From: an uncultured Litoreibacter sp.
GTDB taxonomy: Bacteria > Pseudomonadota > Alphaproteobacteria > Rhodobacterales > Rhodobacteraceae
Direction of reading: 5' to 3'
DNA length: 64,000 nt
Assembly (NCBI GenBank): GCA_947492995.1
Contig: CANLOU010000001.1
Span: 310,001 to 374,000 of the forward strand
Part shown: in pieces, positions 1-64,000 of the stretch
Numbering within the stretch: the stretch's first letter is position 1
Layout: each line of letters starts with the position of its first letter
Notes under the pieces: generated by a model
The model's database searches: none
Told to the model about the DNA's origin: nothing
What the model saw: the letters and a program-made list of their open reading frames with translations, nothing else
Position numbers and translations under genes: made by a program

Positions 1-558
1 GGCATCTTCGTGGGCAACGTCATGGGGGCCGAATTTTCCGACACGCTGGTGCGGCTGTTCTCCGACCATGAGGAGGCGATGTTCGACTACATCTCCTTCC
101 GCCGCGACATGGAGGGCATGGCCGCCGAGCGCGCCGCCCGGCTGGGGTCAGACACCGACCTGAAGGTGATCCAGGCCATCTACGACAAGATGGAAGCCGC
201 CCATTCCAAGCGCAACCCGCTTGAGGAAAGCCAGCTGGACGCCGAATTTCACCTCGCCATCATCGAGGCCAGCCACAACGTGGTGATGCTGCATATGATG
301 CGCGCCATGTTCCAGCTGCTGCGCGAGGGCGTGTTTTACAACCGGCAGATGATGTTCAAGCAGCGCACCACCCGCGATATGCTGCTGGACCAGCACCGCG
401 CGATCAACGACGCGGTGCAGGCCCGCGACCCCGACGCGGCGCGTTTGGCCGTGTCGGCTCATCTGACCTATGTCGAGGACAGCCTGTCCGACCAGCAACG
501 CACCGACCGCCACGAGGCGATTGCGGTGCAGCGGCTGGAACAAGAAGCGCTGCGCTAG
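1..558 (+). CDS. GntR-family transcriptional regulator, FCD domain (5' truncated by window)
   Basis: C-terminal effector-binding half of a GntR/FadR-type regulator. The frame is open to the window edge, so the N-terminal winged helix lies outside. The all-helical FCD core is visible, with the ligand/metal-binding signature DAEFHLAIIEASHN at about residues 80-93 of the visible part and a later histidine in DQHRAIND. FCD regulators usually sense small organic acids and control neighbouring catabolic genes. It ends convergently, sharing 4 bp with the end of the enolase-superfamily gene, which is a plausible but unproven target. The exact subfamily cannot be fixed without the DNA-binding domain. 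Confidence 0.88.
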   Translation, partial: GIFVGNVMGAEFSDTLVRLFSDHEEAMFDYISFRRDMEGMAAERAARLGSDTDLKVIQAIYDKMEAAHSKRNPLEESQLDAEFHLAIIEASHNVVMLHMMRAMFQLLREGVFYNRQMMFKQRTTRDMLLDQHRAINDAVQARDPDAARLAVSAHLTYVEDSLSDQQRTDRHEAIAVQRLEQEALR

Positions 559-1787
559 TCTTCCAGCGGCGGGGCTCCCCCCGCGAATGTGTTGCCGCCT
601 TGGTAATTGCAGGGGTCTTCCTGCATCTGCAGATGCAGCTCCGCGCCCGTGTAGGGATGCGCGCGGGCCAGATCCTCGTTGAAATTGATGCCAAGGCCGG
701 GGGCCTCGGGCGGCGTGATGTAGCCGCGTTCGACCCTTATGGTGCCGCCGATCAGGTCGTCATGGAACTTGGTCTCGATGCTTTCGCACATCAACAGGTT
801 GGGGATCGACGCGCCCAGATGGATGTTGGCCGCCCATTCGACGGGGCCCGCGTACAGATGCGGGGCCATTTCGGCGTTGAACACCTCGGCAATGGCGGCC
901 AGCTTCTTCATCTCCCAGATCCCCCCGGCGCGGCCAAGCGCGGGCTGCATGATCTTCGCCCCGCCCGAGCGCAACACGGTCGCAAACTCCGCCTTGGTGG
1001 TCATCCGCTCGCCGGTGGCAATCGGGATGCGCACCGCGTCGGCGACGGCCTTGAATTCCAGTAGATTGTCCGGCGGGATCGGCTCCTCATACCACAGCGG
1101 GCTGTAGGGCTCCAACGCTTGGCCCAGCCGGATCGCGCCATGCGTGTTGAACTGCCCGTGGGTGCCAAATAACAGGTCGGCGCGGTCGCCAACGGCCTCG
1201 CGGATGGCCTTGCAAAACGCCACCGACATGGAAATGTCGCTCATCGCGGGCTGGTGCCCGCCGCGCATTGTGTAGGGGCCGGCGGGGTCGAATTTGACGG
1301 CCGTGTAGCCTTCCTCGACCCGCGCCACGGCTGCCTCAGCCGCCTGTTCCGGCGAGAACCAGAACTCCGTCAGGTCATGATGGGGCAGCGGGTACAGGTA
1401 GGTATAGGCCCGCACACGGTCATTCATCTTGCCGCCCAGCAGCGCCCAGACGGGCCGTCCGCGTGCTTTGCCCAGAATGTCCCAGCACGCGATCTCAAGC
1501 CCGCTGAACGCGCCCATCACCGTCGGGTCCGGCCGCTGCGTGAAGCCCGACGAATAGGCGCGGCGGAACATCTTCTCGATGTTCTCGGGGCTTTCGCCCG
1601 CCATGTGCCGCTCAAACACATCGCGCACCACGGCGACCTGCACATCGGGGGCCACAGCGGAGGCATAGACCTCGCCATAACCAACAATCCCATCATCGGT
1701 CGTCAGCTTGGTGAATATCCAGTAGCGCCCCCCCCATCCGGGTGCGGGCGGGGCCACAACGAAGGTCTCCAGCTCTGCAAGTCGCAT
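555..1787 (-). CDS. Mandelate racemase/muconate lactonizing enzyme family protein (sugar-acid dehydratase or cycloisomerase-like)
   Basis: 410-residue enolase-superfamily enzyme with the capping domain and the (beta/alpha)7-beta barrel both present. Barrel motifs include VKFDPAG, a glutamate ligand in WYEEPIPPDN, another in ATGERMTT and a catalytic-type histidine in MAPHLYAGPVEWAANIH. Such enzymes abstract the proton alpha to a carboxylate in sugar acids. Odd point: strand 3 reads LLFGTHGQFN, where galactonate dehydratase-like relatives carry an Asp ligand (DFHGR-type); here that position is Gly and the following His-Gly is kept. Substrate unknown. It follows the alcohol dehydrogenase on the same strand, separated by a 3'-end repeat element. 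Confidence 0.85.
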   Translation of the reverse strand: MRLAELETFVVAPPAPGWGGRYWIFTKLTTDDGIVGYGEVYASAVAPDVQVAVVRDVFERHMAGESPENIEKMFRRAYSSGFTQRPDPTVMGAFSGLEIACWDILGKARGRPVWALLGGKMNDRVRAYTYLYPLPHHDLTEFWFSPEQAAEAAVARVEEGYTAVKFDPAGPYTMRGGHQPAMSDISMSVAFCKAIREAVGDRADLLFGTHGQFNTHGAIRLGQALEPYSPLWYEEPIPPDNLLEFKAVADAVRIPIATGERMTTKAEFATVLRSGGAKIMQPALGRAGGIWEMKKLAAIAEVFNAEMAPHLYAGPVEWAANIHLGASIPNLLMCESIETKFHDDLIGGTIRVERGYITPPEAPGLGINFNEDLARAHPYTGAELHLQMQEDPCNYQGGNTFAGGAPPLED

Positions 1788-1794
1788 CTTAAAA

Positions 1795-1854
1795 CCCTAT
1801 CATTGTTCCAAAAATATCCCGGGGGAGGCGCGCAGCGACGGGGGCGGAGCCCCC
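1795..1854 (-). repeat. 3'-end element copy 1 (hairpin plus GGGATATTTTTGGAAC tail)
   Basis: Read on the minus strand, a GGGGGC..GCCCCC hairpin (1854-1840) is followed by CGTCGCTGCGCG and then CCCCCGGGATATTTTTGGAA and CAATGATAGGG. It starts 11 bp after the stop of the alcohol dehydrogenase and has that gene's orientation. The 31 bases at 1795-1825 are identical to 20994-21024. The hairpin followed by a T run suggests a terminator, but the conserved tail beyond it is not explained by termination alone. Confidence 0.75.
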
Positions 1855-1864
1855 TAACACCGCC

Positions 1865-2950
1865 TCAAAAGACAATCACGTTGCGGCGCGCAGCGCCTGT
1901 GCGGGTGTCGGCAATCGCCTCGTTGATCTGGTCCAAAGACCAGCGCCCCGAAATCAGCTCGTCCAGCTTCAGCCGGTCCTGCTGATACAAATCCACCATC
2001 CACGGGATGTCGCGCTTCAGCACGGTGTCGCCCATCTTGGTGCCCTTCATCCCCTGCCCCATCGCGCCGAGGATGACCGGCTCGTATTCGGCCAGGGCCC
2101 CGGAATGCGGCATGCCGACCAGATACATGTCGCCGCCTGCCCCCAGATACCGCAGCCCCTGCTCAAACGCGGGGATCGCGCCGACCGTGACAAACACCGC
2201 GTCCGCCATGCGGCCGCCGGTGATCTTGGCGACCTCTTTCCAGGGCTTTTCAGCAGTGGCCAGAACGCCGTCGGTGGCCCCGAACTCGCGCGCGACCTCC
2301 AGCTTGTCCTCCAACACATCCATTGCAATGATCCGCGCGGCACCGGCGATTGCGGCCCCCTGGATCGCGTTCAGGCCGACGCCGCCCGCCCCGATCACCA
2401 CCACATTGGCACCGGGGCGCACCTGCGCGGTGTTGACCACCGCGCCCATGCCCGTAATCACCCCGCATGACAGAAGGGACGCCGCATCCATTGGCATATC
2501 GTCCGGAATGCGGGCCAGTTGCGACTGGTCCACGACGGCCTTCTCGGCAAATGCGCCGCAGGCCAAACCGTGCTGCATCACCCCGCCATCGGCTGCTTTC
2601 AACGGCCCCGCGTCCCGGTCATAGCCCGTGCCGCATTGCACCGGCTTGCCCGACGCGCAGGGCGTGCAGGTGCCGCAAGACCGGATCAGCGTGACCAACA
2701 CCGCGTCGCCGATGGCATAATCCGTCACCCCTTCGCCCAGCGCCGTGACGCGGCCCGCCGCCTCGTGGCCATAGACCGCTGGCAGGGTGCCGCCCCAGCC
2801 GCCGTCGATGAAAGACAGGTCGGAAAAGCAGATGGCGCAGGCCTCCAGCTTGACCTCGACCTCGCCTTTGACGGGCGCGGCCAGCTCGACCTCCTCGATG
2901 ACAAGGGGCGCGCCAAATTCATGGCAGACGGCGGCTTTGACAAGTGGCAT
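1865..2950 (-). CDS. Zinc-dependent alcohol dehydrogenase (MDR family)
   Basis: 361-residue medium-chain dehydrogenase/reductase. Catalytic zinc ligands are visible in ACAICFSD and GHEAAGRV, the structural zinc lobe in CGTCTPCASGKPVQC, and the NAD-binding Rossmann motif in VVIGAGGVGLNAIQGA. Length and motifs fit the class III-like alcohol dehydrogenases that oxidise alcohols or hydroxyacyl compounds with NAD(P). It is divergent from pcaD, with about 146 bp between the two starts. It may form a catabolic pair with the downstream enolase-superfamily gene. The physiological substrate is not evident from sequence. Confidence 0.9.
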   Translation of the reverse strand: MPLVKAAVCHEFGAPLVIEEVELAAPVKGEVEVKLEACAICFSDLSFIDGGWGGTLPAVYGHEAAGRVTALGEGVTDYAIGDAVLVTLIRSCGTCTPCASGKPVQCGTGYDRDAGPLKAADGGVMQHGLACGAFAEKAVVDQSQLARIPDDMPMDAASLLSCGVITGMGAVVNTAQVRPGANVVVIGAGGVGLNAIQGAAIAGAARIIAMDVLEDKLEVAREFGATDGVLATAEKPWKEVAKITGGRMADAVFVTVGAIPAFEQGLRYLGAGGDMYLVGMPHSGALAEYEPVILGAMGQGMKGTKMGDTVLKRDIPWMVDLYQQDRLKLDELISGRWSLDQINEAIADTRTGAARRNVIVF

Positions 2951-3096
2951 GGGCAGTCCTTTTTCTGCGAGTCAGCCCCGAGCTTTGACCGCGCAACGGG
3001 GCGGCGCAAGCAGTTTTGCGACAGTGACGCCACGGATTGCGCCTGCCGACGCGCAAGGATAGGTTTTGGCGACCGACATGCTGGGAGGCTGGGGCC

Positions 3097-3885
3097 ATGC
3101 CATTTCTTGAACTTGACGACATCAAGCTGCATTACCGCGAGGACGGCGACCCGGGCGGCGCGCCGCTGGTCTTTGCCAACTCGCTTGGCACCACGCTGCA
3201 TTTGTGGGACCCGATCATGGACCTGCTGCCCAAGAGCCTGCGCATCATCCGCTACGACATGCGCGGGCATGGACAAACGGATGTGCCCAAGCCGCCCTAC
3301 ACAATGGGCGCGATGGTGCGCGACGTCGAACAGCTGATGGACCATCTGGCCGTCAAGGACGCCCTGTTTGTGGGCCTGTCCGTCGGCGGTCTGGTGGCCC
3401 AGGGCATCGCCACCAAACGCATGGATCTGGTCCGCGCCATGGTGCTGTCCAACACCGCCGCCAAGATCGGCACGCATGAGATCTGGCAGGGCCGGTTCGA
3501 CATGATTAACGAGGGCGGCATGGAGGCCGTGGCGGATGCCACGATGGAGCGGTGGTTCTCCAAGGCGTGGCACGGCACGCCCCAGATCGGCCCGTGGCGC
3601 GACATGCTGACCGCCACCAAGCCCGACGGCTATATCGGCTGCGGCCACGCCATTGCGGGCACCGATTTTTACACCACAACCGCCGCCCTGACCCTGCCAA
3701 CATTGGCGATTGCAGGCGCCGAAGACGGCGCGACCCCGCCAGACCTGCTGCGCGAGACGCAGGAGCTTATCAAGGGCAGCCAGTTCTACCTGATCCGCAA
3801 AGGCGGGCATTTGCCCGTCGTTGAACAGCCTCAGGAATACGCAGACGTACTGACAAAGTTCATGCGCGAGACGGGACATATCTAA
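3097..3885 (+). CDS. pcaD: 3-oxoadipate enol-lactonase
   Basis: 262-residue alpha/beta hydrolase that hydrolyses beta-ketoadipate enol-lactone to 3-oxoadipate in the protocatechuate branch of the beta-ketoadipate pathway. The nucleophile elbow is GLSVGG, an Asp lies in AGAEDGATPP and the catalytic His in KGGHLPVVEQP near the C terminus. The start at 3097 is chosen because GGAGG lies 8 bp upstream and the protein then begins MPFLELDDIKLHYRE as is usual for the family; an upstream in-frame start at 3037 has no such signal. It is followed after 3 bp by pcaB, which strongly supports the assignment. Confidence 0.9.
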   Translation: MPFLELDDIKLHYREDGDPGGAPLVFANSLGTTLHLWDPIMDLLPKSLRIIRYDMRGHGQTDVPKPPYTMGAMVRDVEQLMDHLAVKDALFVGLSVGGLVAQGIATKRMDLVRAMVLSNTAAKIGTHEIWQGRFDMINEGGMEAVADATMERWFSKAWHGTPQIGPWRDMLTATKPDGYIGCGHAIAGTDFYTTTAALTLPTLAIAGAEDGATPPDLLRETQELIKGSQFYLIRKGGHLPVVEQPQEYADVLTKFMRETGHI

Positions 3886-3888
3886 ACC

Positions 3889-5214
3889 ATGGCCGTGACG
3901 CCTTTTGACAGCGGGCTTTACCGCGACCTGTTTCATGACCCGGAGATAGGCTCGCTGTTTTCCGACAGCGCCGAGCTGCGCGCCATGATGCTGGTCGAAG
4001 GCGCTTTGGCCAAAGCGCAAGGCGGCCTGGGGATCATCCCCGAGCTGTCCGCCGCCTTCATTGAACGCAGCACCCGCGAAATTCAGATCGACCCCGGCGG
4101 GTTGGCGGCAGAGACCGGTCAGAACGGCATCCCCGTGCCCGCCTTGGTCAAGGCCATGCGCAAGGCGATGGAGGCCCCCGAGCACGCGCAGTTTCTGCAT
4201 TGGGGCGCCACCACGCAGGACATCATGGACACCGCCCTTGCCTTGCGTCTGCGGCAGGTGCTGGCCCTGTTTGAAAAGCGGCTGGACGCGGTGCTGGCGC
4301 AGCTGGCCGATCTGGCGCAGGCCCATGCCGCGCTGCCGATGGCCGGGCGCACATGGATGCAAGTGGCAACGCCAACCAGCTTTGGCGCGGTTGTGGCCAG
4401 CTGGGGCCTGCCCTTGGTGGATTTGCGGGGCGGTTTGGACAGCGTCCGCGCGGGGTGCTTGAACGTGTCGCTGTCCGGCGCGGCGGGCACGGGCGCGGCC
4501 TATGGGCCGCAGGCGGCGGAATTGCGAGCGGCCTTGGCGGCTGAATTGCGGCTCGGACAACGCCCGGTCAGCTGGCACTCCGCAAGGCACGGCATGGCCG
4601 GGCTGTCGGCTTGGGCCACGCAGGTCTCCGCCTCTCTGGCCAAGATGGGCGAGGACATCTTGCTGATGAGCCAAAGCGGCGTTGGCGAATTGCGGCTGGG
4701 CGGCGGGGGCAGTTCTTCGACCATGCCGCAGAAGCAGAACCCGGTCCTGCCCTCGCTTCTGGGCGCCTTGGCGCGCGGCGTGATCGGGGCCAACACCACG
4801 CTGCAAGGCGCCGCCATCCACCGCCAGCAACGCGACGCGGCGGCCTGGATGAGCGAATGGATGGCGCTGGGGCAAGTGTGCATGGGGCTTGGGCGCGGGC
4901 TGGCCGTGGCCGAGCAAATGCTGGGCACCATTGCCCCCGACGCGGAGGCCATGTTAGCCGGCATCGACGACGGGCGCGGCCTGATTTACGCCGAAGCCTT
5001 GCAATTTGCGCTGACCGACCGCATGTCGCGCCCCGACGCGCAGGCCGCCGTGAAGGCGCTTTGTCTGTCCGTGATCGCGGATGGCGGCAATTTGCGCGAC
5101 GCGGCCCTCGCCAAATGGGAGGACCCTGGCTTGGCCGCGTTATTCACCCCGCAGGCCCAGCTGGGGCTGGCCCCCGCCGACGCCCGCGCGTTTGTAGCGA
5201 TGGTGCGCGCCTGA
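3889..5214 (+). CDS. pcaB: 3-carboxy-cis,cis-muconate cycloisomerase
   Basis: 441-residue fumarase/aspartase-superfamily enzyme that cyclises 3-carboxy-cis,cis-muconate to gamma-carboxymuconolactone. The superfamily signature GGGSSSTMPQKQNP is present at about residues 275-288, and the catalytic-region segment HWGATTQDIMDTALALRLRQ lies near residue 105. Immediately downstream of pcaD (3 bp), so translation is probably coupled. pcaC, pcaG and pcaH, which complete the protocatechuate branch, are not in this window, so the pathway must be split or continue elsewhere. Confidence 0.92.
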   Translation: MAVTPFDSGLYRDLFHDPEIGSLFSDSAELRAMMLVEGALAKAQGGLGIIPELSAAFIERSTREIQIDPGGLAAETGQNGIPVPALVKAMRKAMEAPEHAQFLHWGATTQDIMDTALALRLRQVLALFEKRLDAVLAQLADLAQAHAALPMAGRTWMQVATPTSFGAVVASWGLPLVDLRGGLDSVRAGCLNVSLSGAAGTGAAYGPQAAELRAALAAELRLGQRPVSWHSARHGMAGLSAWATQVSASLAKMGEDILLMSQSGVGELRLGGGGSSSTMPQKQNPVLPSLLGALARGVIGANTTLQGAAIHRQQRDAAAWMSEWMALGQVCMGLGRGLAVAEQMLGTIAPDAEAMLAGIDDGRGLIYAEALQFALTDRMSRPDAQAAVKALCLSVIADGGNLRDAALAKWEDPGLAALFTPQAQLGLAPADARAFVAMVRA

Positions 5215-6429
5215 ATGCCCAGCAAGGCCGTCACCTTCATCCTGATTACGGTTATGCTGGATGCGATGGGCATCGGGCTGATCCTGCCTGTGATGCCCGA
5301 CCTGATCCAAGAGGTGCGTGGGGTCGGCATCGGCACCGCGGCCCTGTGGGGCGGCATCCTGTCGGCCATATTTGCGGCAATGCAATTCATCTTTGCGCCC
5401 ACTTTGGGGAGCCTGTCGGACCGGTTCGGACGCCGGCCGGTGCTGCTGGTGTCGCTGGCGGTGATGGCGTTTGACTACGTGCTGATGGCCGTGGCCGGAA
5501 CAATGACGCTGCTTATCATCGGGCGCATCATCGGCGGCATCACGGCCGCCACCCATTCGACGGCGGCGGCCTTCATGGCCGACATCTCGCCGCGCGAGAA
5601 GAAGGCGCAGAACTTTGGGCTGATCTCGGCCGCCTTCGGGGCGGGGTTTGTGCTGGGACCGGTGATTGGCGGGCTGTTGGCAGAGCTGGGGCCGCGCGCG
5701 CCGTTCTGGGCGGCGGCGGCGCTGACGGCGGCCAATTTGGTCTTCGGCTATTTCGTGTTGCCCGAGACGGTAACCGACAAGACGCGGCGGGCCTTTGACT
5801 GGGAGCGCGCCAACCCCGTGGGCGCGTTTGACTATATCAGCCGGCTGCCCGGGCTGACGGCTTTGATGGGCGTGTATTTCTTCTACCAGATTTCCAACAT
5901 GGTCTACCCGGCGGTCTGGGCCTATTACACGGCGGCCAATTTCGACTGGTCGCCGGGAATGATCGGGGCGTCGCTGGCGGTTTACGGGATTGCCACGGCA
6001 CTGGTGCAGGCGGTCCTGATCCGGCGCATCATCGCGTGGCTTGGAGAACGCAAGACCGTCTATTTCGGGCTTTTGTACAACGCCTTTACGCTGACCCTGA
6101 TCGGGTTCGTGACCGATGGCTGGATGCTGCTGGCGCTGACCCCGTTGGCGGCTGTGGGCGGCGTGGTCGCCCCCGCCCTGCAGGCGGTGATGTCGGGACG
6201 CGCGGATGACAACCAGCAGGGCGAGCTGCAGGGGGTCTTGTCGTCGATCAACTCCATCGGGATGATTTTGGCGCCGCTGGTGATGACCCAGATTTTCTGG
6301 TTCTTTACCGGCGATGAGGCCTGGCTGTTTTTGCCCGGCGCACCGTTTTTGTTGGCGATGCTGTTGATGGTGATCTCGTGGATGATTTATGCGTCCAGCC
6401 TGCGCAACCCGACGGGGTCCGCGCCCTGA
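5215..6429 (+). CDS. MFS transporter, TCR/Tet-like family
   Basis: 404-residue major facilitator with about 12 hydrophobic segments. The loop 2-3 motif A reads GSLSDRFGRRPVLL, and the N terminus LDAMGIGLILPVMPDLI matches class A/B tetracycline-efflux-type transporters. Its start codon directly abuts the pcaB stop, so it is co-transcribed with pcaD-pcaB. That context suggests transport of an aromatic or dicarboxylic compound, or export of a toxic intermediate, rather than tetracycline resistance; this is inference. A short hairpin and T run follow the stop. Confidence 0.85.
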   Translation: MPSKAVTFILITVMLDAMGIGLILPVMPDLIQEVRGVGIGTAALWGGILSAIFAAMQFIFAPTLGSLSDRFGRRPVLLVSLAVMAFDYVLMAVAGTMTLLIIGRIIGGITAATHSTAAAFMADISPREKKAQNFGLISAAFGAGFVLGPVIGGLLAELGPRAPFWAAAALTAANLVFGYFVLPETVTDKTRRAFDWERANPVGAFDYISRLPGLTALMGVYFFYQISNMVYPAVWAYYTAANFDWSPGMIGASLAVYGIATALVQAVLIRRIIAWLGERKTVYFGLLYNAFTLTLIGFVTDGWMLLALTPLAAVGGVVAPALQAVMSGRADDNQQGELQGVLSSINSIGMILAPLVMTQIFWFFTGDEAWLFLPGAPFLLAMLLMVISWMIYASSLRNPTGSAP

Positions 6430-6433
6430 TTGG

Positions 6434-6456
6434 GCAGCTTGCGCTGCGCATTTTTT
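6434..6456 (+). terminator. Probable intrinsic terminator after the pcaDB-MFS operon
   Basis: GCAGC-TTGC-GCTGC stem-loop followed by GCA and six T residues, 5 bp after the MFS stop codon. The stem is only 5 bp but the T run is good. A second GC-rich hairpin (GGGGAGG-TTC-CCTCCCC, 6468-6484) follows. Confidence 0.6.
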
Positions 6457-6487
6457 AACCTGCTCTTGGGGAGGTTCCCTCCCCGCC

Positions 6488-6562
6488 GCAGGGGCACCCC
6501 CTTGAGGATATTTATGAACATGGGAAGCGGAAAACAGGCCCTTCCCATGTTTAAAAATATCC
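6488..6562. repeat. Head-to-head pair of degenerate 3'-end elements (copies 2 and 3)
   Basis: Between the convergent MFS and endonuclease genes, GGATATTTATGAACATGGGAAG-type sequence at 6506-6527 faces its inverted counterpart at 6541-6562, with two mismatches over 22 positions. Each arm follows its own gene in the same orientation: the plus arm after the MFS stop and the minus arm after the endonuclease stop. The two arms can also pair with each other as a long hairpin. They are divergent members of the family seen at 1795, 10820, 12977, 20994 and 63618. Confidence 0.6.
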
Positions 6563-6589
6563 CCGCCGGAGGCCCTTGCTTTTGGCGGA

Positions 6590-7771
6590 TCACCTGCCCC
6601 AGAGCGTGAAGTGGCCCATGATTTGACCGTGATCGGAGGCGAGCTTGTTATAGGGGGCTTCGGGGTGGGACCCGTCCGTCAGGTGATCGTTGAAGACCGA
6701 GAAATATTCCATTTCGCCGATCTGCTTAGGCCCCTCGCGGAAATGGCGGGACACCAGAATTTGGTCGATGCTTTCGAACACGCCCCCGAAGGCGGAGGTG
6801 TAGACCATGTCGCGCAGGGACTTTTTCACGAACAGCTTTTCGCAGCTTTCCAGCCGCACCGCGTCGATAGCCTCCTGGATGGCGTCGTTTTCGGCGTCCT
6901 TGTAGCGGTCGCTGGGGTGTTTGGCGTCGTGGCGCAGCATCCATGAATAGTTTTTAAACGGGCGTTCACCGGCGATGATTTCGGACGAGACCGCGTTTTC
7001 GCTGTCGTTGAAATCGCCAAGCACCATGACGGGATGGCCCTTTTCAAGCTCCTCGACAATGAGGCGGCGCATCACCCAGGCCTCGGCCATGCGGCGGGTC
7101 GCGGCGCGCAGCGCACCCAGCGCTCGGCCGACGGGGTCGTAGGTGGTCAGGTCTGCCTCGGGCGCGTGGGTCGCGCCATCTGCGCGGTGGAATTCGCCCA
7201 GCTTGGACTTGAGGTGGCAGTTGAAGACCGTGATGGTTTGCCCCTTGAGTGGAATACGGGCCTTCAGGATCGGGCGCGACAGGCGGGTGAGTTTGAAATG
7301 GCCCGCCCCGCCGCCTTCAAAGTCGACCTGCAGCTCGGGCGACAGGTCCTGGATGATTTCAGGCGTGCCTTCAAACCCGTAGCGCGACAGGATGGCCAGG
7401 CCGGGGCGGCGTTCGCCGGGCGCGCCGTCATTGGCATTGGGGGCGAAAGCGATTTTGGCGTCCTTGTAATCGGCGTAGGCCAGTTTGCGAAAGATCGCAC
7501 GTTTGCGGTAGCGCTTGGACGCGTCGGGGACCACATCGGCGTTGGATGCCGCACCCAGGCGGTCGGCCTCGTCCACTACGGCCTGCAGGGCGGGCAGCTC
7601 GAAGATTTCCTGAAAGCCCACGATGTCGGCATTCATGCGCACCAGCATGTCGGCCAGCCAGTCCTCTTTCCAGGCGTGTTCCTCGGGGGTGTATTTCTGG
7701 AAGCGGTAATATTCCTGATCCGGGCCGATCAGGTTTTTGACGTTGAAACTGGCGATGGTGAAATCGGTCAT
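6590..7771 (-). CDS. Endonuclease/exonuclease/phosphatase family protein
   Basis: 393-residue protein of the EEP (exonuclease III/DNase I) fold. Visible hallmarks are the N-terminal IASFNVKNL, the metal-binding glutamate in IVGFQEIFE, NCHLKSKLGE, VLGDFNDSEN and the C-terminal SDHGQIMGHF with the catalytic Asp-His pair. No signal peptide is seen. It is the last gene of a minus-strand operon and overlaps the upstream dehydratase by 4 bp (ATGA). The substrate, whether nucleic acid or phosphoester, cannot be decided. Confidence 0.85.
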   Translation of the reverse strand: MTDFTIASFNVKNLIGPDQEYYRFQKYTPEEHAWKEDWLADMLVRMNADIVGFQEIFELPALQAVVDEADRLGAASNADVVPDASKRYRKRAIFRKLAYADYKDAKIAFAPNANDGAPGERRPGLAILSRYGFEGTPEIIQDLSPELQVDFEGGGAGHFKLTRLSRPILKARIPLKGQTITVFNCHLKSKLGEFHRADGATHAPEADLTTYDPVGRALGALRAATRRMAEAWVMRRLIVEELEKGHPVMVLGDFNDSENAVSSEIIAGERPFKNYSWMLRHDAKHPSDRYKDAENDAIQEAIDAVRLESCEKLFVKKSLRDMVYTSAFGGVFESIDQILVSRHFREGPKQIGEMEYFSVFNDHLTDGSHPEAPYNKLASDHGQIMGHFTLWGR

Positions 7772-8748
7772 AGCTGGTCCCCATATTTGGTCAGCGCGGT
7801 TTGGAAGAGGCCCGCGTCGACATTGCCGCCCGACGCTATGGCGATGATGTCGTCGCCGTCCACCTGGTCATTGTGGAACAGCGCAGCAGCCAGCGCGATG
7901 GCCCCGCCGGGTTCCAGCACAATTTTCAGCCGCGCGAAGGCCAGCGCCATGGCGCGCAGGCAATCTTCTTCGGGCACCACAATGCCGGGGCCGCAGAGGC
8001 GTTTGAGAATGGGGAAGGTGAGGTCGCCGGGTTGCGGCGTGATGATGGCGTCGCAGATCGAGCCGGAGGTTTCAGCATTACGCTTGATTTCGCCCGTGGC
8101 CAGCGAACGGGTGACATCGTCGAAATGTTCGGGCTCCACGGGGCGGGTTTTGAGATGCGGGGCCTTGGCCTCCAGCGCCAACGCGATGCCGGAGGTCAGC
8201 CCGCCGCCACCGCAGCAGACAAGGACGTTGGCCGCGTTCACGCCAAGCTCTGCGGCCTGTGCCGCGATTTCCAGTCCGGTTGTGCCCTGGCCCGCGATCA
8301 CCTGAGGTTCGTCAAACGGCTTGATAAGGGTGAGGCCGCGGTCTTTGGACAAACGGTCGCCGATCTCGTCGCGGTCCTCGGAAGCACGGTCATAGAGCAC
8401 CACCTCGGCCCCCAAAGCGCGGGTGTTGTTGATCTTCATCTCGGGCGCGTCAGCGGGCATGATGATGACCGCACTTGTGCCGTGTTCGCGGGCCGCGAGG
8501 GCCACGCCTTGCGCGTGGTTGCCGCTGGAAAAGGCGATGACCCCGGCCTTGAGCGCCGTGTCGGTGAGGGCGGAGACCGCCGACCAGCCGCCGCGAAATT
8601 TGAACGACCCCGTGTGCTGTAAGGCTTCCGTTTTGAGGAAGATGCGGCGGGCGGCGAGCTTGTCCAGAAACGGTGAGGTCAGCATCGGGGTGACGCGGGC
8701 ATGGCCTTTGAGGCGTGTCGCAGCCGCCTCGATCATGTCGATATTCAT
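7768..8748 (-). CDS. Threonine/serine dehydratase family PLP enzyme
   Basis: 326-residue fold-type II PLP enzyme. The Schiff-base lysine lies in HTGSFKFRGG (about residue 54), an Asn-containing motif in FSSGNHAQGVA and the phosphate-binding glycine loop in VCCGGGGLTSG. The short length, without an ACT domain, fits catabolic or biodegradative threonine dehydratases or serine racemase-type proteins rather than biosynthetic IlvA. The start at 8748 is chosen because it overlaps the preceding hydrolase stop as ATGA, matching the other junctions in this operon; an in-frame start 18 bp further upstream is less likely. Confidence 0.85.
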   Translation of the reverse strand: MNIDMIEAAATRLKGHARVTPMLTSPFLDKLAARRIFLKTEALQHTGSFKFRGGWSAVSALTDTALKAGVIAFSSGNHAQGVALAAREHGTSAVIIMPADAPEMKINNTRALGAEVVLYDRASEDRDEIGDRLSKDRGLTLIKPFDEPQVIAGQGTTGLEIAAQAAELGVNAANVLVCCGGGGLTSGIALALEAKAPHLKTRPVEPEHFDDVTRSLATGEIKRNAETSGSICDAIITPQPGDLTFPILKRLCGPGIVVPEEDCLRAMALAFARLKIVLEPGGAIALAAALFHNDQVDGDDIIAIASGGNVDAGLFQTALTKYGDQL

Positions 8749-9566
8749 GCGATTTCCCCCAGCCACGCGTTGAGTGTCAGCAAGGCGCCGGGTTCATCGA
8801 GGAACGGGACGTGGCCGCGGTCGGGCACATCGACGAACAGCATGTCGGGGCGTTTGGCTTGCATCTTTTGGGCGGTTTCCAGCGTCAGCAGGTTGGAATT
8901 TGCGCCCCGGATGAGCGCCAGCGGCAGGCCATCCAGCGCGTCGAAAAAGGGCCAGAGGTCCGGGTTGAGATTTTGCGGCCCGCCAAGCACCGCCTCGCGC
9001 AAGGCGGGGTCGTAGTTGAAGGTCAGGCCTTTGGCGTCTTCGATATAGTGGCGGTCGGCTTCCTGCTGCCAGCGGCTTTCGGGCACCTTGGCAAAGCCGG
9101 GCAAACGGGTGGAGAGGGCTTTGACCGCGTCGCCGCGCGTTTTGAAAGCAGGGCGGCGGCCGAGATAATCTTTGATGGCCTCTAGCCCGGGGGCCGCGAT
9201 TTCGGGGCCAATGTCATTCAGGCAGACGCCGGTCAGGCGGTCCTTGACGGTGGCGGCCAGCCCCATGGCGATGATGCCGCCGCGCGACGTGCCGAGGATG
9301 GCGGCTTTGTCGATGCCAAGGTGGTCGAGCAGCTCGACCGCGTCGAGGCCCTCGCGTTGCAGCGTGTAGGTGTCCGCGCCGGACCAGTCGGATTTGCCAC
9401 GACCGCGATAGTCCAGCCGGATCAGGCGGGTGTTTTGCAGGTGCGGGGCCACATAGTCGAAGTCGGACCCGTTGCGGGTCAGGCCCGCGAGGCACAGCAC
9501 CGGCAGGCCCGCGCCTTCGTCAGTGAAATGCAGCTTTGCGCCGTCCGAGGCGGTGAATTCGCTCAT
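8745..9566 (-). CDS. Alpha/beta hydrolase
   Basis: 273-residue alpha/beta hydrolase. The oxyanion-hole region is VLCLAGLTRNG, the nucleophile elbow GTSRGG (Ser at about residue 106) and the catalytic His lies in DRGHVPFLDEP close to the C terminus. The start at 9566 overlaps the upstream HAD gene by 4 bp (ATGA); upstream in-frame extension covers that gene and is rejected. Family members hydrolyse esters, lactones or C-C bonds; the substrate is unknown. Confidence 0.85.
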   Translation of the reverse strand: MSEFTASDGAKLHFTDEGAGLPVLCLAGLTRNGSDFDYVAPHLQNTRLIRLDYRGRGKSDWSGADTYTLQREGLDAVELLDHLGIDKAAILGTSRGGIIAMGLAATVKDRLTGVCLNDIGPEIAAPGLEAIKDYLGRRPAFKTRGDAVKALSTRLPGFAKVPESRWQQEADRHYIEDAKGLTFNYDPALREAVLGGPQNLNPDLWPFFDALDGLPLALIRGANSNLLTLETAQKMQAKRPDMLFVDVPDRGHVPFLDEPGALLTLNAWLGEIA

Positions 9567-10249
9567 AATCTGGCGGCCAGATCGGGAATTGTGGTGAGGT
9601 CTGTCAGAACATTTGACGGCGTCCATGGCAGGCGGTCCATCGGCTCGCCCGCGCGGTTGACCCAGACAGTTTGAAAGCCGTATCCGGCGGAGGCGGCGGC
9701 GTCCCAGCCGTTGGAGGAGACGAAAAGCACATCCTCGTTTTTGCAATGGAACCGCTTGCCCACCAGATCGTAGACGGATTTGTGAGGCTTGAAGACGCCG
9801 ACACTTTCGACGCTGAGCACGTCATCGAGCATCTCGCCCAGCCCCGCCGATTGCACCGCCCCGTCCAGCATGGCGGGGGACCCGTTGGACAGAATTGCGG
9901 TGTTGAGCCCGGCCTGTTTGAGCGTGGCGAGCATGTCGGGGACCTCCGCATAGGCCTGCAATTCCCAATAGAGCTGCAACAAGCGCTCACGCAGTTCGGC
10001 ATCGTCGAGGCCGTTGTTTTCCATGGCCCAGTCCAGCCCGTCCTGGGTGACGTCCCAGAAATCACCATGCGCGTCGGCCACCGCGCGCAGCCATGTGTAT
10101 TGCAGCTGCTTGAGACGCCAGTCGGAGGCCAGTTTCTGCCAGCATGCGGCCAGCGCATCGCGGCCGGGTTCTTCTGCCGCGATGCGGGCGGCGGCGGCGA
10201 CGTCGAACAGCGTGCCGTAAGCGTCAAAGACGCAGGTGGTGATGGGCAT
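9563..10249 (-). CDS. Haloacid dehalogenase type II / HAD-superfamily hydrolase
   Basis: 228-residue HAD protein. Motif I is VFDAYGTLFD with nucleophile Asp9, motif II is ILSNGSP, a lysine lies in FKPHKSVYD, and SSNGWDAAASAGYGF is typical of L-2-haloacid dehalogenases (type II). The order and spacing of motifs fit that family well, although many members act on non-halogenated substrates. The start at 10249 has GAGGAG shortly upstream. First gene of a four-gene minus-strand operon linked by ATGA overlaps. Confidence 0.82.
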   Translation of the reverse strand: MPITTCVFDAYGTLFDVAAAARIAAEEPGRDALAACWQKLASDWRLKQLQYTWLRAVADAHGDFWDVTQDGLDWAMENNGLDDAELRERLLQLYWELQAYAEVPDMLATLKQAGLNTAILSNGSPAMLDGAVQSAGLGEMLDDVLSVESVGVFKPHKSVYDLVGKRFHCKNEDVLFVSSNGWDAAASAGYGFQTVWVNRAGEPMDRLPWTPSNVLTDLTTIPDLAARL

Positions 10250-10344
10250 GATGGCTCCTCCTGCCGCGCAGAGTTGCACAAGCGCCGCGAGAGGAAAACA
10301 CGAGAATCGTGTTATGGTGCGGCGTGACCAAAAAGGAGAGAGCG

Positions 10345-10722
10345 ATGAGCGAGACCCACGGAACCGTCCATTGGACCGAATTGAACACCCATGATGTGGA
10401 GGCCGCGAAGGCCTATTACGCAAAGGTCTGCGGCTGGAGCTTTGACGAGATGCCGATGGATGAGGGCGCGTATTACGTCGCCATGAAGGGCGAGGAGATG
10501 GTGGCGGGGCTGTTCGATTTGGCCCTGATGCCAGAAATGAAGGACCTGCCGTCGCATTGGCTGACCTATCTGGCGGTGGATGATGTGGATGCATCCGCGA
10601 CCGACACCGAAGCCATGGGCGGCACCATCATCCGCGCGCCTTGGGATGTGGATGGTGTCGGGCGCGTGGCGATTGTCAGCGACCCAAGCGGGGCGGCTTT
10701 TGGGCTGATGACGCCATCTTGA
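10345..10722 (+). CDS. VOC family (glyoxalase/bleomycin-resistance fold) protein
   Basis: 125-residue protein with two beta-alpha-beta-beta-beta halves: VHWTELNTHDVEAAKAYYAKVCGW at the N terminus and a second half ending VAIVSDPSGAAFGLM. Start 10345 has AGGAG 6 bp upstream; the in-frame start at 10309 lacks a signal. The VOC fold is used for lyases, dioxygenases and drug-binding proteins, so the function stays open. Monocistronic, divergent from the HAD operon (about 95 bp between starts). Confidence 0.85.
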   Translation: MSETHGTVHWTELNTHDVEAAKAYYAKVCGWSFDEMPMDEGAYYVAMKGEEMVAGLFDLALMPEMKDLPSHWLTYLAVDDVDASATDTEAMGGTIIRAPWDVDGVGRVAIVSDPSGAAFGLMTPS

Positions 10723-10750
10723 TTGCGCTGCGCTATGCGCATCGCCGTGG

Positions 10751-10846
10751 CGGGGGCGTCGTCATTGTCGCTCGGACCAATGGCGCGACAACGACGACCC
10801 CGCGTCGCTGACGCTCCTCCCCCCGGGATATTTTTGGAACAATGAT
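10751..10846 (+). repeat. 3'-end element copy 4
   Basis: Downstream of the VOC gene and in its orientation. A large imperfect hairpin (10751-10804; GCGGGG and CGTCGT-type arms) is followed by CGTCGCTGACGCTCCTC and the conserved tail CCCCCGGGATATTTTTGGAA + CAATGAT (10820-10846, 27 bases identical to the copies at 1795 and 20994). It lies between convergent genes and abuts the fabI stop. Confidence 0.72.
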
Positions 10847-10848
10847 GG

Positions 10849-11637
10849 TTAGAGGTTCTCGCTTTGGGGCATGCCCAGCACGTGGTAGCCGCCATCGACG
10901 CGGATGATCTCGCCTGTGGTACACGCGCCCGCATCTGAGGCGAGATAGACGGCGGTGCCGCCGACCGCTTCGAGCGTCGCATTGGCCCGCATCGGCGCGT
11001 TGGCCTCGGTCTGGCGGAAGGTTTTGCGCGCGCCGCCGATGGCCGCCCCGGCCAGCGTTTTCATCGGACCGGGCGAGATGGCGTTGACCCGGATGCCGTC
11101 AGGGCCAAGATCGTTGGCCAGATAGCGGACGGTGGATTCCAGCGCCGCCTTGGCCACGCCCATCACATTGTAGAAAGGGGTCACACGGTTGGAGCCCTGG
11201 TAGGTGAGCGTGAGCAGCGTGCCGCCCTCGGCCATCATCGGGGCCGCGCGTTTGGCCACGTCGATCAGCGAGTAGCAGCTGATGACCATCGAGTTCTTGA
11301 AGTTCTCGCGCGAGGTGTTGATGAAGCGGCCGGTCAGCTCGTTCTTGTCGGAGAAGGCGATGGCGTGGACCACGAAGTCCAAGCTGCCCCATTTGTCCTT
11401 CAGCGTGTCAAAGCAGGCGTCCAGCGACGCGTCATCTGTCACATCCACATCGACCAGAATGTCGGAGCCAAGGCTTTCCGCCAGCGGGGCCACGCGTTTG
11501 CCAAAGGCTTCGCCCTGATAGGAAAACGCCAGCTCCGCGCCCTCGGCGGCCATGGCGCGCGCGATGCCCCATGCGATGGAGCGCTCATTCGCGACCCCCA
11601 TGATAAGGCCGCGCTTGCCGGTCATCAGATTTGCCAT
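10849..11637 (-). CDS. fabI: Enoyl-[acyl-carrier-protein] reductase (NADH)
   Basis: 262-residue short-chain dehydrogenase of the FabI class, which reduces trans-2-enoyl-ACP in the last step of each fatty acid elongation cycle. The N terminus GKRGLIMGVANERSIAWGIA is the FabI cofactor motif; the active-site Tyr and Lys sit in FYNVMGVAKAALE, with an upstream Tyr in LTYQGSNRV. Last gene of fabA-fabB-fabI, 5 bp after fabB. FabI is the triclosan target in other bacteria. Confidence 0.95.
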   Translation of the reverse strand: MANLMTGKRGLIMGVANERSIAWGIARAMAAEGAELAFSYQGEAFGKRVAPLAESLGSDILVDVDVTDDASLDACFDTLKDKWGSLDFVVHAIAFSDKNELTGRFINTSRENFKNSMVISCYSLIDVAKRAAPMMAEGGTLLTLTYQGSNRVTPFYNVMGVAKAALESTVRYLANDLGPDGIRVNAISPGPMKTLAGAAIGGARKTFRQTEANAPMRANATLEAVGGTAVYLASDAGACTTGEIIRVDGGYHVLGMPQSENL

Positions 11638-11642
11638 GGGAA

Positions 11643-12872
11643 TTAGTCCTTAAACTTGGAAAGCAGCATCGAGCCGTTGGTGCCGCCAAACCCGAATGAG
11701 TTGGTCATCACCGTGTCCAGCCCCGCATTTTCGACCAGCGACGTCGCAATTTCGGCGGGGTCCAGCGCGGGGTCGAGCGTTTCGACATTGATCGACGGCG
11801 CAATGAAATCATTCTCCAGCATCAGCAGGCAATAGATCGCCTCCTGCGCGCCGGTGGCGCCTTGGGAGTGGCCGGTCATCGACTTGGTGGAGCTGATCGG
11901 CGGGGTCGCGCCTTGGCCGAAGACGCGGCGCACCGCCTCGACCTCGCCCACATCGCCCACGGGGGTCGATGTGCCATGCGCGTTGATGTAGCTGACCGCG
12001 CGGTCCTCGGGGATGGTGTCCAAGGCGATGCGCATGGCGCGTTCGCCGCCCTCGCCGGAGGGGGCGACCATGTCGGCCCCGTCTGACGTGGCGCCGAAGC
12101 CCGTGACCTCGGCATAGATTTTGGCCCCGCGCGCCTGCGCGTGTTCCAAGCTTTCCAGCACCACGATGCCGCCTCCGCCTGCGATGACGAACCCGTCGCG
12201 ATCCGCGTCAAAGGCGCGGGACGCCTTGGTGGGGGTGTCGTTATATTTGCTGCTCATCGCGCCCATGGCGTCAAACAGGCAAGACAGGGTCCAGTCCAGC
12301 TCCTCCCCGCCGCCGGCGAACATGACGTCCTGCTTGCCCAGCATGATCTGTTCCGACGCGGCCCCGATGCAGTGCAGCGACGTGGAGCAGGCCGAGGTGA
12401 TCGAATAGTTGATGCCCTTGATCTGGTAGGCCGTGGCCAAGTTGGCCGAGATGGTGGAGCCCATACATTTGGGCACCGCAAACGGCCCGATGCGTTTGGT
12501 GGCCCCGGTGCTGAGCACGGATTGATGCGCCGCAAACATGGCCGAGGTCGACGGCCCGCCGGAGCCTGCGATCAACCCGGTGCGCGGGTTGACGACGTCG
12601 CTGTCCTCAAGCCCCGCATCGGCAATGGCCTGTTCCATCGCGATATGGGCATAGGCAGCCCCCGGCCCCATGAACCGCAGGCGGCGTTTGTCGACATGGT
12701 CCTTGATGTCGATCTTCAGGGTGCCGGCAATCTGGCTGCGGAACCCGTGCTCGGCCATGATGTCGGAGGCCTCGACCCCTGATGTGCCCGCCTTCAAGGC
12801 AGCGGTGACTTCCTCAGCGGTGTTCCCGATGGGGGAGACAATCCCCAGTCCAGTGACGACGACGCGACGCAT
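11643..12872 (-). CDS. fabB: 3-oxoacyl-[acyl-carrier-protein] synthase I
   Basis: 409-residue beta-ketoacyl-ACP synthase. The active-site Cys is in [11 protein letters not shown] (about residue 160), the two catalytic histidines are in [11 protein letters not shown] and [10 protein letters not shown], and the C-terminal glycine-rich loop reads [11 protein letters not shown]. FabB elongates the cis-3-decenoyl-ACP made by FabA, and adjacency to fabA makes FabB more likely than FabF. Central gene of the operon; 175 bp, including a 3'-end element, separate it from fabA. Confidence 0.94.
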
Positions 12873-12976
12873 GGGCGTGCTCCTTCAATTGGTCACACCC
12901 TATTTAGGGCGCGTGAAAAGGGGGGGCAACCAATAAGCCAACAGCCGAACATGACAGGATACGCCACCGACAGCTT

Positions 12977-13018
12977 CATCTTGGCAAAAATACCTCGGGG
13001 TGCGGGGCAGAGCCCCGC
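12977..13018 (-). repeat. 3'-end element copy 5 (variant tail)
   Basis: On the minus strand a perfect hairpin GCGGGGC-TCT-GCCCCGC (13018-13002) leads into ACCCCGAGGTATTTTTGCCA and AGATG. It lies 30 bp after the fabA stop, in fabA's orientation, inside the fabA-fabB gap. The tail differs from other copies (TATTTTTGCCAAGATG instead of ATATTTTTGGAACAATG), so it may be a sub-family. It could attenuate transcription between fabA and fabB. Confidence 0.6.
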
Positions 13019-13047
13019 GTGTCGACGCGCAACGCGCGGCGAAACAG

Positions 13048-13557
13048 TCAGCTTTCGCTGAGCGCCACTTTCATGTCCTTGACCTCGTAGATCACCTCGC
13101 CGTCGGCCTCGACGATGCCGTCGGCCACGCCCATGGTCAGGCGGCGGGTTTGGATCGCCTTGGTGAAGTCGATCTTGTAGGTCAGCATCTTGCGGTCCGG
13201 GCGCACCATGCCCTTCAGCTTCACCTCGCCCACGCCCAGCGCGTAGCCGCGCCCCTGCCAGCCGCGCCAGCCAAGGTTGAAGCCGGTCAGCTGCCACAGC
13301 CCGTCAAGGCCAAGGCAGCCAGGCATGATGGGGTTGCCGGGGAAGTGACAATCAAAAAACCAAAGGTCCGGTTTGATGTCGAACTCGGCCAGCACGTGGC
13401 CTTTGCCATGCGCCCCGCCATCGCCCGAGATGTCGGTGATGCGGTCCATCATCAGCATGGGCGGCTCTGGCAGCTGGGCGTTGCCGGGCCCAAACAAGTC
13501 GCCGCGTGCACATTTCAGCAGGTCGTCCCTGTCAAAGCTGTTTGGATAGTCAGACAT
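13048..13557 (-). CDS. fabA: 3-hydroxydecanoyl-[acyl-carrier-protein] dehydratase/isomerase
   Basis: 169-residue hot-dog-fold enzyme that dehydrates 3-hydroxydecanoyl-ACP and isomerises the product to cis-3-decenoyl-ACP, the entry to anaerobic-type unsaturated fatty acid synthesis. The catalytic His is in [12 protein letters not shown] and the Asp in [26 protein letters not shown] is also typical. First gene of fabA-fabB-fabI and divergent from irr across about 165 bp containing a 14-bp perfect palindrome. Confidence 0.95.
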
Positions 13558-13644
13558 TGGTTAACCGCCTCTATATCTCGTCATTTTTGCTCCACAGCAT
13601 CTAGCACTGGGCATTGCGCCCCTGCAAGGCCACCCAGATGCGAA

Positions 13645-13658
13645 GAATTTGCAAATTC
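13645..13658. promoter_or_regulatory. Perfect 14-bp palindrome in the fabA/irr divergent promoter region
   Basis: GAATTTGCAAATTC is a perfect palindrome located 88 bp upstream of fabA and 65 bp upstream of irr, just before the predicted irr -35 box. The position suits an operator for an iron-responsive regulator (for example Irr autoregulation) or a fatty-acid regulator, but the sequence is not a textbook match to either that I can vouch for. Confidence 0.5.
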
Positions 13659-13660
13659 GT

Positions 13661-13691
13661 TTGAAACATAGGGGCCAAGCGCTCTATATAT
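13661..13691 (+). promoter_or_regulatory. Candidate sigma-70 promoter of irr
   Basis: TTGAAA at 13661-13666, an 18-bp spacer, and TATATA at 13685-13690 (run TATATATAA), about 32 bp before the irr start codon. Both hexamers are good matches to the housekeeping consensus. The adjacent palindrome overlaps the upstream edge. Confidence 0.6.
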
Positions 13692-13722
13692 AAGCGTAAG
13701 GCAGGTAAGGAACCCACTTGGC

Positions 13723-14139
13723 ATGACCACCGAGACAATGAAACGCAGCACCGACTGGCTGGCTGGCGCGGGGCTCAGGCCCACGCGGCAACGTTTGGCG
13801 CTGGCTGAATTGCTGGTGGGCGACGGGCAAAACCGGCACGTGACGGCGGAAAGCCTGCATGCCTCAACCGATCGCTGCGCGGAAAGCGTGTCGCTGGCGA
13901 CGGTCTACAACACGCTGCGGGCGTTCTGCGACGCGGGGCTTATCCGCGAGGTCATGGTGGACGGCACCAAGTCCTATTTCGACACCCGCGTTGACGACCA
14001 CCCGCATTTCTTCTGGGAAGATACCCGCGAGCTGACGGATGCACCCAAGGAAGAGCTGGAAATCGCAGGGCTTCCCGACGCGCCAAAAGGCACCGAGATT
14101 GCCTCCGTAGACGTGGTGATCCGGCTGCGCCGCAGCTGA
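13723..14139 (+). CDS. irr: Iron response regulator Irr (Fur family)
   Basis: 138-residue Fur-superfamily regulator. The winged helix is at the N terminus (RPTRQRLALAELLVGDGQNRHVTAESLH, SLATVYNTLRAF), followed by the dimerisation domain. The histidine-rich element VDDHPHFFWEDTRELTDA is the Irr hallmark rather than Fur. Irr represses or activates iron and haem genes in alphaproteobacteria under iron limitation. AAGGA lies 11 bp upstream of the start. Divergent from fabA and convergent with the ADP-ribosylglycohydrolase gene (4 bp apart). Confidence 0.9.
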   Translation: MTTETMKRSTDWLAGAGLRPTRQRLALAELLVGDGQNRHVTAESLHASTDRCAESVSLATVYNTLRAFCDAGLIREVMVDGTKSYFDTRVDDHPHFFWEDTRELTDAPKEELEIAGLPDAPKGTEIASVDVVIRLRRS

Positions 14140-14143
14140 TCCG

Positions 14144-15094
14144 TCAACTCGGCTGCGCCAACGCGGCGCAGTCCGACCAGATTTGCGCGACATCTTCCAG
14201 CTGAACAATCCATGACAACGGGATGCCCTTTGGCGTTGCAATGCCATGCACCGCCCCCATCACCGCGCCGATGAGTATGGATCGCCCCGCATTGTCGCCG
14301 CCGGCCAGCGCGTTGCGCTCGACCGCGTCTTGGTAGCTGGTTGCGTGCCTGAGCACGTGGAACATGACCGGCCCCGCTGTCGGCAAATGGCAGGCGCGGC
14401 CCACCTTGCCTGCGTAATCGGTTGAGTTGTCGTCAGACGTGGACAAGGCGTCAGACAATTCCGCCTTGATCGACGCATCGGCCCCGTCGGCTGCGGCCTG
14501 CAGGGCGCTGGCGATTGCCTCGCCGCGCAAAACGCGGCCCAACATATCGGCAAAGGCCTGCGCATAAGCGTCCGCCACCGCGTTCACATTGGTGACATGC
14601 GTGGCTTGGGTGACCATGTCGGCCAGCGCTGACGTGCCCGCGTAGCTGGCCATGATGGCGGGCAGGCGCGCCACCGCAGGGTTCTGGTCGTCGTCGCTGC
14701 CAGACGGGGTTTGCCCCGCTGCGATGTTGTCCAACGCCGCGCGGGTCGGGCGGTCGATATAGCCGCGGTAGCTGCCCCCTGCCCCGAAATGGGCCGCAAA
14801 GGCCGCCTGATACGCGGCCACGTCGAACGCCCCGCCCCGCGCATTCATCGACTGGATCGCCAGCCGCAGCACCTCCCCGTATTGGGTCAGCATGCCGTTT
14901 TTGCGCCCGCCATGCGCAAAATAGCCCTTCACCCCGTCGTAGTTCCGGGCATCCACTTCCACAAAGCTGGCACCACCATGCGTCCTGGCAATCTGCGCAA
15001 TCCGGTCCGCGTCATAGATCCAATGGACCCCAAGGCAGGCCGCGTCTGAAACAAGCGCCCCCAGCAACATGGCGGATGTATCGGGCTTGGTCAT
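14144..15094 (-). CDS. ADP-ribosylglycohydrolase family protein
   Basis: 316-residue all-helical protein of the DraG/ARH family. Features are the N-terminal AMLLGALVSDAACLGVHWIYD, where the usual GxxxGDxxG-like metal site is degenerate, and a C-terminal LAGGDNAGRSILIGAVMGAVHG, which matches the family's GGDxD-type dinuclear metal motif with Asn in place of the second Asp. These enzymes remove ADP-ribose from proteins or small molecules. Start 15094 gives a normal N terminus; further extension would read into the tRNA gene. Confidence 0.82.
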   Translation of the reverse strand: MTKPDTSAMLLGALVSDAACLGVHWIYDADRIAQIARTHGGASFVEVDARNYDGVKGYFAHGGRKNGMLTQYGEVLRLAIQSMNARGGAFDVAAYQAAFAAHFGAGGSYRGYIDRPTRAALDNIAAGQTPSGSDDDQNPAVARLPAIMASYAGTSALADMVTQATHVTNVNAVADAYAQAFADMLGRVLRGEAIASALQAAADGADASIKAELSDALSTSDDNSTDYAGKVGRACHLPTAGPVMFHVLRHATSYQDAVERNALAGGDNAGRSILIGAVMGAVHGIATPKGIPLSWIVQLEDVAQIWSDCAALAQPS

Positions 15095-15118
15095 TCGGAC
15101 GCTCCTGTTTGGCAAGGG

Positions 15119-15195
15119 TGGCGATCCCTGCAGGACTCGAACCTGCAACCTACTGCTTAGAAGGCAGTTGCTCTATCCAGTTGAGCTAAGGGACC
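15119..15195 (-). tRNA. tRNA-Arg (anticodon UCU)
   Basis: On the minus strand: acceptor GGTCCCT pairs with AGGGATC (one G-T pair), D-arm GCTC/GAGC, anticodon stem ACTGC/GCAGT with loop CTTCTAA (anticodon TCT, reading AGA), and T-arm GCAGG-TTCGAGT-CCTGC. The discriminator is G and CCA is encoded (15121-15119). Complete cloverleaf. Confidence 0.96.
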
Positions 15196-15265
15196 GTTAT
15201 TGACGGTTTTGCGTCCACCCTGCCCCAAACGCAACCCTTTCCTTTTGGCCCCGCCCTGCCTAAAC

Positions 15266-15280
15266 CTGAACGCAGTTCAG
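15266..15280. promoter_or_regulatory. TetR operator, copy 1 (CTGAAC-GCA-GTTCAG)
   Basis: Perfect 6-3-6 inverted repeat CTGAACGCAGTTCAG, ending 13 bp before the TetR start codon. It shares the TGAAC-N3-GTTCA core with three copies downstream of the same gene. The position implies autorepression. Confidence 0.75.
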
Positions 15281-15293
15281 AAAAGAGGCCACC

Positions 15294-15905
15294 ATGGTCG
15301 GCAAAGTCCAAAAGAAGCGTGAAGAGCTGCGCCGCAAGCTGGTCGACATTGGCGAGCAGCGCATCATGCAGGGCGGTATCGAGGAAATCCGCGTCCGCGA
15401 TCTGGCCAAGGATGCGGGCTGCGCGGTCGGGGCCATCTACAATGTCTTTGGCGATCTGAACGATCTGGTCATGGCCGTGAACGGGCGCACCTTCAAACGC
15501 CTTGGCACGCATGTGCAGGAATCGGTGAACGCGCATCCCGAAGCCGATGACCCGGTGTTTGTGCTCATCACCATGGCGCATGCCTATCTGGATTTTGCCA
15601 TGACCAACACCTACGCGTGGCGCACGCTGTTTGATCTGGAAATGTCCACCGACCAGGAGGTCCCCGAATGGTACCTCACCGAGATGGAGCAATTGCTGAC
15701 CCTCATCGCCAAGCCGTTGATGCGCAATTTCCCCGATATGAGTCGCGAGGATATCATGTTGATGACCCGTGGGCTGTTCTCTTCCATCCATGGAATCGTG
15801 CTTTTGGGCCTCGAAAAGCGCATTTCCGCCGTGCCGACGGACCAGTTGGAAAGAATGATTTCTCTTATTCTCAGTAACTTAGCATCTGAATCTCCAATTT
15901 TCTGA
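15294..15905 (+). CDS. TetR/AcrR family transcriptional regulator
   Basis: 203-residue TetR-type repressor. The N-terminal helix-turn-helix reads IEEIRVRDLAKDAGCAVGAIYNVFGDLNDL (about residues 29-58); the C-terminal helical domain (WRTLFDLEMS... GLFSSIHGIVLLGL) resembles the TetR_C ligand-binding type. Its own promoter region carries one TGAAC-N3-GTTCA palindrome and the gap to the downstream pspA-like gene carries three, the first overlapping its stop codon. It therefore very likely represses itself and the PspA/YiaAB pair; the inducing ligand is unknown. Confidence 0.9.
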   Translation: MVGKVQKKREELRRKLVDIGEQRIMQGGIEEIRVRDLAKDAGCAVGAIYNVFGDLNDLVMAVNGRTFKRLGTHVQESVNAHPEADDPVFVLITMAHAYLDFAMTNTYAWRTLFDLEMSTDQEVPEWYLTEMEQLLTLIAKPLMRNFPDMSREDIMLMTRGLFSSIHGIVLLGLEKRISAVPTDQLERMISLILSNLASESPIF

Positions 15906-15973
15906 ACGACGTTCATATTTTTTCTTGAACTGCGTTCACGAATCGCTCATGTTTATTTCATGAACAGCGTTCA
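15903..15973. promoter_or_regulatory. Three TGAAC-N3-GTTCA operators upstream of the pspA-like gene
   Basis: Palindromes at 15903-15915 (TGAACGACGTTCA), 15926-15938 (TGAACTGCGTTCA) and 15961-15973 (TGAACAGCGTTCA). Centres are 23 and 35 bp apart. The first overlaps the tetR stop codon and the last ends 26 bp before the next start codon. Copies in front of both genes point to the adjacent TetR protein as the binder. Confidence 0.78.
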
Positions 15974-15999
15974 CAAAAACGCATCACTGGAGAACGACA

Positions 16000-16674
16000 A
16001 TGTTTGGAACACTGAGAACTTTGATGATCGGCGCGAATGCCCGGGCCGAAGAGCGGGTTCGCGACACCTACGCGATCGAACTGATCGAGCAGAAAATTCG
16101 GGAAGCGCAAGCCTCCCTGCATGCCGCCAAAGGCACGCTTGCCTCGCTGATCCAGCGCCAGCGCGCCGAAGCGAAACAGGTGCAAGGGGTCGAAACCCGC
16201 ATCACCGACCTGACCACCCGTGCCAAAATGGCGCTGAAAGACGGCAATGACGATATGGCCGCGCAAGCCGCCGACGCCATCGCCTCGCTGGAAAACGAAT
16301 TGGAGGGACGCAAACAAACCGTCGCCCGACTGGACCAGCGTATCAGCCAGCTGCAGCACTCGGTCGAGGTCGGCCACCGCCGCATCGTGGACCTGAAACA
16401 GGGCCTGATCTCTGCCAAGGCCGTGCGCCACGAGCAGCAAATCCAGACGCGGCTCAACACCACCATCCGCTCCCAATCGAGCGTGGAGGAGGCCGAGGAA
16501 CTGATCGCCGAGGTCCTTGGCAAGGAGGACCCGTTTGAACAATCGGAAATCCTGACCGAGATCAATCGCGGCCTCAGCCACGACACCCTCGCCGACCGCA
16601 TGGCCGACAGCGGCTATGGCGCGGCCAACAAAACAACCGGCGCGGACGTCTTGAAGCGTCTGAAATCCAAGTAA
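16000..16674 (+). CDS. PspA/IM30 (phage-shock/ESCRT-III-like) family protein
   Basis: 224-residue, almost entirely helical, coiled-coil protein resembling PspA/Vipp1. It begins MFGTLRTLMIGANARAEE, then carries long amphipathic charged heptads (IEQKIREAQASLHAAKGTLASLIQRQ; LENELEGRKQTVARLDQRISQLQ). PspA proteins bind stressed inner membrane and protect the proton-motive force. Preceded by three TetR operators and followed 46 bp later by a YiaAB-domain membrane protein, so this looks like a TetR-controlled membrane-stress operon and not the classical PspF/sigma-54 arrangement. Confidence 0.85.
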   Translation: MFGTLRTLMIGANARAEERVRDTYAIELIEQKIREAQASLHAAKGTLASLIQRQRAEAKQVQGVETRITDLTTRAKMALKDGNDDMAAQAADAIASLENELEGRKQTVARLDQRISQLQHSVEVGHRRIVDLKQGLISAKAVRHEQQIQTRLNTTIRSQSSVEEAEELIAEVLGKEDPFEQSEILTEINRGLSHDTLADRMADSGYGAANKTTGADVLKRLKSK

Positions 16675-16720
16675 CGGCCGCCTCTGGTCACCACTGAAAA
16701 CTCACAAAAGGAATACACCC

Positions 16721-17011
16721 ATGTTTGGTTCTAACTCTAACAACGACAACGCCCTCATCATGCTGGTCAATCTGGCCGGTTCTCTGATCGCCTTGGGCAT
16801 GTTGGCCCTCAGCCTCTACATGTCGCCCGACGTGCCGCTATCCACCAAAGGCTACTGGGCCATCGCAGTCCTGATGCTGTGCGTCAGCCTCATCAACTTC
16901 GTGAAATACCGCTTCGACGAGCGTATCGCGGCAGACCGCATCCAGCGGATCGAGGCCGCCCGCAACGAGAAGCTTCTGGAGGACTACGTCTCGACCGACA
17001 AAGCCGCCTAA
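16721..17011 (+). CDS. YiaA/YiaB two-helix domain inner-membrane protein
   Basis: 96-residue protein with two transmembrane helices (about residues 11-33 and 45-63) joined by the family segment SLYMSPDVPLSTKGYWA, then the conserved cytoplasmic tail FVKYRFDERIAADRIQRIE. YiaAB-domain proteins are often found beside PspA-like genes. Same operon as the PspA-like gene, closed by a strong terminator. Start is preceded by AAAGGAA. Confidence 0.85.
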   Translation: MFGSNSNNDNALIMLVNLAGSLIALGMLALSLYMSPDVPLSTKGYWAIAVLMLCVSLINFVKYRFDERIAADRIQRIEAARNEKLLEDYVSTDKAA

Positions 17012-17070
17012 GCCCCGGCTTCCGGCAACGGGCTGCTCGCCTGTCCCTCCCCCGATTTAGCAGCAGCCCG

Positions 17071-17107
17071 CCGCGCCCCCGCATCATTAGCGGGGGCGCG
17101 GTTTTTT
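17071..17107 (+). terminator. Strong intrinsic terminator of the pspA-yiaAB operon
   Basis: Perfect 11-bp GC stem CCGCGCCCCCG / CGGGGGCGCGG (17071-17081 with 17091-17101), a 9-nt loop and six T residues immediately after. It lies 60 bp past the stop of the YiaAB gene. Confidence 0.9.
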
Positions 17108-17259
17108 GGGGATTTTTCCCCGTAAAATAAGGGGTTCCGACACCTAGCTGGCATATATCCGCCAAGAATTCTGCACAATCTATCGCGAGTTACTGCGGGG
17201 CAGACCGGCGTGCTTGCTGCCAGCTTTCGCGCCGGGTTTGCTTAAGGAGGACCTGGACA

Positions 17260-18927
17260 ATGGCCACGAACGACAGCTCAAACCCCGCAACGCAAGGGGC
17301 GGATGTATTCAATGGAACGGCCGGAGCGGATACCTTCTCCGGCGGGCTCGGCGATGACACCATCAATGCGGGCGCGGGCAACGACATCATCTCGGGTGAT
17401 GGCCCGGTACCGGGCGCATGGCATTACGAGACGTGGAACCATAATTTCGGGTCCACCGCCGGTCAGGCCTTCGACATCGAGACAAGCGCCGACAGTGTGC
17501 GCACCGGGTCGGGCTATGTCACTGACTTCAATGAAAGCAACCTGACCAACACGCTCCGCGGAACCACCGGCAACCCCGAAGACTTCGGGGTCATCTACAC
17601 CTCGACCCTGAATGTGGTGCAAGGCGGCACCTACCGCCTGACGACCACCTCCGATGACGGGTCCACGATCCAGATCTTTGACAGCAACGGCGATCCGGTC
17701 AGCTTCTCGAACCAGACCGGCGGCGTGCGCGACTACCTCAACAACGACTTCCATCAGGGCAGCACAACGCGCTTTGGCGACGTGCAGCTGGACCCGAACG
17801 AAACCTATACCATCCAGATCAGGTATTGGGAAAACCGCGGCGGCGACATTCTTGATGCGTCGATCTCGGGTCCTGATACCGGCGGCACCGCCGAACCCTT
17901 GCTGACCTCCCCCATGATCGGGCTGCCGCCCGGCCCCGACTATTCGGTCACCGGCATCCCCGCCGGCGTAGAGGGCAACGATACGCTGAATGGCGGTGCG
18001 GGCGATGACATCATCGACGGCAATGGCGGCGATGACACCATCACAGGTGGCGCCGATAACGACACCCTTACCGGCGGCGAGGGGTTCGACACCTTCATCT
18101 AAAACGCGGGCGACGGTGACGACACGATCACCGATTTCAACACCGGCACCGGCCAGGACATCAATGACGGCAATCAGGCCAATAACGACTTTCTGGACCT
18201 GTCCGCCTATTACACCGACATCTTCGAGCTGCGCGCCGACATGCGCGACGACGGGGTCCTGAACCAATCCGTTGGCAATTTCAGCGACAACACCGCACTG
18301 GGCGGCTCGATCACCTTGGTCGGCGTCTCCGATCAGGACCTGACCGAGGACAATACCGCCGTGGCCTGCTTCACCCAAGGCACGCTGATTGAAACGCCCC
18401 AAGGCCCCCGCGCCATCGAGGACATCGCGCCGGGCGATCTGGTCTTGACACTGGACAATGGCCCGCAGCCGGTGCGCTGGGCCGGACAGCGCCGCGTTGA
18501 CGGGCGGGGCGCATTTGCGCCAATCCGGTTTGAGGCCGGCGCCATCGACAACGACACCGCGCTGCTGGTCTCCCCGCAGCACCGGATGCTGCTGACCGAC
18601 TGACGCGCAGAGCTGGTCGCCGGCGAGCCGGAGGTGCTGGTCTCGGCCTCCCATCTGGTCAACGACCTGTCGATCCGCCCGGTGCCTTGCTCGCAGGTCA
18701 CCTACTGCCACCTGCTGATTGACGGGCATGAGCTGGTCAAGGCCTGTGGGGTTTTCAGCGAAAGCTTCCACCCCAACGCCTTCAGCCTGCGCGGCCTGGG
18801 CGCAGAGGCCCGCCACGAGTTGCTCGCGCTGTTCCCCGAACTGGCGGCACGGGACAGCGGCCGGTTCCAAACCGCGCGCCGCACCCTGCGCAGGTTTGAG
18901 GTGGGGCTGATGGACCGCTTCGGCTAA
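17260..18927 (+). pseudogene. RTX-repeat / PA14-like / Hint-domain protein interrupted by two in-frame stop codons
   Basis: One continuous 556-codon frame, broken by TAA at 18100-18102 and TGA at 18601-18603. A perfect Shine-Dalgarno (TAAGGAGG) lies 9 bp before the ATG. Order: RTX repeats (GGLGDDTINAGAGNDII), a PA14-like segment (QGGTYRLTTTSDDGSTIQIFD), more RTX repeats (GNDTLNGGAGDDIIDGNGGD), then a Hint domain starting at about codon 370 (ACFTQGTLIETPQGPRAIED) and a C-terminal extension. The stops fall where relatives typically have Tyr (FDTF-x-YNAGDGDD) and Trp (LLTDWRAE), so each needs only a point change. No frameshift is present: a recent pseudogene, readthrough or sequence error. Related proteins are secreted by type I systems. 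Confidence 0.85.
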
Positions 18928-19006
18928 ACGGGTCCGGGCGCGGTTTTTCTTGTAAAATGGCCGCGCTCCGCCCAGTTTGGGCGGCAACCAACTGGACACA
19001 CAGCTC

Positions 19007-19648
19007 ATGCGCCGCATCCTCGCCAATATCGCCGGACAGTTTCTGGCCCTTTTCGCGCAGTTCATCACATCCGCCCGCGCCGATTGGCGCGGCATCGAGC
19101 CGGTGAACACCCAGCGCATCTACTTTGCCAACCACACATCAAACGCCGATCTGCCCATCGTGTGGACCGTGCTGCCCCCCGCGTTAAGGCGGGTCACCCG
19201 CCCCGTGGCCGCCGCTGATTACTGGCTGAAAACCAAGGCCCGCGCCTTTATCGGCCCCGAGGTTTTTCGCGCCGTCCTGATCGACCGCCGCTCCGACCAC
19301 CAGACCGAGGACCCGATCGCCAAGATCGTGGCAGCACTCGACGAAGGGGCGTCCATCATCATCTTCCCCGAAGGCGGTCGCAACCGCTCCGACGACCCGC
19401 TGATGCCCTTCAAGGCGGGGCTCTACAACATCGCGTCCAACCGCCCCCACGTGGATCTGGTCCCCACATGGATCGACAACATCAACTCCGTCATGCCCTC
19501 GGGCGAGGTGATCCCCGTACCCTTGGGCTGCACCGTCATCTTCGGGGCGGCCATGCGCGTCGCCAAGGATGAAACCAAGGACGCCTTCCTCCACCGCACG
19601 TCGCAAGCCCTCGCCGCCCTGCAACCCAAGCGGGAGGACGCGGCATGA
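19007..19648 (+). CDS. 1-acyl-sn-glycerol-3-phosphate acyltransferase (PlsC-like)
   Basis: 213-residue acyltransferase. The catalytic NHTSNAD box (HX4D) is near residue 44 and the glycerophosphate-binding IIFPEGGRNR near residue 116. PlsC enzymes make phosphatidic acid from lysophosphatidate at the inner membrane. An ATG at 19007 is preferred over a TTG 30 bp upstream. It overlaps the next gene, CdsA-like, by 4 bp; PlsC and CdsA catalyse consecutive steps, so the operon forms a lipid synthesis unit. Confidence 0.85.
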   Translation: MRRILANIAGQFLALFAQFITSARADWRGIEPVNTQRIYFANHTSNADLPIVWTVLPPALRRVTRPVAAADYWLKTKARAFIGPEVFRAVLIDRRSDHQTEDPIAKIVAALDEGASIIIFPEGGRNRSDDPLMPFKAGLYNIASNRPHVDLVPTWIDNINSVMPSGEVIPVPLGCTVIFGAAMRVAKDETKDAFLHRTSQALAALQPKREDAA

Positions 19649-20604
19649 TGCCAGACATGCCAACAGAGACCAGCGCCTCGATCTTCGTGCTGTTTGGCGC
19701 GGCCTGCGCGCTGCTCATCATCGCCACGATTGCGGGCGAAATCCTGCGCCTGCGCCTCGCCCCCAAAGGCACGCACCCGACGGTGGAAACCTATGTCACC
19801 CGGCTGCATTCGTGGTGGGCGATGGTGTTCCTCTTTTCCATCGCGCTGCTCATCGGCCCCACCGGGGTCATCATCCTCTTCGCCTTCGCCAGCTTCGCGG
19901 CCTTGCGCGAATTCCTGACGCTGACGCGCAAGACCAAGGCCGACCACTGGGCGCTGATCGCGGCCTTCTACGTGGTCTTTCCCCTGCAATTCGTCTTCAT
20001 CTGGATGGGCAATACAGGCCTGTTTTCCGTCTTTATCCCAATCTACGCTTTCTTGATCCTGCCGATCCTGTCGGTGATGCGCGGGGCCGGGAACAACTTC
20101 CTGTCGCGCATCTCGGAAACCCAATGGGGCCTGATGATCTGCGTCTTCTGCGTCAGCCACATCCCCGCGCTGGTCACGCTTGACGTCAACGGCTCGACCG
20201 GTCGCTCGGTGCTGCTGATCGCCTTCCTTGTCCTCGTGGTGCAACTCGGCGATCTCGCCGAGTATTTCACCGGACGCCGCATCGGCAAAACGCGCATCGC
20301 CAAATCCGTCTCGCCCAAAACCCGCGAGGGCGTGGCCTGCGGCGCTGCCTTCGCCGCAATCGTCGGCTTCCTGCTGTTCTGGATCACGCCTTTCAACCCG
20401 CTCATCGCGGCCCTGATCGCGGCCCTCATCTACCTCTTCGGCGTCGGTGGGTCACTGGTGCTGGCCGCCATCAAGGCCGATCGCGGCGTCAAGAACTGGG
20501 GTCACCTGATCCCGGGCCAAGGCGGCTTCGTCGATCAAATGGACAGTGTGGTTTTTGCGGCCCCGATCTTCTTCCACATCACGCGCTACTTTTACGGAGG
20601 CTAA
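19645..20604 (+). CDS. Phosphatidate cytidylyltransferase (CdsA-like)
   Basis: 319-residue integral membrane protein with about eight hydrophobic helices. The C-terminal part carries the CDP-diglyceride synthase signature in degenerate form: SVSPKTREGVACG and KADRGVKNWGHLIPGQGGFVDQMDS, with the metal-binding acidic residues. It would convert phosphatidate and CTP to CDP-diacylglycerol. It is more similar in layout to YnbB-type proteins than to housekeeping CdsA, so it may be a second copy. Overlaps the acyltransferase by 4 bp. Confidence 0.85.
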   Translation: MMPDMPTETSASIFVLFGAACALLIIATIAGEILRLRLAPKGTHPTVETYVTRLHSWWAMVFLFSIALLIGPTGVIILFAFASFAALREFLTLTRKTKADHWALIAAFYVVFPLQFVFIWMGNTGLFSVFIPIYAFLILPILSVMRGAGNNFLSRISETQWGLMICVFCVSHIPALVTLDVNGSTGRSVLLIAFLVLVVQLGDLAEYFTGRRIGKTRIAKSVSPKTREGVACGAAFAAIVGFLLFWITPFNPLIAALIAALIYLFGVGGSLVLAAIKADRGVKNWGHLIPGQGGFVDQMDSVVFAAPIFFHITRYFYGG

Positions 20605-20608
20605 GACG

Positions 20609-20992
20609 ATGCGTCTCCTCGCCCCTGGTTTCAGCCTATTTGCGGGGCTCATGATGCTGGGGTTCGGCGTCATGGTGATGCGGGCCGTTGGGTGCTGGCC
20701 CGGCTGCGACGCAGGCGAAATCGCGGGGCTCAGCTGGACATTGCTGCCCGGCGCAGTGGTCACCGTCTCCAGCCTCACGGCCTGGCGCTGGATCAACAGA
20801 GAGGTAAAGCCCGCCCTTTGGGCGCCGCTTCTCTTCGTGCTGCTGGGACTTGCATCCCTCGTTGGTGCGGGCTTTATGCTCAGCCTCGGCCTGTCTGATC
20901 CAATGGAATATCTCGTCGTTCTGGCGCTGGCTATCTTTGCGGCGGCGCAGCTGCGCATCGCGATGCAATTGCGGCGGCCCGGCACAACCTAG
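20609..20992 (+). CDS. Small membrane protein of unknown function
   Basis: 127 residues with about four hydrophobic segments (LFAGLMMLGFGVMVMRAV, LPGAVVTVSSLTAW, APLLFVLLGLASLVGAGFML, YLVVLALAIFAAAQL). GGAGG at 20596-20600 supports the start at 20609, 4 bp after the CdsA-like stop. Probably part of the lipid operon. No family recognised. Confidence 0.7.
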   Translation: MRLLAPGFSLFAGLMMLGFGVMVMRAVGCWPGCDAGEIAGLSWTLLPGAVVTVSSLTAWRWINREVKPALWAPLLFVLLGLASLVGAGFMLSLGLSDPMEYLVVLALAIFAAAQLRIAMQLRRPGTT

Positions 20993-20993
20993 C

Positions 20994-21103
20994 CCCTATC
21001 ATTGTTCCAAAAATATCCCGGGGGTTTGGGGGCTGGCCCCCATTGGGCGGGGGTTTTGGGGGCAGAGCCCCCATTAGGCACGGGTTTGGGGGCAGAGCCC
21101 CCA
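20994..21103 (-). repeat. 3'-end element copy 6 with three tandem hairpins
   Basis: Downstream of the complex I subunit gene and in its (minus) orientation. Three stem-loops GGGGGC-NNN-GCCCCC-type lie at 21028-21041, 21058-21072 and 21088-21102 at about 30-bp spacing, followed on the minus strand by the conserved tail CCCCCGGGATATTTTTGGAA (21024-20994, identical over 31 bases to the copy at 1795). The tandem amplification of the hairpin part is unique to this copy. Confidence 0.72.
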
Positions 21104-21132
21104 ATCGGTCGATGCGCGTCAGCGCAGCGAAA

Positions 21133-21444
21133 TCAATGCGTCCAGACGCTCCGACGTGCTGTCGCAAAATTCTCGCCATACCCGCCTGGGCGGATCACCG
21201 GCTTGCGCTTCTTGGGTTCGGTCACGACGGCCTCGATGCCGCGGCCTTCGGCATAGTCCAGCGCCGCCTCTTTGGTGTCAAACGACATCTTCACCTGCGC
21301 CTGGGTGTCCGACGACGAGGTCCAGCCCATCAAAGGGTCCACGTCGCGGCCTGTTTCGTTCACAAATTCCAGCACCCAGCCCTTGGTCTTCGCCTGCCCC
21401 GAGGACATGGCGGTTCTGGCTGGCTGATAAATACGTGCGCGCAT
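21133..21444 (-). CDS. NADH dehydrogenase (complex I) accessory subunit, NDUFS4/ETC complex I family
   Basis: 103-residue protein of the ETC complex I subunit conserved region: MRARIYQPARTAMSSGQAKT, WVLEFVNE, DPLMGWTSSSDTQAQVKMSFDTKEAA and a C-terminal GGYGENFATARRSVWTH. This is the bacterial homologue of the mitochondrial 18-kDa NDUFS4 subunit and is restricted largely to alphaproteobacteria, supporting the taxonomic call. Encoded alone, as is usual. Confidence 0.9.
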   Translation of the reverse strand: MRARIYQPARTAMSSGQAKTKGWVLEFVNETGRDVDPLMGWTSSSDTQAQVKMSFDTKEAALDYAEGRGIEAVVTEPKKRKPVIRPGGYGENFATARRSVWTH

Positions 21445-21508
21445 AGGGCAGGCTCCTTTTCGGTCACCTTCGGTATATCATGAAACCAAACCGGTTTTGC
21501 AAGATGGA

Positions 21509-23305
21509 TTAGGGGTCCGACGGTAGACATTCCGGGGCCACATTCACGATCCATTCCCACGCGTGCAAAGTGTTGGCGTCGGTAAAGCGCGGCTCGCCCC
21601 CCAAAGCCAAGATTTCGGTCAGCAGGTTGCTGATCTCCCCGCCCGCATCGTTGTCCCCGCCTTGAAACATGATGTAGTGGAAGCTGTCATGCCCCTCATG
21701 CTTAAGGCCGAAGCAATGCCCCATCTCATGGGCGGCGACATACCCAAAAATGACGCTGGGCTGGCTGTCTCGGAAAGAGGCCGCCAACGCCTTGTCGGCG
21801 GCGGAGATGGCGTTCTCGCTCCTGAAATAAATTGGCCGCGACCAGCCAAAGGTTTGCCCATTGCTGGACTTCAGAAAAAACGTCCCGATCAATGGCAACG
21901 TGCATTTGCTGGCCCCCAACCCGTTGGAGACCACCACATCCTCAAAATCCATACTCAGCGTATCAGGCGGCTGCTCGCCCCATGTCAGCTGGTTGCGGCT
22001 GCGCGCTTCAAGCCACTGGGCCGGGGCGCCGCTCATCTTGATCCCCATCTCGCGGAATTTGCGTTCGGCGGTGTCGGTCTCGGCGCGCATCACGCGCTTG
22101 GACATGGCGCGCAGCTGAAACGGCGGCACGTCATCGTCGCCGTCCAGATAGGCGTAGATGTCGGAATAACGGACGCGTTGATCCCCCACCTTGTAGCGCA
22201 GTTCAAACCGGCTGCCTAAGAAGCAACGTTTGCGCCAAATGGGCGCGTATCCAGCGACGTCATACAGGTCGAACCGGTCGTCCTCGGCGTGCACGCTGCG
22301 CAAGCTCAGATGTGGGCTATCGGTGCTGACGACCATGATATGCGGCTCGTAGCCCCAATCGATCCCCCAGCTCCGCGACGCCAGGTCGCCGTGCTGCGCG
22401 ACCGCCTTGCCGTCCACCACCACAGGCGGCACCGCAGGGTCCGGCTGCCATTCCGAGGTTATCTTGCCTTGGTTCAAATAGTCCCGAACCTGTTTGCGGC
22501 GGCGGTCCTGAGCAAAAGCATCTCGCACACCGCGCGCACCCAGCGTGGCCCCGCCCGTGGCCGCATTGATCTGGCGCACCGCGCCATTCGTGGCGCCCCA
22601 GGCGATGTTTTCCGATGCGCTGCAAAAATCCAGCCGCGCGATGTCGGTGACACCTTTGCCGACGCCTTCGACAAATTCGGCGGTGCCCAGCAGCGTCTGC
22701 CGAAACCCGTCCAGAATCCCGGCGATGACGCCAAAGACAACACGCCCAACCGGGCCAAACCATTGCGCTATATCCAACACAAACCGTTTGGAAATGTCGG
22801 CCAGCTCCGAGACAACCCGAAACAAATCAGCGGCGTATTCGACCGCGGTGTCGATGACATCGAGCAGGTCGTACCAAAGGTCGATCACCGTGTGCAGCGC
22901 GCCGCGCCAGTCACAAAAACACGCCACACAAACGATAGCAGTGACGACGAACCGGGCCACAAGCGTCACGACATCGACCCAGATCTTCACCACCTTGCGC
23001 GCAAGTTCGCACACGGTCTCAAGCGCCCATTCGCCGACAACCTCAACTACGTATTCCACAACCCGCTCGACGATGGTCACGGTCCAGCAGAACCACTTGT
23101 TGCAGCACAGGCAAGCCCTGCGGCAGGGTCGTTCCTCGCAACGCTCCTCCGTACGCTCGCGCGTGCGTTCCACGGGTCTACGAATGGTTTCTTCAACCCA
23201 AACCCTGACTTCCGTGCATTTCTCCTCCCATTCCTCGAAAAACTCTTCGACCCTTTCGACGACCTCTTCCTGAATCCAGCGTCCGACGGTTTTGCAAACA
23301 GTCAT
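21509..23305 (-). CDS. Cys-rich membrane-associated metzincin-type zinc metalloprotease
   Basis: 598-residue protein. The zinc motif HEMGHCFGLKH lies at residues 526-536 (HExxHxxGxxH), with a candidate Met-turn at HYIMF about 10 residues later, so a matrixin-like catalytic domain is C-terminal. The N terminus is strange: acidic/basic helix (EEVVERVEEFFEEWEEKC), Arg/Glu repeats (RPVERTRERTEERCEERP), a cysteine cluster (CRRACLCCNKWFCW, residues 61-74), then hydrophobic Trp/Val-rich stretches to about residue 135. No signal peptide is evident. Start 23305 overlaps the upstream membrane-protein stop (ATGA), indicating coupling. Substrate unknown. Confidence 0.72.
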   Translation of the reverse strand: MTVCKTVGRWIQEEVVERVEEFFEEWEEKCTEVRVWVEETIRRPVERTRERTEERCEERPCRRACLCCNKWFCWTVTIVERVVEYVVEVVGEWALETVCELARKVVKIWVDVVTLVARFVVTAIVCVACFCDWRGALHTVIDLWYDLLDVIDTAVEYAADLFRVVSELADISKRFVLDIAQWFGPVGRVVFGVIAGILDGFRQTLLGTAEFVEGVGKGVTDIARLDFCSASENIAWGATNGAVRQINAATGGATLGARGVRDAFAQDRRRKQVRDYLNQGKITSEWQPDPAVPPVVVDGKAVAQHGDLASRSWGIDWGYEPHIMVVSTDSPHLSLRSVHAEDDRFDLYDVAGYAPIWRKRCFLGSRFELRYKVGDQRVRYSDIYAYLDGDDDVPPFQLRAMSKRVMRAETDTAERKFREMGIKMSGAPAQWLEARSRNQLTWGEQPPDTLSMDFEDVVVSNGLGASKCTLPLIGTFFLKSSNGQTFGWSRPIYFRSENAISAADKALAASFRDSQPSVIFGYVAAHEMGHCFGLKHEGHDSFHYIMFQGGDNDAGGEISNLLTEILALGGEPRFTDANTLHAWEWIVNVAPECLPSDP

Positions 23306-23679
23306 GACGTCTCTCCGGCCAAGACCGCGGCCGCCCGCCATCGCCGCGCCATCAGCCGCAGTGCAAATAATGACAAAACCAGCGCCGCAAGCTTGCTCAC
23401 AAACGCGGCCCCGACGGCGGCGGCAAACAAGCCCAAAGGCCCCGTCCACGTCTCAGGCCATGCCAGCCCATGCGACGCCACCCCAAATGCAAACACCGCC
23501 AGAAACGCCAGACCGGCGGGCAGGCACCCACAGACCGGCACGAACATTTGCACCATCTGGCTGCACAAAGGTCCCAGCTCACGCCTCAAATCAAGCCCGA
23601 TCGTTACCTTCGACGGCCGATCCATCCAGTGAAGCGAGGTGACAAAGCGGGAAAAAGCGGCGGTGTCGGGGATATGCAT
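23302..23679 (-). CDS. Small integral membrane protein coupled to the metalloprotease
   Basis: 125 residues with two clear hydrophobic stretches (VPVCGCLPAGLAFLAVFAFGVA; PLGLFAAAVGAAFVSKLAALVLSLFALRL) and a basic C-terminal tail. No family recognised. Its TGA overlaps the ATG of the metalloprotease gene, so the two proteins are likely made together; it may be a membrane partner, regulator or substrate. A GAAGACGTCTTC palindrome (23682-23693) lies just upstream of the start. Confidence 0.65.
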   Translation of the reverse strand: MHIPDTAAFSRFVTSLHWMDRPSKVTIGLDLRRELGPLCSQMVQMFVPVCGCLPAGLAFLAVFAFGVASHGLAWPETWTGPLGLFAAAVGAAFVSKLAALVLSLFALRLMARRWRAAAVLAGETS

Positions 23680-23858
23680 AAGAAGACGTCTTCCAAGTCA
23701 GGAGCTAAAATACCCCATCACAAAAGCGGGCAATTCAGTCCTTGTAAAGTCCGGTGCTGTGCCAGCCTCCTGCCAGCTGCTGTCAGCACACTGACACCGC
23801 CGCCTTGAAGACGCGCACAAATATATCATCTATAGGGGCAACCCCAAGGAATCGCGCC

Positions 23859-26066
<2,208 letters not shown>

Positions 26067-26597
26067 CTATTCGTTTTGGGCTGTGTCGCTGAAATCCAAT
26101 GGCTCCAGACCGTATGTTTTTCTTAAAGCGTTGATAGCGAACTCTTTTTTTGCTTGTTCTAAGCGAAAATTTACGTCGTACTTTAGAGCTGCCTCAAATC
26201 TCTCAGCATCACGACGATCTTGATACCCCATCAAAAAGCCCATCAGTAAACAGGCCGAAAAAGAAGCAATAGCAACACCAACCAGTTTCTTGTTCTGCTG
26301 ATCTTGGCCAAACAAAAAAACTGCAACACCACCGAAAAGACCAAGCGCTGCCGGCAACAATTGTCCAAGAATTGCAACTCTACTAAACCCAGCTAAAAAG
26401 CCGGCGGCGTAAGCTAGAAGGCCGAAGCCCAGCGCAGTGCCGATCGCTGCTCCGAGCTCAGAACGTTCTCTTTCTCGATCTGCTTTCTTGAAATTGAAGC
26501 CGTCGGCAAAGGCCAGAGAAATATAAATGCCGAAGGCTACAAAAATTACGCACACTAGCGCCGCGCCCAGTTCTAAGAACGCCAACTGTAATGACAA
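26067..26597 (-). CDS. Hypothetical membrane protein (low-GC island)
   Basis: 176 residues; four hydrophobic segments (FLELGAALVCVIFVAFGIYISLAFA, LGFGLLAYAAGFLAGF, LLPAALGLFGGVAVFLFG, LVGVAIASFSACLLMGFLMG) and a charged C-terminal tail (ERFEAALKYDVNFRLEQAKKEFA). The DNA is visibly more AT-rich than its neighbours. The stop is adjacent to the uvrB stop (convergent). No family recognised. Confidence 0.65.
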   Translation of the reverse strand: MSLQLAFLELGAALVCVIFVAFGIYISLAFADGFNFKKADRERERSELGAAIGTALGFGLLAYAAGFLAGFSRVAILGQLLPAALGLFGGVAVFLFGQDQQNKKLVGVAIASFSACLLMGFLMGYQDRRDAERFEAALKYDVNFRLEQAKKEFAINALRKTYGLEPLDFSDTAQNE

Positions 26598-26621
26598 TTT
26601 AGTTTACTTTCAAATAAGTGC

Positions 26622-26969
26622 TTAACCCGGAATTCTTTCAAACGCCCAAGGCACACTGGGCTTTCCTTCCCCACCATCTTTCCAATAAGTTCCCCAGTCA
26701 GAACCCCATTCTGTTCCAAACGAACCAGACGTTCCAGTAGACGCGGCAGACTTCGGCGCAAGGCAGTCTAAAAATCTCATTTGCTGTTCGATTCTCATAG
26801 CACCGCTGATCGCATTTTCGATCACCTGTGCACATTCACCACTAGCTGCATCACCAACGCCGGTGGTTGTCATAAAGCCAAATTTGTCAATATCATATAC
26901 TGGCATACTGTCTGCCAAGCACGCACTAGCAGACAATATGCCAGAAATAATGATTGTGATAATGCGCAC
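26622..26969 (-). CDS. Hypothetical small secreted/periplasmic protein
   Basis: 115 residues with a signal peptide (MRIITIIISGILSASACLADS; a lipobox-like SACL is also possible). The mature part has one Cys pair (GECAQVIEN, FLDCLAP) and an aromatic Gly-rich tail (FGTEWGSDWGTYWKDGG). Lies just upstream of the hypothetical membrane protein on the same strand, in AT-rich DNA. No family recognised; probably horizontally acquired. Confidence 0.6.
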   Translation of the reverse strand: MRIITIIISGILSASACLADSMPVYDIDKFGFMTTTGVGDAASGECAQVIENAISGAMRIEQQMRFLDCLAPKSAASTGTSGSFGTEWGSDWGTYWKDGGEGKPSVPWAFERIPG

Positions 26970-27206
26970 GGATTTTTTCCTTCAGTTGGCAGATATATAG
27001 CATCATTTCATAAAAAATGCAATTTTTAGTTAAGCTTCTTAGGTGCAGCGAAAAACTTTAGCTTCTATATTCGCCGTATTTTTTACGAACTTTAGAATTT
27101 TCTGGAAAACAGCCGTCTACCGGCTCAATGTATGTGTACACTTTCCAAAGATGATTTCCAGTTTCATCGAGATGATAACCGCAAAACCCACGCTAAACTC
27201 CCCACC

Positions 27207-27635
27207 ATGCACCTCATATTCCTCCTCCTCGCCCTCCTCCCCTTCCAAGCCCAAGCCTGGACCTTCACCCCTGGCCAGATCTGCCGCCTGACCCACGAAA
27301 CCCCCGATGCCAAAATCGAACTCACCTACGACCCCGCCAAGCCGCTCTATTCCGTCACCATCAGCCGCGCCGCGCCGCTGCCGAATGTTGAACCCTTCAC
27401 CATGCGCTTCATCGGCGCCGCGGGCCGGGTGATCTCCACCCGCAGCCACACGTTCAACGACGAAAAAACAGCCGTCACCGCCCAAGACCAAGGCTTCGGC
27501 AACGTGCTGGACGGGTTGCAATTCAACAATACCGCCGAGGCCATCCTCGGCACCACCACCATCCAATTCCCGCTGGACGGCGCGGCCGAGCCCACGGCGC
27601 AGTTCCGCAAATGCGAGACCTCCGCCGGTGTCTAA
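27207..27635 (+). CDS. Hypothetical periplasmic protein
   Basis: 142 residues. Starting at 27207 gives a clean signal peptide MHLIFLLLALLPFQAQA with cleavage before WTFTPGQIC. The mature domain (ICRLTHETPDAKIELTYDPAKPLYSVTI ... FRKCETSAGV) has two cysteines that could form a disulfide. High-GC coding typical of the chromosome, in contrast to the AT-rich stretch just before it. Function unknown. Confidence 0.7.
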   Translation: MHLIFLLLALLPFQAQAWTFTPGQICRLTHETPDAKIELTYDPAKPLYSVTISRAAPLPNVEPFTMRFIGAAGRVISTRSHTFNDEKTAVTAQDQGFGNVLDGLQFNNTAEAILGTTTIQFPLDGAAEPTAQFRKCETSAGV

Positions 27636-27677
27636 GCCAAGGGTGACACGCGCCCCGGACCGCATTACGCTCCCCCC

Positions 27678-28058
27678 ATGCCAATAACCGCTTTCGACCA
27701 CGTCAACATCCGCACCGCGAACCTAAACGCCATGACCAAATGGTACGAGGAGATCCTGGGCCTGACCTCCGGCCCGCGCCCCGATTTCGGGTTCCCCGGT
27801 GCCTGGATGTATCTGGGCGAACACCCCGTCGTGCATCTGGTTGAAACAGCCACCCCGCCCTTGGCGGGCGGCGACGTCACGCTGGAACACGCGGCCTTCC
27901 GCGCTACCGACCTGACGGCGTTCATGGAGGTGTTGGCCGCGCGGAACGTCGCCCACAAGGCCGCCCGCATCGACAGCATCGGGCTGACCCAGATCAATAT
28001 CTGGGACCCCGACGGCAACCATATTCACGTGGATTTCAAAGATACCTCGCCGCCTTAA
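27678..28058 (+). CDS. VOC family protein (glyoxalase-like)
   Basis: 126 residues: FDHVNIRTANLNAMTKWYEEILGL forms the first half with a metal-ligand-type His; HVVHLVE-like and FDxxxIHVDF-like positions appear as VVHLVETA, HAAFRATDL and NIWDPDGNHIHVDF. The H/H/E ligand pattern suggests a metal-binding dioxygenase or lyase. Forms a plus-strand run with its neighbours but with 42-58 bp gaps. Specific reaction not predictable. Confidence 0.85.
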   Translation: MPITAFDHVNIRTANLNAMTKWYEEILGLTSGPRPDFGFPGAWMYLGEHPVVHLVETATPPLAGGDVTLEHAAFRATDLTAFMEVLAARNVAHKAARIDSIGLTQINIWDPDGNHIHVDFKDTSPP

Positions 28059-28116
28059 CCAAACTGCAATACGAATCCCCGCAAGCTGGCCCCGCAACGA
28101 CATGCGGAGGCACCAA

Positions 28117-28443
28117 ATGGCTGACAAAGATCCCCTCGCCCTGCGGCACGGCGCGTTTATCTCGACCATCTGGTCGCAGATCGCGGAGGCGCGCAAACTG
28201 GTCACCCAAGGCCCCAGCACCAGCCAGTCTGCGACCCAGCTCAGGCGCATCCGCCATCTGCGCAAGCAGGTCCACAAGGTCCACCAGATCGAAATGCAGC
28301 GGCAGGATTTCTCCACTCCCGCGATTGATGGCTGGTTCCAGCCGGTGGAGGAAAGTTTGGAAAAGGCCGAAGACTATTTCGCCGCCCGCGTCATCTGCGC
28401 CACCGTCACGCAGGCTCAGGCCGCGCCAACCCATGCCACCTAG
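28117..28443 (+). CDS. Conserved hypothetical protein
   Basis: 108 residues, basic and helical (TQLRRIRHLRKQVHKVHQIEMQRQ), no signal or membrane segment. GGAGG at 28106-28110 supports ATG 28117. Ends 5 bp before the hairpin shared with the opposite-strand beta-helix gene. Function unknown. Confidence 0.65.
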   Translation: MADKDPLALRHGAFISTIWSQIAEARKLVTQGPSTSQSATQLRRIRHLRKQVHKVHQIEMQRQDFSTPAIDGWFQPVEESLEKAEDYFAARVICATVTQAQAAPTHAT

Positions 28444-28475
28444 AAAAGCCCGCGCCCCAACAACGGGGCGCGGGC
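28444..28475 (-). terminator. Intrinsic terminator downstream of the beta-helix gene
   Basis: 11-bp perfect stem GCCCGCGCCCC / GGGGCGCGGGC (28448-28458, 28465-28475) with a 6-nt loop; on the minus strand it is followed by TTTT. It therefore terminates the minus-strand gene ending at 28498 and may also slow plus-strand transcription. Confidence 0.75.
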
Positions 28476-28497
28476 CATCAAGCCTCGGGCAATGCGC

Positions 28498-30789
28498 CTA
28501 GAACGGGTTGTCCACCCGGCCCACGACATTGACCCTGCCCTTCAACGGCTCGGGCCAGGTCAGCCAGACCTCGCCGCCGCCGGTCCCTTTTTCAGGCTCC
28601 GCATAGGGCACGGCGTATTCCTTGACGTTGCTGGTGTTGCGCAGCGGCCCGTCGGCCACCACGCCCGTCACATTGCGCACCCGCCCGCCAAAGGGCATCC
28701 AGTCGGAAAAGTCGCACACCCAGGTCTGCAGGTTCGACGTCTCGCTGAATTGCAGCACCGCCGGGCTGGCGGTCCATTGGGCGATGCTGTGATAGGTGTT
28801 GGCGGACCATTCGATGTTGCGGAACCGCGAGACATCAAGCTCGGCAATGCTGTCATCCACCGCGTCCACCCGGTCGATATTGCCGTCAAGCGCCTTGAAT
28901 GTGTTGCCCGTCACCGCCAGCCCGTTGATGAAATGCCCTGGCCCGTAGGGCTTGGCCACGATGAAGCGGAACCACGGCCCCACCCGCGACGAGGTGAAGA
29001 TGTTGCCAATGATCGACAGCGACCCGTAGCTCAGCTCGCTTGACTGGTCCGGCTCGGCGTCATGCTCGTTGTTCCATTCGATGAAGGCGTTGTCGATATG
29101 GTTCCCGTTGAGCATGTTCTTGCCGTTGCCGCTGGTCAGCACCAGCCCCGCCTTGCGGGTGCCGTTCTGTTCGTTGTCGCCTTGGAAAAAGTGGTTGCCC
29201 AAAATCATGTGGCCCGACCCGTGCACAATCGCCCAATGCCCCCATTTGATCGCCCGGTTGTCGCGCAGCTTGACGTCGTTGGCGTTGATGTTCAGCCCGA
29301 TCACCTCGCGGTCTTGGGCCAGCAGCGGCTGCTCGTTGGAAATGAACTGGCAGCGGTCCACCATCATCCCCTGGCACCCGCGCCCAATCGACGTGATCCC
29401 CCGATCCAGCGGCCTGTTGAAGTAGCAGTCGCGGAAATGCCAGATCAGCCCCTGCGGGGAAATCATCACGCAGCTTGCATGCCCGTCGCCGCGAAAATCC
29501 ACATCCGAGATGTTGAATTGGGCTAGATCCGCGAAACCGCTGAAATCAAGCAGGTATTTGAACCGTTTGAAGGTGTAGGTCTGGGTGCCGACCGCGTCGT
29601 AAAGCTCTTCGCTGATGTCAACGGTTTGCGCGCCCACGTTGCGTTCGGTCACATAGACCTCGCGCCCCACGCCCGCCCCCTCGATCAGGCTGCCCACGGC
29701 AATGTTGGCCACGTTGGCAACGTTCGAAAGCCGCCGCTTGTTCGACAGGGAATACTGCGCCGAGCTGGTCACCGTGTCGGTGTCCCACGCGCTGTCGGCA
29801 ACCGCGTCAAACTGGCCATTGCGAATGACGCGGCGGGTGGCAAACACCGTCACATCCGGCACGCAGGCCTGCATATCAATCGGGGCGCGCAGCGCAATTG
29901 ACCGCCCGCCCAGATCAAGGCTTTCATGGCTGGACTGCTTCAGCAGCGCCTGAAACGCCTTCTTGAACCCCAGCACCTCGTCGCCAAAGGCCGCGACATA
30001 GGCGTCGTAGTCAAAATTGGCCATCAGCGCCAAATACTTGTCATCAGGCATGGTCACGGTGCCGCGGAACCGCGCGGGGTTCTGGAATGTCACGCTGTCG
30101 CCAAGGAAATAGCTGCCCTCGGGCACCACGACCTCGCGCCCATTTGCCGCCGCGTCTGCCGCCTCGAACGCCGTCGCGTTGTCGGTCACCCCGTCGCCAA
30201 TCGCGCCGTAATCCGTCACGTCGACCCAGTCCATCATGGTGCGCAGAAAAGCGCTGGTGACGTCGGTGATCTCGATGTCGTCAATCCGCACCACGCCGCC
30301 ATTGGCCCCTGTCAGGTCCAGCCCGAAATGGCCATACAGCGCCTGCGTGCCCCAAGCCAGCGTCACGCCCGCGCGCGACCCGGTGCCGACAATGGCCGTC
30401 ACCTCGGTGACATTGCCGTAGCTCGTCAGCGCCACCGCAGGCGCGCTCAGCGTCACCCCCGGAACCGCCACGCCGCCCGCGCCGCCCGCAAACCCCGCGA
30501 CGCGCACATTTGGCAGGTTGCCCGACAGCGCCTTGATGCGCAGCTTCACCTGCAAGTAGCAGCCCGGCAGCAGCGGGGTTTCGGTCATGTAGCGCAGGGT
30601 TTGGGTGGTCTCGGTCTTCAGGATTTCCAGGCAGCCGCCAAAATCCTGATCCGCGGGCACATAGGCCGCGGTCGCAAACCCGTCATAGGTGGGGCTGCCC
30701 GGCGTCCCGTCGCCGCGCGACCACACATCCAAACCATTCGCAAATGGGGTCGGGTTCAACACCAGCCCCTCGGTAATCGCCTTGTTCAT
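28498..30789 (-). CDS. Large right-handed beta-helix protein (pectate-lyase-3/GH28-related); candidate GTA head-spike or tail-spike-like
   Basis: 763 residues. N-terminal jelly-roll-like segment (WSRGDGTPGSPTYDG, ETPLLPGCYLQVKLRIKAL), then the Pectate_lyase_3 entry motif VDVTDYGAIGDGVTDNATAFEAA at about residue 190, followed by many parallel beta-helix turns with Asn ladders (GLNINANDVKLRDNRA, ILGNHFFQGDNEQN, MLNGNHIDNAFIEWNNEHD). No signal peptide, as in phage spikes. The upstream region has TTAATCGCAGATTAA, a full CtrA-type TTAA-N7-TTAA site. This protein is widespread in roseobacters; a gene-transfer-agent spike is my inference, a polysaccharide-binding enzyme the alternative. Confidence 0.75.
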   Translation of the reverse strand: MNKAITEGLVLNPTPFANGLDVWSRGDGTPGSPTYDGFATAAYVPADQDFGGCLEILKTETTQTLRYMTETPLLPGCYLQVKLRIKALSGNLPNVRVAGFAGGAGGVAVPGVTLSAPAVALTSYGNVTEVTAIVGTGSRAGVTLAWGTQALYGHFGLDLTGANGGVVRIDDIEITDVTSAFLRTMMDWVDVTDYGAIGDGVTDNATAFEAADAAANGREVVVPEGSYFLGDSVTFQNPARFRGTVTMPDDKYLALMANFDYDAYVAAFGDEVLGFKKAFQALLKQSSHESLDLGGRSIALRAPIDMQACVPDVTVFATRRVIRNGQFDAVADSAWDTDTVTSSAQYSLSNKRRLSNVANVANIAVGSLIEGAGVGREVYVTERNVGAQTVDISEELYDAVGTQTYTFKRFKYLLDFSGFADLAQFNISDVDFRGDGHASCVMISPQGLIWHFRDCYFNRPLDRGITSIGRGCQGMMVDRCQFISNEQPLLAQDREVIGLNINANDVKLRDNRAIKWGHWAIVHGSGHMILGNHFFQGDNEQNGTRKAGLVLTSGNGKNMLNGNHIDNAFIEWNNEHDAEPDQSSELSYGSLSIIGNIFTSSRVGPWFRFIVAKPYGPGHFINGLAVTGNTFKALDGNIDRVDAVDDSIAELDVSRFRNIEWSANTYHSIAQWTASPAVLQFSETSNLQTWVCDFSDWMPFGGRVRNVTGVVADGPLRNTSNVKEYAVPYAEPEKGTGGGEVWLTWPEPLKGRVNVVGRVDNPF

Positions 30790-30939
30790 TCAAATCCCTT
30801 TCATCCAATAAACAGGCGCGTCCGAACCGGCGCGCGGCCACACAGGACCCCGAGCCATGCTCGATTGAGGTGATGATGCTCTGATTGGAAAACAGCCGGA
30901 CGCGCCGTCCTGACGGGCGACAGGTCTAGCTGAAAGGGG

Positions 30940-30954
30940 TTAATCGCAGATTAA
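30940..30954. promoter_or_regulatory. CtrA-type box TTAA-N7-TTAA
   Basis: TTAATCGCAGATTAA is both a perfect palindrome and an exact TTAA-N7-TTAA full CtrA site. It lies 151 bp upstream of the beta-helix gene and 42 bp after the stop of the DUF4864-like gene, so the beta-helix gene is the only sensible target. It is the only such full site I noticed in the window. Confidence 0.6.
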
Positions 30955-30995
30955 ATGAGGGGGCCGCACCGTTCGCAGCCCCAACTCAGGCGTTT

Positions 30996-31406
30996 TCAGG
31001 CCGCCACGTCGGGCGCTTGCACCGGGGTCACACCATCAATCTGCCAGCCCGCGTCGGTCTCGATCATGGTGTATTTCATCACGATGGGCACGCCGTTGGC
31101 GTCGCGGAACAGCACCGTCTGGGACACTTGCCCGGCGCGGTCTTCAAAATCCAGAAACTGCACCTCGGACGGGCGCCAGACCATCGGGAAGCCCGATTTT
31201 ACCATGCGTTCGAAATTTGCCGGGTTGCCAAACAGCCGTTTGATAGTTGGGGAGGCATAGGTAAATGCCTTGGCAAAATCATCTTCCTGAAAGGCGTCCA
31301 ACTGGCTTTGGATCACGCCCACAACCGCCCCTGTTCGGGCGTCCTCGGCGCGTAGGGGCAGTGCGGCAAAGCACATCAAAACGAAAGCGGTCAATAAATG
31401 TCTCAT
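30996..31406 (-). CDS. DUF4864-like periplasmic protein
   Basis: 136 residues: signal peptide MRHLLTAFVLMCFAALPLRA, then an NTF2/SnoaL-like small domain (VIQSQLDAFQEDDFAKAFTYASPTIKRLFG ... YTMIETDAGWQIDGVTPV), which fits DUF4864. The start at 31406 is preceded by GAGGAG. Function unknown. Monocistronic between the beta-helix gene and lysS. Confidence 0.75.
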   Translation of the reverse strand: MRHLLTAFVLMCFAALPLRAEDARTGAVVGVIQSQLDAFQEDDFAKAFTYASPTIKRLFGNPANFERMVKSGFPMVWRPSEVQFLDFEDRAGQVSQTVLFRDANGVPIVMKYTMIETDAGWQIDGVTPVQAPDVAA

Positions 31407-31473
31407 GGCGTTCTCCTCTACCCTACTCACGTTAAAGTAGCGCAAAGAGTTTCAACGTCCATTGAGACAAATT

Positions 31474-33051
31474 TTAGCCAACCAGTTTGCCGTCCAGCGC
31501 GTCATCAATCAGCGCGATGGTTTCCGCGACCCCGTAAAGGGCGATGAACCCGCCAAAGCGCGGCCCCTGCTTGGCGCCCAGCAGCACTTCGTACAACGCG
31601 CCAAACCATGCGCGCAGCGGGTCAAACCGCTCCCGCCCACAGGCGAACACCTCCGATTGCAACGCCTCCGCGTCCAAGCCGCCCTCCCACGCAGCCAAGC
31701 GGCCCCGCAGGTCCAGCAACGCCTCGCGCTCCAGATCGGTGGCCAGGCGGTACTCCTTCGTGGGCTTCACGAAGTCGTTGTAATAGGCAATCGCAAAGCC
31801 CGCCGCCTGATCCAGATCAGGATGCGTATCAGGCGACGCCTCGGGCGCGTAGCGCTGGATAAAGCCCCACAGCTGCGCCTTTTCCTCGGCATTGGCCACC
31901 GCCGCCAAATTCAGCAGCATCGAGAACGGCACCACCATGTTTGACGCAGGCACGTCCGCGCCATGGATATGGAACACGGGGTTGTTCAGCCGCGCCTTGG
32001 TGTCCTGATCCGCGTAGGCCCGCAATTGCTGGTGGTACTCGTCCACCGCCTTGGGGATCACGTCAAAATGCATCCGCTTCGCCGTCTTCGGCTTGAGATA
32101 CATAAAATACGACAAAGATTCCGAGGACGCGTAGGTCAGCCATTCGTCAATCGACACCCCGTTGCCGGTGGTCTTGGAAATCTTGTGCCCGTCGGCGTCC
32201 AAAAACAGCTCATACACAAAATGGTCCGGCTTCTTGCCGCCCAGAATTTGGCAGATGCGGTCGTAGATCGGCGTGTTGGTGGAATGGTCCTTGCCATACA
32301 TCTCGAAGTCCACGTCCAGCGCGGCCCAGCGCGCGCCGAAATCGGGCTTCCACTGCAGCTTCACGTTGCCGCCGGTAACCGGCAGGGTCCATTCGCGGCC
32401 GTCCTCGTCGTCAAAGGTCACCTCGCCCTTCGCGGCGTCCACATGCTTCATCGGCACGTATAGCACGCGCCCCGTCTCGGGGTGGATCGGCAGGAAGATC
32501 GAATAGGTCTCGCGGCGTTCCTCGCGCAGCGATTTCAGCATCACCTCCATCACCGCGTCATATTTCTCGGCGCAGCGCAGCAGCACCTCGTCAAACTTCC
32601 CGGCGCGGTAGAACTCGGTGGAGGAGATAAATTCGTACTCAAACCCGAAACGGTCCAGAAAGCTGTTCAGCTTGGCGTTGTTATGCGCGCCAAAGCTGTC
32701 ATGGGTGCCAAACGGGTCCGGCACATCCGTCAAAGGCCGCTGCAGATGCGGCTCCAGCAATTCCGGCGAGGGCACATTGCCCGGCACCTTGCGCATCCCG
32801 TCCAGATCGTCAGAAAAGCAAATTAGCTTGGTCGGGATGTCGCTGATAACCTCAAAGGCGCGCCGGATCATGGTGGTCCGCGCCACTTCCCCAAAGGTGC
32901 CGATATGCGGAAGCCCTGACGGACCGTAGCCGGTTTCAAACAGCACATAGCCCTTCTGCGGGGCGCCGCCCTGAAAGCGTTTCAAAATCTTGCGCGCTTC
33001 TTCAAACGGCCAGGCTTTGGAATTCATCGCTTCGTCACGCAGGTCGGACAT
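31474..33051 (-). CDS. lysS: Lysyl-tRNA synthetase, class I
   Basis: 525-residue class I LysRS, the archaeal-type enzyme also used by many alphaproteobacteria in place of the usual class II enzyme. The HIGH-type signature reads [11 protein letters not shown] (about residue 50) and the KMSKS-type loop is [10 protein letters not shown]. Catalytic core and C-terminal anticodon-binding helical domain are complete. Isolated gene with no linked tRNA. The symbol lysK is also used for this class. Confidence 0.93.
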
Positions 33052-33173
33052 CTCAGGTCACTCTCGAAAAAAGGGTGCGTCCAATACGCACTCGGGTGCT
33101 GCTACCTATTGTGCCAACCCCTGCGCGTCAATATTCTGCACTGCAACATGCCCATTCCAAGAAAGCCCGTTCG

Positions 33174-33596
33174 ATGCCCACAGGCGCAACCGCCCTCTCC
33201 CCCCAAGACGCGCTGGTCGCGGTGATGATGTCGGTGTCGATGTCGGATCAAAACATGCGCACGTCAGAACTTCTGGCGATCCAGCAGGTGGTCAACCACC
33301 TGCCCATCTTTGCCGAATACGATGTCGACCGCATCAACAAGGTCGCGGCCACCGTCTTCGATCTGTTCGAGGATGAAGACGGGCTCGACGCCCTCTTCGG
33401 CCTGATCCGCGAGGCCCTGCCGACCGAGCTATACGAGACCGCCTACGCCTTCGCCTGCGACGTGGCCGCCGCCAGCGCGCATGTGGGCCAGGAAGAGCTG
33501 CGCCTGCTCGAAGAACTCCGCTACGCCCTCTCCCTCGACCGCCTCGCCGCCGCCGCCATCGAACGCGCCGCAAGGGCGCGGTATATGGTGGTTTAG
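33174..33596 (+). CDS. TerB-like (tellurite resistance family) protein
   Basis: 140-residue all-helical cytoplasmic protein: LSPQDALVAVMMSVSMSDQNMRTSELLAIQQVV at the N terminus and CDVAAASAHVGQEELRLLEELRYALSLD near the C terminus match the TerB fold with its acidic metal-binding positions. The start at 33174 removes a poorly conserved 33-residue extension. Divergent from lysS. TerB-fold proteins are linked to stress and tellurite resistance, but single genes like this have no proven role. Confidence 0.8.
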   Translation: MPTGATALSPQDALVAVMMSVSMSDQNMRTSELLAIQQVVNHLPIFAEYDVDRINKVAATVFDLFEDEDGLDALFGLIREALPTELYETAYAFACDVAAASAHVGQEELRLLEELRYALSLDRLAAAAIERAARARYMVV

Positions 33597-33615
33597 GGGA
33601 AGCATTTCAGCGTCC

Positions 33616-34767
33616 CTAAAAGGCGTCTGTCAGGGTCAGGTCCAACGCAAAACCCTCAGCCCCCACAGACGGGTCGAACTCTGCAGGCATCTCTATGAAC
33701 AAGTCTTGGCTGGTCGTGCCGACCGCTAGATGCGGTTTTTCAAGGCACCCGGCCGTTAGATCCAGGATCATGCCGTCGTTCACTACGAAGTCCAGGGCGG
33801 TGAACTGCTCGGTCGGCACTGCTGGTTCATGACGGCCAAACATGAAGACGTCTTGGCCCGAAAGCTCCGTTGTCACACCTACGACCGGGCTGTCCGGTGC
33901 AGTCAGGTCGTCTGAAGCGACGGCGAGCATCTGCTCGGTAACCGGCGCGCCCTCGTTCATGACCTCGTAAACGACGTCATTCCAAAGCTCCGGCATCCCT
34001 GCCTCAGCGGCGCGGCCGTATATGTTGCCCATTTCGCCAAACATGAAGGACGTTATCGTTGGCGTGTCTGTTGCCAAAAAGCCGAACGACATCGATAACC
34101 CCTCGCCCGTGTCGGCGGGGTCAGACGGAATACCTTCAAAAAGCTCGTAGGCGAGGTAAGTCGCGAGCAGGCCAAACAGGGTCATCAGCTGAAGCGATGA
34201 TTGGCGGCGCTGGACCCGCACCTTCTGTTTGGAAAGCGCTTTATGCAGCATCATTCGGCCAATGTCTTCAGCCAACGGGTCGTTGGGCTTGTGGGCGGCA
34301 TCGTTAGGCTCTTCGGCGTCATTCACCAGGTCAAGCAGGTCGCGGACGATATCCTTGCTCGGGCCGTCAATGTACCGAAACCGATTGGCGTCAAAAGTGA
34401 CCCGTGACTGCGGAGGGGCAAAGTGTTGGCCGTCAAAGGGCAACACTGCCTGCGCAGGGGAATGCGGAAGAAAGCCGCTCGACACGCTCAGCGGGCTATT
34501 CGGGCCACCAAGGCCGTCACGTTTTAGCATGACCAAATCAACGGTAAAATCAGGGGTGGTCCTGGCAGAGGGTTTGTGGCGACGCGCGGCCTTGTACAGC
34601 TGCAACCAGCCCCCTTGATCCACGGCGGAAGGGCGGCTGGTGCCGCGCAGCACATCCATTGGTAAGCAGATATTGAGAAGCTGTTCGGTCTTGGCGTCCA
34701 ACGCCCGGTCGGGACGGTGCAACATGGCTCTGTATTTCAACAACGAACCGAGAGTTAATCTAGACAT
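33616..34767 (-). CDS. Unrecognised protein with one central transmembrane helix
   Basis: 383 residues: a soluble N-terminal part of about 200 residues (LLNICLPMDVLRGTSRPS, KDIVRDLLDLVNDAEE), basic linker (KQKVRVQRRQ), one membrane helix (LMTLFGLLATYLAYELF) and an acidic C-terminal domain of about 150 residues. This layout resembles transmembrane regulators such as anti-sigma-like proteins, but I find no known domain. Start 34767 has GGAGG 8 bp upstream and overlaps the preceding gene's end by 8 bp, so the two are coupled. Confidence 0.6.
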   Translation of the reverse strand: MSRLTLGSLLKYRAMLHRPDRALDAKTEQLLNICLPMDVLRGTSRPSAVDQGGWLQLYKAARRHKPSARTTPDFTVDLVMLKRDGLGGPNSPLSVSSGFLPHSPAQAVLPFDGQHFAPPQSRVTFDANRFRYIDGPSKDIVRDLLDLVNDAEEPNDAAHKPNDPLAEDIGRMMLHKALSKQKVRVQRRQSSLQLMTLFGLLATYLAYELFEGIPSDPADTGEGLSMSFGFLATDTPTITSFMFGEMGNIYGRAAEAGMPELWNDVVYEVMNEGAPVTEQMLAVASDDLTAPDSPVVGVTTELSGQDVFMFGRHEPAVPTEQFTALDFVVNDGMILDLTAGCLEKPHLAVGTTSQDLFIEMPAEFDPSVGAEGFALDLTLTDAF

Positions 34768-35371
34768 GATCGTCCTCCTCTTCATCCGTAAGCTGGGTCG
34801 CGATCAAGTCGGTTGCACGTGACAGTATCAGCGACATGAGGCTGTTCAGCCTGCTCGTTCCGGATATGGGTTTGTATGTGGGGCGCGACTCGTCTCGGTG
34901 CAGAAGGCCATAAATACGCATGGCGTCGCAAATTCTGGACACCAGCTGCGATATGCATTTCGCTTGCGCCGGGTCGAGCCCCATGCGTTTTCCGATGCTG
35001 TCCGAAAGCGCATTTTGCGTGAGGCCGCGGCCTTGCTTTCCGGTGTTTCGCACATGGCGGTTCTTTGCAAGCGCTCCGTCGGACACATAGCTGCTTTCGC
35101 GCCAAAGTATAAAGCAAATCTGAAACCCAAGATTACTGGTCAAAAGCCCCTTGGCGGTATGCTCGTTGCTGAACCGCTTGGCGCGGATCAGTTCGTCTTG
35201 CAGCTGAAGAGCGGAGGCGCTTTTTTCGAGGTTATCTAGGTACTCGCTTAGGATGATGCAGATTTCGTTCCCGCAGCTCAATATCAGGTCTCCGGTCGCC
35301 AGCAAAATGGCTTGTTCCGTCGAAAGCTGTTCCTGGTCGAGTTCTGTTTTTTCTTCTAAGTCTTGGTCCAT
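34760..35371 (-). CDS. Unrecognised protein, possible winged-helix DNA-binding regulator
   Basis: 203 residues. Acidic N terminus (LEEKTELDQEQLSTEQA), a helical middle, and a C-terminal part (ALSDSIGKRMGLDPAQAKCISQLV ... IYGLLHRDESRPTYKPI) that could be a winged helix-turn-helix. Ends EEEDDHV. Encoded immediately upstream of, and overlapping, the single-pass membrane protein gene. The divergent promoter region holds a TTTGTACAAA palindrome. Regulator role is inference. Confidence 0.55.
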   Translation of the reverse strand: MDQDLEEKTELDQEQLSTEQAILLATGDLILSCGNEICIILSEYLDNLEKSASALQLQDELIRAKRFSNEHTAKGLLTSNLGFQICFILWRESSYVSDGALAKNRHVRNTGKQGRGLTQNALSDSIGKRMGLDPAQAKCISQLVSRICDAMRIYGLLHRDESRPTYKPISGTSRLNSLMSLILSRATDLIATQLTDEEEDDHV

Positions 35372-35489
35372 AATTGCAATTTCCTCGGTTAAAAACCGCC
35401 TCTTCCCAAGTCAGTATGTCCGTTAGCGGCGCTCTTCGTCTATTCCTCAAATTGTTGAAACAGCTTCATCTAAGTTAAACTGTAAAGAA

Positions 35490-35499
35490 TTTGTACAAA
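35490..35499. promoter_or_regulatory. TTTGTACAAA palindrome between divergent genes
   Basis: 10-bp perfect palindrome, 119 bp upstream of the 203-residue protein gene (minus) and 79 bp before the 59-residue peptide gene (plus). The same 10-mer occurs at 35915-35924 and 35955-35964 inside a long inverted repeat. Three copies in about 475 bp suggests an operator of the local regulator. Confidence 0.5.
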
Positions 35500-35577
35500 C
35501 AACTCATTGTAATTATTGTCTAAAATTGAGAACTTCTTGATTCCTTCCTAGATGTTTTTCCATCAGGAGGAACACAA

Positions 35578-35757
35578 ATGGAATGGACATCTGCCGTAAA
35601 TGATTTGGTGCAAACCGCCACAGCGCTTAGCTCTTTGGGGATAAGTGGAGCGATCTTTTTCGCTGACCGCCGCCGGAAAAAACGCAAAAAACAGATCAGC
35701 CAGAAGCCAAAGACGATGGAGCATCAAACGCAGCGCACCGACAGTGAAACAGAGTAA
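35578..35757 (+). CDS. Small 59-residue basic membrane-type peptide
   Basis: Frame MEWTSAVNDLVQTATALSSL through a hydrophobic stretch (GISGAIFFA) into DRRRKKRKKQ and a hydrophilic tail ending DSETE. A strong CAGGAGG lies 7 bp before the ATG, which is the main reason to call it a gene. It is divergent from the unrecognised two-gene operon. The hydrophobic stretch is short for a full membrane span. Function unknown. Confidence 0.55.
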   Translation: MEWTSAVNDLVQTATALSSLGISGAIFFADRRRKKRKKQISQKPKTMEHQTQRTDSETE

Positions 35758-35784
35758 AGCAACCTTAAAGATCTCAATGTGGGA

Positions 35785-35842
35785 GCCTTAACCCTTTCGC
35801 CATAGTTTGGTCTACACCGAACTATGGCGAAAGGGTTAAGGC
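35785..35842. repeat. Long inverted repeat, 27-bp arms with one mismatch
   Basis: Arms 35785-35811 and 35816-35842 (starting GCCTTAACCCTTTCGCCATA) are complementary over 27 bp except one position, with a 4-nt loop CTAC. No T run follows on either strand, so it is not a standard intrinsic terminator. It could be an operator, a mobile-element end or a small-RNA hairpin; it lies 28 bp after the small peptide gene. Confidence 0.7.
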
Positions 35843-35912
35843 AGAAAATGCGTTCGAAGACCGTGCGCAGATACGCCTTGCGGAAATCTCACCCCCATAT
35901 CCGTGCATCCAC

Positions 35913-35966
35913 GTTTTGTACAAATTGGGTTTTGGCCTCTCGGATTTTACCCAATTTGTACAAAAC
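35913..35966. repeat. Perfect 18-bp inverted repeat containing two TTTGTACAAA palindromes
   Basis: Arms GTTTTGTACAAATTGGGT (35913-35930) and its exact complement (35949-35966) with an 18-nt spacer. Each arm itself includes the TTTGTACAAA palindrome seen at 35490. Located between the long 27-bp inverted repeat and the end of the dacB gene (minus strand). No T run, so termination is not obvious. Confidence 0.7.
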
Positions 35967-35989
35967 TCCGTACAACTCGGAAAAATGGT

Positions 35990-37477
35990 TTACGCCCCGT
36001 GAACGACCGACCAGCGGCGGATCAACTGCTGTTGCAGCTTTTTGGCCCGCCCGTTGTAGCTGCGCGCACCTTTAGGTGCTTCCCGGTCATTCTTCGACAA
36101 AGCCCTGCGCCTTGGCACGTCAGAGGCAAAGATCGCGAAGGCCAAGTCCCGCCCGTCAGGCGTGCGGATATATCCCGCTAAGGCGCTGACAAAATTCAAT
36201 GTTCCGGTCTTGGCCACCACCTTGATGGGGCTGTTTTGAATGACTTTGTTGTCGGTGTCCCGCACCGCGATATCCTTAAGGATCGGGCCCAGCTGCGCCT
36301 CCGCGCCCTGCGCCGTCAGGACCCTCACCATTTCCTGCGCGGTCATCTTGGTGCTGTCGCCCAGCCCCGAATGGTCCACAAAGCTCGCCTTGTTGATCCC
36401 AGCACGCCCCCGCGCCCAACCCGACATCGCGCGCCCGGACGCCTTTAACCCATTGGTTTTGCTGGTAGAAAGCCCGACAACTTCCGCCGTCAGATTGGTC
36501 GAAAACTTCAACATGTCGCGGCAGATGCGGCGCAGGTCGGGGCTCAGATGCTCCGCCAAAACGGTGCCTTGTGGCACCGAATTGGTCCGCTCCGGGAAGG
36601 GCAACGTGATCCCATGCGACCTTGCCACCGTCTGCAAGACGTCGCCCGCATAGATGTCAGAGCGCCGTACCGGCAGCCATCTGCCGCCTGCATTTCCGAG
36701 CGCCTTACGCGCCACGCTCCAATTCTCCCGCGTCGCAGAATTGGAATATGTAAAGATCGGTGTGCCCCGGTCCGCCACCTGCGTGCGCACAAAACCAACG
36801 CCGGGCCGCACCCGTTCGGATCGCGCATCCATGGTGATGTTGTAGCCCCCGCCAGAGCGCTTCCACTCCAGATAAACGCGGTTGAAATTCAGGTTTAACC
36901 CACTGATTCCAGGGTTATATCCAACTTGCACGGGCTGCGTGCCGTCGATCTGTTCAATGGACGGCAACGCCCCGCCATAGACCTTTAGCTTGCCCCGCAC
37001 CTCGCGCAATCCGGCCAGCTTCAGCCGCCCCGCCAGCTCCAGCAGATCATCCGTCGACAGCGTCGGGTCGCCGCCCCCCACCAGCACCAGGTCGCCTTGC
37101 AGGACGCCGCCATTGATGGGCCCTGTCGCAATGATCCGCGTGCGGTAGCGATGCCCGCCGCCCAGTGTCTCCAACGCATAAAGCGCCGTCACGGCCTTCG
37201 CCACGCTTGCGGGCGGATGCTGCACCAAAGGCGCATGCGCCTCCAATATCTTGCCCGTCCGCGCGTCCGCCACCACGTAGCTGGCCTTGCCGCCAAGGTT
37301 CGCCGCCTCCACCAGCCGCGCCCCATCGGGCGCCGCTAACTTCGCAAAATCACTCGGTTTTGCGATCGGACGGGACGACCGGTCGGGCGCGTTCGCGAGC
37401 GCGCAACCTGCGGTTCCGTATAACAAAAAGGACAAAACGGTGCGGCGGCCATACCGGCCAAAATCAGACGGGTTCAT
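35990..37477 (-). CDS. dacB: D-alanyl-D-alanine carboxypeptidase/endopeptidase (PBP4 family)
   Basis: 495-residue class C low-molecular-mass penicillin-binding protein, which trims peptidoglycan stem peptides and cross-links in the periplasm. The serine motif SVAK (Ser91, Lys94), SxN-type STNLTAE and KTGTLNFVSALAGY are all present, with the large insertion (domain II/III) typical of PBP4 between the first two. The N terminus GRRTVLSFLLYGTAGCALANA is a signal with Arg-Arg and a possible lipobox Cys. Start 37477 chosen to give this signal. Confidence 0.9.
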   Translation of the reverse strand: MNPSDFGRYGRRTVLSFLLYGTAGCALANAPDRSSRPIAKPSDFAKLAAPDGARLVEAANLGGKASYVVADARTGKILEAHAPLVQHPPASVAKAVTALYALETLGGGHRYRTRIIATGPINGGVLQGDLVLVGGGDPTLSTDDLLELAGRLKLAGLREVRGKLKVYGGALPSIEQIDGTQPVQVGYNPGISGLNLNFNRVYLEWKRSGGGYNITMDARSERVRPGVGFVRTQVADRGTPIFTYSNSATRENWSVARKALGNAGGRWLPVRRSDIYAGDVLQTVARSHGITLPFPERTNSVPQGTVLAEHLSPDLRRICRDMLKFSTNLTAEVVGLSTSKTNGLKASGRAMSGWARGRAGINKASFVDHSGLGDSTKMTAQEMVRVLTAQGAEAQLGPILKDIAVRDTDNKVIQNSPIKVVAKTGTLNFVSALAGYIRTPDGRDLAFAIFASDVPRRRALSKNDREAPKGARSYNGRAKKLQQQLIRRWSVVHGA

Positions 37478-37542
37478 AGGCCGGACTTTCGCCCAAGCCG
37501 AACACGGTGGCAAGCGGTCAAACACCCTGATACGCAAGCGTG

Positions 37543-38397
37543 ATGGACCGCGCCCTGCTCACCGCCGCCGCGATCATGTCGCTGGGCATGTTGCTGATCC
37601 CCTTCGGGGACACGGCGGGCAAAATGATGACATCCGCTGGCATCCATCCGTTCTTCGTCGCATGGACCCGCTACCTGATCGGCATGGCGGTGCTGCTGCC
37701 ATTCGCCTTCCACTACGACGCATTTCAGCTGCTGAAAAACTGGCGCATCTGGCTGCGCAGCGCGGTGCAGGTCTTCACCATCTGCACGATCCTCAACGCG
37801 CTATCAACCGAGTCAATCGCCAATGTTTTCGGGGCCTTCTTCCTTGGCCCGATGGTCAGCTATGTCCTGTCCATCTGGCTTTTGAAGGAACAGGGAAACG
37901 TCCTCCGTATCCTTCTTCTGGCCATCGGCCTGGGAGGGGTTTTCCTTGTCGTCAAACCCGGTTTCGGCATGACCCCCGGACTGGCATGGGCCGCGCTATC
38001 TGGTTGTTTTTATGGTATGTTCCTGACCGCGTCGCGTTGGGTCGCGCCGCTTGGCAAACCTGTGCATCTGCTGCTCACCCAGCTCATCATCGGGGCGCTG
38101 ATCCTTACGCCGCTGGGCCTGATCCACCTGCCGGCGATCACCCCGAACGTCGCGGGCCTTGTGACGTGGTCCGCCGTGGCCTCCATGCTTGGCAACCTGT
38201 TTCTGGTCTTCGCCTACGCGCGCGCGGGCGCGTCAACGCTGGCCCCCTTCGTCTATGTGCAGCTGATCGGGGCCACGGCCTACGGGCTGGTGTTCTTCGG
38301 AAACTGGCCCGACCAAATCTCTGCCATTGGTATCGCGGTGATCTTTGGCTCAGGCATCGCCACTCTGTTTCTTAGGACCAGTCGCCCCGCGCCCTGA
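37543..38397 (+). CDS. DMT superfamily (EamA) transporter
   Basis: 284 residues in about ten transmembrane helices as two EamA repeats ([57 protein letters not shown]). These carriers export or import metabolites such as amino acids. ATG 37543 follows an in-frame GTG at 37540. The 3' end overlaps the convergent nadD gene by 26 bp. Confidence 0.85.
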
Positions 38398-38971
38398 TCG
38401 CGCTGGACGACGCCTCGTTCAGCGGCACGTTGATGTAACACCAGGCCGGCGCCGCCCTGCGCGCCAGCACCTGACTGGACGCCCCCACAAGCCGCGCATC
38501 ATCATAAAGTTGCGCCGCCACCGACCGCCGCGCCGACAACCGGTCGCCCGGCCGCGCCAGCACGCCCACAGGCACCATCTCCATGATGTCGCGCCAGTCC
38601 TGCCAGTGATGCAGCGACGCCAGATTGTCCGCCCCCATCAGCCACACAAACCGCACGCCCGGATACCGCCGCACCAGCCCGCGCAGCGTCTGCGCGGTGT
38701 ACCGCGTGCCCAGTTTCGCCTCGATATCCGTCACTGTGACGCGCGGGTGGTCCATCACCTCCCGCGCCCGCGCAACGCGGTCCGCCAAAGGCGCGGGCCC
38801 GCGTGTTTTCAACGGGTTACCCGGCGACACCAGCCACCACACCTGATCCAAGCCAAACCGTTTCAACGCCTCGCGGGTGATATGCACATGGCCGGAATGC
38901 GCCGGGTCAAACGATCCGCCCAGCAGGCCCACAGCCTGCCCCGCCCGCGCCAGTGGCCAGCCCGATGACAC
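38372..38971 (-). CDS. nadD: Nicotinate-nucleotide adenylyltransferase
   Basis: 199-residue nucleotidyltransferase making deamido-NAD from nicotinate mononucleotide and ATP. The (H)xGH signature is [17 protein letters not shown], with [16 protein letters not shown] and the C-terminal ISSTxIR-type [16 protein letters not shown] at 38971 is chosen as start because it directly follows the upstream aldo/keto reductase stop and gives normal length; a longer frame runs into that gene. Confidence 0.9.
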
Positions 38972-38972
38972 G

Positions 38973-40088
38973 CTAGTCGCTCTCAGAGGATTTGGCCCAA
39001 AGGTTGATATCCTCCTCCGAGGATATCCGGTCAATCTCCGCCAACTCGTCGCCGCTGAACTCTAGATTCGCCACCGCACCCGCGCAGTCCACAATCTGTT
39101 CGGGCTTGGACGCGCCGATCAACGCCGTCGTCGCATGGCCGTCGCGCAGCACCCAGGCCAACGCCATTTGCGCCAAGGTTTGCCCTCGCAATTCCGCCAA
39201 ATCATTCAACGCCTTTACCGATGCCAGGGACCGCTCGTTAATCATCCCGTCCAGCAACGATTTGCCCTGCGTGGCGCGGCTCCCCTCGGGGATGCCGCCC
39301 AGATATTTCTTCGTCAAAATCCCCTGCGCCAAAGGCGTAAACGCAATGGACCCCACGCCCACGTCGGTCAAGGTGTCCCAAAGCCCGTCATGTTCGGTCC
39401 AGCGGTTCAGGATGTTGTAGGACGGCTGGTGGATCAGACACGGCGTGCCCAGATCCTTCAAAATCGCCACGGCCTGCCGCGTCTTCTGGGAATTGTAGGA
39501 CGAGATCCCCGCATACAGCGCCCGCCCCGACCGCACGATGTAATCCAACGCGCCCATGGTTTCCTCCAACGGCGTCTCGGGGTCAAAGCGGTGCGAGTAG
39601 AAAATATCGACGTAGTCCAACCCCATGCGTTTCAGCGACTGGTCACACGACGCCACCAAATACTTGCGCGACCCCATCTCGCCATACGGCCCCGGCCACA
39701 TCAGATACCCCGCCTTGGAGGAGATAATCATCTCGTCCCGATACCCGTGGAAATCTTCCTTCAAAATCTCGCCAAACGCGGTCTCTGCCGACCCAGGGGG
39801 AGGCCCGTAGTTATTCGCCAGATCAAAATGCGTGATCCCGTGGTCAAACGCCGTTTGGCACATCTTGCGCTTATTCTCATGCGGGCTGTCGCCGCCGAAA
39901 TTGTGCCAAAGCCCCAGCGAGATCGCGGGCAGCTTCACCCCCGAATTGCCGCATCGGCGGTACACCATTTTCTCGTATCGGTCGGCGGCAGGCGTATAGG
40001 GCATGATCGGGGCTTTCACTGGGCGTTGAACTTTGGTCATACCCATCTTGTGGCGGGCCAGCCGCGCAAGGTCAAATGGAACGGGCAT
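38973..40088 (-). CDS. Aldo/keto reductase, YghZ/Gpr-like (L-glyceraldehyde 3-phosphate reductase family)
   Basis: 371-residue (beta/alpha)8 NADPH reductase. [22 protein letters not shown] and [20 protein letters not shown] match the YghZ group, with catalytic Asp/Tyr in the first and Lys in the second. [12 protein letters not shown] and the cofactor site [13 protein letters not shown] follow. About 28 residues precede usual homology at [23 protein letters not shown]; starts at 40088 (GGAG upstream), 40046 or 40004 are possible. Transcribed just ahead of nadD. Confidence 0.88.
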
Positions 40089-40164
40089 CCGTGGTTGTCT
40101 CCGCGCGCTCCCTCAGCCTAACGTCGCACAACATCATTTAAGGGTAACGAGTACGTTCAAATTC

Positions 40165-40251
40165 ATGTTTCGCGTGGCCCTCACGGGCCTTCTGACGATG
40201 GCGGCCGCCGCACACGCCGCCACCGTCAAGCCACGTGCAATCGAACCTTGA
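40165..40251 (+). CDS. Possible 28-residue signal-peptide-like microprotein
   Basis: Frame MFRVALTGLLTMAAAAHAATVKPRAIEP: a basic start, hydrophobic core and AHA-A cleavage-like site, then ten residues. No good ribosome binding site is visible, so translation is doubtful. It could be a leftover signal-peptide fragment of a lost gene. Confidence 0.25.
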   Translation: MFRVALTGLLTMAAAAHAATVKPRAIEP

Positions 40252-40314
40252 CCCTCCCTCGCTCAAGCAAGAGCTCTGAGTGACAGGGGTCAAACCTAAA
40301 GAGGCAGATCAGAT

Positions 40315-40710
40315 ATGGCCGGCGAGAAGAATTTGGATGTGTTGATGAAATCCCTGTCGGCGGTTCTTGTTGACGGGGTGTATGTTTTCGTGACCGTTCA
40401 AGGGGACCACAAATCGTTCGGTTTCAAACCTCGCATGACCTTCGAAGAGGCTGAAGGAACAACCTATATCATGTTGAAATCCGAGGCCGCCGCCCTTGGA
40501 TTACCCTACGAGTTTCCAAGCCGGATGATTACGCTGAATATCCATTCATCCCTCGAAGCGGTTGGCTTTATGGCGCGCATCGCCACTGAACTTGCGAAAC
40601 ACGATATGGGCGTAAACCCCGTTGCTGGCTTTTTTCACGATCATCTGTTTGTCCCTGACGGGCGGGAGCAGGATGCGATGCGAATTTTGCAGGCCATGGC
40701 ACAGGGCTGA
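40315..40710 (+). CDS. ACT-like domain protein
   Basis: 131 residues. Two halves with ACT-type beta-alpha-beta order: LMKSLSAVLVDGVYVFVTV, MTFEEAEGTTYIMLKSEAAALGL, then MITLNIHSSLEAVGFMARIATELAKHDMGVNPVAGFFHDHLFVPDG. It resembles small ACT-domain (DUF2241-like) proteins thought to bind amino acids. No fused catalytic domain. Weak upstream Shine-Dalgarno. Lies alone between the aldo/keto reductase and ettA. Confidence 0.75.
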   Translation: MAGEKNLDVLMKSLSAVLVDGVYVFVTVQGDHKSFGFKPRMTFEEAEGTTYIMLKSEAAALGLPYEFPSRMITLNIHSSLEAVGFMARIATELAKHDMGVNPVAGFFHDHLFVPDGREQDAMRILQAMAQG

Positions 40711-40833
40711 CCGCTCCGATACTGACGAAGGTCGTGGGCGTCGGGGATTTGTCATCCCTGCGCGTCATAAGATTGCGCTTCGCTCACCCCCTAGCTAAAC
40801 ACGTTAAAACCCAAAAGCGCAGGACAGATTCCC

Positions 40834-42489
40834 ATGGCAGCCAATCAATTCGTCTACTTCATGGACGGCGTCTCAAAGCAGTATCCCGGCGGCAAGAAGG
40901 TGTTTGAAAACATCCGCCTGAACTTCCTGCCCGGCGTCAAAATCGGCGTGGTCGGCGTCAACGGCACCGGTAAGTCGTCGCTCATGCGCATCATGTCCGG
41001 CGAGGACAAGGAATTCACCGGCGAGGCATGGGCCGCAGAAGGGGCCAAGATCGGCTACCTGTCGCAAGAGCCCAAGCTCGACGAAACCCTCGACGTGCGC
41101 GGCAATGTGATGCTGGGCGTCAAGGAAAAGAAGGACATTCTTGATCGCTACAACGAGCTGGCGATGAACTATTCCGACGAGACGGCGGAAGAAATGGCCA
41201 AGCTGCAGGACGAGATCGACGCCCAAAACCTCTGGGACCTCGACGCGCAGATCGACATCGCGATGGAGGCCCTGCGCTGCCCCCCCGATAACGCCGCCGT
41301 CGAAAACCTGTCCGGCGGTGAAAAGCGCCGTGTGGCTTTGTGCAAGCTGCTGCTTGAAGCCCCCGACATGCTGCTTCTCGACGAGCCGACCAACCACCTC
41401 GACGCGGAAACCATCGCGTGGCTGCAAAAGCACCTGATCGACTACAAGGGTACCATCCTGATCGTCACTCACGACCGCTATTTCCTCGACGACATCACCG
41501 GCTGGATCCTCGAACTCGACCGCGGTCGCGGCATCCCTTACGAGGGCAATTATTCCTCCTGGCTCGAACAGAAAGCCAAGCGGCTGGAACGCGAGGCCAA
41601 GGAAGACAAGTCCAAGCAAAAGACGCTTGAGAAAGAACTTGAATGGATGCGCTCCGGTGCCAAGGCCCGTCAGGCCAAGGGCAAGGCCCGCATCAACGCC
41701 TATAACGAAATGGCCAACCAGTCCGAGAAGGAAAAAATCGGCCGCGCCCAGATCATCATCCCCAACGGCCCCCGTCTGGGCAACAAGGTGATCGAGGTCG
41801 AGAACCTCACCAAAGCCTATGGCGACAAGCTGCTGGTCGAGAACCTCTCCTTCTCCCTCCCCGCAGGCGGCATCGTCGGCGTCATCGGCCCCAACGGCGC
41901 CGGTAAATCCACGCTGTTCCGGATGCTGACGGGCCAAGAAACCCCCGATAGCGGGGAGGTGTCCTACGGCGATACCGTGCAGCTATCCTACGTGGACCAA
42001 TCCCGCGACGCGCTGAAGGGCGACGCGAATGTTTGGGAAGAAATCTCAGACGGGGGGGAGATCATCCAGCTGGGCGACGCGCAGATGAATTCCCGCGCCT
42101 ACTGCTCCGCCTTCAACTTCAAGGGCGGCGATCAGCAGAAGAAGGTCGGCACCCTGTCAGGCGGCGAACGCAACCGCGTGCATCTGGCGAAACTGTTGAA
42201 ATCCGGCGGCAATGTGCTGCTCCTCGATGAACCTACCAACGACCTTGACGTGGAAACGTTAAGGGCGCTTGAAGACGCCATCGAAAACTTCGCCGGCTGC
42301 GCCGTCGTCATCTCCCACGACCGCTTCTTTTTGGACCGCCTCTGCACCCACATCCTCGCCTTCGAGGGCGAGGCCCATGTCGAATGGTTCGAAGGCAACT
42401 TCGAGGCTTATGAGGAAGACAAAATCCGCAGGTTGGGACCGGACGCAGTGGAACCCAAGCGGGTGAAGTATAAGAAATTTACGCGATGA
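40834..42489 (+). CDS. ettA: Energy-dependent translational throttle protein EttA (ABC-F)
   Basis: 551-residue ABC-F ATPase with two nucleotide-binding domains and no membrane segment. Walker A GVNGTGKSSL and GPNGAGKSTL; signatures LSGGEKRRVAL and LSGGERNRVHL; Walker B LLLDEPTNHLD and LLLDEPTNDLD. The arm motif LSQEPKLDETLDVRGNVMLG and the charged linker (LEREAKEDKSKQKTLEKELEWMRSGAKARQAKGKARINAY) are typical of EttA, which gates the ribosomal E site according to ADP/ATP. Overlaps the next gene by 4 bp. Confidence 0.95.
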   Translation: MAANQFVYFMDGVSKQYPGGKKVFENIRLNFLPGVKIGVVGVNGTGKSSLMRIMSGEDKEFTGEAWAAEGAKIGYLSQEPKLDETLDVRGNVMLGVKEKKDILDRYNELAMNYSDETAEEMAKLQDEIDAQNLWDLDAQIDIAMEALRCPPDNAAVENLSGGEKRRVALCKLLLEAPDMLLLDEPTNHLDAETIAWLQKHLIDYKGTILIVTHDRYFLDDITGWILELDRGRGIPYEGNYSSWLEQKAKRLEREAKEDKSKQKTLEKELEWMRSGAKARQAKGKARINAYNEMANQSEKEKIGRAQIIIPNGPRLGNKVIEVENLTKAYGDKLLVENLSFSLPAGGIVGVIGPNGAGKSTLFRMLTGQETPDSGEVSYGDTVQLSYVDQSRDALKGDANVWEEISDGGEIIQLGDAQMNSRAYCSAFNFKGGDQQKKVGTLSGGERNRVHLAKLLKSGGNVLLLDEPTNDLDVETLRALEDAIENFAGCAVVISHDRFFLDRLCTHILAFEGEAHVEWFEGNFEAYEEDKIRRLGPDAVEPKRVKYKKFTR

Positions 42490-43340
42490 GCGACGCGCGG
42501 GACCACGACGACAACACCTACAAGCAGCTCAAGCACCGCTTCGCCATCGAACCGGTGACCGAGGCGCGGATGAAGATGTTGCGGGCGCGGTCCCACCCCG
42601 GCGCCTATCAGACGGAGAAGGTGCCAGACCACATCCTGAAAGCCGTCACCGTGCTCGACGAAACGGATGACAAAGTCCTGCTGCAAGGGCCCCATGACAC
42701 ACTGTGGATGCCCAAACCCATGGTGCGGCCCAACTGGTTCAGCATGTCGCGTGGCTATGCCCGCCACCTGCTGAACAAATACGCGATGAAGGATGTGCTG
42801 CGGGTAAAGCAGCGCGATGTCGTGGTCGATTGCGGCGCATTTGTCGGCGGCTTCGCTCTCGCCGCGGCGGAGCGGGCAGCGCGGGTGATCGCGGTGGAAC
42901 CCGCGCCCATCAGCTTTGACTGCCTGCAGCTCAACACCGCCGATGCCAGTAACATCACCTGCGTGCAGGCGGGCCTGCTGGACAAGGACGGCACCGCAAA
43001 GATCGCTGTGCGCCCAAACCCTACCGACAACTCCTTCCTCCGAGACGAGGCAGACAGCACCACGTTTCCCGACACCGTTGAAGTTCCGGTGCTCAGCCTG
43101 CCCAGCCTGATGGAGCAGCAGGAGCTTGACCATATCGATATGCTCAAGCTGGAGGCCGAGGGGCTGGAGCTGGAAATTCTGGACACGGTGACGCCCAAGC
43201 TGGTGTCGCGCATCGCCATCGACGCGGGCCCCGAACGCGGCGGCATGTCTCCCTTCCTGGACCTCGCTGTGTTGCTGGCCTCCCGTGGCTACCACCTCGC
43301 CAACCGCAACTACTGGCTCTACGCAGTCAGCGACGAATAG
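42486..43340 (+). CDS. FkbM family methyltransferase
   Basis: 284 residues. The SAM-binding motif I reads VVDCGAFVGGFALAAAERAARVIAVEPAP at about residues 113-141, followed by LNTADASNITCVQAGLLDKDGTAKI and DMLKLEAEGLELEIL, a standard FkbM order. These enzymes methylate hydroxyl groups of small molecules or glycans. Start overlaps the ettA stop (ATGA), so it is translationally coupled; the functional link is not obvious. Confidence 0.85.
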   Translation: MSDARDHDDNTYKQLKHRFAIEPVTEARMKMLRARSHPGAYQTEKVPDHILKAVTVLDETDDKVLLQGPHDTLWMPKPMVRPNWFSMSRGYARHLLNKYAMKDVLRVKQRDVVVDCGAFVGGFALAAAERAARVIAVEPAPISFDCLQLNTADASNITCVQAGLLDKDGTAKIAVRPNPTDNSFLRDEADSTTFPDTVEVPVLSLPSLMEQQELDHIDMLKLEAEGLELEILDTVTPKLVSRIAIDAGPERGGMSPFLDLAVLLASRGYHLANRNYWLYAVSDE

Positions 43341-43518
43341 GGGTTTGCCGCCTGCTTCGCAGCGATCAAATCTGCACGACTGGCCCCACACCAAGCCGTA
43401 GGGTGCGTGCTCGCCACGCACCGCCCTTCATTGGGGAACCAAACCCAACCCTACCGCGTTACTTCTCCAACCGCCGACCGCCACGCCGGAGCCTCACGCA
43501 CCAAAAAGGAGAAACATC
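43341..43518. other. Start of a 604-bp gap between the FkbM gene and cspA
   Basis: The gap 43341-43944 contains no intact gene that I can support. It holds a decayed DUF1328 gene (43507-43660), a 9-3-9 palindrome (43745-43765) and the presumed long leader of cspA. In this first part I see only a GC-rich stretch without a convincing hairpin. Confidence 0.5.
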
Positions 43519-43660
43519 ACGCTCGGTTGGGCTCCTACATTTTCATCCTCGCAATCATCGCTGGCATCTTCGGTTTCGGCAGCATCGCCGATGCCTTCGC
43601 TGGTATCGCGCAAATCCTCTTCGTGATTTTCCTCGTTTCGAGGACCGCACCGAACCGTCA
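43507..43660 (+). pseudogene. Decayed DUF1328 (YtjA-like) small membrane protein gene
   Basis: AGGAG (43507-43511) is followed 7 bp later by ACG CTC GGT TGG GCT, where DUF1328 genes read ATG-CTC-GGT-TGG-GCT (MLGWA): the start codon is ACG. After this the family pattern continues in another frame (YIFILAIIAGIFGFGSIADA, then FAGIAQILFVIFLV), which can be explained by loss of one T in the T run near 43540. The C-terminal part is not recognisable. Intact relatives are about 55 residues with two membrane helices. Confidence 0.65.
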
Positions 43661-43744
43661 GCGGCCGCGCGCTGGAAAGACTCACGCGGCGCTAGTGAAC
43701 AAGCACTTAACCGGCCAAAAGCGCGGCGTTCTGTGCGCCAGTCG

Positions 43745-43765
43745 CGTATGTATAAAATACATACG
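43745..43765. promoter_or_regulatory. Palindrome CGTATGTAT-AAA-ATACATACG upstream of cspA
   Basis: Perfect 9-3-9 inverted repeat, AT-rich in GC-rich surroundings, 180 bp before the cspA start. Further CATAC repeats follow (ACATACAATCCATACAC to about 43790). Looks like an operator or the base of a leader-RNA hairpin; binder unknown. Confidence 0.5.
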
Positions 43766-43944
43766 AAATACACATACAATCCATACACGCTTTACTTGGC
43801 CCTCAAACCCTGCGATATGGGCCTCGCTACGTTTGCCTATTTCGACCACTGACCTCCCTAATACGGCTGCCAGTCTCTCGTTACAGACCGACCACGCCGG
43901 GCTGCCACACTCATGCGGGCAGCATATATTTAAGGAAGATCACA

Positions 43945-44151
43945 ATGGCCAATGGCACAGTGAAATGGTTCAACTCTACTAAAGGCTTCGGCTTTATCGC
44001 ACCTGAAGGCGGCTCCAAGGACGTGTTCGTACACATCTCCGCCGTTGAGCGTGCAGGCCTGACAGGTCTGGAAGACAACCAAGCGGTTACGTTCGACATC
44101 GAAGCAGGCCGTGACGGCCGCGAGTCGGCGATCAATATCGCGCTGGCGTAA
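43945..44151 (+). CDS. cspA: Cold-shock protein (CspA family)
   Basis: 68-residue single OB-fold RNA chaperone. RNP1 KGFGFIAPE and RNP2 DVFVHIS carry the RNA-binding aromatics, preceded by [21 protein letters not shown] lies 8 bp upstream. The long non-coding stretch before it would give the long 5' leader usual for cold-shock genes. Monocistronic, closed by an intrinsic terminator. Confidence 0.95.
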
Positions 44152-44202
44152 GGGCTTAGCCCTGTTCTGCCGCTGACGCGGCGGGGCGTTTTGCAGAATA
44201 AA

Positions 44203-44242
44203 AAACCGCCCGAAGCTGGGATGCTTCGGGCGGTTTCTTTTT
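44203..44242 (+). terminator. Intrinsic terminator of cspA
   Basis: 14-bp perfect stem AAACCGCCCGAAGC / GCTTCGGGCGGTTT (44203-44216, 44223-44236), loop TGGGAT, followed by CTTTTT. About 50 bp after the cspA stop. The A-rich 5' side may make it bidirectional. Confidence 0.92.
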
Positions 44243-44328
44243 GAGAAGGTGGCCAATCTGCCGGTGGCCAAAGGCGCGTCACGAGGTGTAGCGAGGGTCG
44301 CGCCTGTCCTTCCTTGGAAAGTCTGGCC

Positions 44329-44511
44329 CTAGGCGGCCATAAAGATGTTGTGCATCGTGTTGGAGCGCGACGAGGTGAACACCGGCTGCGCCTCACGTAT
44401 GTGATTGGACAGCAGGACCACGCCATTATCGGCGCCGGATTTGCGAATTTGGAGGGCTTGCAAGGCAATCAGGCGACGGTTGCGGGCACGTTCTGTCAGA
44501 GAAATAGTCAT
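44329..44511 (-). CDS. Small hypothetical protein (60 aa)
   Basis: MTISLTERARNRRLIALQAL then QIRKSGADNGVVLLSNHIRE and a 20-residue tail ending NIFMAA. AAGGA lies 9 bp upstream of the ATG, and the composition (basic helical N terminus) is protein-like. No membrane segment or known family. Convergent with the cspA terminator. Confidence 0.5.
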   Translation of the reverse strand: MTISLTERARNRRLIALQALQIRKSGADNGVVLLSNHIREAQPVFTSSRSNTMHNIFMAA

Positions 44512-44858
44512 ATCAGTTATCCTTCCGTGGGTTGGGGCTTACTCTGAACCGTTTCCGGCAACTGATTACGTAATAATAAAACGTCATGCGCCATATTTCA
44601 GCAAGTATGTTTCTCCTTACCGCCCCCTGGAGACGTTTTGTTGCTCCATTTTGACCAGAAAGTTGCCATAATTTCCGCTCAATTCGACAAAATTTATGCT
44701 GATTATGACGAAATTTCAGCCACTTCGCCGCATTCTGCATCGGAAAAAACTTGGGCAACGGGCCTAATTGGGCACGGCACGCCCCCACAAAGGCACAAGT
44801 TTGCCGCGTTACAGGGCACCGCATTGTGACCAATCCCGTTTGCTTTTAGAACGATGTC
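44512..44858. other. 347-bp intergenic region without a supported gene
   Basis: AT-richer than its surroundings. Short open frames exist on both strands but lack ribosome binding sites and protein-like composition. It presumably holds the promoters of the 60-residue minus-strand gene and the plus-strand reductase. Confidence 0.5.
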
Positions 44859-46031
44859 ATGACGCAGTTTGACATTATTGTTGTGGGGTCGGGCCCCGCC
44901 GGCTCCGCCGCCGCCGTAACTGCGCTGAAACACGGGCTGAGCGTTGCCATCGTGGACAAGGCCACCTTCCCGCGCGACAAGCTGTGCGGCGGCTTGTTCA
45001 CTGGCCGCAGCCAGATGGCCATGACATCCATATTTGGCTTGGACGTCACCCCCGAGATGTTCCTGACATCCACCCACATGCGGTTTTCGGCCAAGGGCAA
45101 GCCCATCGCCGACATCCCAAACGCCCCGCCCATGCACCTGACGATGCGCCGCGACTTTGACGCGATGTTGCATGCAGAGGCCGTGAACAAGGGGGCCGTT
45201 CCTTATCTTGGCAGCCCTGCCACCGAGATCAGCGAAGCCACCAAAACTGTCACCCTGAAGAACGGCGTGACGCTGAGCTACCAAACCATGATTGCCGCAG
45301 ACGGGGTCAACTCTTTCGTCGCCCGCACATTGTTTGGCCGGGCATTTGACCCTGACAAGATCGCCTTTGGGTTAGAGATTGAAACCCCCATGCAACCTGG
45401 CCGCGACAATGCCGTTGAGGCCGATTTTGACGCCGCCCATTGGGGGTATGGCTGGTCCTTCCCCAAGAAGAAAACGTTGACCGTCGGGGTTGCTGGCATC
45501 AACAGCCGCAACGAAAGCATGAAGGCCAATATGGCCGCATATGTGGATCAAGTGGGCGGCGACACATCGCTGAAATACAAGGGCCAGTACCTGCCGTTTG
45601 GCGACTACAGGAAGCAGCCCGGACGCGGCGCAATTGTGCTGGCCGGGGATGCCGCCGCGCTGGTTGACCCGATCACCGGCGAGGGCATTGCCTTGGCGAT
45701 GGAGAGCGGTGCGGCCGCAGCGGAGGCCTGCGCCGAGGCCATCCAGGCAAAGGCACCAGACACGGCCTTTCAGCACTACAAACCGCGCGTTCGTCCCATC
45801 CAGAAGGAGCTGGATCAGGCCTGCCGGTGGCGTATGCTGATGTTCCATCCCGCCACCGAAGGGCATTTCAAGAAGGCGTTCCAAAGGGGGTCCGCCTTGC
45901 AGATGAAATACCTCGATCTGCTTGCAGGCCGGGCGAGCTATGGGGACCTGCGCTGGGCGCTCATCAAACGCATACCCAAACTGATTTGGCGCATGGTCAA
46001 GCACAGGCTGGGCTTTCCGCAGCCAAACTAA
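44859..46031 (+). CDS. Geranylgeranyl reductase family FAD-dependent oxidoreductase
   Basis: 390 residues. The FAD dinucleotide motif is IIVVGSGPAGSAAAVTALKHG at the N terminus, followed by CGGLFTGRS, the ribose/pyrophosphate-binding RRDFDAMLHAEA and the second FAD motif VLAGDAAALVDPITGEGIALAMESG. These match the geranylgeranyl-reductase (ChlP-like) family, which hydrogenates isoprenoid chains of pigments or archaeal-type lipids, but single members in non-phototrophs have unknown substrates. No bacteriochlorophyll genes are nearby. Confidence 0.85.
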   Translation: MTQFDIIVVGSGPAGSAAAVTALKHGLSVAIVDKATFPRDKLCGGLFTGRSQMAMTSIFGLDVTPEMFLTSTHMRFSAKGKPIADIPNAPPMHLTMRRDFDAMLHAEAVNKGAVPYLGSPATEISEATKTVTLKNGVTLSYQTMIAADGVNSFVARTLFGRAFDPDKIAFGLEIETPMQPGRDNAVEADFDAAHWGYGWSFPKKKTLTVGVAGINSRNESMKANMAAYVDQVGGDTSLKYKGQYLPFGDYRKQPGRGAIVLAGDAAALVDPITGEGIALAMESGAAAAEACAEAIQAKAPDTAFQHYKPRVRPIQKELDQACRWRMLMFHPATEGHFKKAFQRGSALQMKYLDLLAGRASYGDLRWALIKRIPKLIWRMVKHRLGFPQPN

Positions 46032-46057
46032 GGCCGGCCCCACAACGGAGGCCGGCC
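46032..46057. terminator. Possible convergent hairpin after the reductase gene
   Basis: Two GGCCGGCC blocks (46032-46039, 46050-46057) separated by 10 nt form an 8-bp GC stem immediately after the stop codon. A run of A rather than T follows on the plus strand, so any termination is weak. Confidence 0.4.
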
Positions 46058-46067
46058 CCAAAAAGCG

Positions 46068-46271
46068 TTAGTCCTTCAGGACAAACGTGACCTTCAGGAT
46101 CACGCGGTATTCGTCGATTTTGCCGTCCTTGACGGTGCATTTCATGTCTTGCACCCAGGCGCTGGTGACGTTCTTCAACGTCTTAGACGCGCGCTCGACG
46201 CCGCTTTCGACGGCATCTTCGAAACTTTTGGTGGAAGAGGAAATGATCTCGGTGACGCGTGCGACTGACAT
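46068..46271 (-). CDS. Dodecin (flavin-storage protein)
   Basis: 67-residue dodecin: VTEIISSSTKSFEDAVESGVERASKTLKNVTSAWV then the beta strands CTVKDGKIDEYRVILKVTFVL. Dodecins assemble as 12-mers that bind riboflavin or FMN (or CoA) and buffer free flavin. Sits convergent to the flavoprotein gene; a functional link is possible but not required. Confidence 0.93.
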   Translation of the reverse strand: MSVARVTEIISSSTKSFEDAVESGVERASKTLKNVTSAWVQDMKCTVKDGKIDEYRVILKVTFVLKD

Positions 46272-46422
46272 ATCAGTGCTCCCTTTGTTGACTAGGCCTT
46301 CACTCTAAGCTGCGATATGCGCCGCTTTCAAGGCGGCCCTCGGCAATCGGTCTGCCCAAAATAAAGCGTCTAGGCATGTCCCCGGACCAACACGCTTGCG
46401 TCCGCCTCGGAAACACCCCTTC

Positions 46423-46986
46423 ATGCGGCCTATGTCTGACCCGTTCTTCTTTGGCTATGGCTCGCTGGTGAATGCCGCAACCCACAGCTACCCCAACGCA
46501 TTGCCCGCCAACGTGACCGGGTGGCGGCGCGCATGGCGGCACACCCGGATGCGCGATGTGGCCTATCTGACTGCGGTGCCGGATGCCGCCTCGGACATCC
46601 AGGGGCTGGTGGCGCAGGTGCCGGACTATGACTGGGCGGCGTTGGACGAACGGGAATACGCTTATTTCCGCACGCCCATTCCCTCGGACACAATCACGGT
46701 GCGCGGCGGCGGCGACATGAGCGTTCAAATCTATCAGACGCACACAGACAAGGATGCCGCCCCCTCCGTGCGCCACCCGATCTTGCTCAGCTACCTCGAT
46801 GTGGTGGTGCAGGGCTATCTGCAGGTGTTTGGCAAGGAAGGCGCAGCCAGGTTTTTCCAAACCACGTCAGGCTGGGACGCTCCCATTCAGAACGACCGCG
46901 CCGACCCGCGCTACCCCCGCGCGCAGCGCCTTTCAGCGGCGGAGACCAAGCTGGTCGATGATCTGCTATCTGCGCATATGCAGTAG
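46423..46986 (+). CDS. Gamma-glutamylcyclotransferase-like (AIG2/GGCT fold) protein
   Basis: About 187 residues. The substrate-binding loop FFFGYGSLVN is at the N terminus, the probable catalytic Glu is in LDEREYAYF, and GWRRAWRHTRMRD follows the fold. Members cyclise gamma-glutamyl peptides to 5-oxoproline, or degrade glutathione. Starts at 46396, 46423 and 46432 are possible; 46423-46432 give the usual N terminus. The end overlaps the convergent MATE gene by 21 bp. Confidence 0.8.
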   Translation: MRPMSDPFFFGYGSLVNAATHSYPNALPANVTGWRRAWRHTRMRDVAYLTAVPDAASDIQGLVAQVPDYDWAALDEREYAYFRTPIPSDTITVRGGGDMSVQIYQTHTDKDAAPSVRHPILLSYLDVVVQGYLQVFGKEGAARFFQTTSGWDAPIQNDRADPRYPRAQRLSAAETKLVDDLLSAHMQ

Positions 46987-48363
46987 ATGCATCAGCCGCG
47001 CCTGACGGGAGAACGGGTCAGAGGCCGCAGGCTCCTTGCCCGATTGCACCGCAATCACGCGGCGGCCAAGCCACCACGCCAAAATGCCGAACAAGACGCC
47101 GCCGACCGCCTGCCCCACCAGAACCCCTGCCGCGCCCAGCCACCATGCAAAGACGATAACAAGCGGGATCGTCCCTAAGGTGTGGCGGCCCCAGTTCAGC
47201 CATGTCGAATAATACGGGTGGCCCAGATTGTTGAATGCCGAATTTGACACGAACATGGTGCCGTTGAAGAAGAACAGCAGCGCCAGCGGCCCGCAGAACA
47301 GGTAAATCAGGTCGATCGCGATGCCCTCGGCTTGGAACAGCGCCACGATGGGGTCGCGCAGGAAGAACAGCAAAATGCTGACAAACACCACGTAGATGCC
47401 AATGAACAGAAGCCCGTCGCGAAAGGCCCGGGCGACGCGGTCATGCCGGCCTCCGCCGAAGTTCTGCCCAATGATTGGCCCCAACGCGCCCGACAGCGCA
47501 AAGATGACCGCAAAGGAAATCGGCGTGATCCGCGACACAATCGCCATGCCCGCCACGGCGACCTCGCCAAACTCTGCCATGGCGCGGGTGACGTAGCCCT
47601 GTCCGATGGGCGTCGCCAACTGCGTCAGGATCGCGGGCAGGGCAATGCCAAAGACCGCGCCGAAATCCTTGAGCAGCGCCGGCATATGCGGCGCGTCAAT
47701 GCCCCCATGGCGTTTGATGACGGGCAGCAGCGCGGTCGCCGCAATAGTGACCCGCGCGGCAACGCTGGCCATGGCCGCGCCCTGCAGGTCCAGCCCCAGC
47801 CCAAAGATCAGGATCGGGTCCAGCACCGCATTGACCAGCCCGCCCCAGATGGTCGCCATCATCGCCCCGCGCGCGTCGCCATAGGCCCGCAGGATCGCCC
47901 CACCCATCATCCCGATCATCAGGAAAGGCAGGCTGGGCACGATGATCTGCAAATAGCTGATCGCCAGCTCTTGGGTGTCGCCGGTCGCGCCGACCAACAG
48001 CGTCAAGTAGCTCAGGTTCATCCATACCAGCGCCGAGAACACGACCCCAAACGCCACGCCGTAGACCAGCGCGTTCGTTATCAGCTGCCGCGCCCGCGCC
48101 TCGTCATTATGGCCCAAAGCCTGCGAGACCAAAGCCCCCGCCGCAATCGCCATGCCGATGCCAAAAGATGTGGTGAAAAACAGGATCGCGCCCGCATAGC
48201 CCACGGCAGCGGCCAGCGCCGCATTGCCCAGCATCGAGATGAAGATCATGTCGACAAAGTCGACCGCAAACACCGCAATCAGCCCAACGGAGGCCGTCAG
48301 CGACATCACCGTGATATGCTTAAACAGGTTGCCTTCGAGGAACTTCGCGGTCTCTTGTGCCAT
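46966..48363 (-). CDS. MATE family efflux transporter
   Basis: 465 residues with 12 membrane segments in two MatE repeats (LTASVGLIAVFAVDFVDMIFISMLGNAALAAAVG; FGAVFGIALPAILTQLATPIGQGYV). Such carriers export drugs or organic cations with Na+ or H+. Located after glpK on the same strand with a 30-bp gap, so possibly read through from the glp operon, though functionally separate. Confidence 0.9.
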   Translation of the reverse strand: MAQETAKFLEGNLFKHITVMSLTASVGLIAVFAVDFVDMIFISMLGNAALAAAVGYAGAILFFTTSFGIGMAIAAGALVSQALGHNDEARARQLITNALVYGVAFGVVFSALVWMNLSYLTLLVGATGDTQELAISYLQIIVPSLPFLMIGMMGGAILRAYGDARGAMMATIWGGLVNAVLDPILIFGLGLDLQGAAMASVAARVTIAATALLPVIKRHGGIDAPHMPALLKDFGAVFGIALPAILTQLATPIGQGYVTRAMAEFGEVAVAGMAIVSRITPISFAVIFALSGALGPIIGQNFGGGRHDRVARAFRDGLLFIGIYVVFVSILLFFLRDPIVALFQAEGIAIDLIYLFCGPLALLFFFNGTMFVSNSAFNNLGHPYYSTWLNWGRHTLGTIPLVIVFAWWLGAAGVLVGQAVGGVLFGILAWWLGRRVIAVQSGKEPAASDPFSRQARLMHLLHMRR

Positions 48364-48393
48364 CCCGTTCCCCTGTTTGGCCCCAAATTGGGG

Positions 48394-49878
48394 TTAGACC
48401 GATAACGTCGCCGCCACGGCCTTTTTCCATGCGCCATATTTGCGCGACCGGGTGTCCTCGTCCATCCCCGGCTCAAACCGGCGCTCCAGAGCCCAGCTTT
48501 TGGCGAAACCCGCCTGATCTGGATAAATCCCCGCCCGCATGCCTGCCAGCCACGCGGCCCCTAGGGCGGTCGTCTCCAACACTTCGGGCCGGTCCACCTG
48601 CGCGCCGATAATGTCGCTCAGGAATTGCATGGCCCAGTCGCTCGCGGTCATGCCGCCGTCGACGCGCAACACGTTCTCACCCGAGCCCGACCAGTCCGCC
48701 GTCATCGCCTCCAGCAGGTCCCGCGTCTGGTAGCCCACGCTTTCCAGCGCGGCCTTGGCAAACTCCTCCGGCCCCGAGCCACGCGTCAGCCCGTAAATGG
48801 CACCCCGACAGTCCGCGTCCCAATAGGGCGCGCCGAGGCCTGTAAATGCAGGCACCAAAATCACGTCCTGCCCCGCGTCTGCTTTGTCGGCCAAGGGCTG
48901 CGTCTCTGACGCCTCGCGGATGATCTTCAACCCGTCACGCAGCCACTGCACCACGGCCCCCGCAATAAAAATGGACCCTTCCAAAGCATAGGTAGGCTTC
49001 CCGTCAAACTGATACGCAATCGTGGTCAGCAATCGGTTTTCCGACGTCACCGGCGCGTCGCCTGTGTTCAGCAACGCAAAGCACCCCGTCCCGTAGGTTG
49101 ATTTCAGCATGCCCGGCTCAAAACACGCCTGCCCCACCGTGGCCGCCTGCTGGTCGCCAGCCACGCCCAAGATCGGGATCTCACACCCGAACAAGTCGTC
49201 CCGCGCCATGCCGAAATCCGCCGCGCAATCCAGCACCTCGGGCAGCATGCCCATCGGAATGCCGAACATCTCGCAGATCGTGGTGGACCAGCGGCCCTTC
49301 TTGATGTCGTAAAGCAACGTCCGCGCCGCGTTCGTGGCGTCCGTCACATGCCGCGCGCCGCCGGTCAGCTTCCAGATGATGTAGCTGTCCACCGTGCCAA
49401 ATAGCAGCTCCCCCGCCTCGGCCCGTGCCTTCACGCCCTCAACATTCTCCAAAATCCAGCGCAGCTTGGTGCCCGAGAAATACGGGTCGCACAAAAGCCC
49501 CGTGCGTTCCGTGAACATCGGCTCGTGCCCGCCATCGCGCAGCTCGCGGCAATAGTCGCTCGTCCGACGGTCCTGCCAGACAATCGCGTTATGAACCGGC
49601 TTGCCGGTTTCCTTGTCCCAAACAACCGTGGTTTCGCGCTGGTTGGTGATCCCGATGGCGGCAATGTCCTCGCCTTTCAGGTTCGCGCGTTCCAATGCCG
49701 CGCGGCAGGTTCCCGCCACGGTCGACCACAAATCGTCCGGCTCATGCTCCACCCAGCCCGATTTTGGGAAATGCTGGGTGAACTCTTCCTGCGCCTGCGC
49801 CACAATCTTCATATCGCCGTCGAAAATGATCGCCCGGCTCGATGTGGTCCCTTGGTCAATGGCCAGAATATGGGTCAT
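48394..49878 (-). CDS. glpK: Glycerol kinase
   Basis: 494-residue FGGY-family kinase forming sn-glycerol 3-phosphate. [14 protein letters not shown] (phosphate-binding), [23 protein letters not shown] and [16 protein letters not shown] are characteristic of GlpK. The ATG overlaps the glpD stop (ATGA), and glpR is divergent upstream, so it belongs to a GlpR-controlled glycerol operon. No glpF or ABC glycerol transporter is present in the window. Confidence 0.95.
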
Positions 49879-51440
49879 GCCTTGCCTCCCTCAGCGCGCA
49901 TAAAGTCGTCCAGAACTTTGATCTCAGACGCGGTCATCCGCAACCCCAGCTTCGACCGCCGCCAGACGACATCTTCCGCCTCCACGGCGTATTCCTGTTC
50001 CATCAGCCACGCGATCTCCGCCGCCGTCAGGGTGGCCCCAAAGCCCTGCCCCAAATCCTCAGCCGATTGTGCGTCACCCAAAATGGCCCGCGCCTCGGTG
50101 CCATATGCGCGGATCAGCCGCCGCGCCCAGAACGCGTCCAGAAATACGTAATCCGCCCGCAGCGCGGCAATCAGGCTGTCCACATCGGCAACCGCAAAAT
50201 CCCCACCGGGCATCGAGGCCCCAGCCGTCCAAGGCGCATTGTCATGCCCCAGTTCAGGGCAAATCTTGTCCAGCGCATGTTCCGCCAGCTTGCGGTAGGT
50301 GGTGATCTTGCCGCCAAACACGTTCAGCATCGGCGCGCCCGCCTGCCCGTTGACCTTCAGCACATAGTCCCGCGTCGCCGCCGTCGCCGACTTGGCCCCG
50401 TCATTATACAAAGGCCGCACGCCCGAGTATGTCCACACAATGTCGTCCACCCCGATGTCCTGCTTGAAATACTGGTTGGCAAAGGCCAGCAAATAATCCC
50501 GCTCCTCGTCGGAGCATTCCGGCTCCACATCCGGCTCCGAATGCTCCGCATCCGTGGTGCCGATCAAGGTGAAATCCGTCTCATAAGGGATCGCGAAAAT
50601 GATCCGTCCGTCTTCGCCTTGGAAGAAGTAGCATTTGTCGTGGTCAAACAGCCGCTTGGTCACAATGTGGCTGCCCTTGACCAGCCGCACGCCCTCGGTC
50701 GCGTTGATGCGCACCGTGTTGTGGATGATGTCGCCCACCCACGGGCCGCCCGCGTTCACAAGCATCCGCGCCTTGCGCACCAGCGTCTTGCCGCCCCGCT
50801 CCAACGTGACAACCCAAACGCCGTCCACCACCTCGGCCGAAACAACCTTGGTCCGCGTCATGATCTCGGCGCCCCGCGCCTCCGCGTCGCGGGCGTTCAA
50901 CACAACCAGCCGGGAATCCTCGATCCAGCAGTCGCTATATTCAAACGCGGTCTCGAACCGGTCCTCCAGCGGCGCCCCCTCGGGCGCGGTCCGCAAGTCC
51001 AGCGTCTTGGTGCCCGGCAAAATCTGCCGCCCGCCTAAATTGTCGTATAGAAACAGCCCAAACCGGATCATCCATGCGGGCCTGCGCCCCTTCATCCAGG
51101 GCATCACCGTGCTCAGCAGTTTCGACGCGGGCGTCGATCCCTCAAACCGCATGTCCTTGTGGTAGGGCAGCACAAACCGCATCGGCCAGCTGATATGCGG
51201 CATGGCCTTCAGCAGCGTTTCGCGTTCAATCAGCGCCTCCCGCACCAGCCGGATTTCGCCGTATTCCAGATACCGCAGCCCGCCATGAAACAGCTTGGTC
51301 GATGACGACGATGTCGCCCACGCCAGGTCCTTCATCTCGGCCAGCGACACGGACATCCCCCGCCCCGCCGCGTCCCGCGCGATGCCGCATCCGTTGATGC
51401 CGCCGCCTATCACAAAAAGGTCACTTACCTGCTCAGACAT
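49875..51440 (-). CDS. glpD: Aerobic glycerol-3-phosphate dehydrogenase
   Basis: 521-residue FAD flavoprotein that oxidises glycerol 3-phosphate to dihydroxyacetone phosphate at the membrane, feeding ubiquinone. The FAD motif [22 protein letters not shown], then [18 protein letters not shown] and [18 protein letters not shown] are GlpD hallmarks. Three in-frame starts (51479, 51452, 51440) exist; 51440 gives the conserved N terminus but ribosome sites are not decisive. First gene of glpD-glpK. Confidence 0.94.
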
Positions 51441-51485
51441 GTCTCGACTCATTTCTTTGAATTCCATATCTACACACATGTTTAC

Positions 51486-51522
51486 TTTCGTTTCGTCAAG
51501 TTTTAGTTTCGTTTTGCTTTCG
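51486..51522. promoter_or_regulatory. Candidate GlpR operator repeats TTTCGTTT
   Basis: TTTCGTTT at 51486-51493 and again at 51507-51514 (21 bp apart, two helical turns), plus a third TTTCG at 51518-51522, in the glpD/glpR divergent gap. DeoR-family regulators commonly bind such short T-rich direct repeats. Binder inferred from position. Confidence 0.55.
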
Positions 51523-51535
51523 TATGGAGCCCGCT

Positions 51536-52294
51536 ATGGCCGAAAACTTCCGGCAAACCGACATCCTTGAAATCGCCCAAAGCGAGGGTCGCGTGTCCGT
51601 CGACGACCTCGCGGACCGCTTCAACATCTCCGTGCAAACCATCCGCAAGGACCTGTCCGAGCTGGCAGATAGCGGCCAGCTGAAACGCGTCCATGGCGGG
51701 GCAATCCTGCCCTCCGGCGTCGCCAATATCGGCTACGAGGACCGCCGCGAGCTGAACCGCGCCGCCAAAGCCGCCATCGCCAAACGCTGCGCCGCCGACA
51801 TCCCCGACAACGCGTCCGTCTTCCTCAATATCGGCACTAGCACCGAGGCCGTGGCCCGGGAGCTCCTCTCCCACCGCAACCTGATGGCCGTCACCAACAA
51901 CATGAACATCGCGCAAATCCTCGGGGCCAACCCCGATTGCGAGGTGATCGTGGCAGGCGGCACCTTGCGCCGCTCTGACGGTGGCCTCACTGGCCCGCTG
52001 ACCGTGCAAATGATCGGGCAATTCAAATTCGACTACGCCGTCATCGGCTGTTCGGCCTTGGATCAAGACGGCGACATCCTCGACTTCGACCTGCAAGAGG
52101 TCGGCGTCAGCCAAGCCATCATCGCCCAGTCCCGTGAACGCTTCTTGGTCGCCGACACCACCAAATTCACCCGCGCAGCACCCGTTCGCATCGCGTCCCT
52201 GAGGGACCTCACCCGCTTCTACACCGACGCCGCCCCGGCCAAATCCATCACCACCAAATGCAAGCGTTGGTCCACCGAGGTCGTCGTCACCTAG
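51536..52294 (+). CDS. glpR: DeoR-family glycerol-3-phosphate regulon repressor
   Basis: 252 residues. N-terminal DeoR helix-turn-helix (ILEIAQSEGRVSVDDLADRFNISVQTIRKDLSEL), then the sugar-phosphate sensor domain with LNIGTSTEAVA, AVTNNMNIAQIL and VADTTKFTR. GlpR releases DNA when glycerol 3-phosphate binds. GGAG 6 bp upstream supports start 51536 over 51524. Divergent from glpD-glpK with T-rich repeats between them. Confidence 0.9.
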   Translation: MAENFRQTDILEIAQSEGRVSVDDLADRFNISVQTIRKDLSELADSGQLKRVHGGAILPSGVANIGYEDRRELNRAAKAAIAKRCAADIPDNASVFLNIGTSTEAVARELLSHRNLMAVTNNMNIAQILGANPDCEVIVAGGTLRRSDGGLTGPLTVQMIGQFKFDYAVIGCSALDQDGDILDFDLQEVGVSQAIIAQSRERFLVADTTKFTRAAPVRIASLRDLTRFYTDAAPAKSITTKCKRWSTEVVVT

Positions 52295-52350
52295 AAACGC
52301 CCGACCATCACAAATACCAACGTCAGCTCTGCGGTCGTTCATATCTGGAA

Positions 52351-52444
52351 AAATCCGCTTCGAAGCGGATTTGGGCAAACGTCTTCGAAGACGTTTTTGA
52401 GCACGAATTGCAATTCGTGCGCACAAGGCCGTTCGAACGGCCTT
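52351..52444. repeat. Array of four perfect palindromes, 24-25 bp period
   Basis: Four different perfect palindromes: 52351-52372 (22 bp, centre CGCTTCGAAGCG), 52377-52396 (AAACGTCTTCGAAGACGTTT), 52401-52420 (GCACGAATTGCAATTCGTGC), 52425-52444 (AAGGCCGTTCGAACGGCCTT). Each pair is separated by exactly 4 bp. As RNA each forms an 8-9 bp stem with a UCGA or UGCA loop. A small CCCG-CTA-CGGG hairpin follows. Lies between glpR and a convergent minus-strand gene. Not a CRISPR, since the units differ in sequence. Confidence 0.85.
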
Positions 52445-52535
52445 CTCCCGCTACGGGCTCAATGCCGCCATTCTCTGCGTCACGGCGCGTTTTCATAGGA
52501 TGGATGGCGGTTTAGCGGGACTTTGTTGCCGTTCA

Positions 52536-53147
52536 TCAATCCACTCTTACGCCATCTAATAGTCGATACTTTCGGATGTCTCCCATAACGTCTAGTTCGA
52601 CATCCTGTCCCTTGATTTCGAAACTCCAGGGTGGCTCTACGAAGGTAGACCACAGTTTTCTACCGGATTGCCTCCAAACACCAAACTCTAATTCGGCAGA
52701 CATCAAGACATATGGCCCCGATTGGCTCCAACCCCAAAAACCGTAGTCGGTATCATCCTCCCAAAGCCTTATTTTCTCTTCGAGATCGTAGCACAGCAAG
52801 CGGTCCCCCGCTCCAACGAAAATGAGCGAAGTATCGGGCACCAAAAGAAAGCCGGGGCTAAACGCCTGTTGATAATCTTTATACTTTTGGGCGATTATGA
52901 CAGATGGCCATCCGTTGTTGGTTTCGCCTTTGGAGACGCCAAGAAAGTGAAAACGACCTTCGGTGTTGTTGACATTAATCTGATCTACAAATTCCGCATT
53001 CTTGAGATAGGATGCAAAGATGGATGGTAGGCTTCCATCCTCAATCCGCAGTTCCCAATCCCCAATTCTGATTGAATTCAACTTGCTCTTCTCCAAATGT
53101 GAGTGCGTCGGTAGGTCAATGAAATCGCACAGAGCAACAAAGGTCAA
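52536..53147 (-). CDS. Hypothetical protein (low-GC orphan)
   Basis: 203 residues, soluble, beta-rich and Trp-rich: WELRIEDGSLPSIF, FLLVPDTSLIFVGAGDRLLCYDLEEKIRLWEDD, GFWGWSQSGPYVLMSAELEFGVW, RKLWSTFVEPPWSFEI. The repeating strand pattern recalls beta-propeller-like or immunity-type proteins, but no family is secure. Codon use and GC are clearly lower than neighbours, indicating transfer. No partner toxin is seen. Confidence 0.6.
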   Translation of the reverse strand: MTFVALCDFIDLPTHSHLEKSKLNSIRIGDWELRIEDGSLPSIFASYLKNAEFVDQINVNNTEGRFHFLGVSKGETNNGWPSVIIAQKYKDYQQAFSPGFLLVPDTSLIFVGAGDRLLCYDLEEKIRLWEDDTDYGFWGWSQSGPYVLMSAELEFGVWRQSGRKLWSTFVEPPWSFEIKGQDVELDVMGDIRKYRLLDGVRVD

Positions 53148-53240
53148 TTCGGGCTCTAAGCAGACCTATGAACCAAACGACGCGGCCCTCAAACCATAGG
53201 GGCTCTTGAGCAGGGCCGCTCCAATGGGCACAGTCTCCCC

Positions 53241-53885
53241 ATGCTGATCTACACCTCCGACCATTCGCTGTATTGCGCCAAGCTGCGCATCTTGTTGCGC
53301 CACAAAAAGCTGACCTACACACAGGCCCCGCCCCCCGGTGGCGGCGGGTCGCCTGAATACCTCGCCCTTATCCCCTCGGGCAACATTCCCGCCTTGGTCG
53401 ATGGCGACCTGACCCTCACCGACAGCGAGGCGATTGCCGAATATCTTGAAGAAAAGCACCCCGACATCCCAATGCTGCCAAACAGCTTGGTCGGACGCGC
53501 CCAATCGCGGGAACGGTCCCGGTTTTCCGACACGCGGTTGGAACCCGCCTTGCGGCTGACCTTTCCGCATGTTGATCCCAAGACCCGCGAGGCCTCCGCC
53601 ATCGCGCAGGCGCATACGCTGATGTCCAAACGGCTCGACGCCTTGGCCGTCATGCTGACCCGCGCCAGCCTGCCCCGCGACCGCCTTTGGATGGGCGATT
53701 GCGGGTTGATCGTCACCTTGGAATGGATCGCCCTGTTCGAGGGGGTCGTGATCCCCGACCTGCGCTGGCCGCCCGAAGTCACGGCCTACCGCGCCGACAT
53801 GCTGAACCACTCTGCCGTGGTCGCGGAACTGACCGCATACCGCCCAGAGATGACGCAGTATCTCAGGCAAAAGGGCGCGATTTAG
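53241..53885 (+). CDS. Glutathione S-transferase family protein
   Basis: 214 residues: N-terminal thioredoxin-like domain (MLIYTSDHSLYCAKLRILLRHKKL; NIPALVDGDLTLTDSEAIAEYLEE, with the cis-Pro and SEAI glutathione-binding motif) and a helical C-terminal domain. The catalytic residue may be Ser/Tyr in the TSDHSLYCAK turn. Isolated gene; substrate unknown. Confidence 0.85.
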   Translation: MLIYTSDHSLYCAKLRILLRHKKLTYTQAPPPGGGGSPEYLALIPSGNIPALVDGDLTLTDSEAIAEYLEEKHPDIPMLPNSLVGRAQSRERSRFSDTRLEPALRLTFPHVDPKTREASAIAQAHTLMSKRLDALAVMLTRASLPRDRLWMGDCGLIVTLEWIALFEGVVIPDLRWPPEVTAYRADMLNHSAVVAELTAYRPEMTQYLRQKGAI

Positions 53886-53963
53886 GCCGTAAATAAGTGG
53901 TTAACAAAAAGTCTAAAATCTATTGCAACCAATGACTTACGAAATTCGACGCACGCGTCGGAC

Positions 53964-54797
53964 TCAGTCTTCCTTATCAGGGATAGCCATCTGACCCATC
54001 GGCGAGACCCCCAAAGTGGCCGACGCAAACGGCCCCCCATGGCAGGTCTGCCCAAGGTCCGACAGGTCCGCCGCAGGCTCCTTGGCAAAGACCTCCTCGG
54101 CATAGATTTCAGCGTTGTCCTTGGGCCGGTAGCCAAGGAAGGCGGCAGCTGAATTATCCACCGGCGAGCGATCATTATTGGACACCCCATAGACCACCGT
54201 GAACCCCACAACCGGCGTGTCAATCGACCGCTGCACCAGCTGTCTGAGGTCATCAAAGCTCAGCCACGACCCCAGCGCCCGCGCGTTCCCGGGCTTCGAG
54301 GTGGCCGAGTAGATGCGAAGGTGAACGCTCTCGATCCCCTCCTTCTCCCAGTACATGCGGCCCAGGTCCTCGGTGAAACACTTGGCGAAACCGTAATAGG
54401 TGTCAGGTCTGTGCGGCATCTCCGTGTCGATACGCGTGGTCTTGGGATACATCCCCATCGCGTGGATCGACGAGGCATAGATCACCCGCCGCACCCCCAA
54501 CTGCCGCGCGCTCTCCCAGATGTTATAGGAGCCCATAAAGTTCGGCCCCCACATCTGGTCAAACGGCAGCTCGTCCACGATCGCCCCAAAGTGCACGACC
54601 ATGTCCGCACCCTCCAGCAGCGGCCTGACCTGAGACATCTCGGACAGGTCCGCCTGCACGAAGGTCTCGTTGCCAAGCAGCGTGCCCACGCCATCGGCAA
54701 TGTCGGTGGACACCAGCTCATCACACAGCCCCGCCAGCAGCCCGCGCAGTTCTTGCCCAAGGTTGCCGTTGGCCCCCGTCAAAACGATCTTCTTCAT
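53964..54797 (-). CDS. NAD-dependent epimerase/dehydratase, uronate dehydrogenase-like
   Basis: 277-residue short-chain dehydrogenase of the extended type. NAD motif IVLTGANGNLGQEL, catalytic YGFAK (Tyr-x3-Lys), ASSIHAMGMYP and VVYGVSNNDRSPVDNSAAAFLGYRPKDNAE resemble uronate dehydrogenase (Udh), which oxidises galacturonate or glucuronate to the aldarolactone. Last gene of the TRAP operon; start 54797 is preceded by GGGAGG. The true substrate may be related to the compound imported by that TRAP system. Confidence 0.8.
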   Translation of the reverse strand: MKKIVLTGANGNLGQELRGLLAGLCDELVSTDIADGVGTLLGNETFVQADLSEMSQVRPLLEGADMVVHFGAIVDELPFDQMWGPNFMGSYNIWESARQLGVRRVIYASSIHAMGMYPKTTRIDTEMPHRPDTYYGFAKCFTEDLGRMYWEKEGIESVHLRIYSATSKPGNARALGSWLSFDDLRQLVQRSIDTPVVGFTVVYGVSNNDRSPVDNSAAAFLGYRPKDNAEIYAEEVFAKEPAADLSDLGQTCHGGPFASATLGVSPMGQMAIPDKED

Positions 54798-54834
54798 GGT
54801 GAAACGTCCTCCCGAATTTGCCCGCACAGTGGCC

Positions 54835-55770
54835 TCAAGCGCCGCGCTGGTCCAGCGTTTTCAGCACCCGTCCGGTGACCAGCGGCGTCAAATACATCGG
54901 AATTTGGTAGCACCCGACAAAGATCAGCAGCGGGGCCATCACTTGCTCTGGCAGGGCCACCAGAAACAGCGCGATGTTGCGGTTGCCCGCCATCACGGTC
55001 AGCGCCGCCGTGCGGCCCACATCTGGCTTGCGGCGCAGAACCAAAAAGGCCAATAGCTGCATCCCAAAATTCACCAGCAAAACGAAGCCAAGCCAAAGCC
55101 AAAACTTGAGCGGCTCATCCCACAACGCCGCGTTCACCGCCGACATCAGGCCTACCACAATCACCGCCAACAGCAGCGCGGACGCGCCGTCTACGGCTTT
55201 CAATTCATCCGCCGACGGCTCTTTCCAAAGCACACCACGGATCAAGAAGGCAATCGCCGAGGACAGCCCAATCACCACCAACAACCGCACCGCCGCCATG
55301 ATAACCTCCGTGAAGCCGCCCAAAGCGGGCATCAGCCACAAGACCGGGATAACGGTGAGCGGCAAAATGGCGGTCCCGATCAACAGGAACCGCATAGACG
55401 TCGACGGCTCGAACCCCATCATCGCCACCATATTGGGTGCGCCGGAGATCGAGGACGCCATAGCGATAATCACAAGCGCCAGCGCAAACGGGCTACCCAG
55501 CCAGCCAAACGCAAACAGCACCGCAATCAACGCCAATGGAAACGCAAGCTGCATCAGAAACAGCACCTGCAGCGTCCCGAACATGTTGCCCTTCATGGAT
55601 GCTCGCATCCGCGAAGGACCAATGCGCAGTGCCGACAGGAACAACAGGCCGGCCACCATATGCGGGATGTAGGGCACCAGAACCGCGGCCAACCCGGGCA
55701 GCAGCAGCCCTGCAACTATGCCCGCGACCAGAACCCACGGACCCCGGTCGGCAAGCCAGCGCAAAATCAT
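54835..55770 (-). CDS. Bile acid:sodium symporter-like (BASS-fold) membrane protein
   Basis: 311 residues in about ten transmembrane helices, with GAPNMVAMMGFEPSTSMRFLLIGTAILPLTVIPVLWLMP resembling the BASS/ACR3 core crossover and MAGNRNIALFLVALP the second repeat. Such carriers move organic anions with sodium. Starts next to the dctM stop codon, so it is in the same operon; it may export or import an intermediate of the pathway. Confidence 0.7.
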   Translation of the reverse strand: MILRWLADRGPWVLVAGIVAGLLLPGLAAVLVPYIPHMVAGLLFLSALRIGPSRMRASMKGNMFGTLQVLFLMQLAFPLALIAVLFAFGWLGSPFALALVIIAMASSISGAPNMVAMMGFEPSTSMRFLLIGTAILPLTVIPVLWLMPALGGFTEVIMAAVRLLVVIGLSSAIAFLIRGVLWKEPSADELKAVDGASALLLAVIVVGLMSAVNAALWDEPLKFWLWLGFVLLVNFGMQLLAFLVLRRKPDVGRTAALTVMAGNRNIALFLVALPEQVMAPLLIFVGCYQIPMYLTPLVTGRVLKTLDQRGA

Positions 55771-57084
55771 CTAAGCGTTGGGCCCTTGTCGGACGTTCTC
55801 TGGCAGCCAGGTCGCGATGTCAGGAAAGACAATCAGCACAAACACCATTAGCACCATAATCAAAAACATCGGGATCGCGGCGCGGGCGATGTAGCCCATC
55901 TCGTGATCGGTCATGCCTTGCAGCACGAACAGGTTGAACCCAATCGGCGGCGTGATCTGCGCCATCTCGACGACCACCACGATGAAGATGCCGAACCAGA
56001 TCATGTCGATGCCGGCCTCACGCACCATCGGCTCGACCACCGCCATGGTCAGCACAACCGACGAGATGCCGTCCAGGAAACACCCCAAAATGATGTAGAA
56101 GACCAGCAGCACCATCAGCAGCTCGAACCGCGTCAGCTCGTAGCTTGCGATCAAATCCGCCAGCCCGCGCGGCAATCCGGTGAAGCCCATCGCCAGCGAC
56201 AGAAACGCAGCACCCGCCAGGATCAACGCGATCATGGCCGAGGTGCGCGTCGCCCCCATCAGGCTTTCGGCGAAGGTGGAGAAATTCAAAGACCCCTGCA
56301 CCGCCGCCAGCACCAAAGCCCCAATGACACCAATCGCAGCCGCCTCGGTCGCCGTGGCGAACCCCAAAAACATCGAGCCGATGACAACCGTAATCAGGCA
56401 CATCACAGGGATCAGGAACTTCGAGTTCTTCATCTTCTCGCCAAAGCTCATGGCGGCCTCTTTGACGGGGTTCCAATCACCCGCCACGGCCGAGTAGATG
56501 CCCACATAGGCCATGAACATCGACGCCAAAACCAGGCCCGGCACGATGCCGGCGAAGAACAATTTGATGATGCTCTCGTTGATCGACACGCCGTACACAA
56601 TCAGCGTCAGCGATGGCGGGATCATCAGACCCAGCGTGGCGGCGCCCGCCAGGGTGCCGATCACCATGTGCTCTGGGTATTTGCGCTTGCGCAGCTCTGG
56701 GATGGACATCTTGCCCACCGTGGTCAGCGTTGCCGCTGACGAGCCGGACACCGCCGCAAAGACGGTGCAGCCCACGATGTTGGTATGAACCAACCCGCCC
56801 GGCAGCCGCGCCATCCACGGGGCCAGCCCTCGGAACATGTCTTGGGACAGTCGCGTTCGGAACAGGATCTCCCCCATCCAAATGAACAGCGGCAGCGCCG
56901 TCAGGGTCCACGAGGATGAGGCGCTCCAAATCGTCGTGGCCATGCGGTCGCCTGTCGGGCCAGAGGCGAACAGCTCCATCCCGATATAGGCCACGCCGAC
57001 CAGCGCGAGGCCAACCCAAACGCCCGACCCCAGCAGGGCGAACAGAACAAAAAGGAACAAGATGATGACATATGCCTGATCCAT
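55771..57084 (-). CDS. dctM: TRAP transporter large permease subunit (DctM)
   Basis: 437 residues with about 12-13 membrane helices; TNIVGCTVFAAVSGSSAATLTTVG and IPPSLTLIVYGVSINESIIKLFFAGIVPG are the DctM signatures and ITPPIGFNLFVLQG is the C-terminal one. This subunit is the ion-coupled channel of the TRAP system. Start 57084 lies 4 bp after the dctQ stop. Confidence 0.93.
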   Translation of the reverse strand: MDQAYVIILFLFVLFALLGSGVWVGLALVGVAYIGMELFASGPTGDRMATTIWSASSSWTLTALPLFIWMGEILFRTRLSQDMFRGLAPWMARLPGGLVHTNIVGCTVFAAVSGSSAATLTTVGKMSIPELRKRKYPEHMVIGTLAGAATLGLMIPPSLTLIVYGVSINESIIKLFFAGIVPGLVLASMFMAYVGIYSAVAGDWNPVKEAAMSFGEKMKNSKFLIPVMCLITVVIGSMFLGFATATEAAAIGVIGALVLAAVQGSLNFSTFAESLMGATRTSAMIALILAGAAFLSLAMGFTGLPRGLADLIASYELTRFELLMVLLVFYIILGCFLDGISSVVLTMAVVEPMVREAGIDMIWFGIFIVVVVEMAQITPPIGFNLFVLQGMTDHEMGYIARAAIPMFLIMVLMVFVLIVFPDIATWLPENVRQGPNA

Positions 57085-57088
57085 GTCG

Positions 57089-57604
57089 CTACTCCGCCTG
57101 CGTGTCGGTGACATCGCGGATGATGCGATGCTTGCCGGTCATAAATAGGGAAATCAGGTTGTCGGTCAGCGCGATGGCCAGAATGACCGCGCCGATCAGC
57201 ATGGGCAGCTGCGGTATCCACAATGGGGTCGCGTCCTGGCCTTGGCTGACGTCGTTGAATTTGATGGCAAAGCCCAGCATGCGGTAGATGAAGTAGCTCA
57301 TATACCACGCCACCGCCGTGCCAACGGCGAAGCACCAGACCTCAAGCCAGAACCGCGCCCGCTCGCCCAAGGCGTTCAGCACAATTGATACACGGATATG
57401 GCTGCCCTTGTTCAAAGCGTTGGCGAAGGCCAGAAAGGACGCAGCCGCCATCGCGTAGCCGGCGTAGTCAGGCGCACCGGGGAACACTTCACCCGTCCAG
57501 CGGGCGATCATTTGGACCACGATCAAAAGCAGGATGATAATCAGGCACAACGCGGCCAGCACACCTGCTGCCGTATAAAGCCCGTCCAAAAGCTTGCGTA
57601 GCAT
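57089..57604 (-). CDS. dctQ: TRAP transporter small permease subunit (DctQ)
   Basis: 171 residues, four membrane helices (LYTAAGVLAALCLIIILLLIVVQMIARW; GAPDYAGYAMAAASFLAFANALNKGSHIRVSI), the DctQ pattern. Works with DctM and the periplasmic binding protein. Start 57604 is preferred to an in-frame ATG 21 bp upstream. Separated from dctP by an attenuator-like hairpin. Confidence 0.9.
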   Translation of the reverse strand: MLRKLLDGLYTAAGVLAALCLIIILLLIVVQMIARWTGEVFPGAPDYAGYAMAAASFLAFANALNKGSHIRVSIVLNALGERARFWLEVWCFAVGTAVAWYMSYFIYRMLGFAIKFNDVSQGQDATPLWIPQLPMLIGAVILAIALTDNLISLFMTGKHRIIRDVTDTQAE

Positions 57605-57640
57605 CCCTTGCCCCCAGTCGTCCAAAATCGGTCTGAATAG

Positions 57641-57672
57641 AAAAGCGCCCCGACCTTTTCAGACCGGGGCGC
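57641..57672 (-). terminator. Attenuator-like hairpin between dctP and dctQ
   Basis: On the minus strand an 8-bp stem GCGCCCCG / CGGGGCGC (57672-57645) with a 12-nt loop is followed by TTTT. It lies just after the dctP stop and before dctQ. Partial termination here would give more binding protein than permease. A competing pairing GGTCTGAA/TTCAGACC also exists. Confidence 0.7.
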
Positions 57673-57680
57673 AAATTGCT

Positions 57681-58664
57681 TTAGTTGTTGAACGCTTCAA
57701 CGATGGCGGCACCATCGTCGCCCGCAGCTTCAAGCCACTCAGCCGTCATGGTCGCGCCGATCTCTTTCAGCTCAGCGACAAGGCCATCGCCAGCCCGACC
57801 AACGGTCATGCCGCCGTCTTTCAGACCATCAAGCGTGAACTGTGTGTAGTCCTTGGACGCCTGCAACCCTTCCGCCGCAGCGGTGTCGGCGCAAGCCTGC
57901 ACTGCAGCCTTGTTTTCGTCCGAGACATCCGCCCAAGCGTCGTTGTTCACCATGACGTGGTTGTAGGGCAGCCATGCATCCACTTCGTAGAAGTGGCTCA
58001 GCGATTCCCAAACCTTGCGGTCATAGCCAGTCGCGCCCGACGAGATCATCGACTCTGCAACGCCAGTCGCAAACGCCTGAGAAATCTCAGCTGCTTCGAT
58101 GGTCACCGGCAACATGCCCGTCAGCTCAGCCAACCGCGCGGTTGCGTTATTGTAAGACCGGAACTTGATGCCTTCCATATCAGCGACCGAGTTCACTTCC
58201 TTGTTGAAGTACAGCCCCTGTGGCGGCCACGGCACGGAATAGAGCAGCGTCAGGTTCTGGTCTGCCAGAATTTCTTCCAGCTTCGGTTTGGCCGCATCAA
58301 ACAGCTTGCCGGAGGCGTCGAACGACGTGGCAAGGAACGGCACGGAATCGAAGCCAAAAACGGCATTCTCGTTCTGGTGACCAGACAGCAGGCGTTCGCC
58401 AATCGGGACCTGACCAGTCTGGATCGCACGTTTGATGTCTGCCCCTTTGAACAGTGAGCCGCCTGGGTGAACAGTGATGTCAATCGCGCCGCCAGTGCCT
58501 TCACGCACGCAATCCGCAAACTTCACGCCGTTTTCCGAATGGAAGTTCGAAGCCGAATACGCCATCGGCATATCCCATTTCTGCGCGTGCCCATCGGCAA
58601 AGGCGGGTGCAGCAACAGACGCGGTCAGCGCGGTCGCCATCATCAAGCTAGTAAGTTTCTTCAT
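57681..58664 (-). CDS. dctP: TRAP transporter solute-binding protein (DctP)
   Basis: 327 residues with signal peptide MKKLTSLMMATALTASVAAPAFA. Mature protein has the DctP fold: GGAIDITVHPGGSLFKGADIKRAIQTGQVPI, KFRSYNNATARLAELTGMLPVTIEAAEISQAFATGVAESMISS, including an Arg in FRSYNN that usually pairs with the ligand carboxylate. So the imported compound is probably a carboxylate; identity unknown. Confidence 0.93.
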   Translation of the reverse strand: MKKLTSLMMATALTASVAAPAFADGHAQKWDMPMAYSASNFHSENGVKFADCVREGTGGAIDITVHPGGSLFKGADIKRAIQTGQVPIGERLLSGHQNENAVFGFDSVPFLATSFDASGKLFDAAKPKLEEILADQNLTLLYSVPWPPQGLYFNKEVNSVADMEGIKFRSYNNATARLAELTGMLPVTIEAAEISQAFATGVAESMISSGATGYDRKVWESLSHFYEVDAWLPYNHVMVNNDAWADVSDENKAAVQACADTAAAEGLQASKDYTQFTLDGLKDGGMTVGRAGDGLVAELKEIGATMTAEWLEAAGDDGAAIVEAFNN

Positions 58665-58706
58665 AAGTCTTTCTCCCAGTTGAAATTTCAGCCCCTTTTC
58701 GGGTTT

Positions 58707-59957
58707 CTAATTGTTCGAGATGTAGCGTGCAGGCGAATATGCCCCCACGTCAATGTTTGGTTTTTTGCCTGCAATCATCTGCGCCAGCAGGCGCCCCGTT
58801 TTGGGCCCGCCGGTTAGTCCGATATGGTGGTGACCAAACCCCATGAAGGCACCTTTCGCGCCCGGCACTTCGCCAATCACGGGGATCGAATCCGCAGGCG
58901 CGGGGCGGTGCCCCATCCATTCCTCCTCGCGCTCCCAGGTCAGCCCAGGGAAAGCCGCTTTGGCGTTGCGGCGCAATAAATCAAAAGGCGCTTTGGAGGG
59001 GGCCGCCTCCAACCCACCGAATTCAACGACCCCCGCAAGGCGCAGCCGCCCCTCCATCGGGGTCGCCACGAATTTGCCAGACGCCACCATCGCAGGCGCC
59101 TTCGGCATCTGCGACGGGTTCCACAGTTCCAGATGGTAGCCGCGTTCCGATTCCATTGGCACTTTGACGCCCAGCTTGTCTGCCAGCGGCCCTGACCAAA
59201 TGCCCGTCGCCACGACGCAGGCATCGCAGGCGATGACCTCGCCGCCCGCGCGCACGCCGGTCACCGCGCCGCCTTCCAGCACCACGTCTTCAATCATCGC
59301 TTTGACGAACTGCCCGCCCGACGCCTCCACATGCTTGGCCAGCGCCTTCACATAGGCTCCGGGGTCAGAGATGCGGCCATGGTCCGCCAGCTTTACAACC
59401 ATGTCGAAGCTGTCTGCGTAGATCGGGTCATACGCCGCCCGCTGCGCCCCATCCAGTTCTTCCCACTCAAAGCCTTGCTTCTTGCGGATATCCCACACCA
59501 ACCCATCGCCTTCGAAATGCGCGCGGTCGTTGTACAAAAATAGATAGTCGCCGGGCTTTACGAAGCCCTCCGCCCCCGTCCCTTCGGACAAAGCCAAATG
59601 GTCCGCCAGACTGTCCCCAACAATGTTGGCCACAGCCGCCGAAATCCGCCGCGTATCGGCCTCGTTCGCGTGGCTGAGATACTTCCAAAGCCACGGCATC
59701 AGTTTGGGCAAGTACCCCCAACGCACAAACAAGGGCTGGTTCGGATCCAGCGCCATCTTTGGCGCCTTCTTGATTAACCCCGGCCCCGTGACGGGCACAC
59801 ATGCGCAAGACGCCAGCACCCCGCCATTCCCGTAAGAGGTCCCCTCCGCAGGCCCCGCCTTATCAATCAAAATGACCTTATGCCCATCGCGCTGCAGCCA
59901 GATGGCGGTCGAGACCCCAACGATCCCCGCCCCAATAATCGCAACCGTTTTGCTCAT
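58707..59957 (-). CDS. D-amino-acid dehydrogenase-like FAD oxidoreductase (DadA family)
   Basis: 416 residues. FAD motif [29 protein letters not shown] at the N terminus, [22 protein letters not shown] typical of DadA-type dehydrogenases, and a C-terminal [20 protein letters not shown]. Members oxidise D-amino acids, hydroxyproline or sarcosine-like amines. Overlaps the upstream enolase-superfamily gene by 4 bp (ATGA) and lies directly before dctP, which suggests an imported amino-acid derivative. Confidence 0.88.
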
Positions 59958-61084
59958 GCGTTTCTCACATCGTAATGGTCCAGTTTCGTCACATCTGGCC
60001 TGATCCCCAAGCCGGGGCCATTCGGCACGGTCACCACGCCGCCCATGCTTGGGAACGGCTCCTCCAGAATGTCTTCGCGCAGGTAGTATTGCGCCTGATA
60101 GAACTCGCACCCCAGCGTGATCTCCGGCGTGGCCGCGATCATATGGGCCCCCGCCAGATGCGCCAATCCGGCCTCGAACATGTCGCCGCCATAGGCCGAC
60201 AATCCGTTCGCGGCCGCCATCTTCGCCACCTCCTGCGCCCGCCGCAAGCCGCCCGATTTCATGATCTTGATCGAGAACCCGTCCGCGATGCCTTCCCGCA
60301 CCGCCCGCGCCGCGTCTTCCGGCCCGAACACGCTTTCATCGGCCAGCAGCGGCACGTCCAACGCCGCCCGCAGCGTCGCCATCATGTCAAACTGATGCGC
60401 CCTGACGGGCTGCTCGATGAAGCTCGGCTTGAACGCGGCAAGGTCGGTCACGCGCGCCATCGCCTCCTCGATCTCCAACCCTTGGTTGAAGTCGATCCGC
60501 ACGTCCAGGTCGGGGTGGTCCCGCGCCAGGGCTTCCATCCGCATCACGTCAAACGCATGATCCGTGAAGCCCACCTTGACCTTCACCACCCCCACGCCGT
60601 CCGACGTGATCCGCTCCAAAAGCGCCTGTTCCTCCGCCCAGTCCGGGTTCGCCAAGGACACCGACAAGGGAATGGTGTCGCGGTATTTGCCGCCCAACAA
60701 GGCCCAGACCGGCACGCCCGACACCCGGCCAGCCAAATCCAGCAACGCGCTTTCCAGCGCCGCCTTGGCTTCCGTGCAATGCGCCACGGCCCGCGCGGCC
60801 TTTGCCATGATCGCGGCCGTGTCCCCAACCCGCGCGCCCATCACCAAAGGCCGCAAATACCGGTCCAACGCCGCATAACTCGCTTCAACCGATCCGGTAA
60901 ACACAACCCAAGGGGAGGCCTCGCCGAACCCGACCTCGCCGCCCTCCGCGGTCAGGCGCAAAACCACAATTTCGCAAGATCCTTCCACCGAGCCGATCCC
61001 ATGATCGCGCCGTGTGGTCACAGGCAACGCCAGATGCCACAGGTCGAACCCAACGATGCGTTGGTCCAGGCTCAAGCCACCCAC
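59954..61084 (-). CDS. Enolase-superfamily enzyme, MLE/dipeptide-epimerase-like subgroup
   Basis: 376 residues. Barrel residues: KVK at 168-170 (KxK), Asp198 in RIDFNQG, Glu224 in FIEQPV, Asp/Glu in LLADESVFG (249-250) and Lys273 in SIKIMKSGG. Two lysines facing each other mark the MLE subgroup, containing epimerases (N-acylamino acid, dipeptide, hydroxyproline betaine) and cycloisomerases. Next to an amino-acid dehydrogenase, epimerisation or elimination of an imported proline- or amino-acid-like compound is plausible. GTG start at 61084 overlaps the TPP-enzyme gene by 13 bp; TTG at 61075 is an alternative. Confidence 0.85.
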
Positions 61085-62757
61085 TCCGACACGGGCGCCG
61101 CCGCTTCGTGCAGGGGCTGCGATATCACGTCCACCAAGGTCGGCCCGTCATGCGCCGAGGCCTTCTTCAGAACCGCAGCCAGCTGCGCAGGGTCGCGCAC
61201 GGTCCACGCCTTCACGCCAAAGGCTTCCGCCACCTTTGCATGGTCCGTCCGCCCGAAATCCACGTTGTAGTAGCGCTTGCCAAACCCGCTGTCCTGGCCG
61301 GCCTTGATCCATCCAAAGGTCGCGTTGGAAAACACGATGGATGTGATCGGCATCTTGTGCCGCACGATGGTTTCAAGCTCTCCGCAGCAGAAGCCGAACG
61401 ACCCGTCGCCCATGACGGCAACCGTCTTGACGGAGGGCCGCCCCACATGCGCGCCCATGCTGGCCGCCAACGCGTATCCCAGCGCCCCATGCGCGCGGTT
61501 GGTGATGAAATTCCGCCCCGCCTTGCGCCACCGGTAGTGCGCGCTGAAATACGGGCACGGCGTGCCCGGGTCCGCCACGACGATCGCGTCGTCATCCAGC
61601 TGCGCCATCAACGCGGCAATCACCGCTTCAGGTTTGATCGGCGTGTCGGGTGAGGCCGCAAGCGCATTGAACTCAGCCAGCTTGCTGTCCCAGGCCGCCG
61701 CCGCTCTGCCGCGCCCGCCTTGCGACGACACTTGCCGTGTCTCCAACTCGGCCACCAAGGCTTCCAACGTCAGCCGCGCGTCGGCACAGATCGCCACCTC
61801 GGTTTGGTAATTCGCGCCGATCACCATCGGGTCGCTGTCAATGTGGATGATGGTCTTGCCCTTCGCGGGCGAGCGCCACCGTTCCGTCGTCACCGACCCC
61901 GCGCGGCAGCCGATGAACAAGATCACGTCCGCCGCGTCCACCACGGCGCGTGTCGCCGGGTTGCCGCCATTCGACCCCACAACGCCCAAGGCCAGAGGGT
62001 CCGTCTCCGCAATCGCGCCCTGCCCTGACACGGTCGTCGCGATCGGCAAATCCAGCATGTCCGCCAGCTGCTTCAAAGCATCAAACGCGCACGAGATCAC
62101 CGGCCCGCCGCCACACACGGCGATAGCCGATTTGGCCCCCGCCAACAGGGTCGCCGCCTCTTTCACCGCGTCCAGATCCGGCCCCGCCCGCTCTGCGGGG
62201 AAGGATTGGTGTCGCGCGTCGGCCCACACCTCGCCGCTATCGACAAACGCCTTCTGCGTGTCAAAAGGCAGCGCCAAATGCGTGGCCCCGGGCCGCCCCG
62301 TGGTCATCGCGCGAAACGCGGCGCGTATCATCGCGGGCAGGCGCGTCGCGTCATCCAACGACGCGTTCCACTTGGTCAATGGTCGGAACAGCGCCACCTG
62401 ATCCAGCTCCGTCAGCGGGTATTTCCCGCGTGAGGTCGTGGCCACATCCGTGGTAATCGCCAAAATCGGGACAGAGCTTTCGTTGGCCTCGACCACGCCC
62501 GGCAAAATATAGGTGGCACCGCCGCCCGACGGCCCTTCGCACACGCCCGGCTTGCCGGTGACCCGTGCATAGGCGTCCGCCATGTAGCCTGCATGCCTTT
62601 CGTCGCGGGTCAGTATGTGTTTGATGCCGTGGTCCAGCTTGGCCATCGCGTCGTAGAACGGCAGCGTGGTGTCGCCGCACAGGCCAAACATCGTCTCCAC
62701 GCCATGCGCCTGCAACATGCGCACCGTGGCCTCGGCGCCGGTCATCTCGTTTTTCAT
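61072..62757 (-). CDS. Thiamine-diphosphate enzyme, acetolactate synthase-like
   Basis: 561 residues with three domains. The Glu that activates TPP is in [22 protein letters not shown], the TPP/metal motif is [31 protein letters not shown], and the central FAD/ADP-type domain is present. No regulatory subunit gene is nearby, so catabolic decarboxylase or carboligase activity (as in sulfoacetaldehyde acetyltransferase, oxalyl-CoA decarboxylase or IolD-like enzymes) is more likely than branched-chain biosynthesis. First gene of the TRAP operon. Confidence 0.85.
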
Positions 62758-62830
62758 AGTGCCCCCAATGAGACGTGAATGTTGCGCCTGCCGCCGCCTT
62801 GGTGTCAATTCCTTGATGAAAGGGGCCGAT

Positions 62831-63550
62831 ATGAAAACCAAGGGCGGCAAATCCATCTACGGCGCGTCGGTGGGCATCTTGATGCTGGACGCGCAATTCC
62901 CCCGCATCCCCGGAGATATGGGGAATGCGCTGACATGGCCCTTCCCGGTGCATTACAAAATCGTGCGCGACGCGTCACCCGACCGGGTGGTGCGCCAGGG
63001 GGCCGAGGGGCTGCTGGACAATTTCATTGACGCGGCGCGGGAGCTGGTGCGCGACGGCGTTGACGGCATCACCACCAATTGTGGGTTCCTGTCGCTCTAT
63101 CAAGAGGCGCTGGCCGCCGCCGTGCCGGTCCCTGTGGCGACGTCCTCCCTGATGCAGGTCAGCATGGTCAACGCGGTGTTGCCTGAAGGCAAACACGCGG
63201 GCGTTTTGACCATTTCTGCGTCGACCCTGACACAGGCGCATCTCCGCAAAGCGAAGGTGCCGCCCGACACGCCGATCCATTCCACCGAAGGTGGTCAGGA
63301 ATTCACCCGCGCCATTCTCGGCAATGAGCTTGAGCTGGACGTGACCCTTGCCCGCGCCGACAACGTCGCGGCCGCGCTGGAATTGCAAAGGGCCAATCCG
63401 CGCCTCGGGGCCATCGTGTTGGAATGCACCAACATGATCCCCTACGCCGCCGACATCCGCGCAGCCACAGGCCTGCCGGTCTTCACCATCGAGAGCTTTG
63501 TCAGCTGGTTTCAATCTGGACTGTCGCCACGCAGATACCCCGCGCCCTAG
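62831..63550 (+). CDS. Aspartate/glutamate racemase family protein
   Basis: 239 residues. Two catalytic-type cysteines lie in GITTNCGFLSLYQ (about residue 83) and VLECTNMIPYA (about residue 200), as in PLP-independent Asp/Glu/hydantoin racemases and maleate isomerases. ATG 62831 has AGGGG shortly before it; an ATG 15 bp upstream is possible. Divergent from the TPP-enzyme gene with a 73-bp gap, so probably co-regulated with the operon and part of the same pathway. Confidence 0.85.
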   Translation: MKTKGGKSIYGASVGILMLDAQFPRIPGDMGNALTWPFPVHYKIVRDASPDRVVRQGAEGLLDNFIDAARELVRDGVDGITTNCGFLSLYQEALAAAVPVPVATSSLMQVSMVNAVLPEGKHAGVLTISASTLTQAHLRKAKVPPDTPIHSTEGGQEFTRAILGNELELDVTLARADNVAAALELQRANPRLGAIVLECTNMIPYAADIRAATGLPVFTIESFVSWFQSGLSPRRYPAP

Positions 63551-63617
63551 GGGCCGGGCTGTGGCTTGTGGCCTCAGGGTTTGCGCCGCGGCCGCGCTTG
63601 CGCGCCTCGCCCAGGCA

Positions 63618-63671
63618 GGGGGCTTTGCCCCCTCGTCGCTGCCGCTCCTCACCCCCAGGATATTTTTGAAC
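63618..63671 (+). repeat. 3'-end element copy 7
   Basis: Downstream of the racemase gene and in its orientation: perfect hairpin GGGGG-CTTTG-CCCCC (63618-63632), spacer CGTCGCTGCCGCTCCTCA, then CCCCCAGGATATTTTTGAAC. The spacer matches the copy at 10801-10818 almost exactly, so similarity extends well beyond the hairpin. Confidence 0.7.
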
Positions 63672-63763
63672 GAAGGAAAGGGACGGGGACAGGTTTGTAC
63701 ATGTGCTGAGTGATTTTGGCGCGCGGGGGAGGGCGGGTGGGCCGTGTGCCAAAATCACGTGTC

Positions 63764-64000
63764 TCAACATTCAGGGATATTCACCGCCAGCCCACCTTGG
63801 CTGGTTTCTTTGTATTTGGTGCTCATGTCGATGCCGGTCTGGCGCATCGCCTCGATACAATTGTCGAGCGGCATGAAATGTGTGCCATCACCGCGCAAGG
63901 AAAGCGAAGCGGCAGACACGGCCTTGATCGCGCCAAGCCCGTTGCGTTCGATGCAAGGAACCTGCACCAGCCCCGCAACCGGGTCGCATGTCATGCCAAG
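63764..64000 (-). CDS. sdaA: L-serine dehydratase, C-terminal end (5' part outside window)
   Basis: C-terminal 78 residues of an iron-sulfur L-serine ammonia-lyase: [20 protein letters not shown] with a probable cluster-ligand Cys, then [20 protein letters not shown] and [19 protein letters not shown]. The frame is open to the window edge. It converts serine to pyruvate and ammonia. Confidence 0.93.

Follow-up and report, generated by a model that had tools for sequence, protein, structure and literature searches.

What are four perfect palindromes, each different from the others yet strictly spaced, doing behind a regulator gene? In the window, the stretch of 64,000 nucleotides of DNA analysed here, they occupy positions 52351-52444. 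We confirmed at this position what an earlier note had read from the letters: lengths of 22, 20, 20 and 20 bp and spacers of exactly 4 bp (GGGC, TTGA and GCAC), with a central TTCGAA in the first, second and fourth palindromes (P1, P2 and P4) and TTGCAA in the third (P3). The array and its surroundings comprise the following features.

52351..52372, no strand assigned: palindrome/hairpin P1, 22 bp, a perfect inverted repeat whose stem is nearly invariant across 17 genomic copies
52377..52396, no strand assigned: palindrome/hairpin P2, 20 bp, a perfect inverted repeat
52401..52420, no strand assigned: palindrome/hairpin P3, 20 bp, centre TTGCAA, read from the sequence
52425..52444, no strand assigned: palindrome/hairpin P4, 20 bp, a perfect inverted repeat
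52341..52456, plus strand: match to covariance model R1 (112.5 bits on plus, 69.2 on minus), the window copy being among the 18 arrays from which R1 was built
52331..52473, plus strand: stretch common to 17 dispersed copies, that is the array and flanks belonging to a larger repeat (blastn against the own genome)
51524..52294, plus strand: DeoR/GlpR-type regulator, in whose 3′ intergenic region the array sits
52536..53147, minus strand: ORF of 203 aa with no Pfam match, converging on the array

The P1-P4 array was the sole cluster of perfect hairpins (arms of at least 8, loops of at most 4) in the 64-kb window, where the 11 other hairpins were all single. A stricter filter for hairpin style overlooks P3, which has G as its first letter, and divided the array into 2 + 1; under this filter, clusters of at least two hairpins appeared in none of five Markov shuffles of the window. 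RNA folding of 52330-52460 gave four separate hairpins (z = -3.25), and none of 200 shuffles was equally stable. The fold z-score, the sole-cluster status and the empty Markov shuffles rule out a chance origin of the four hairpins. A known Rfam RNA was also ruled out, as no covariance model of Rfam 15 matched the array. Similarly, an origin from a phage or plasmid was rejected on lack of matches: blastn with the array found none in phage or plasmid records, from which records very near the window's genome are possibly missing, and one P1-P2 pattern found none in viral contigs.

The array is not single in its own genome. With positions 52290-52560 as blastn query, we recovered 17 full-length copies sharing query positions 42-184, drawn from both strands: the window copy and 16 others with 91-96% identity. 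One further copy was diverged. The stems of these copies are under constraint, while spacers and flanks drift: among the 17 copies, minority letters accounted for 1 of 1224 stem letters and 1 of 136 loop-centre letters, versus 18 of 221 in the spacers and 52 of 510 in the 15-bp flanks. This bears on a reading without any selection on pairing, in which hairpin-templated correction keeps imperfect palindromes symmetric. Such correction predicts symmetric stem changes; among the 17 copies we found one variable stem column and no symmetric double change, though 8% of spacer letters differ, which argues against symmetry kept by templated correction alone. It would agree with the lack of a wobble bias and with a loop centre that departs from symmetry more often than the stem (see below), and we regard it as very improbable.

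The arrays of the window's genome are embedded in a larger repeat, and part of this repeat was also found elsewhere in the genus, in five further species. There the repeat lacked arrays where it was read, and by eye it lies 3′ of the glpR homologue of one species. Hence the arrays probably rode along with it in the window's genome. As for MITE features, TIR-like ends were recognized by eye solely in the larger repeat of the window's genome. End motifs of the repeat resemble AATGTCCGCT...AGCGGACATT (L201, L204, L205, L172 and the flanks of the 17 copies).

The earlier note had also voiced a hunch of similar strings in other Rhodobacteraceae and had proposed a covariance search of the Infernal type together with blastn. 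Besides the 17 own-genome copies, these searches brought out related arrays: R1, whose 18 arrays include two from the window's genome, matched 22 of the 198 genomes sampled from the same family (E 1e-5), 16 of them with at least four matches and six with one or two. This survey scored 18 candidates per genome, and one array can count once per strand. The six carriers with one or two matches may be doubtful, the two places inspected (L164 and L165, the latter the single array match of genome G181) being unlike the rest. When more candidates were scored in ten carriers, each gave 13 to 98 matches. Three of 21 genomes of the genus matched. A class-wide sample of 289 genomes, searched at E 1e-6, gave no match outside the window's own genome except for a single weak one. 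The array family is multi-copy and patchy in its occurrence. Its hosts would be Rhodobacteraceae in a broad sense, to judge from the named records that carry the flank repeat (four of six) or a relative of the small protein described below.

Patchy distribution and multi-copy bursts would also suit a selfish REP-like element, the arrays being miniature parasites whose 3′-end site reflects mere tolerance, with no host function. The residence of the window-genome copies in a larger repeat points the same way, as does the comparison of array neighbourhoods: apart from the trpB site described below, only three pairs of array neighbours between genomes were at least 79% identical. Neutral copies, however, would decay evenly, whereas stem letters vary about 100-fold less than those of the adjoining spacers and flanks. 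Moreover, a search of 13 carriers for RAYT (PF01797, Y1 transposase) found it in G245 and G186 and in none of the other 11, among them the window's genome. We consider a purely selfish element unlikely. RAYT was set aside as partner of the arrays for the same absence.

We then compared the stems of arrays from different loci. The set comprised the window copy and 66 of 80 fetched loci (L090-L169), one array per locus; 11 loci with fewer than four scored hairpins (L136, L158-L161, L163-L166, L168 and L169) were dropped, as were L154, L156 and L162. This selection favours paired stems, though up to four mismatches per array were allowed. Across 67 arrays and 36 stem pairs (2412 cells), 2054 cells held the commonest pair, 341 carried two-sided changes that still pair, 5 were G-T and 12 mismatched; column shuffles gave 70 two-sided, 62 G-T and 463 mismatched cells. 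Two-sided changes were present at 31 of the 36 pairs. In an alignment of 18 arrays, which overlaps the larger set, 97.7% of cells were paired, with 64 two-sided changes versus 17 in shuffles. Judged from these aligned letters, the arrays evolve in a structure-preserving manner. The idea of the earlier note that shape, not one motif, is selected held up where its author had said that it could fail, since homologous loci do carry compensatory changes and the block is not unique to this genome.

Each hairpin can be described as 9 pairs with a 2-nt centre or as 8 pairs with a 4-nt loop. The two central bases were non-palindromic in 32 of 268 hairpins, indicating less constraint on the loop than on the stem. 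Among 66 arrays, 21 to 25 different stems were found at each of the four positions, and the flanks were G-rich on the left and C-rich on the right. The ends of the 20-bp palindromes were mostly fixed, with TT..AA near the centre: stem letters 1 and 2 were A in 54-66 of the 66 arrays for P1, P2 and P4, and in P3 letter 1 was A in 64 and letter 2 was C in 47 and A in 12. Such palindromes could form an operator array, with dimers of the small protein binding ordinary duplex DNA at each of them, and the helix-turn-helix-like element order predicted for that protein would be in keeping. The variable stem positions nevertheless still match their partners, which independent half-site recognition does not require, and this makes an operator array quite doubtful in our eyes, less so than templated correction.

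Stems also avoid resembling one another within an array. In 60 arrays of six genomes, we observed no identical stems inside one array (2.9 expected, P 0.028), and near-identical stems numbered 14 versus 23.4 in within-genome shuffles, none of 2000 shuffles being as low. This scarcity is as expected if the four hairpins must fold without cross-pairing.

The location of the arrays was examined with simple ORF calling in which ORFs across arrays were forbidden. Outside the window's genome, 75 arrays comprised 38 in convergent, 36 in tandem and none in divergent gaps, and one with an uncalled neighbour; for comparison, gaps of at least 60 bp in a 400-kb stretch of one carrier were 27 convergent, 90 tandem and 43 divergent. 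Five of the 80 loci were omitted from this count, L165 by hand and L136, L161, L164 and L169 as below threshold, although L136 does contain four hairpins, with a 1-nt loop that escapes the fixed-loop finder. In a looser first gene calling over 93 arrays, 4 fell within ORFs and 2 had divergent neighbours. For the 18 arrays of the window's genome we counted 8 convergent, 2 tandem and 1 divergent, with 7 having an uncalled side. The distance from stop codon to array, measured outside the window's genome, had a median of 13 bp (87 of 113 stops within 30 bp). The arrays are located at the 3′ ends of genes. In tandem cases the P1-to-P4 direction agreed with gene direction in 16 of 25 elsewhere and in neither of the two in the window's genome.

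The BIMEs of E. coli are clusters of palindromes that lie behind genes, many of them in convergent gaps. The arrays resemble BIMEs in lying 3′ of genes and often in convergent gaps, and differ from them in having four different stems per array and near-perfect pairing, the GTAG and CGTC tags being the only REP motifs checked. The enrichment between convergent genes would also suit an element acting at the DNA level, with the small protein binding to extruded cruciforms or to single-stranded hairpins, for nucleoid organisation or absorption of supercoils between convergent genes. Pairing of the Watson-Crick kind with no wobble excess is in line with this, as is the winged-helix-like element order of the predicted protein. 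In tandem-context arrays, 15 stem mismatches on the transcribed strand included 3 G-T and 3 A-C; there being no G-T excess over A-C, RNA is not favoured over DNA. Each cruciform would be just 20 bp, however, and the non-palindromic centres counted above also speak against a DNA-level element, which we hold to be about as unlikely as the purely selfish one.

Clusters of several hairpins close to a stop codon may serve as terminators, for which poly A/U trails are reported to be dispensable (PMC8355165). The arrays are alike in placing several hairpins shortly 3′ of the stop codon, and unlike in forming a homologous dispersed family of fixed architecture with a partner gene. Of 123 readings, 98 showed at most 4 T in 10 nt at the last hairpin, and 43 showed at least 5 T in 10 nt when each array was scored by its best hairpin. 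With the U-tract mostly missing, the arrays are not canonical terminators.

The partner gene emerged from the comparison of neighbours. One site was common to several genomes and consisted of an ORF of about 76 aa, then an array, then trpB. Here all 16 readable loci that have the small gene showed hairpins, as did 1 of the 11 that lack it; 27 of 30 loci were readable (not G199, G207 and G219), and 24 of the 30 genomes had been chosen as carriers. A trp attenuator, suggested by the position before trpB, was rejected as a general reading, as the small gene is followed by hairpins away from trpB as well. At the 62 of 64 small-gene loci with enough flank, a perfect hairpin lay within about 100 nt downstream in 53, upstream in one and inside the gene in three; at 5 of the 64 loci no hairpin was found. 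A hairpin started within 45 nt of the stop codon in 36 of 40 small genes (one of 41, L297, which has an in-frame stop, was not located) versus 34 of 298 genes of one genome. The hairpins are physically linked to the small protein gene. At L297 (genome G240) the trpB-linked small gene carries its in-frame stop beside four intact hairpins, and the genome has two further copies of the gene.

Profile A2 detected the small protein in 90 of the 198 sampled family genomes. It was encoded by all 16 carriers with at least four R1 matches versus 74 of 182 others (p 1.5e-6), a co-occurrence partly built in, as an array beside the small gene itself counts as a match; the R1 and protein surveys are taken as covering the same 198 genomes, the visible handles agreeing. 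Counting all 22 carriers, 21 encoded the protein versus 69 of 176 others, and the carrier lacking it is 73% complete. The top 13 genomes by protein score were all carriers with at least four R1 matches, and 9 of the other 185 matched R1. Four species of the genus have the small protein and no arrays.

Family searches with the small protein gave no convincing Pfam match for 18 members (best E 0.014), no NCBIfam match for one member, nothing below E 0.19 in PHROGs for two members and nothing credible in a PDB sequence search (best E 0.026). Its predicted structure (mean pLDDT 90) has the order helix-strand-helix-helix-strand-strand, as in winged helices. Foldseek against PDB returned no match at E ≤0.001 among the best 50 of 544 matches (best E 0.36). 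No relative was found in phage records and viral contigs. On a Streptomyces plasmid (L345:2513-2704) the relative WP_327378883.1 lies behind replication genes, and its surroundings gave no function. On a Tropicibacter oceani plasmid (L344:2546-2755) a 69-aa copy carries the annotation aspartate aminotransferase, for which it is implausibly short, and a hairpin lies at its C-terminal codons and stop.

REP/REPIN-RAYT systems combine dispersed extragenic palindromes with a partner gene beside cognate palindromes. The arrays share with them the dispersed palindromes and the adjacent partner gene; they differ in a partner of about 76 aa for which no Pfam family matched, and hence no Y1 transposase domain, and in lacking the GTAG tag, which adjoined 1 of 264 hairpins. 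The CGTC tag was found 5′ of 14 and 3′ of 6 of these hairpins. CGTC REPs, according to PMC3733652, have 8-9 bp stems, A-T in the first two positions and loops of 4-5 nt, occur mostly in alphaproteobacteria and have no dedicated transposase known. The arrays may resemble them in stem length, in A-T pairs first (P3 with mostly C at position 2) and in loop size; they are dissimilar in having no adjoining CGTC tag, four different hairpins instead of head-to-head dimers, and a linked small gene. With negative tests for both tags and no RAYT in most of the carriers searched, the arrays, though REP-like, fall outside the GTAG-RAYT and CGTC classes as defined. Their protein partner is best read as new relative to known REP systems. 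Among the matches listed in a PMC search, subscription papers being outside its scope, the arrays were not described, and passages on REP prediction in PMC12306157 make no mention of them.

We conclude, with a confidence only a little above even, that the block in the window is a member of a dispersed REP-like family of 3′-end four-hairpin arrays with a new protein partner. The small protein, given its predicted winged-helix-like element order, may bind the hairpins. The array adjoining the small gene would be the resident copy from which the other arrays derive, and dispersed copies could act as a barrier at gene 3′ ends by termination, protection of transcript ends or insulation between convergent genes. 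If both strands are read at arrays, both would have to pair without G-T wobble. In the window's genome the arrays additionally ride inside a separate resident repeat. As an overall interpretation, the earlier note thus stands in its shape idea and its expectation of relatives, but from the window alone it had no view of the 17 copies in a larger repeat, the dispersed family behind stop codons and the link to the small gene. Palindromic extragenic repeats are common in bacteria, and why they sit behind genes and how they spread without a transposase is unsettled. With the partner gene, the hairpin types and array-free relatives in hand, binding, termination and spread are each testable.

More tentatively, and at somewhat less than an even chance, the system may be a new two-component one: nucleic-acid-binding proteins of about 76 aa, each with its own hairpin type, would seed genome-wide 3′-end four-hairpin arrays, as a non-transposase counterpart of RAYT-REP that could also be the partner still missing for REPs without a transposase. 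By eye, the small protein falls into at least three subfamilies with differing hairpin sequence types downstream (L283-L323, L346-L365). Judged by eye and without a tree, trpB-type genes precede AAG...CTT hairpin sets, ENxGQ-type genes A+T-richer sets, and many IECGGQ-type genes sets with inner TTTTCG...CGAAAA. The relation of array type to subfamily is not strict, as G007, G186 and G219 have arrays and only other subfamilies. Where one genome has several copies of the small gene, mostly a different hairpin set follows each. Two genomes with other subfamilies, sampled in stretches of 200 kb, showed no spread of arrays past the gene-linked hairpins, and in 400 kb of G045, which has both gene types, scattered hairpins of both types were found. 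Contig C1 of G045 also holds split arrays, with hairpins of the same style about 30-90 nt apart, near 55027-55168, 200797-200916 and 236347-236499 (L215, L223 and L224).
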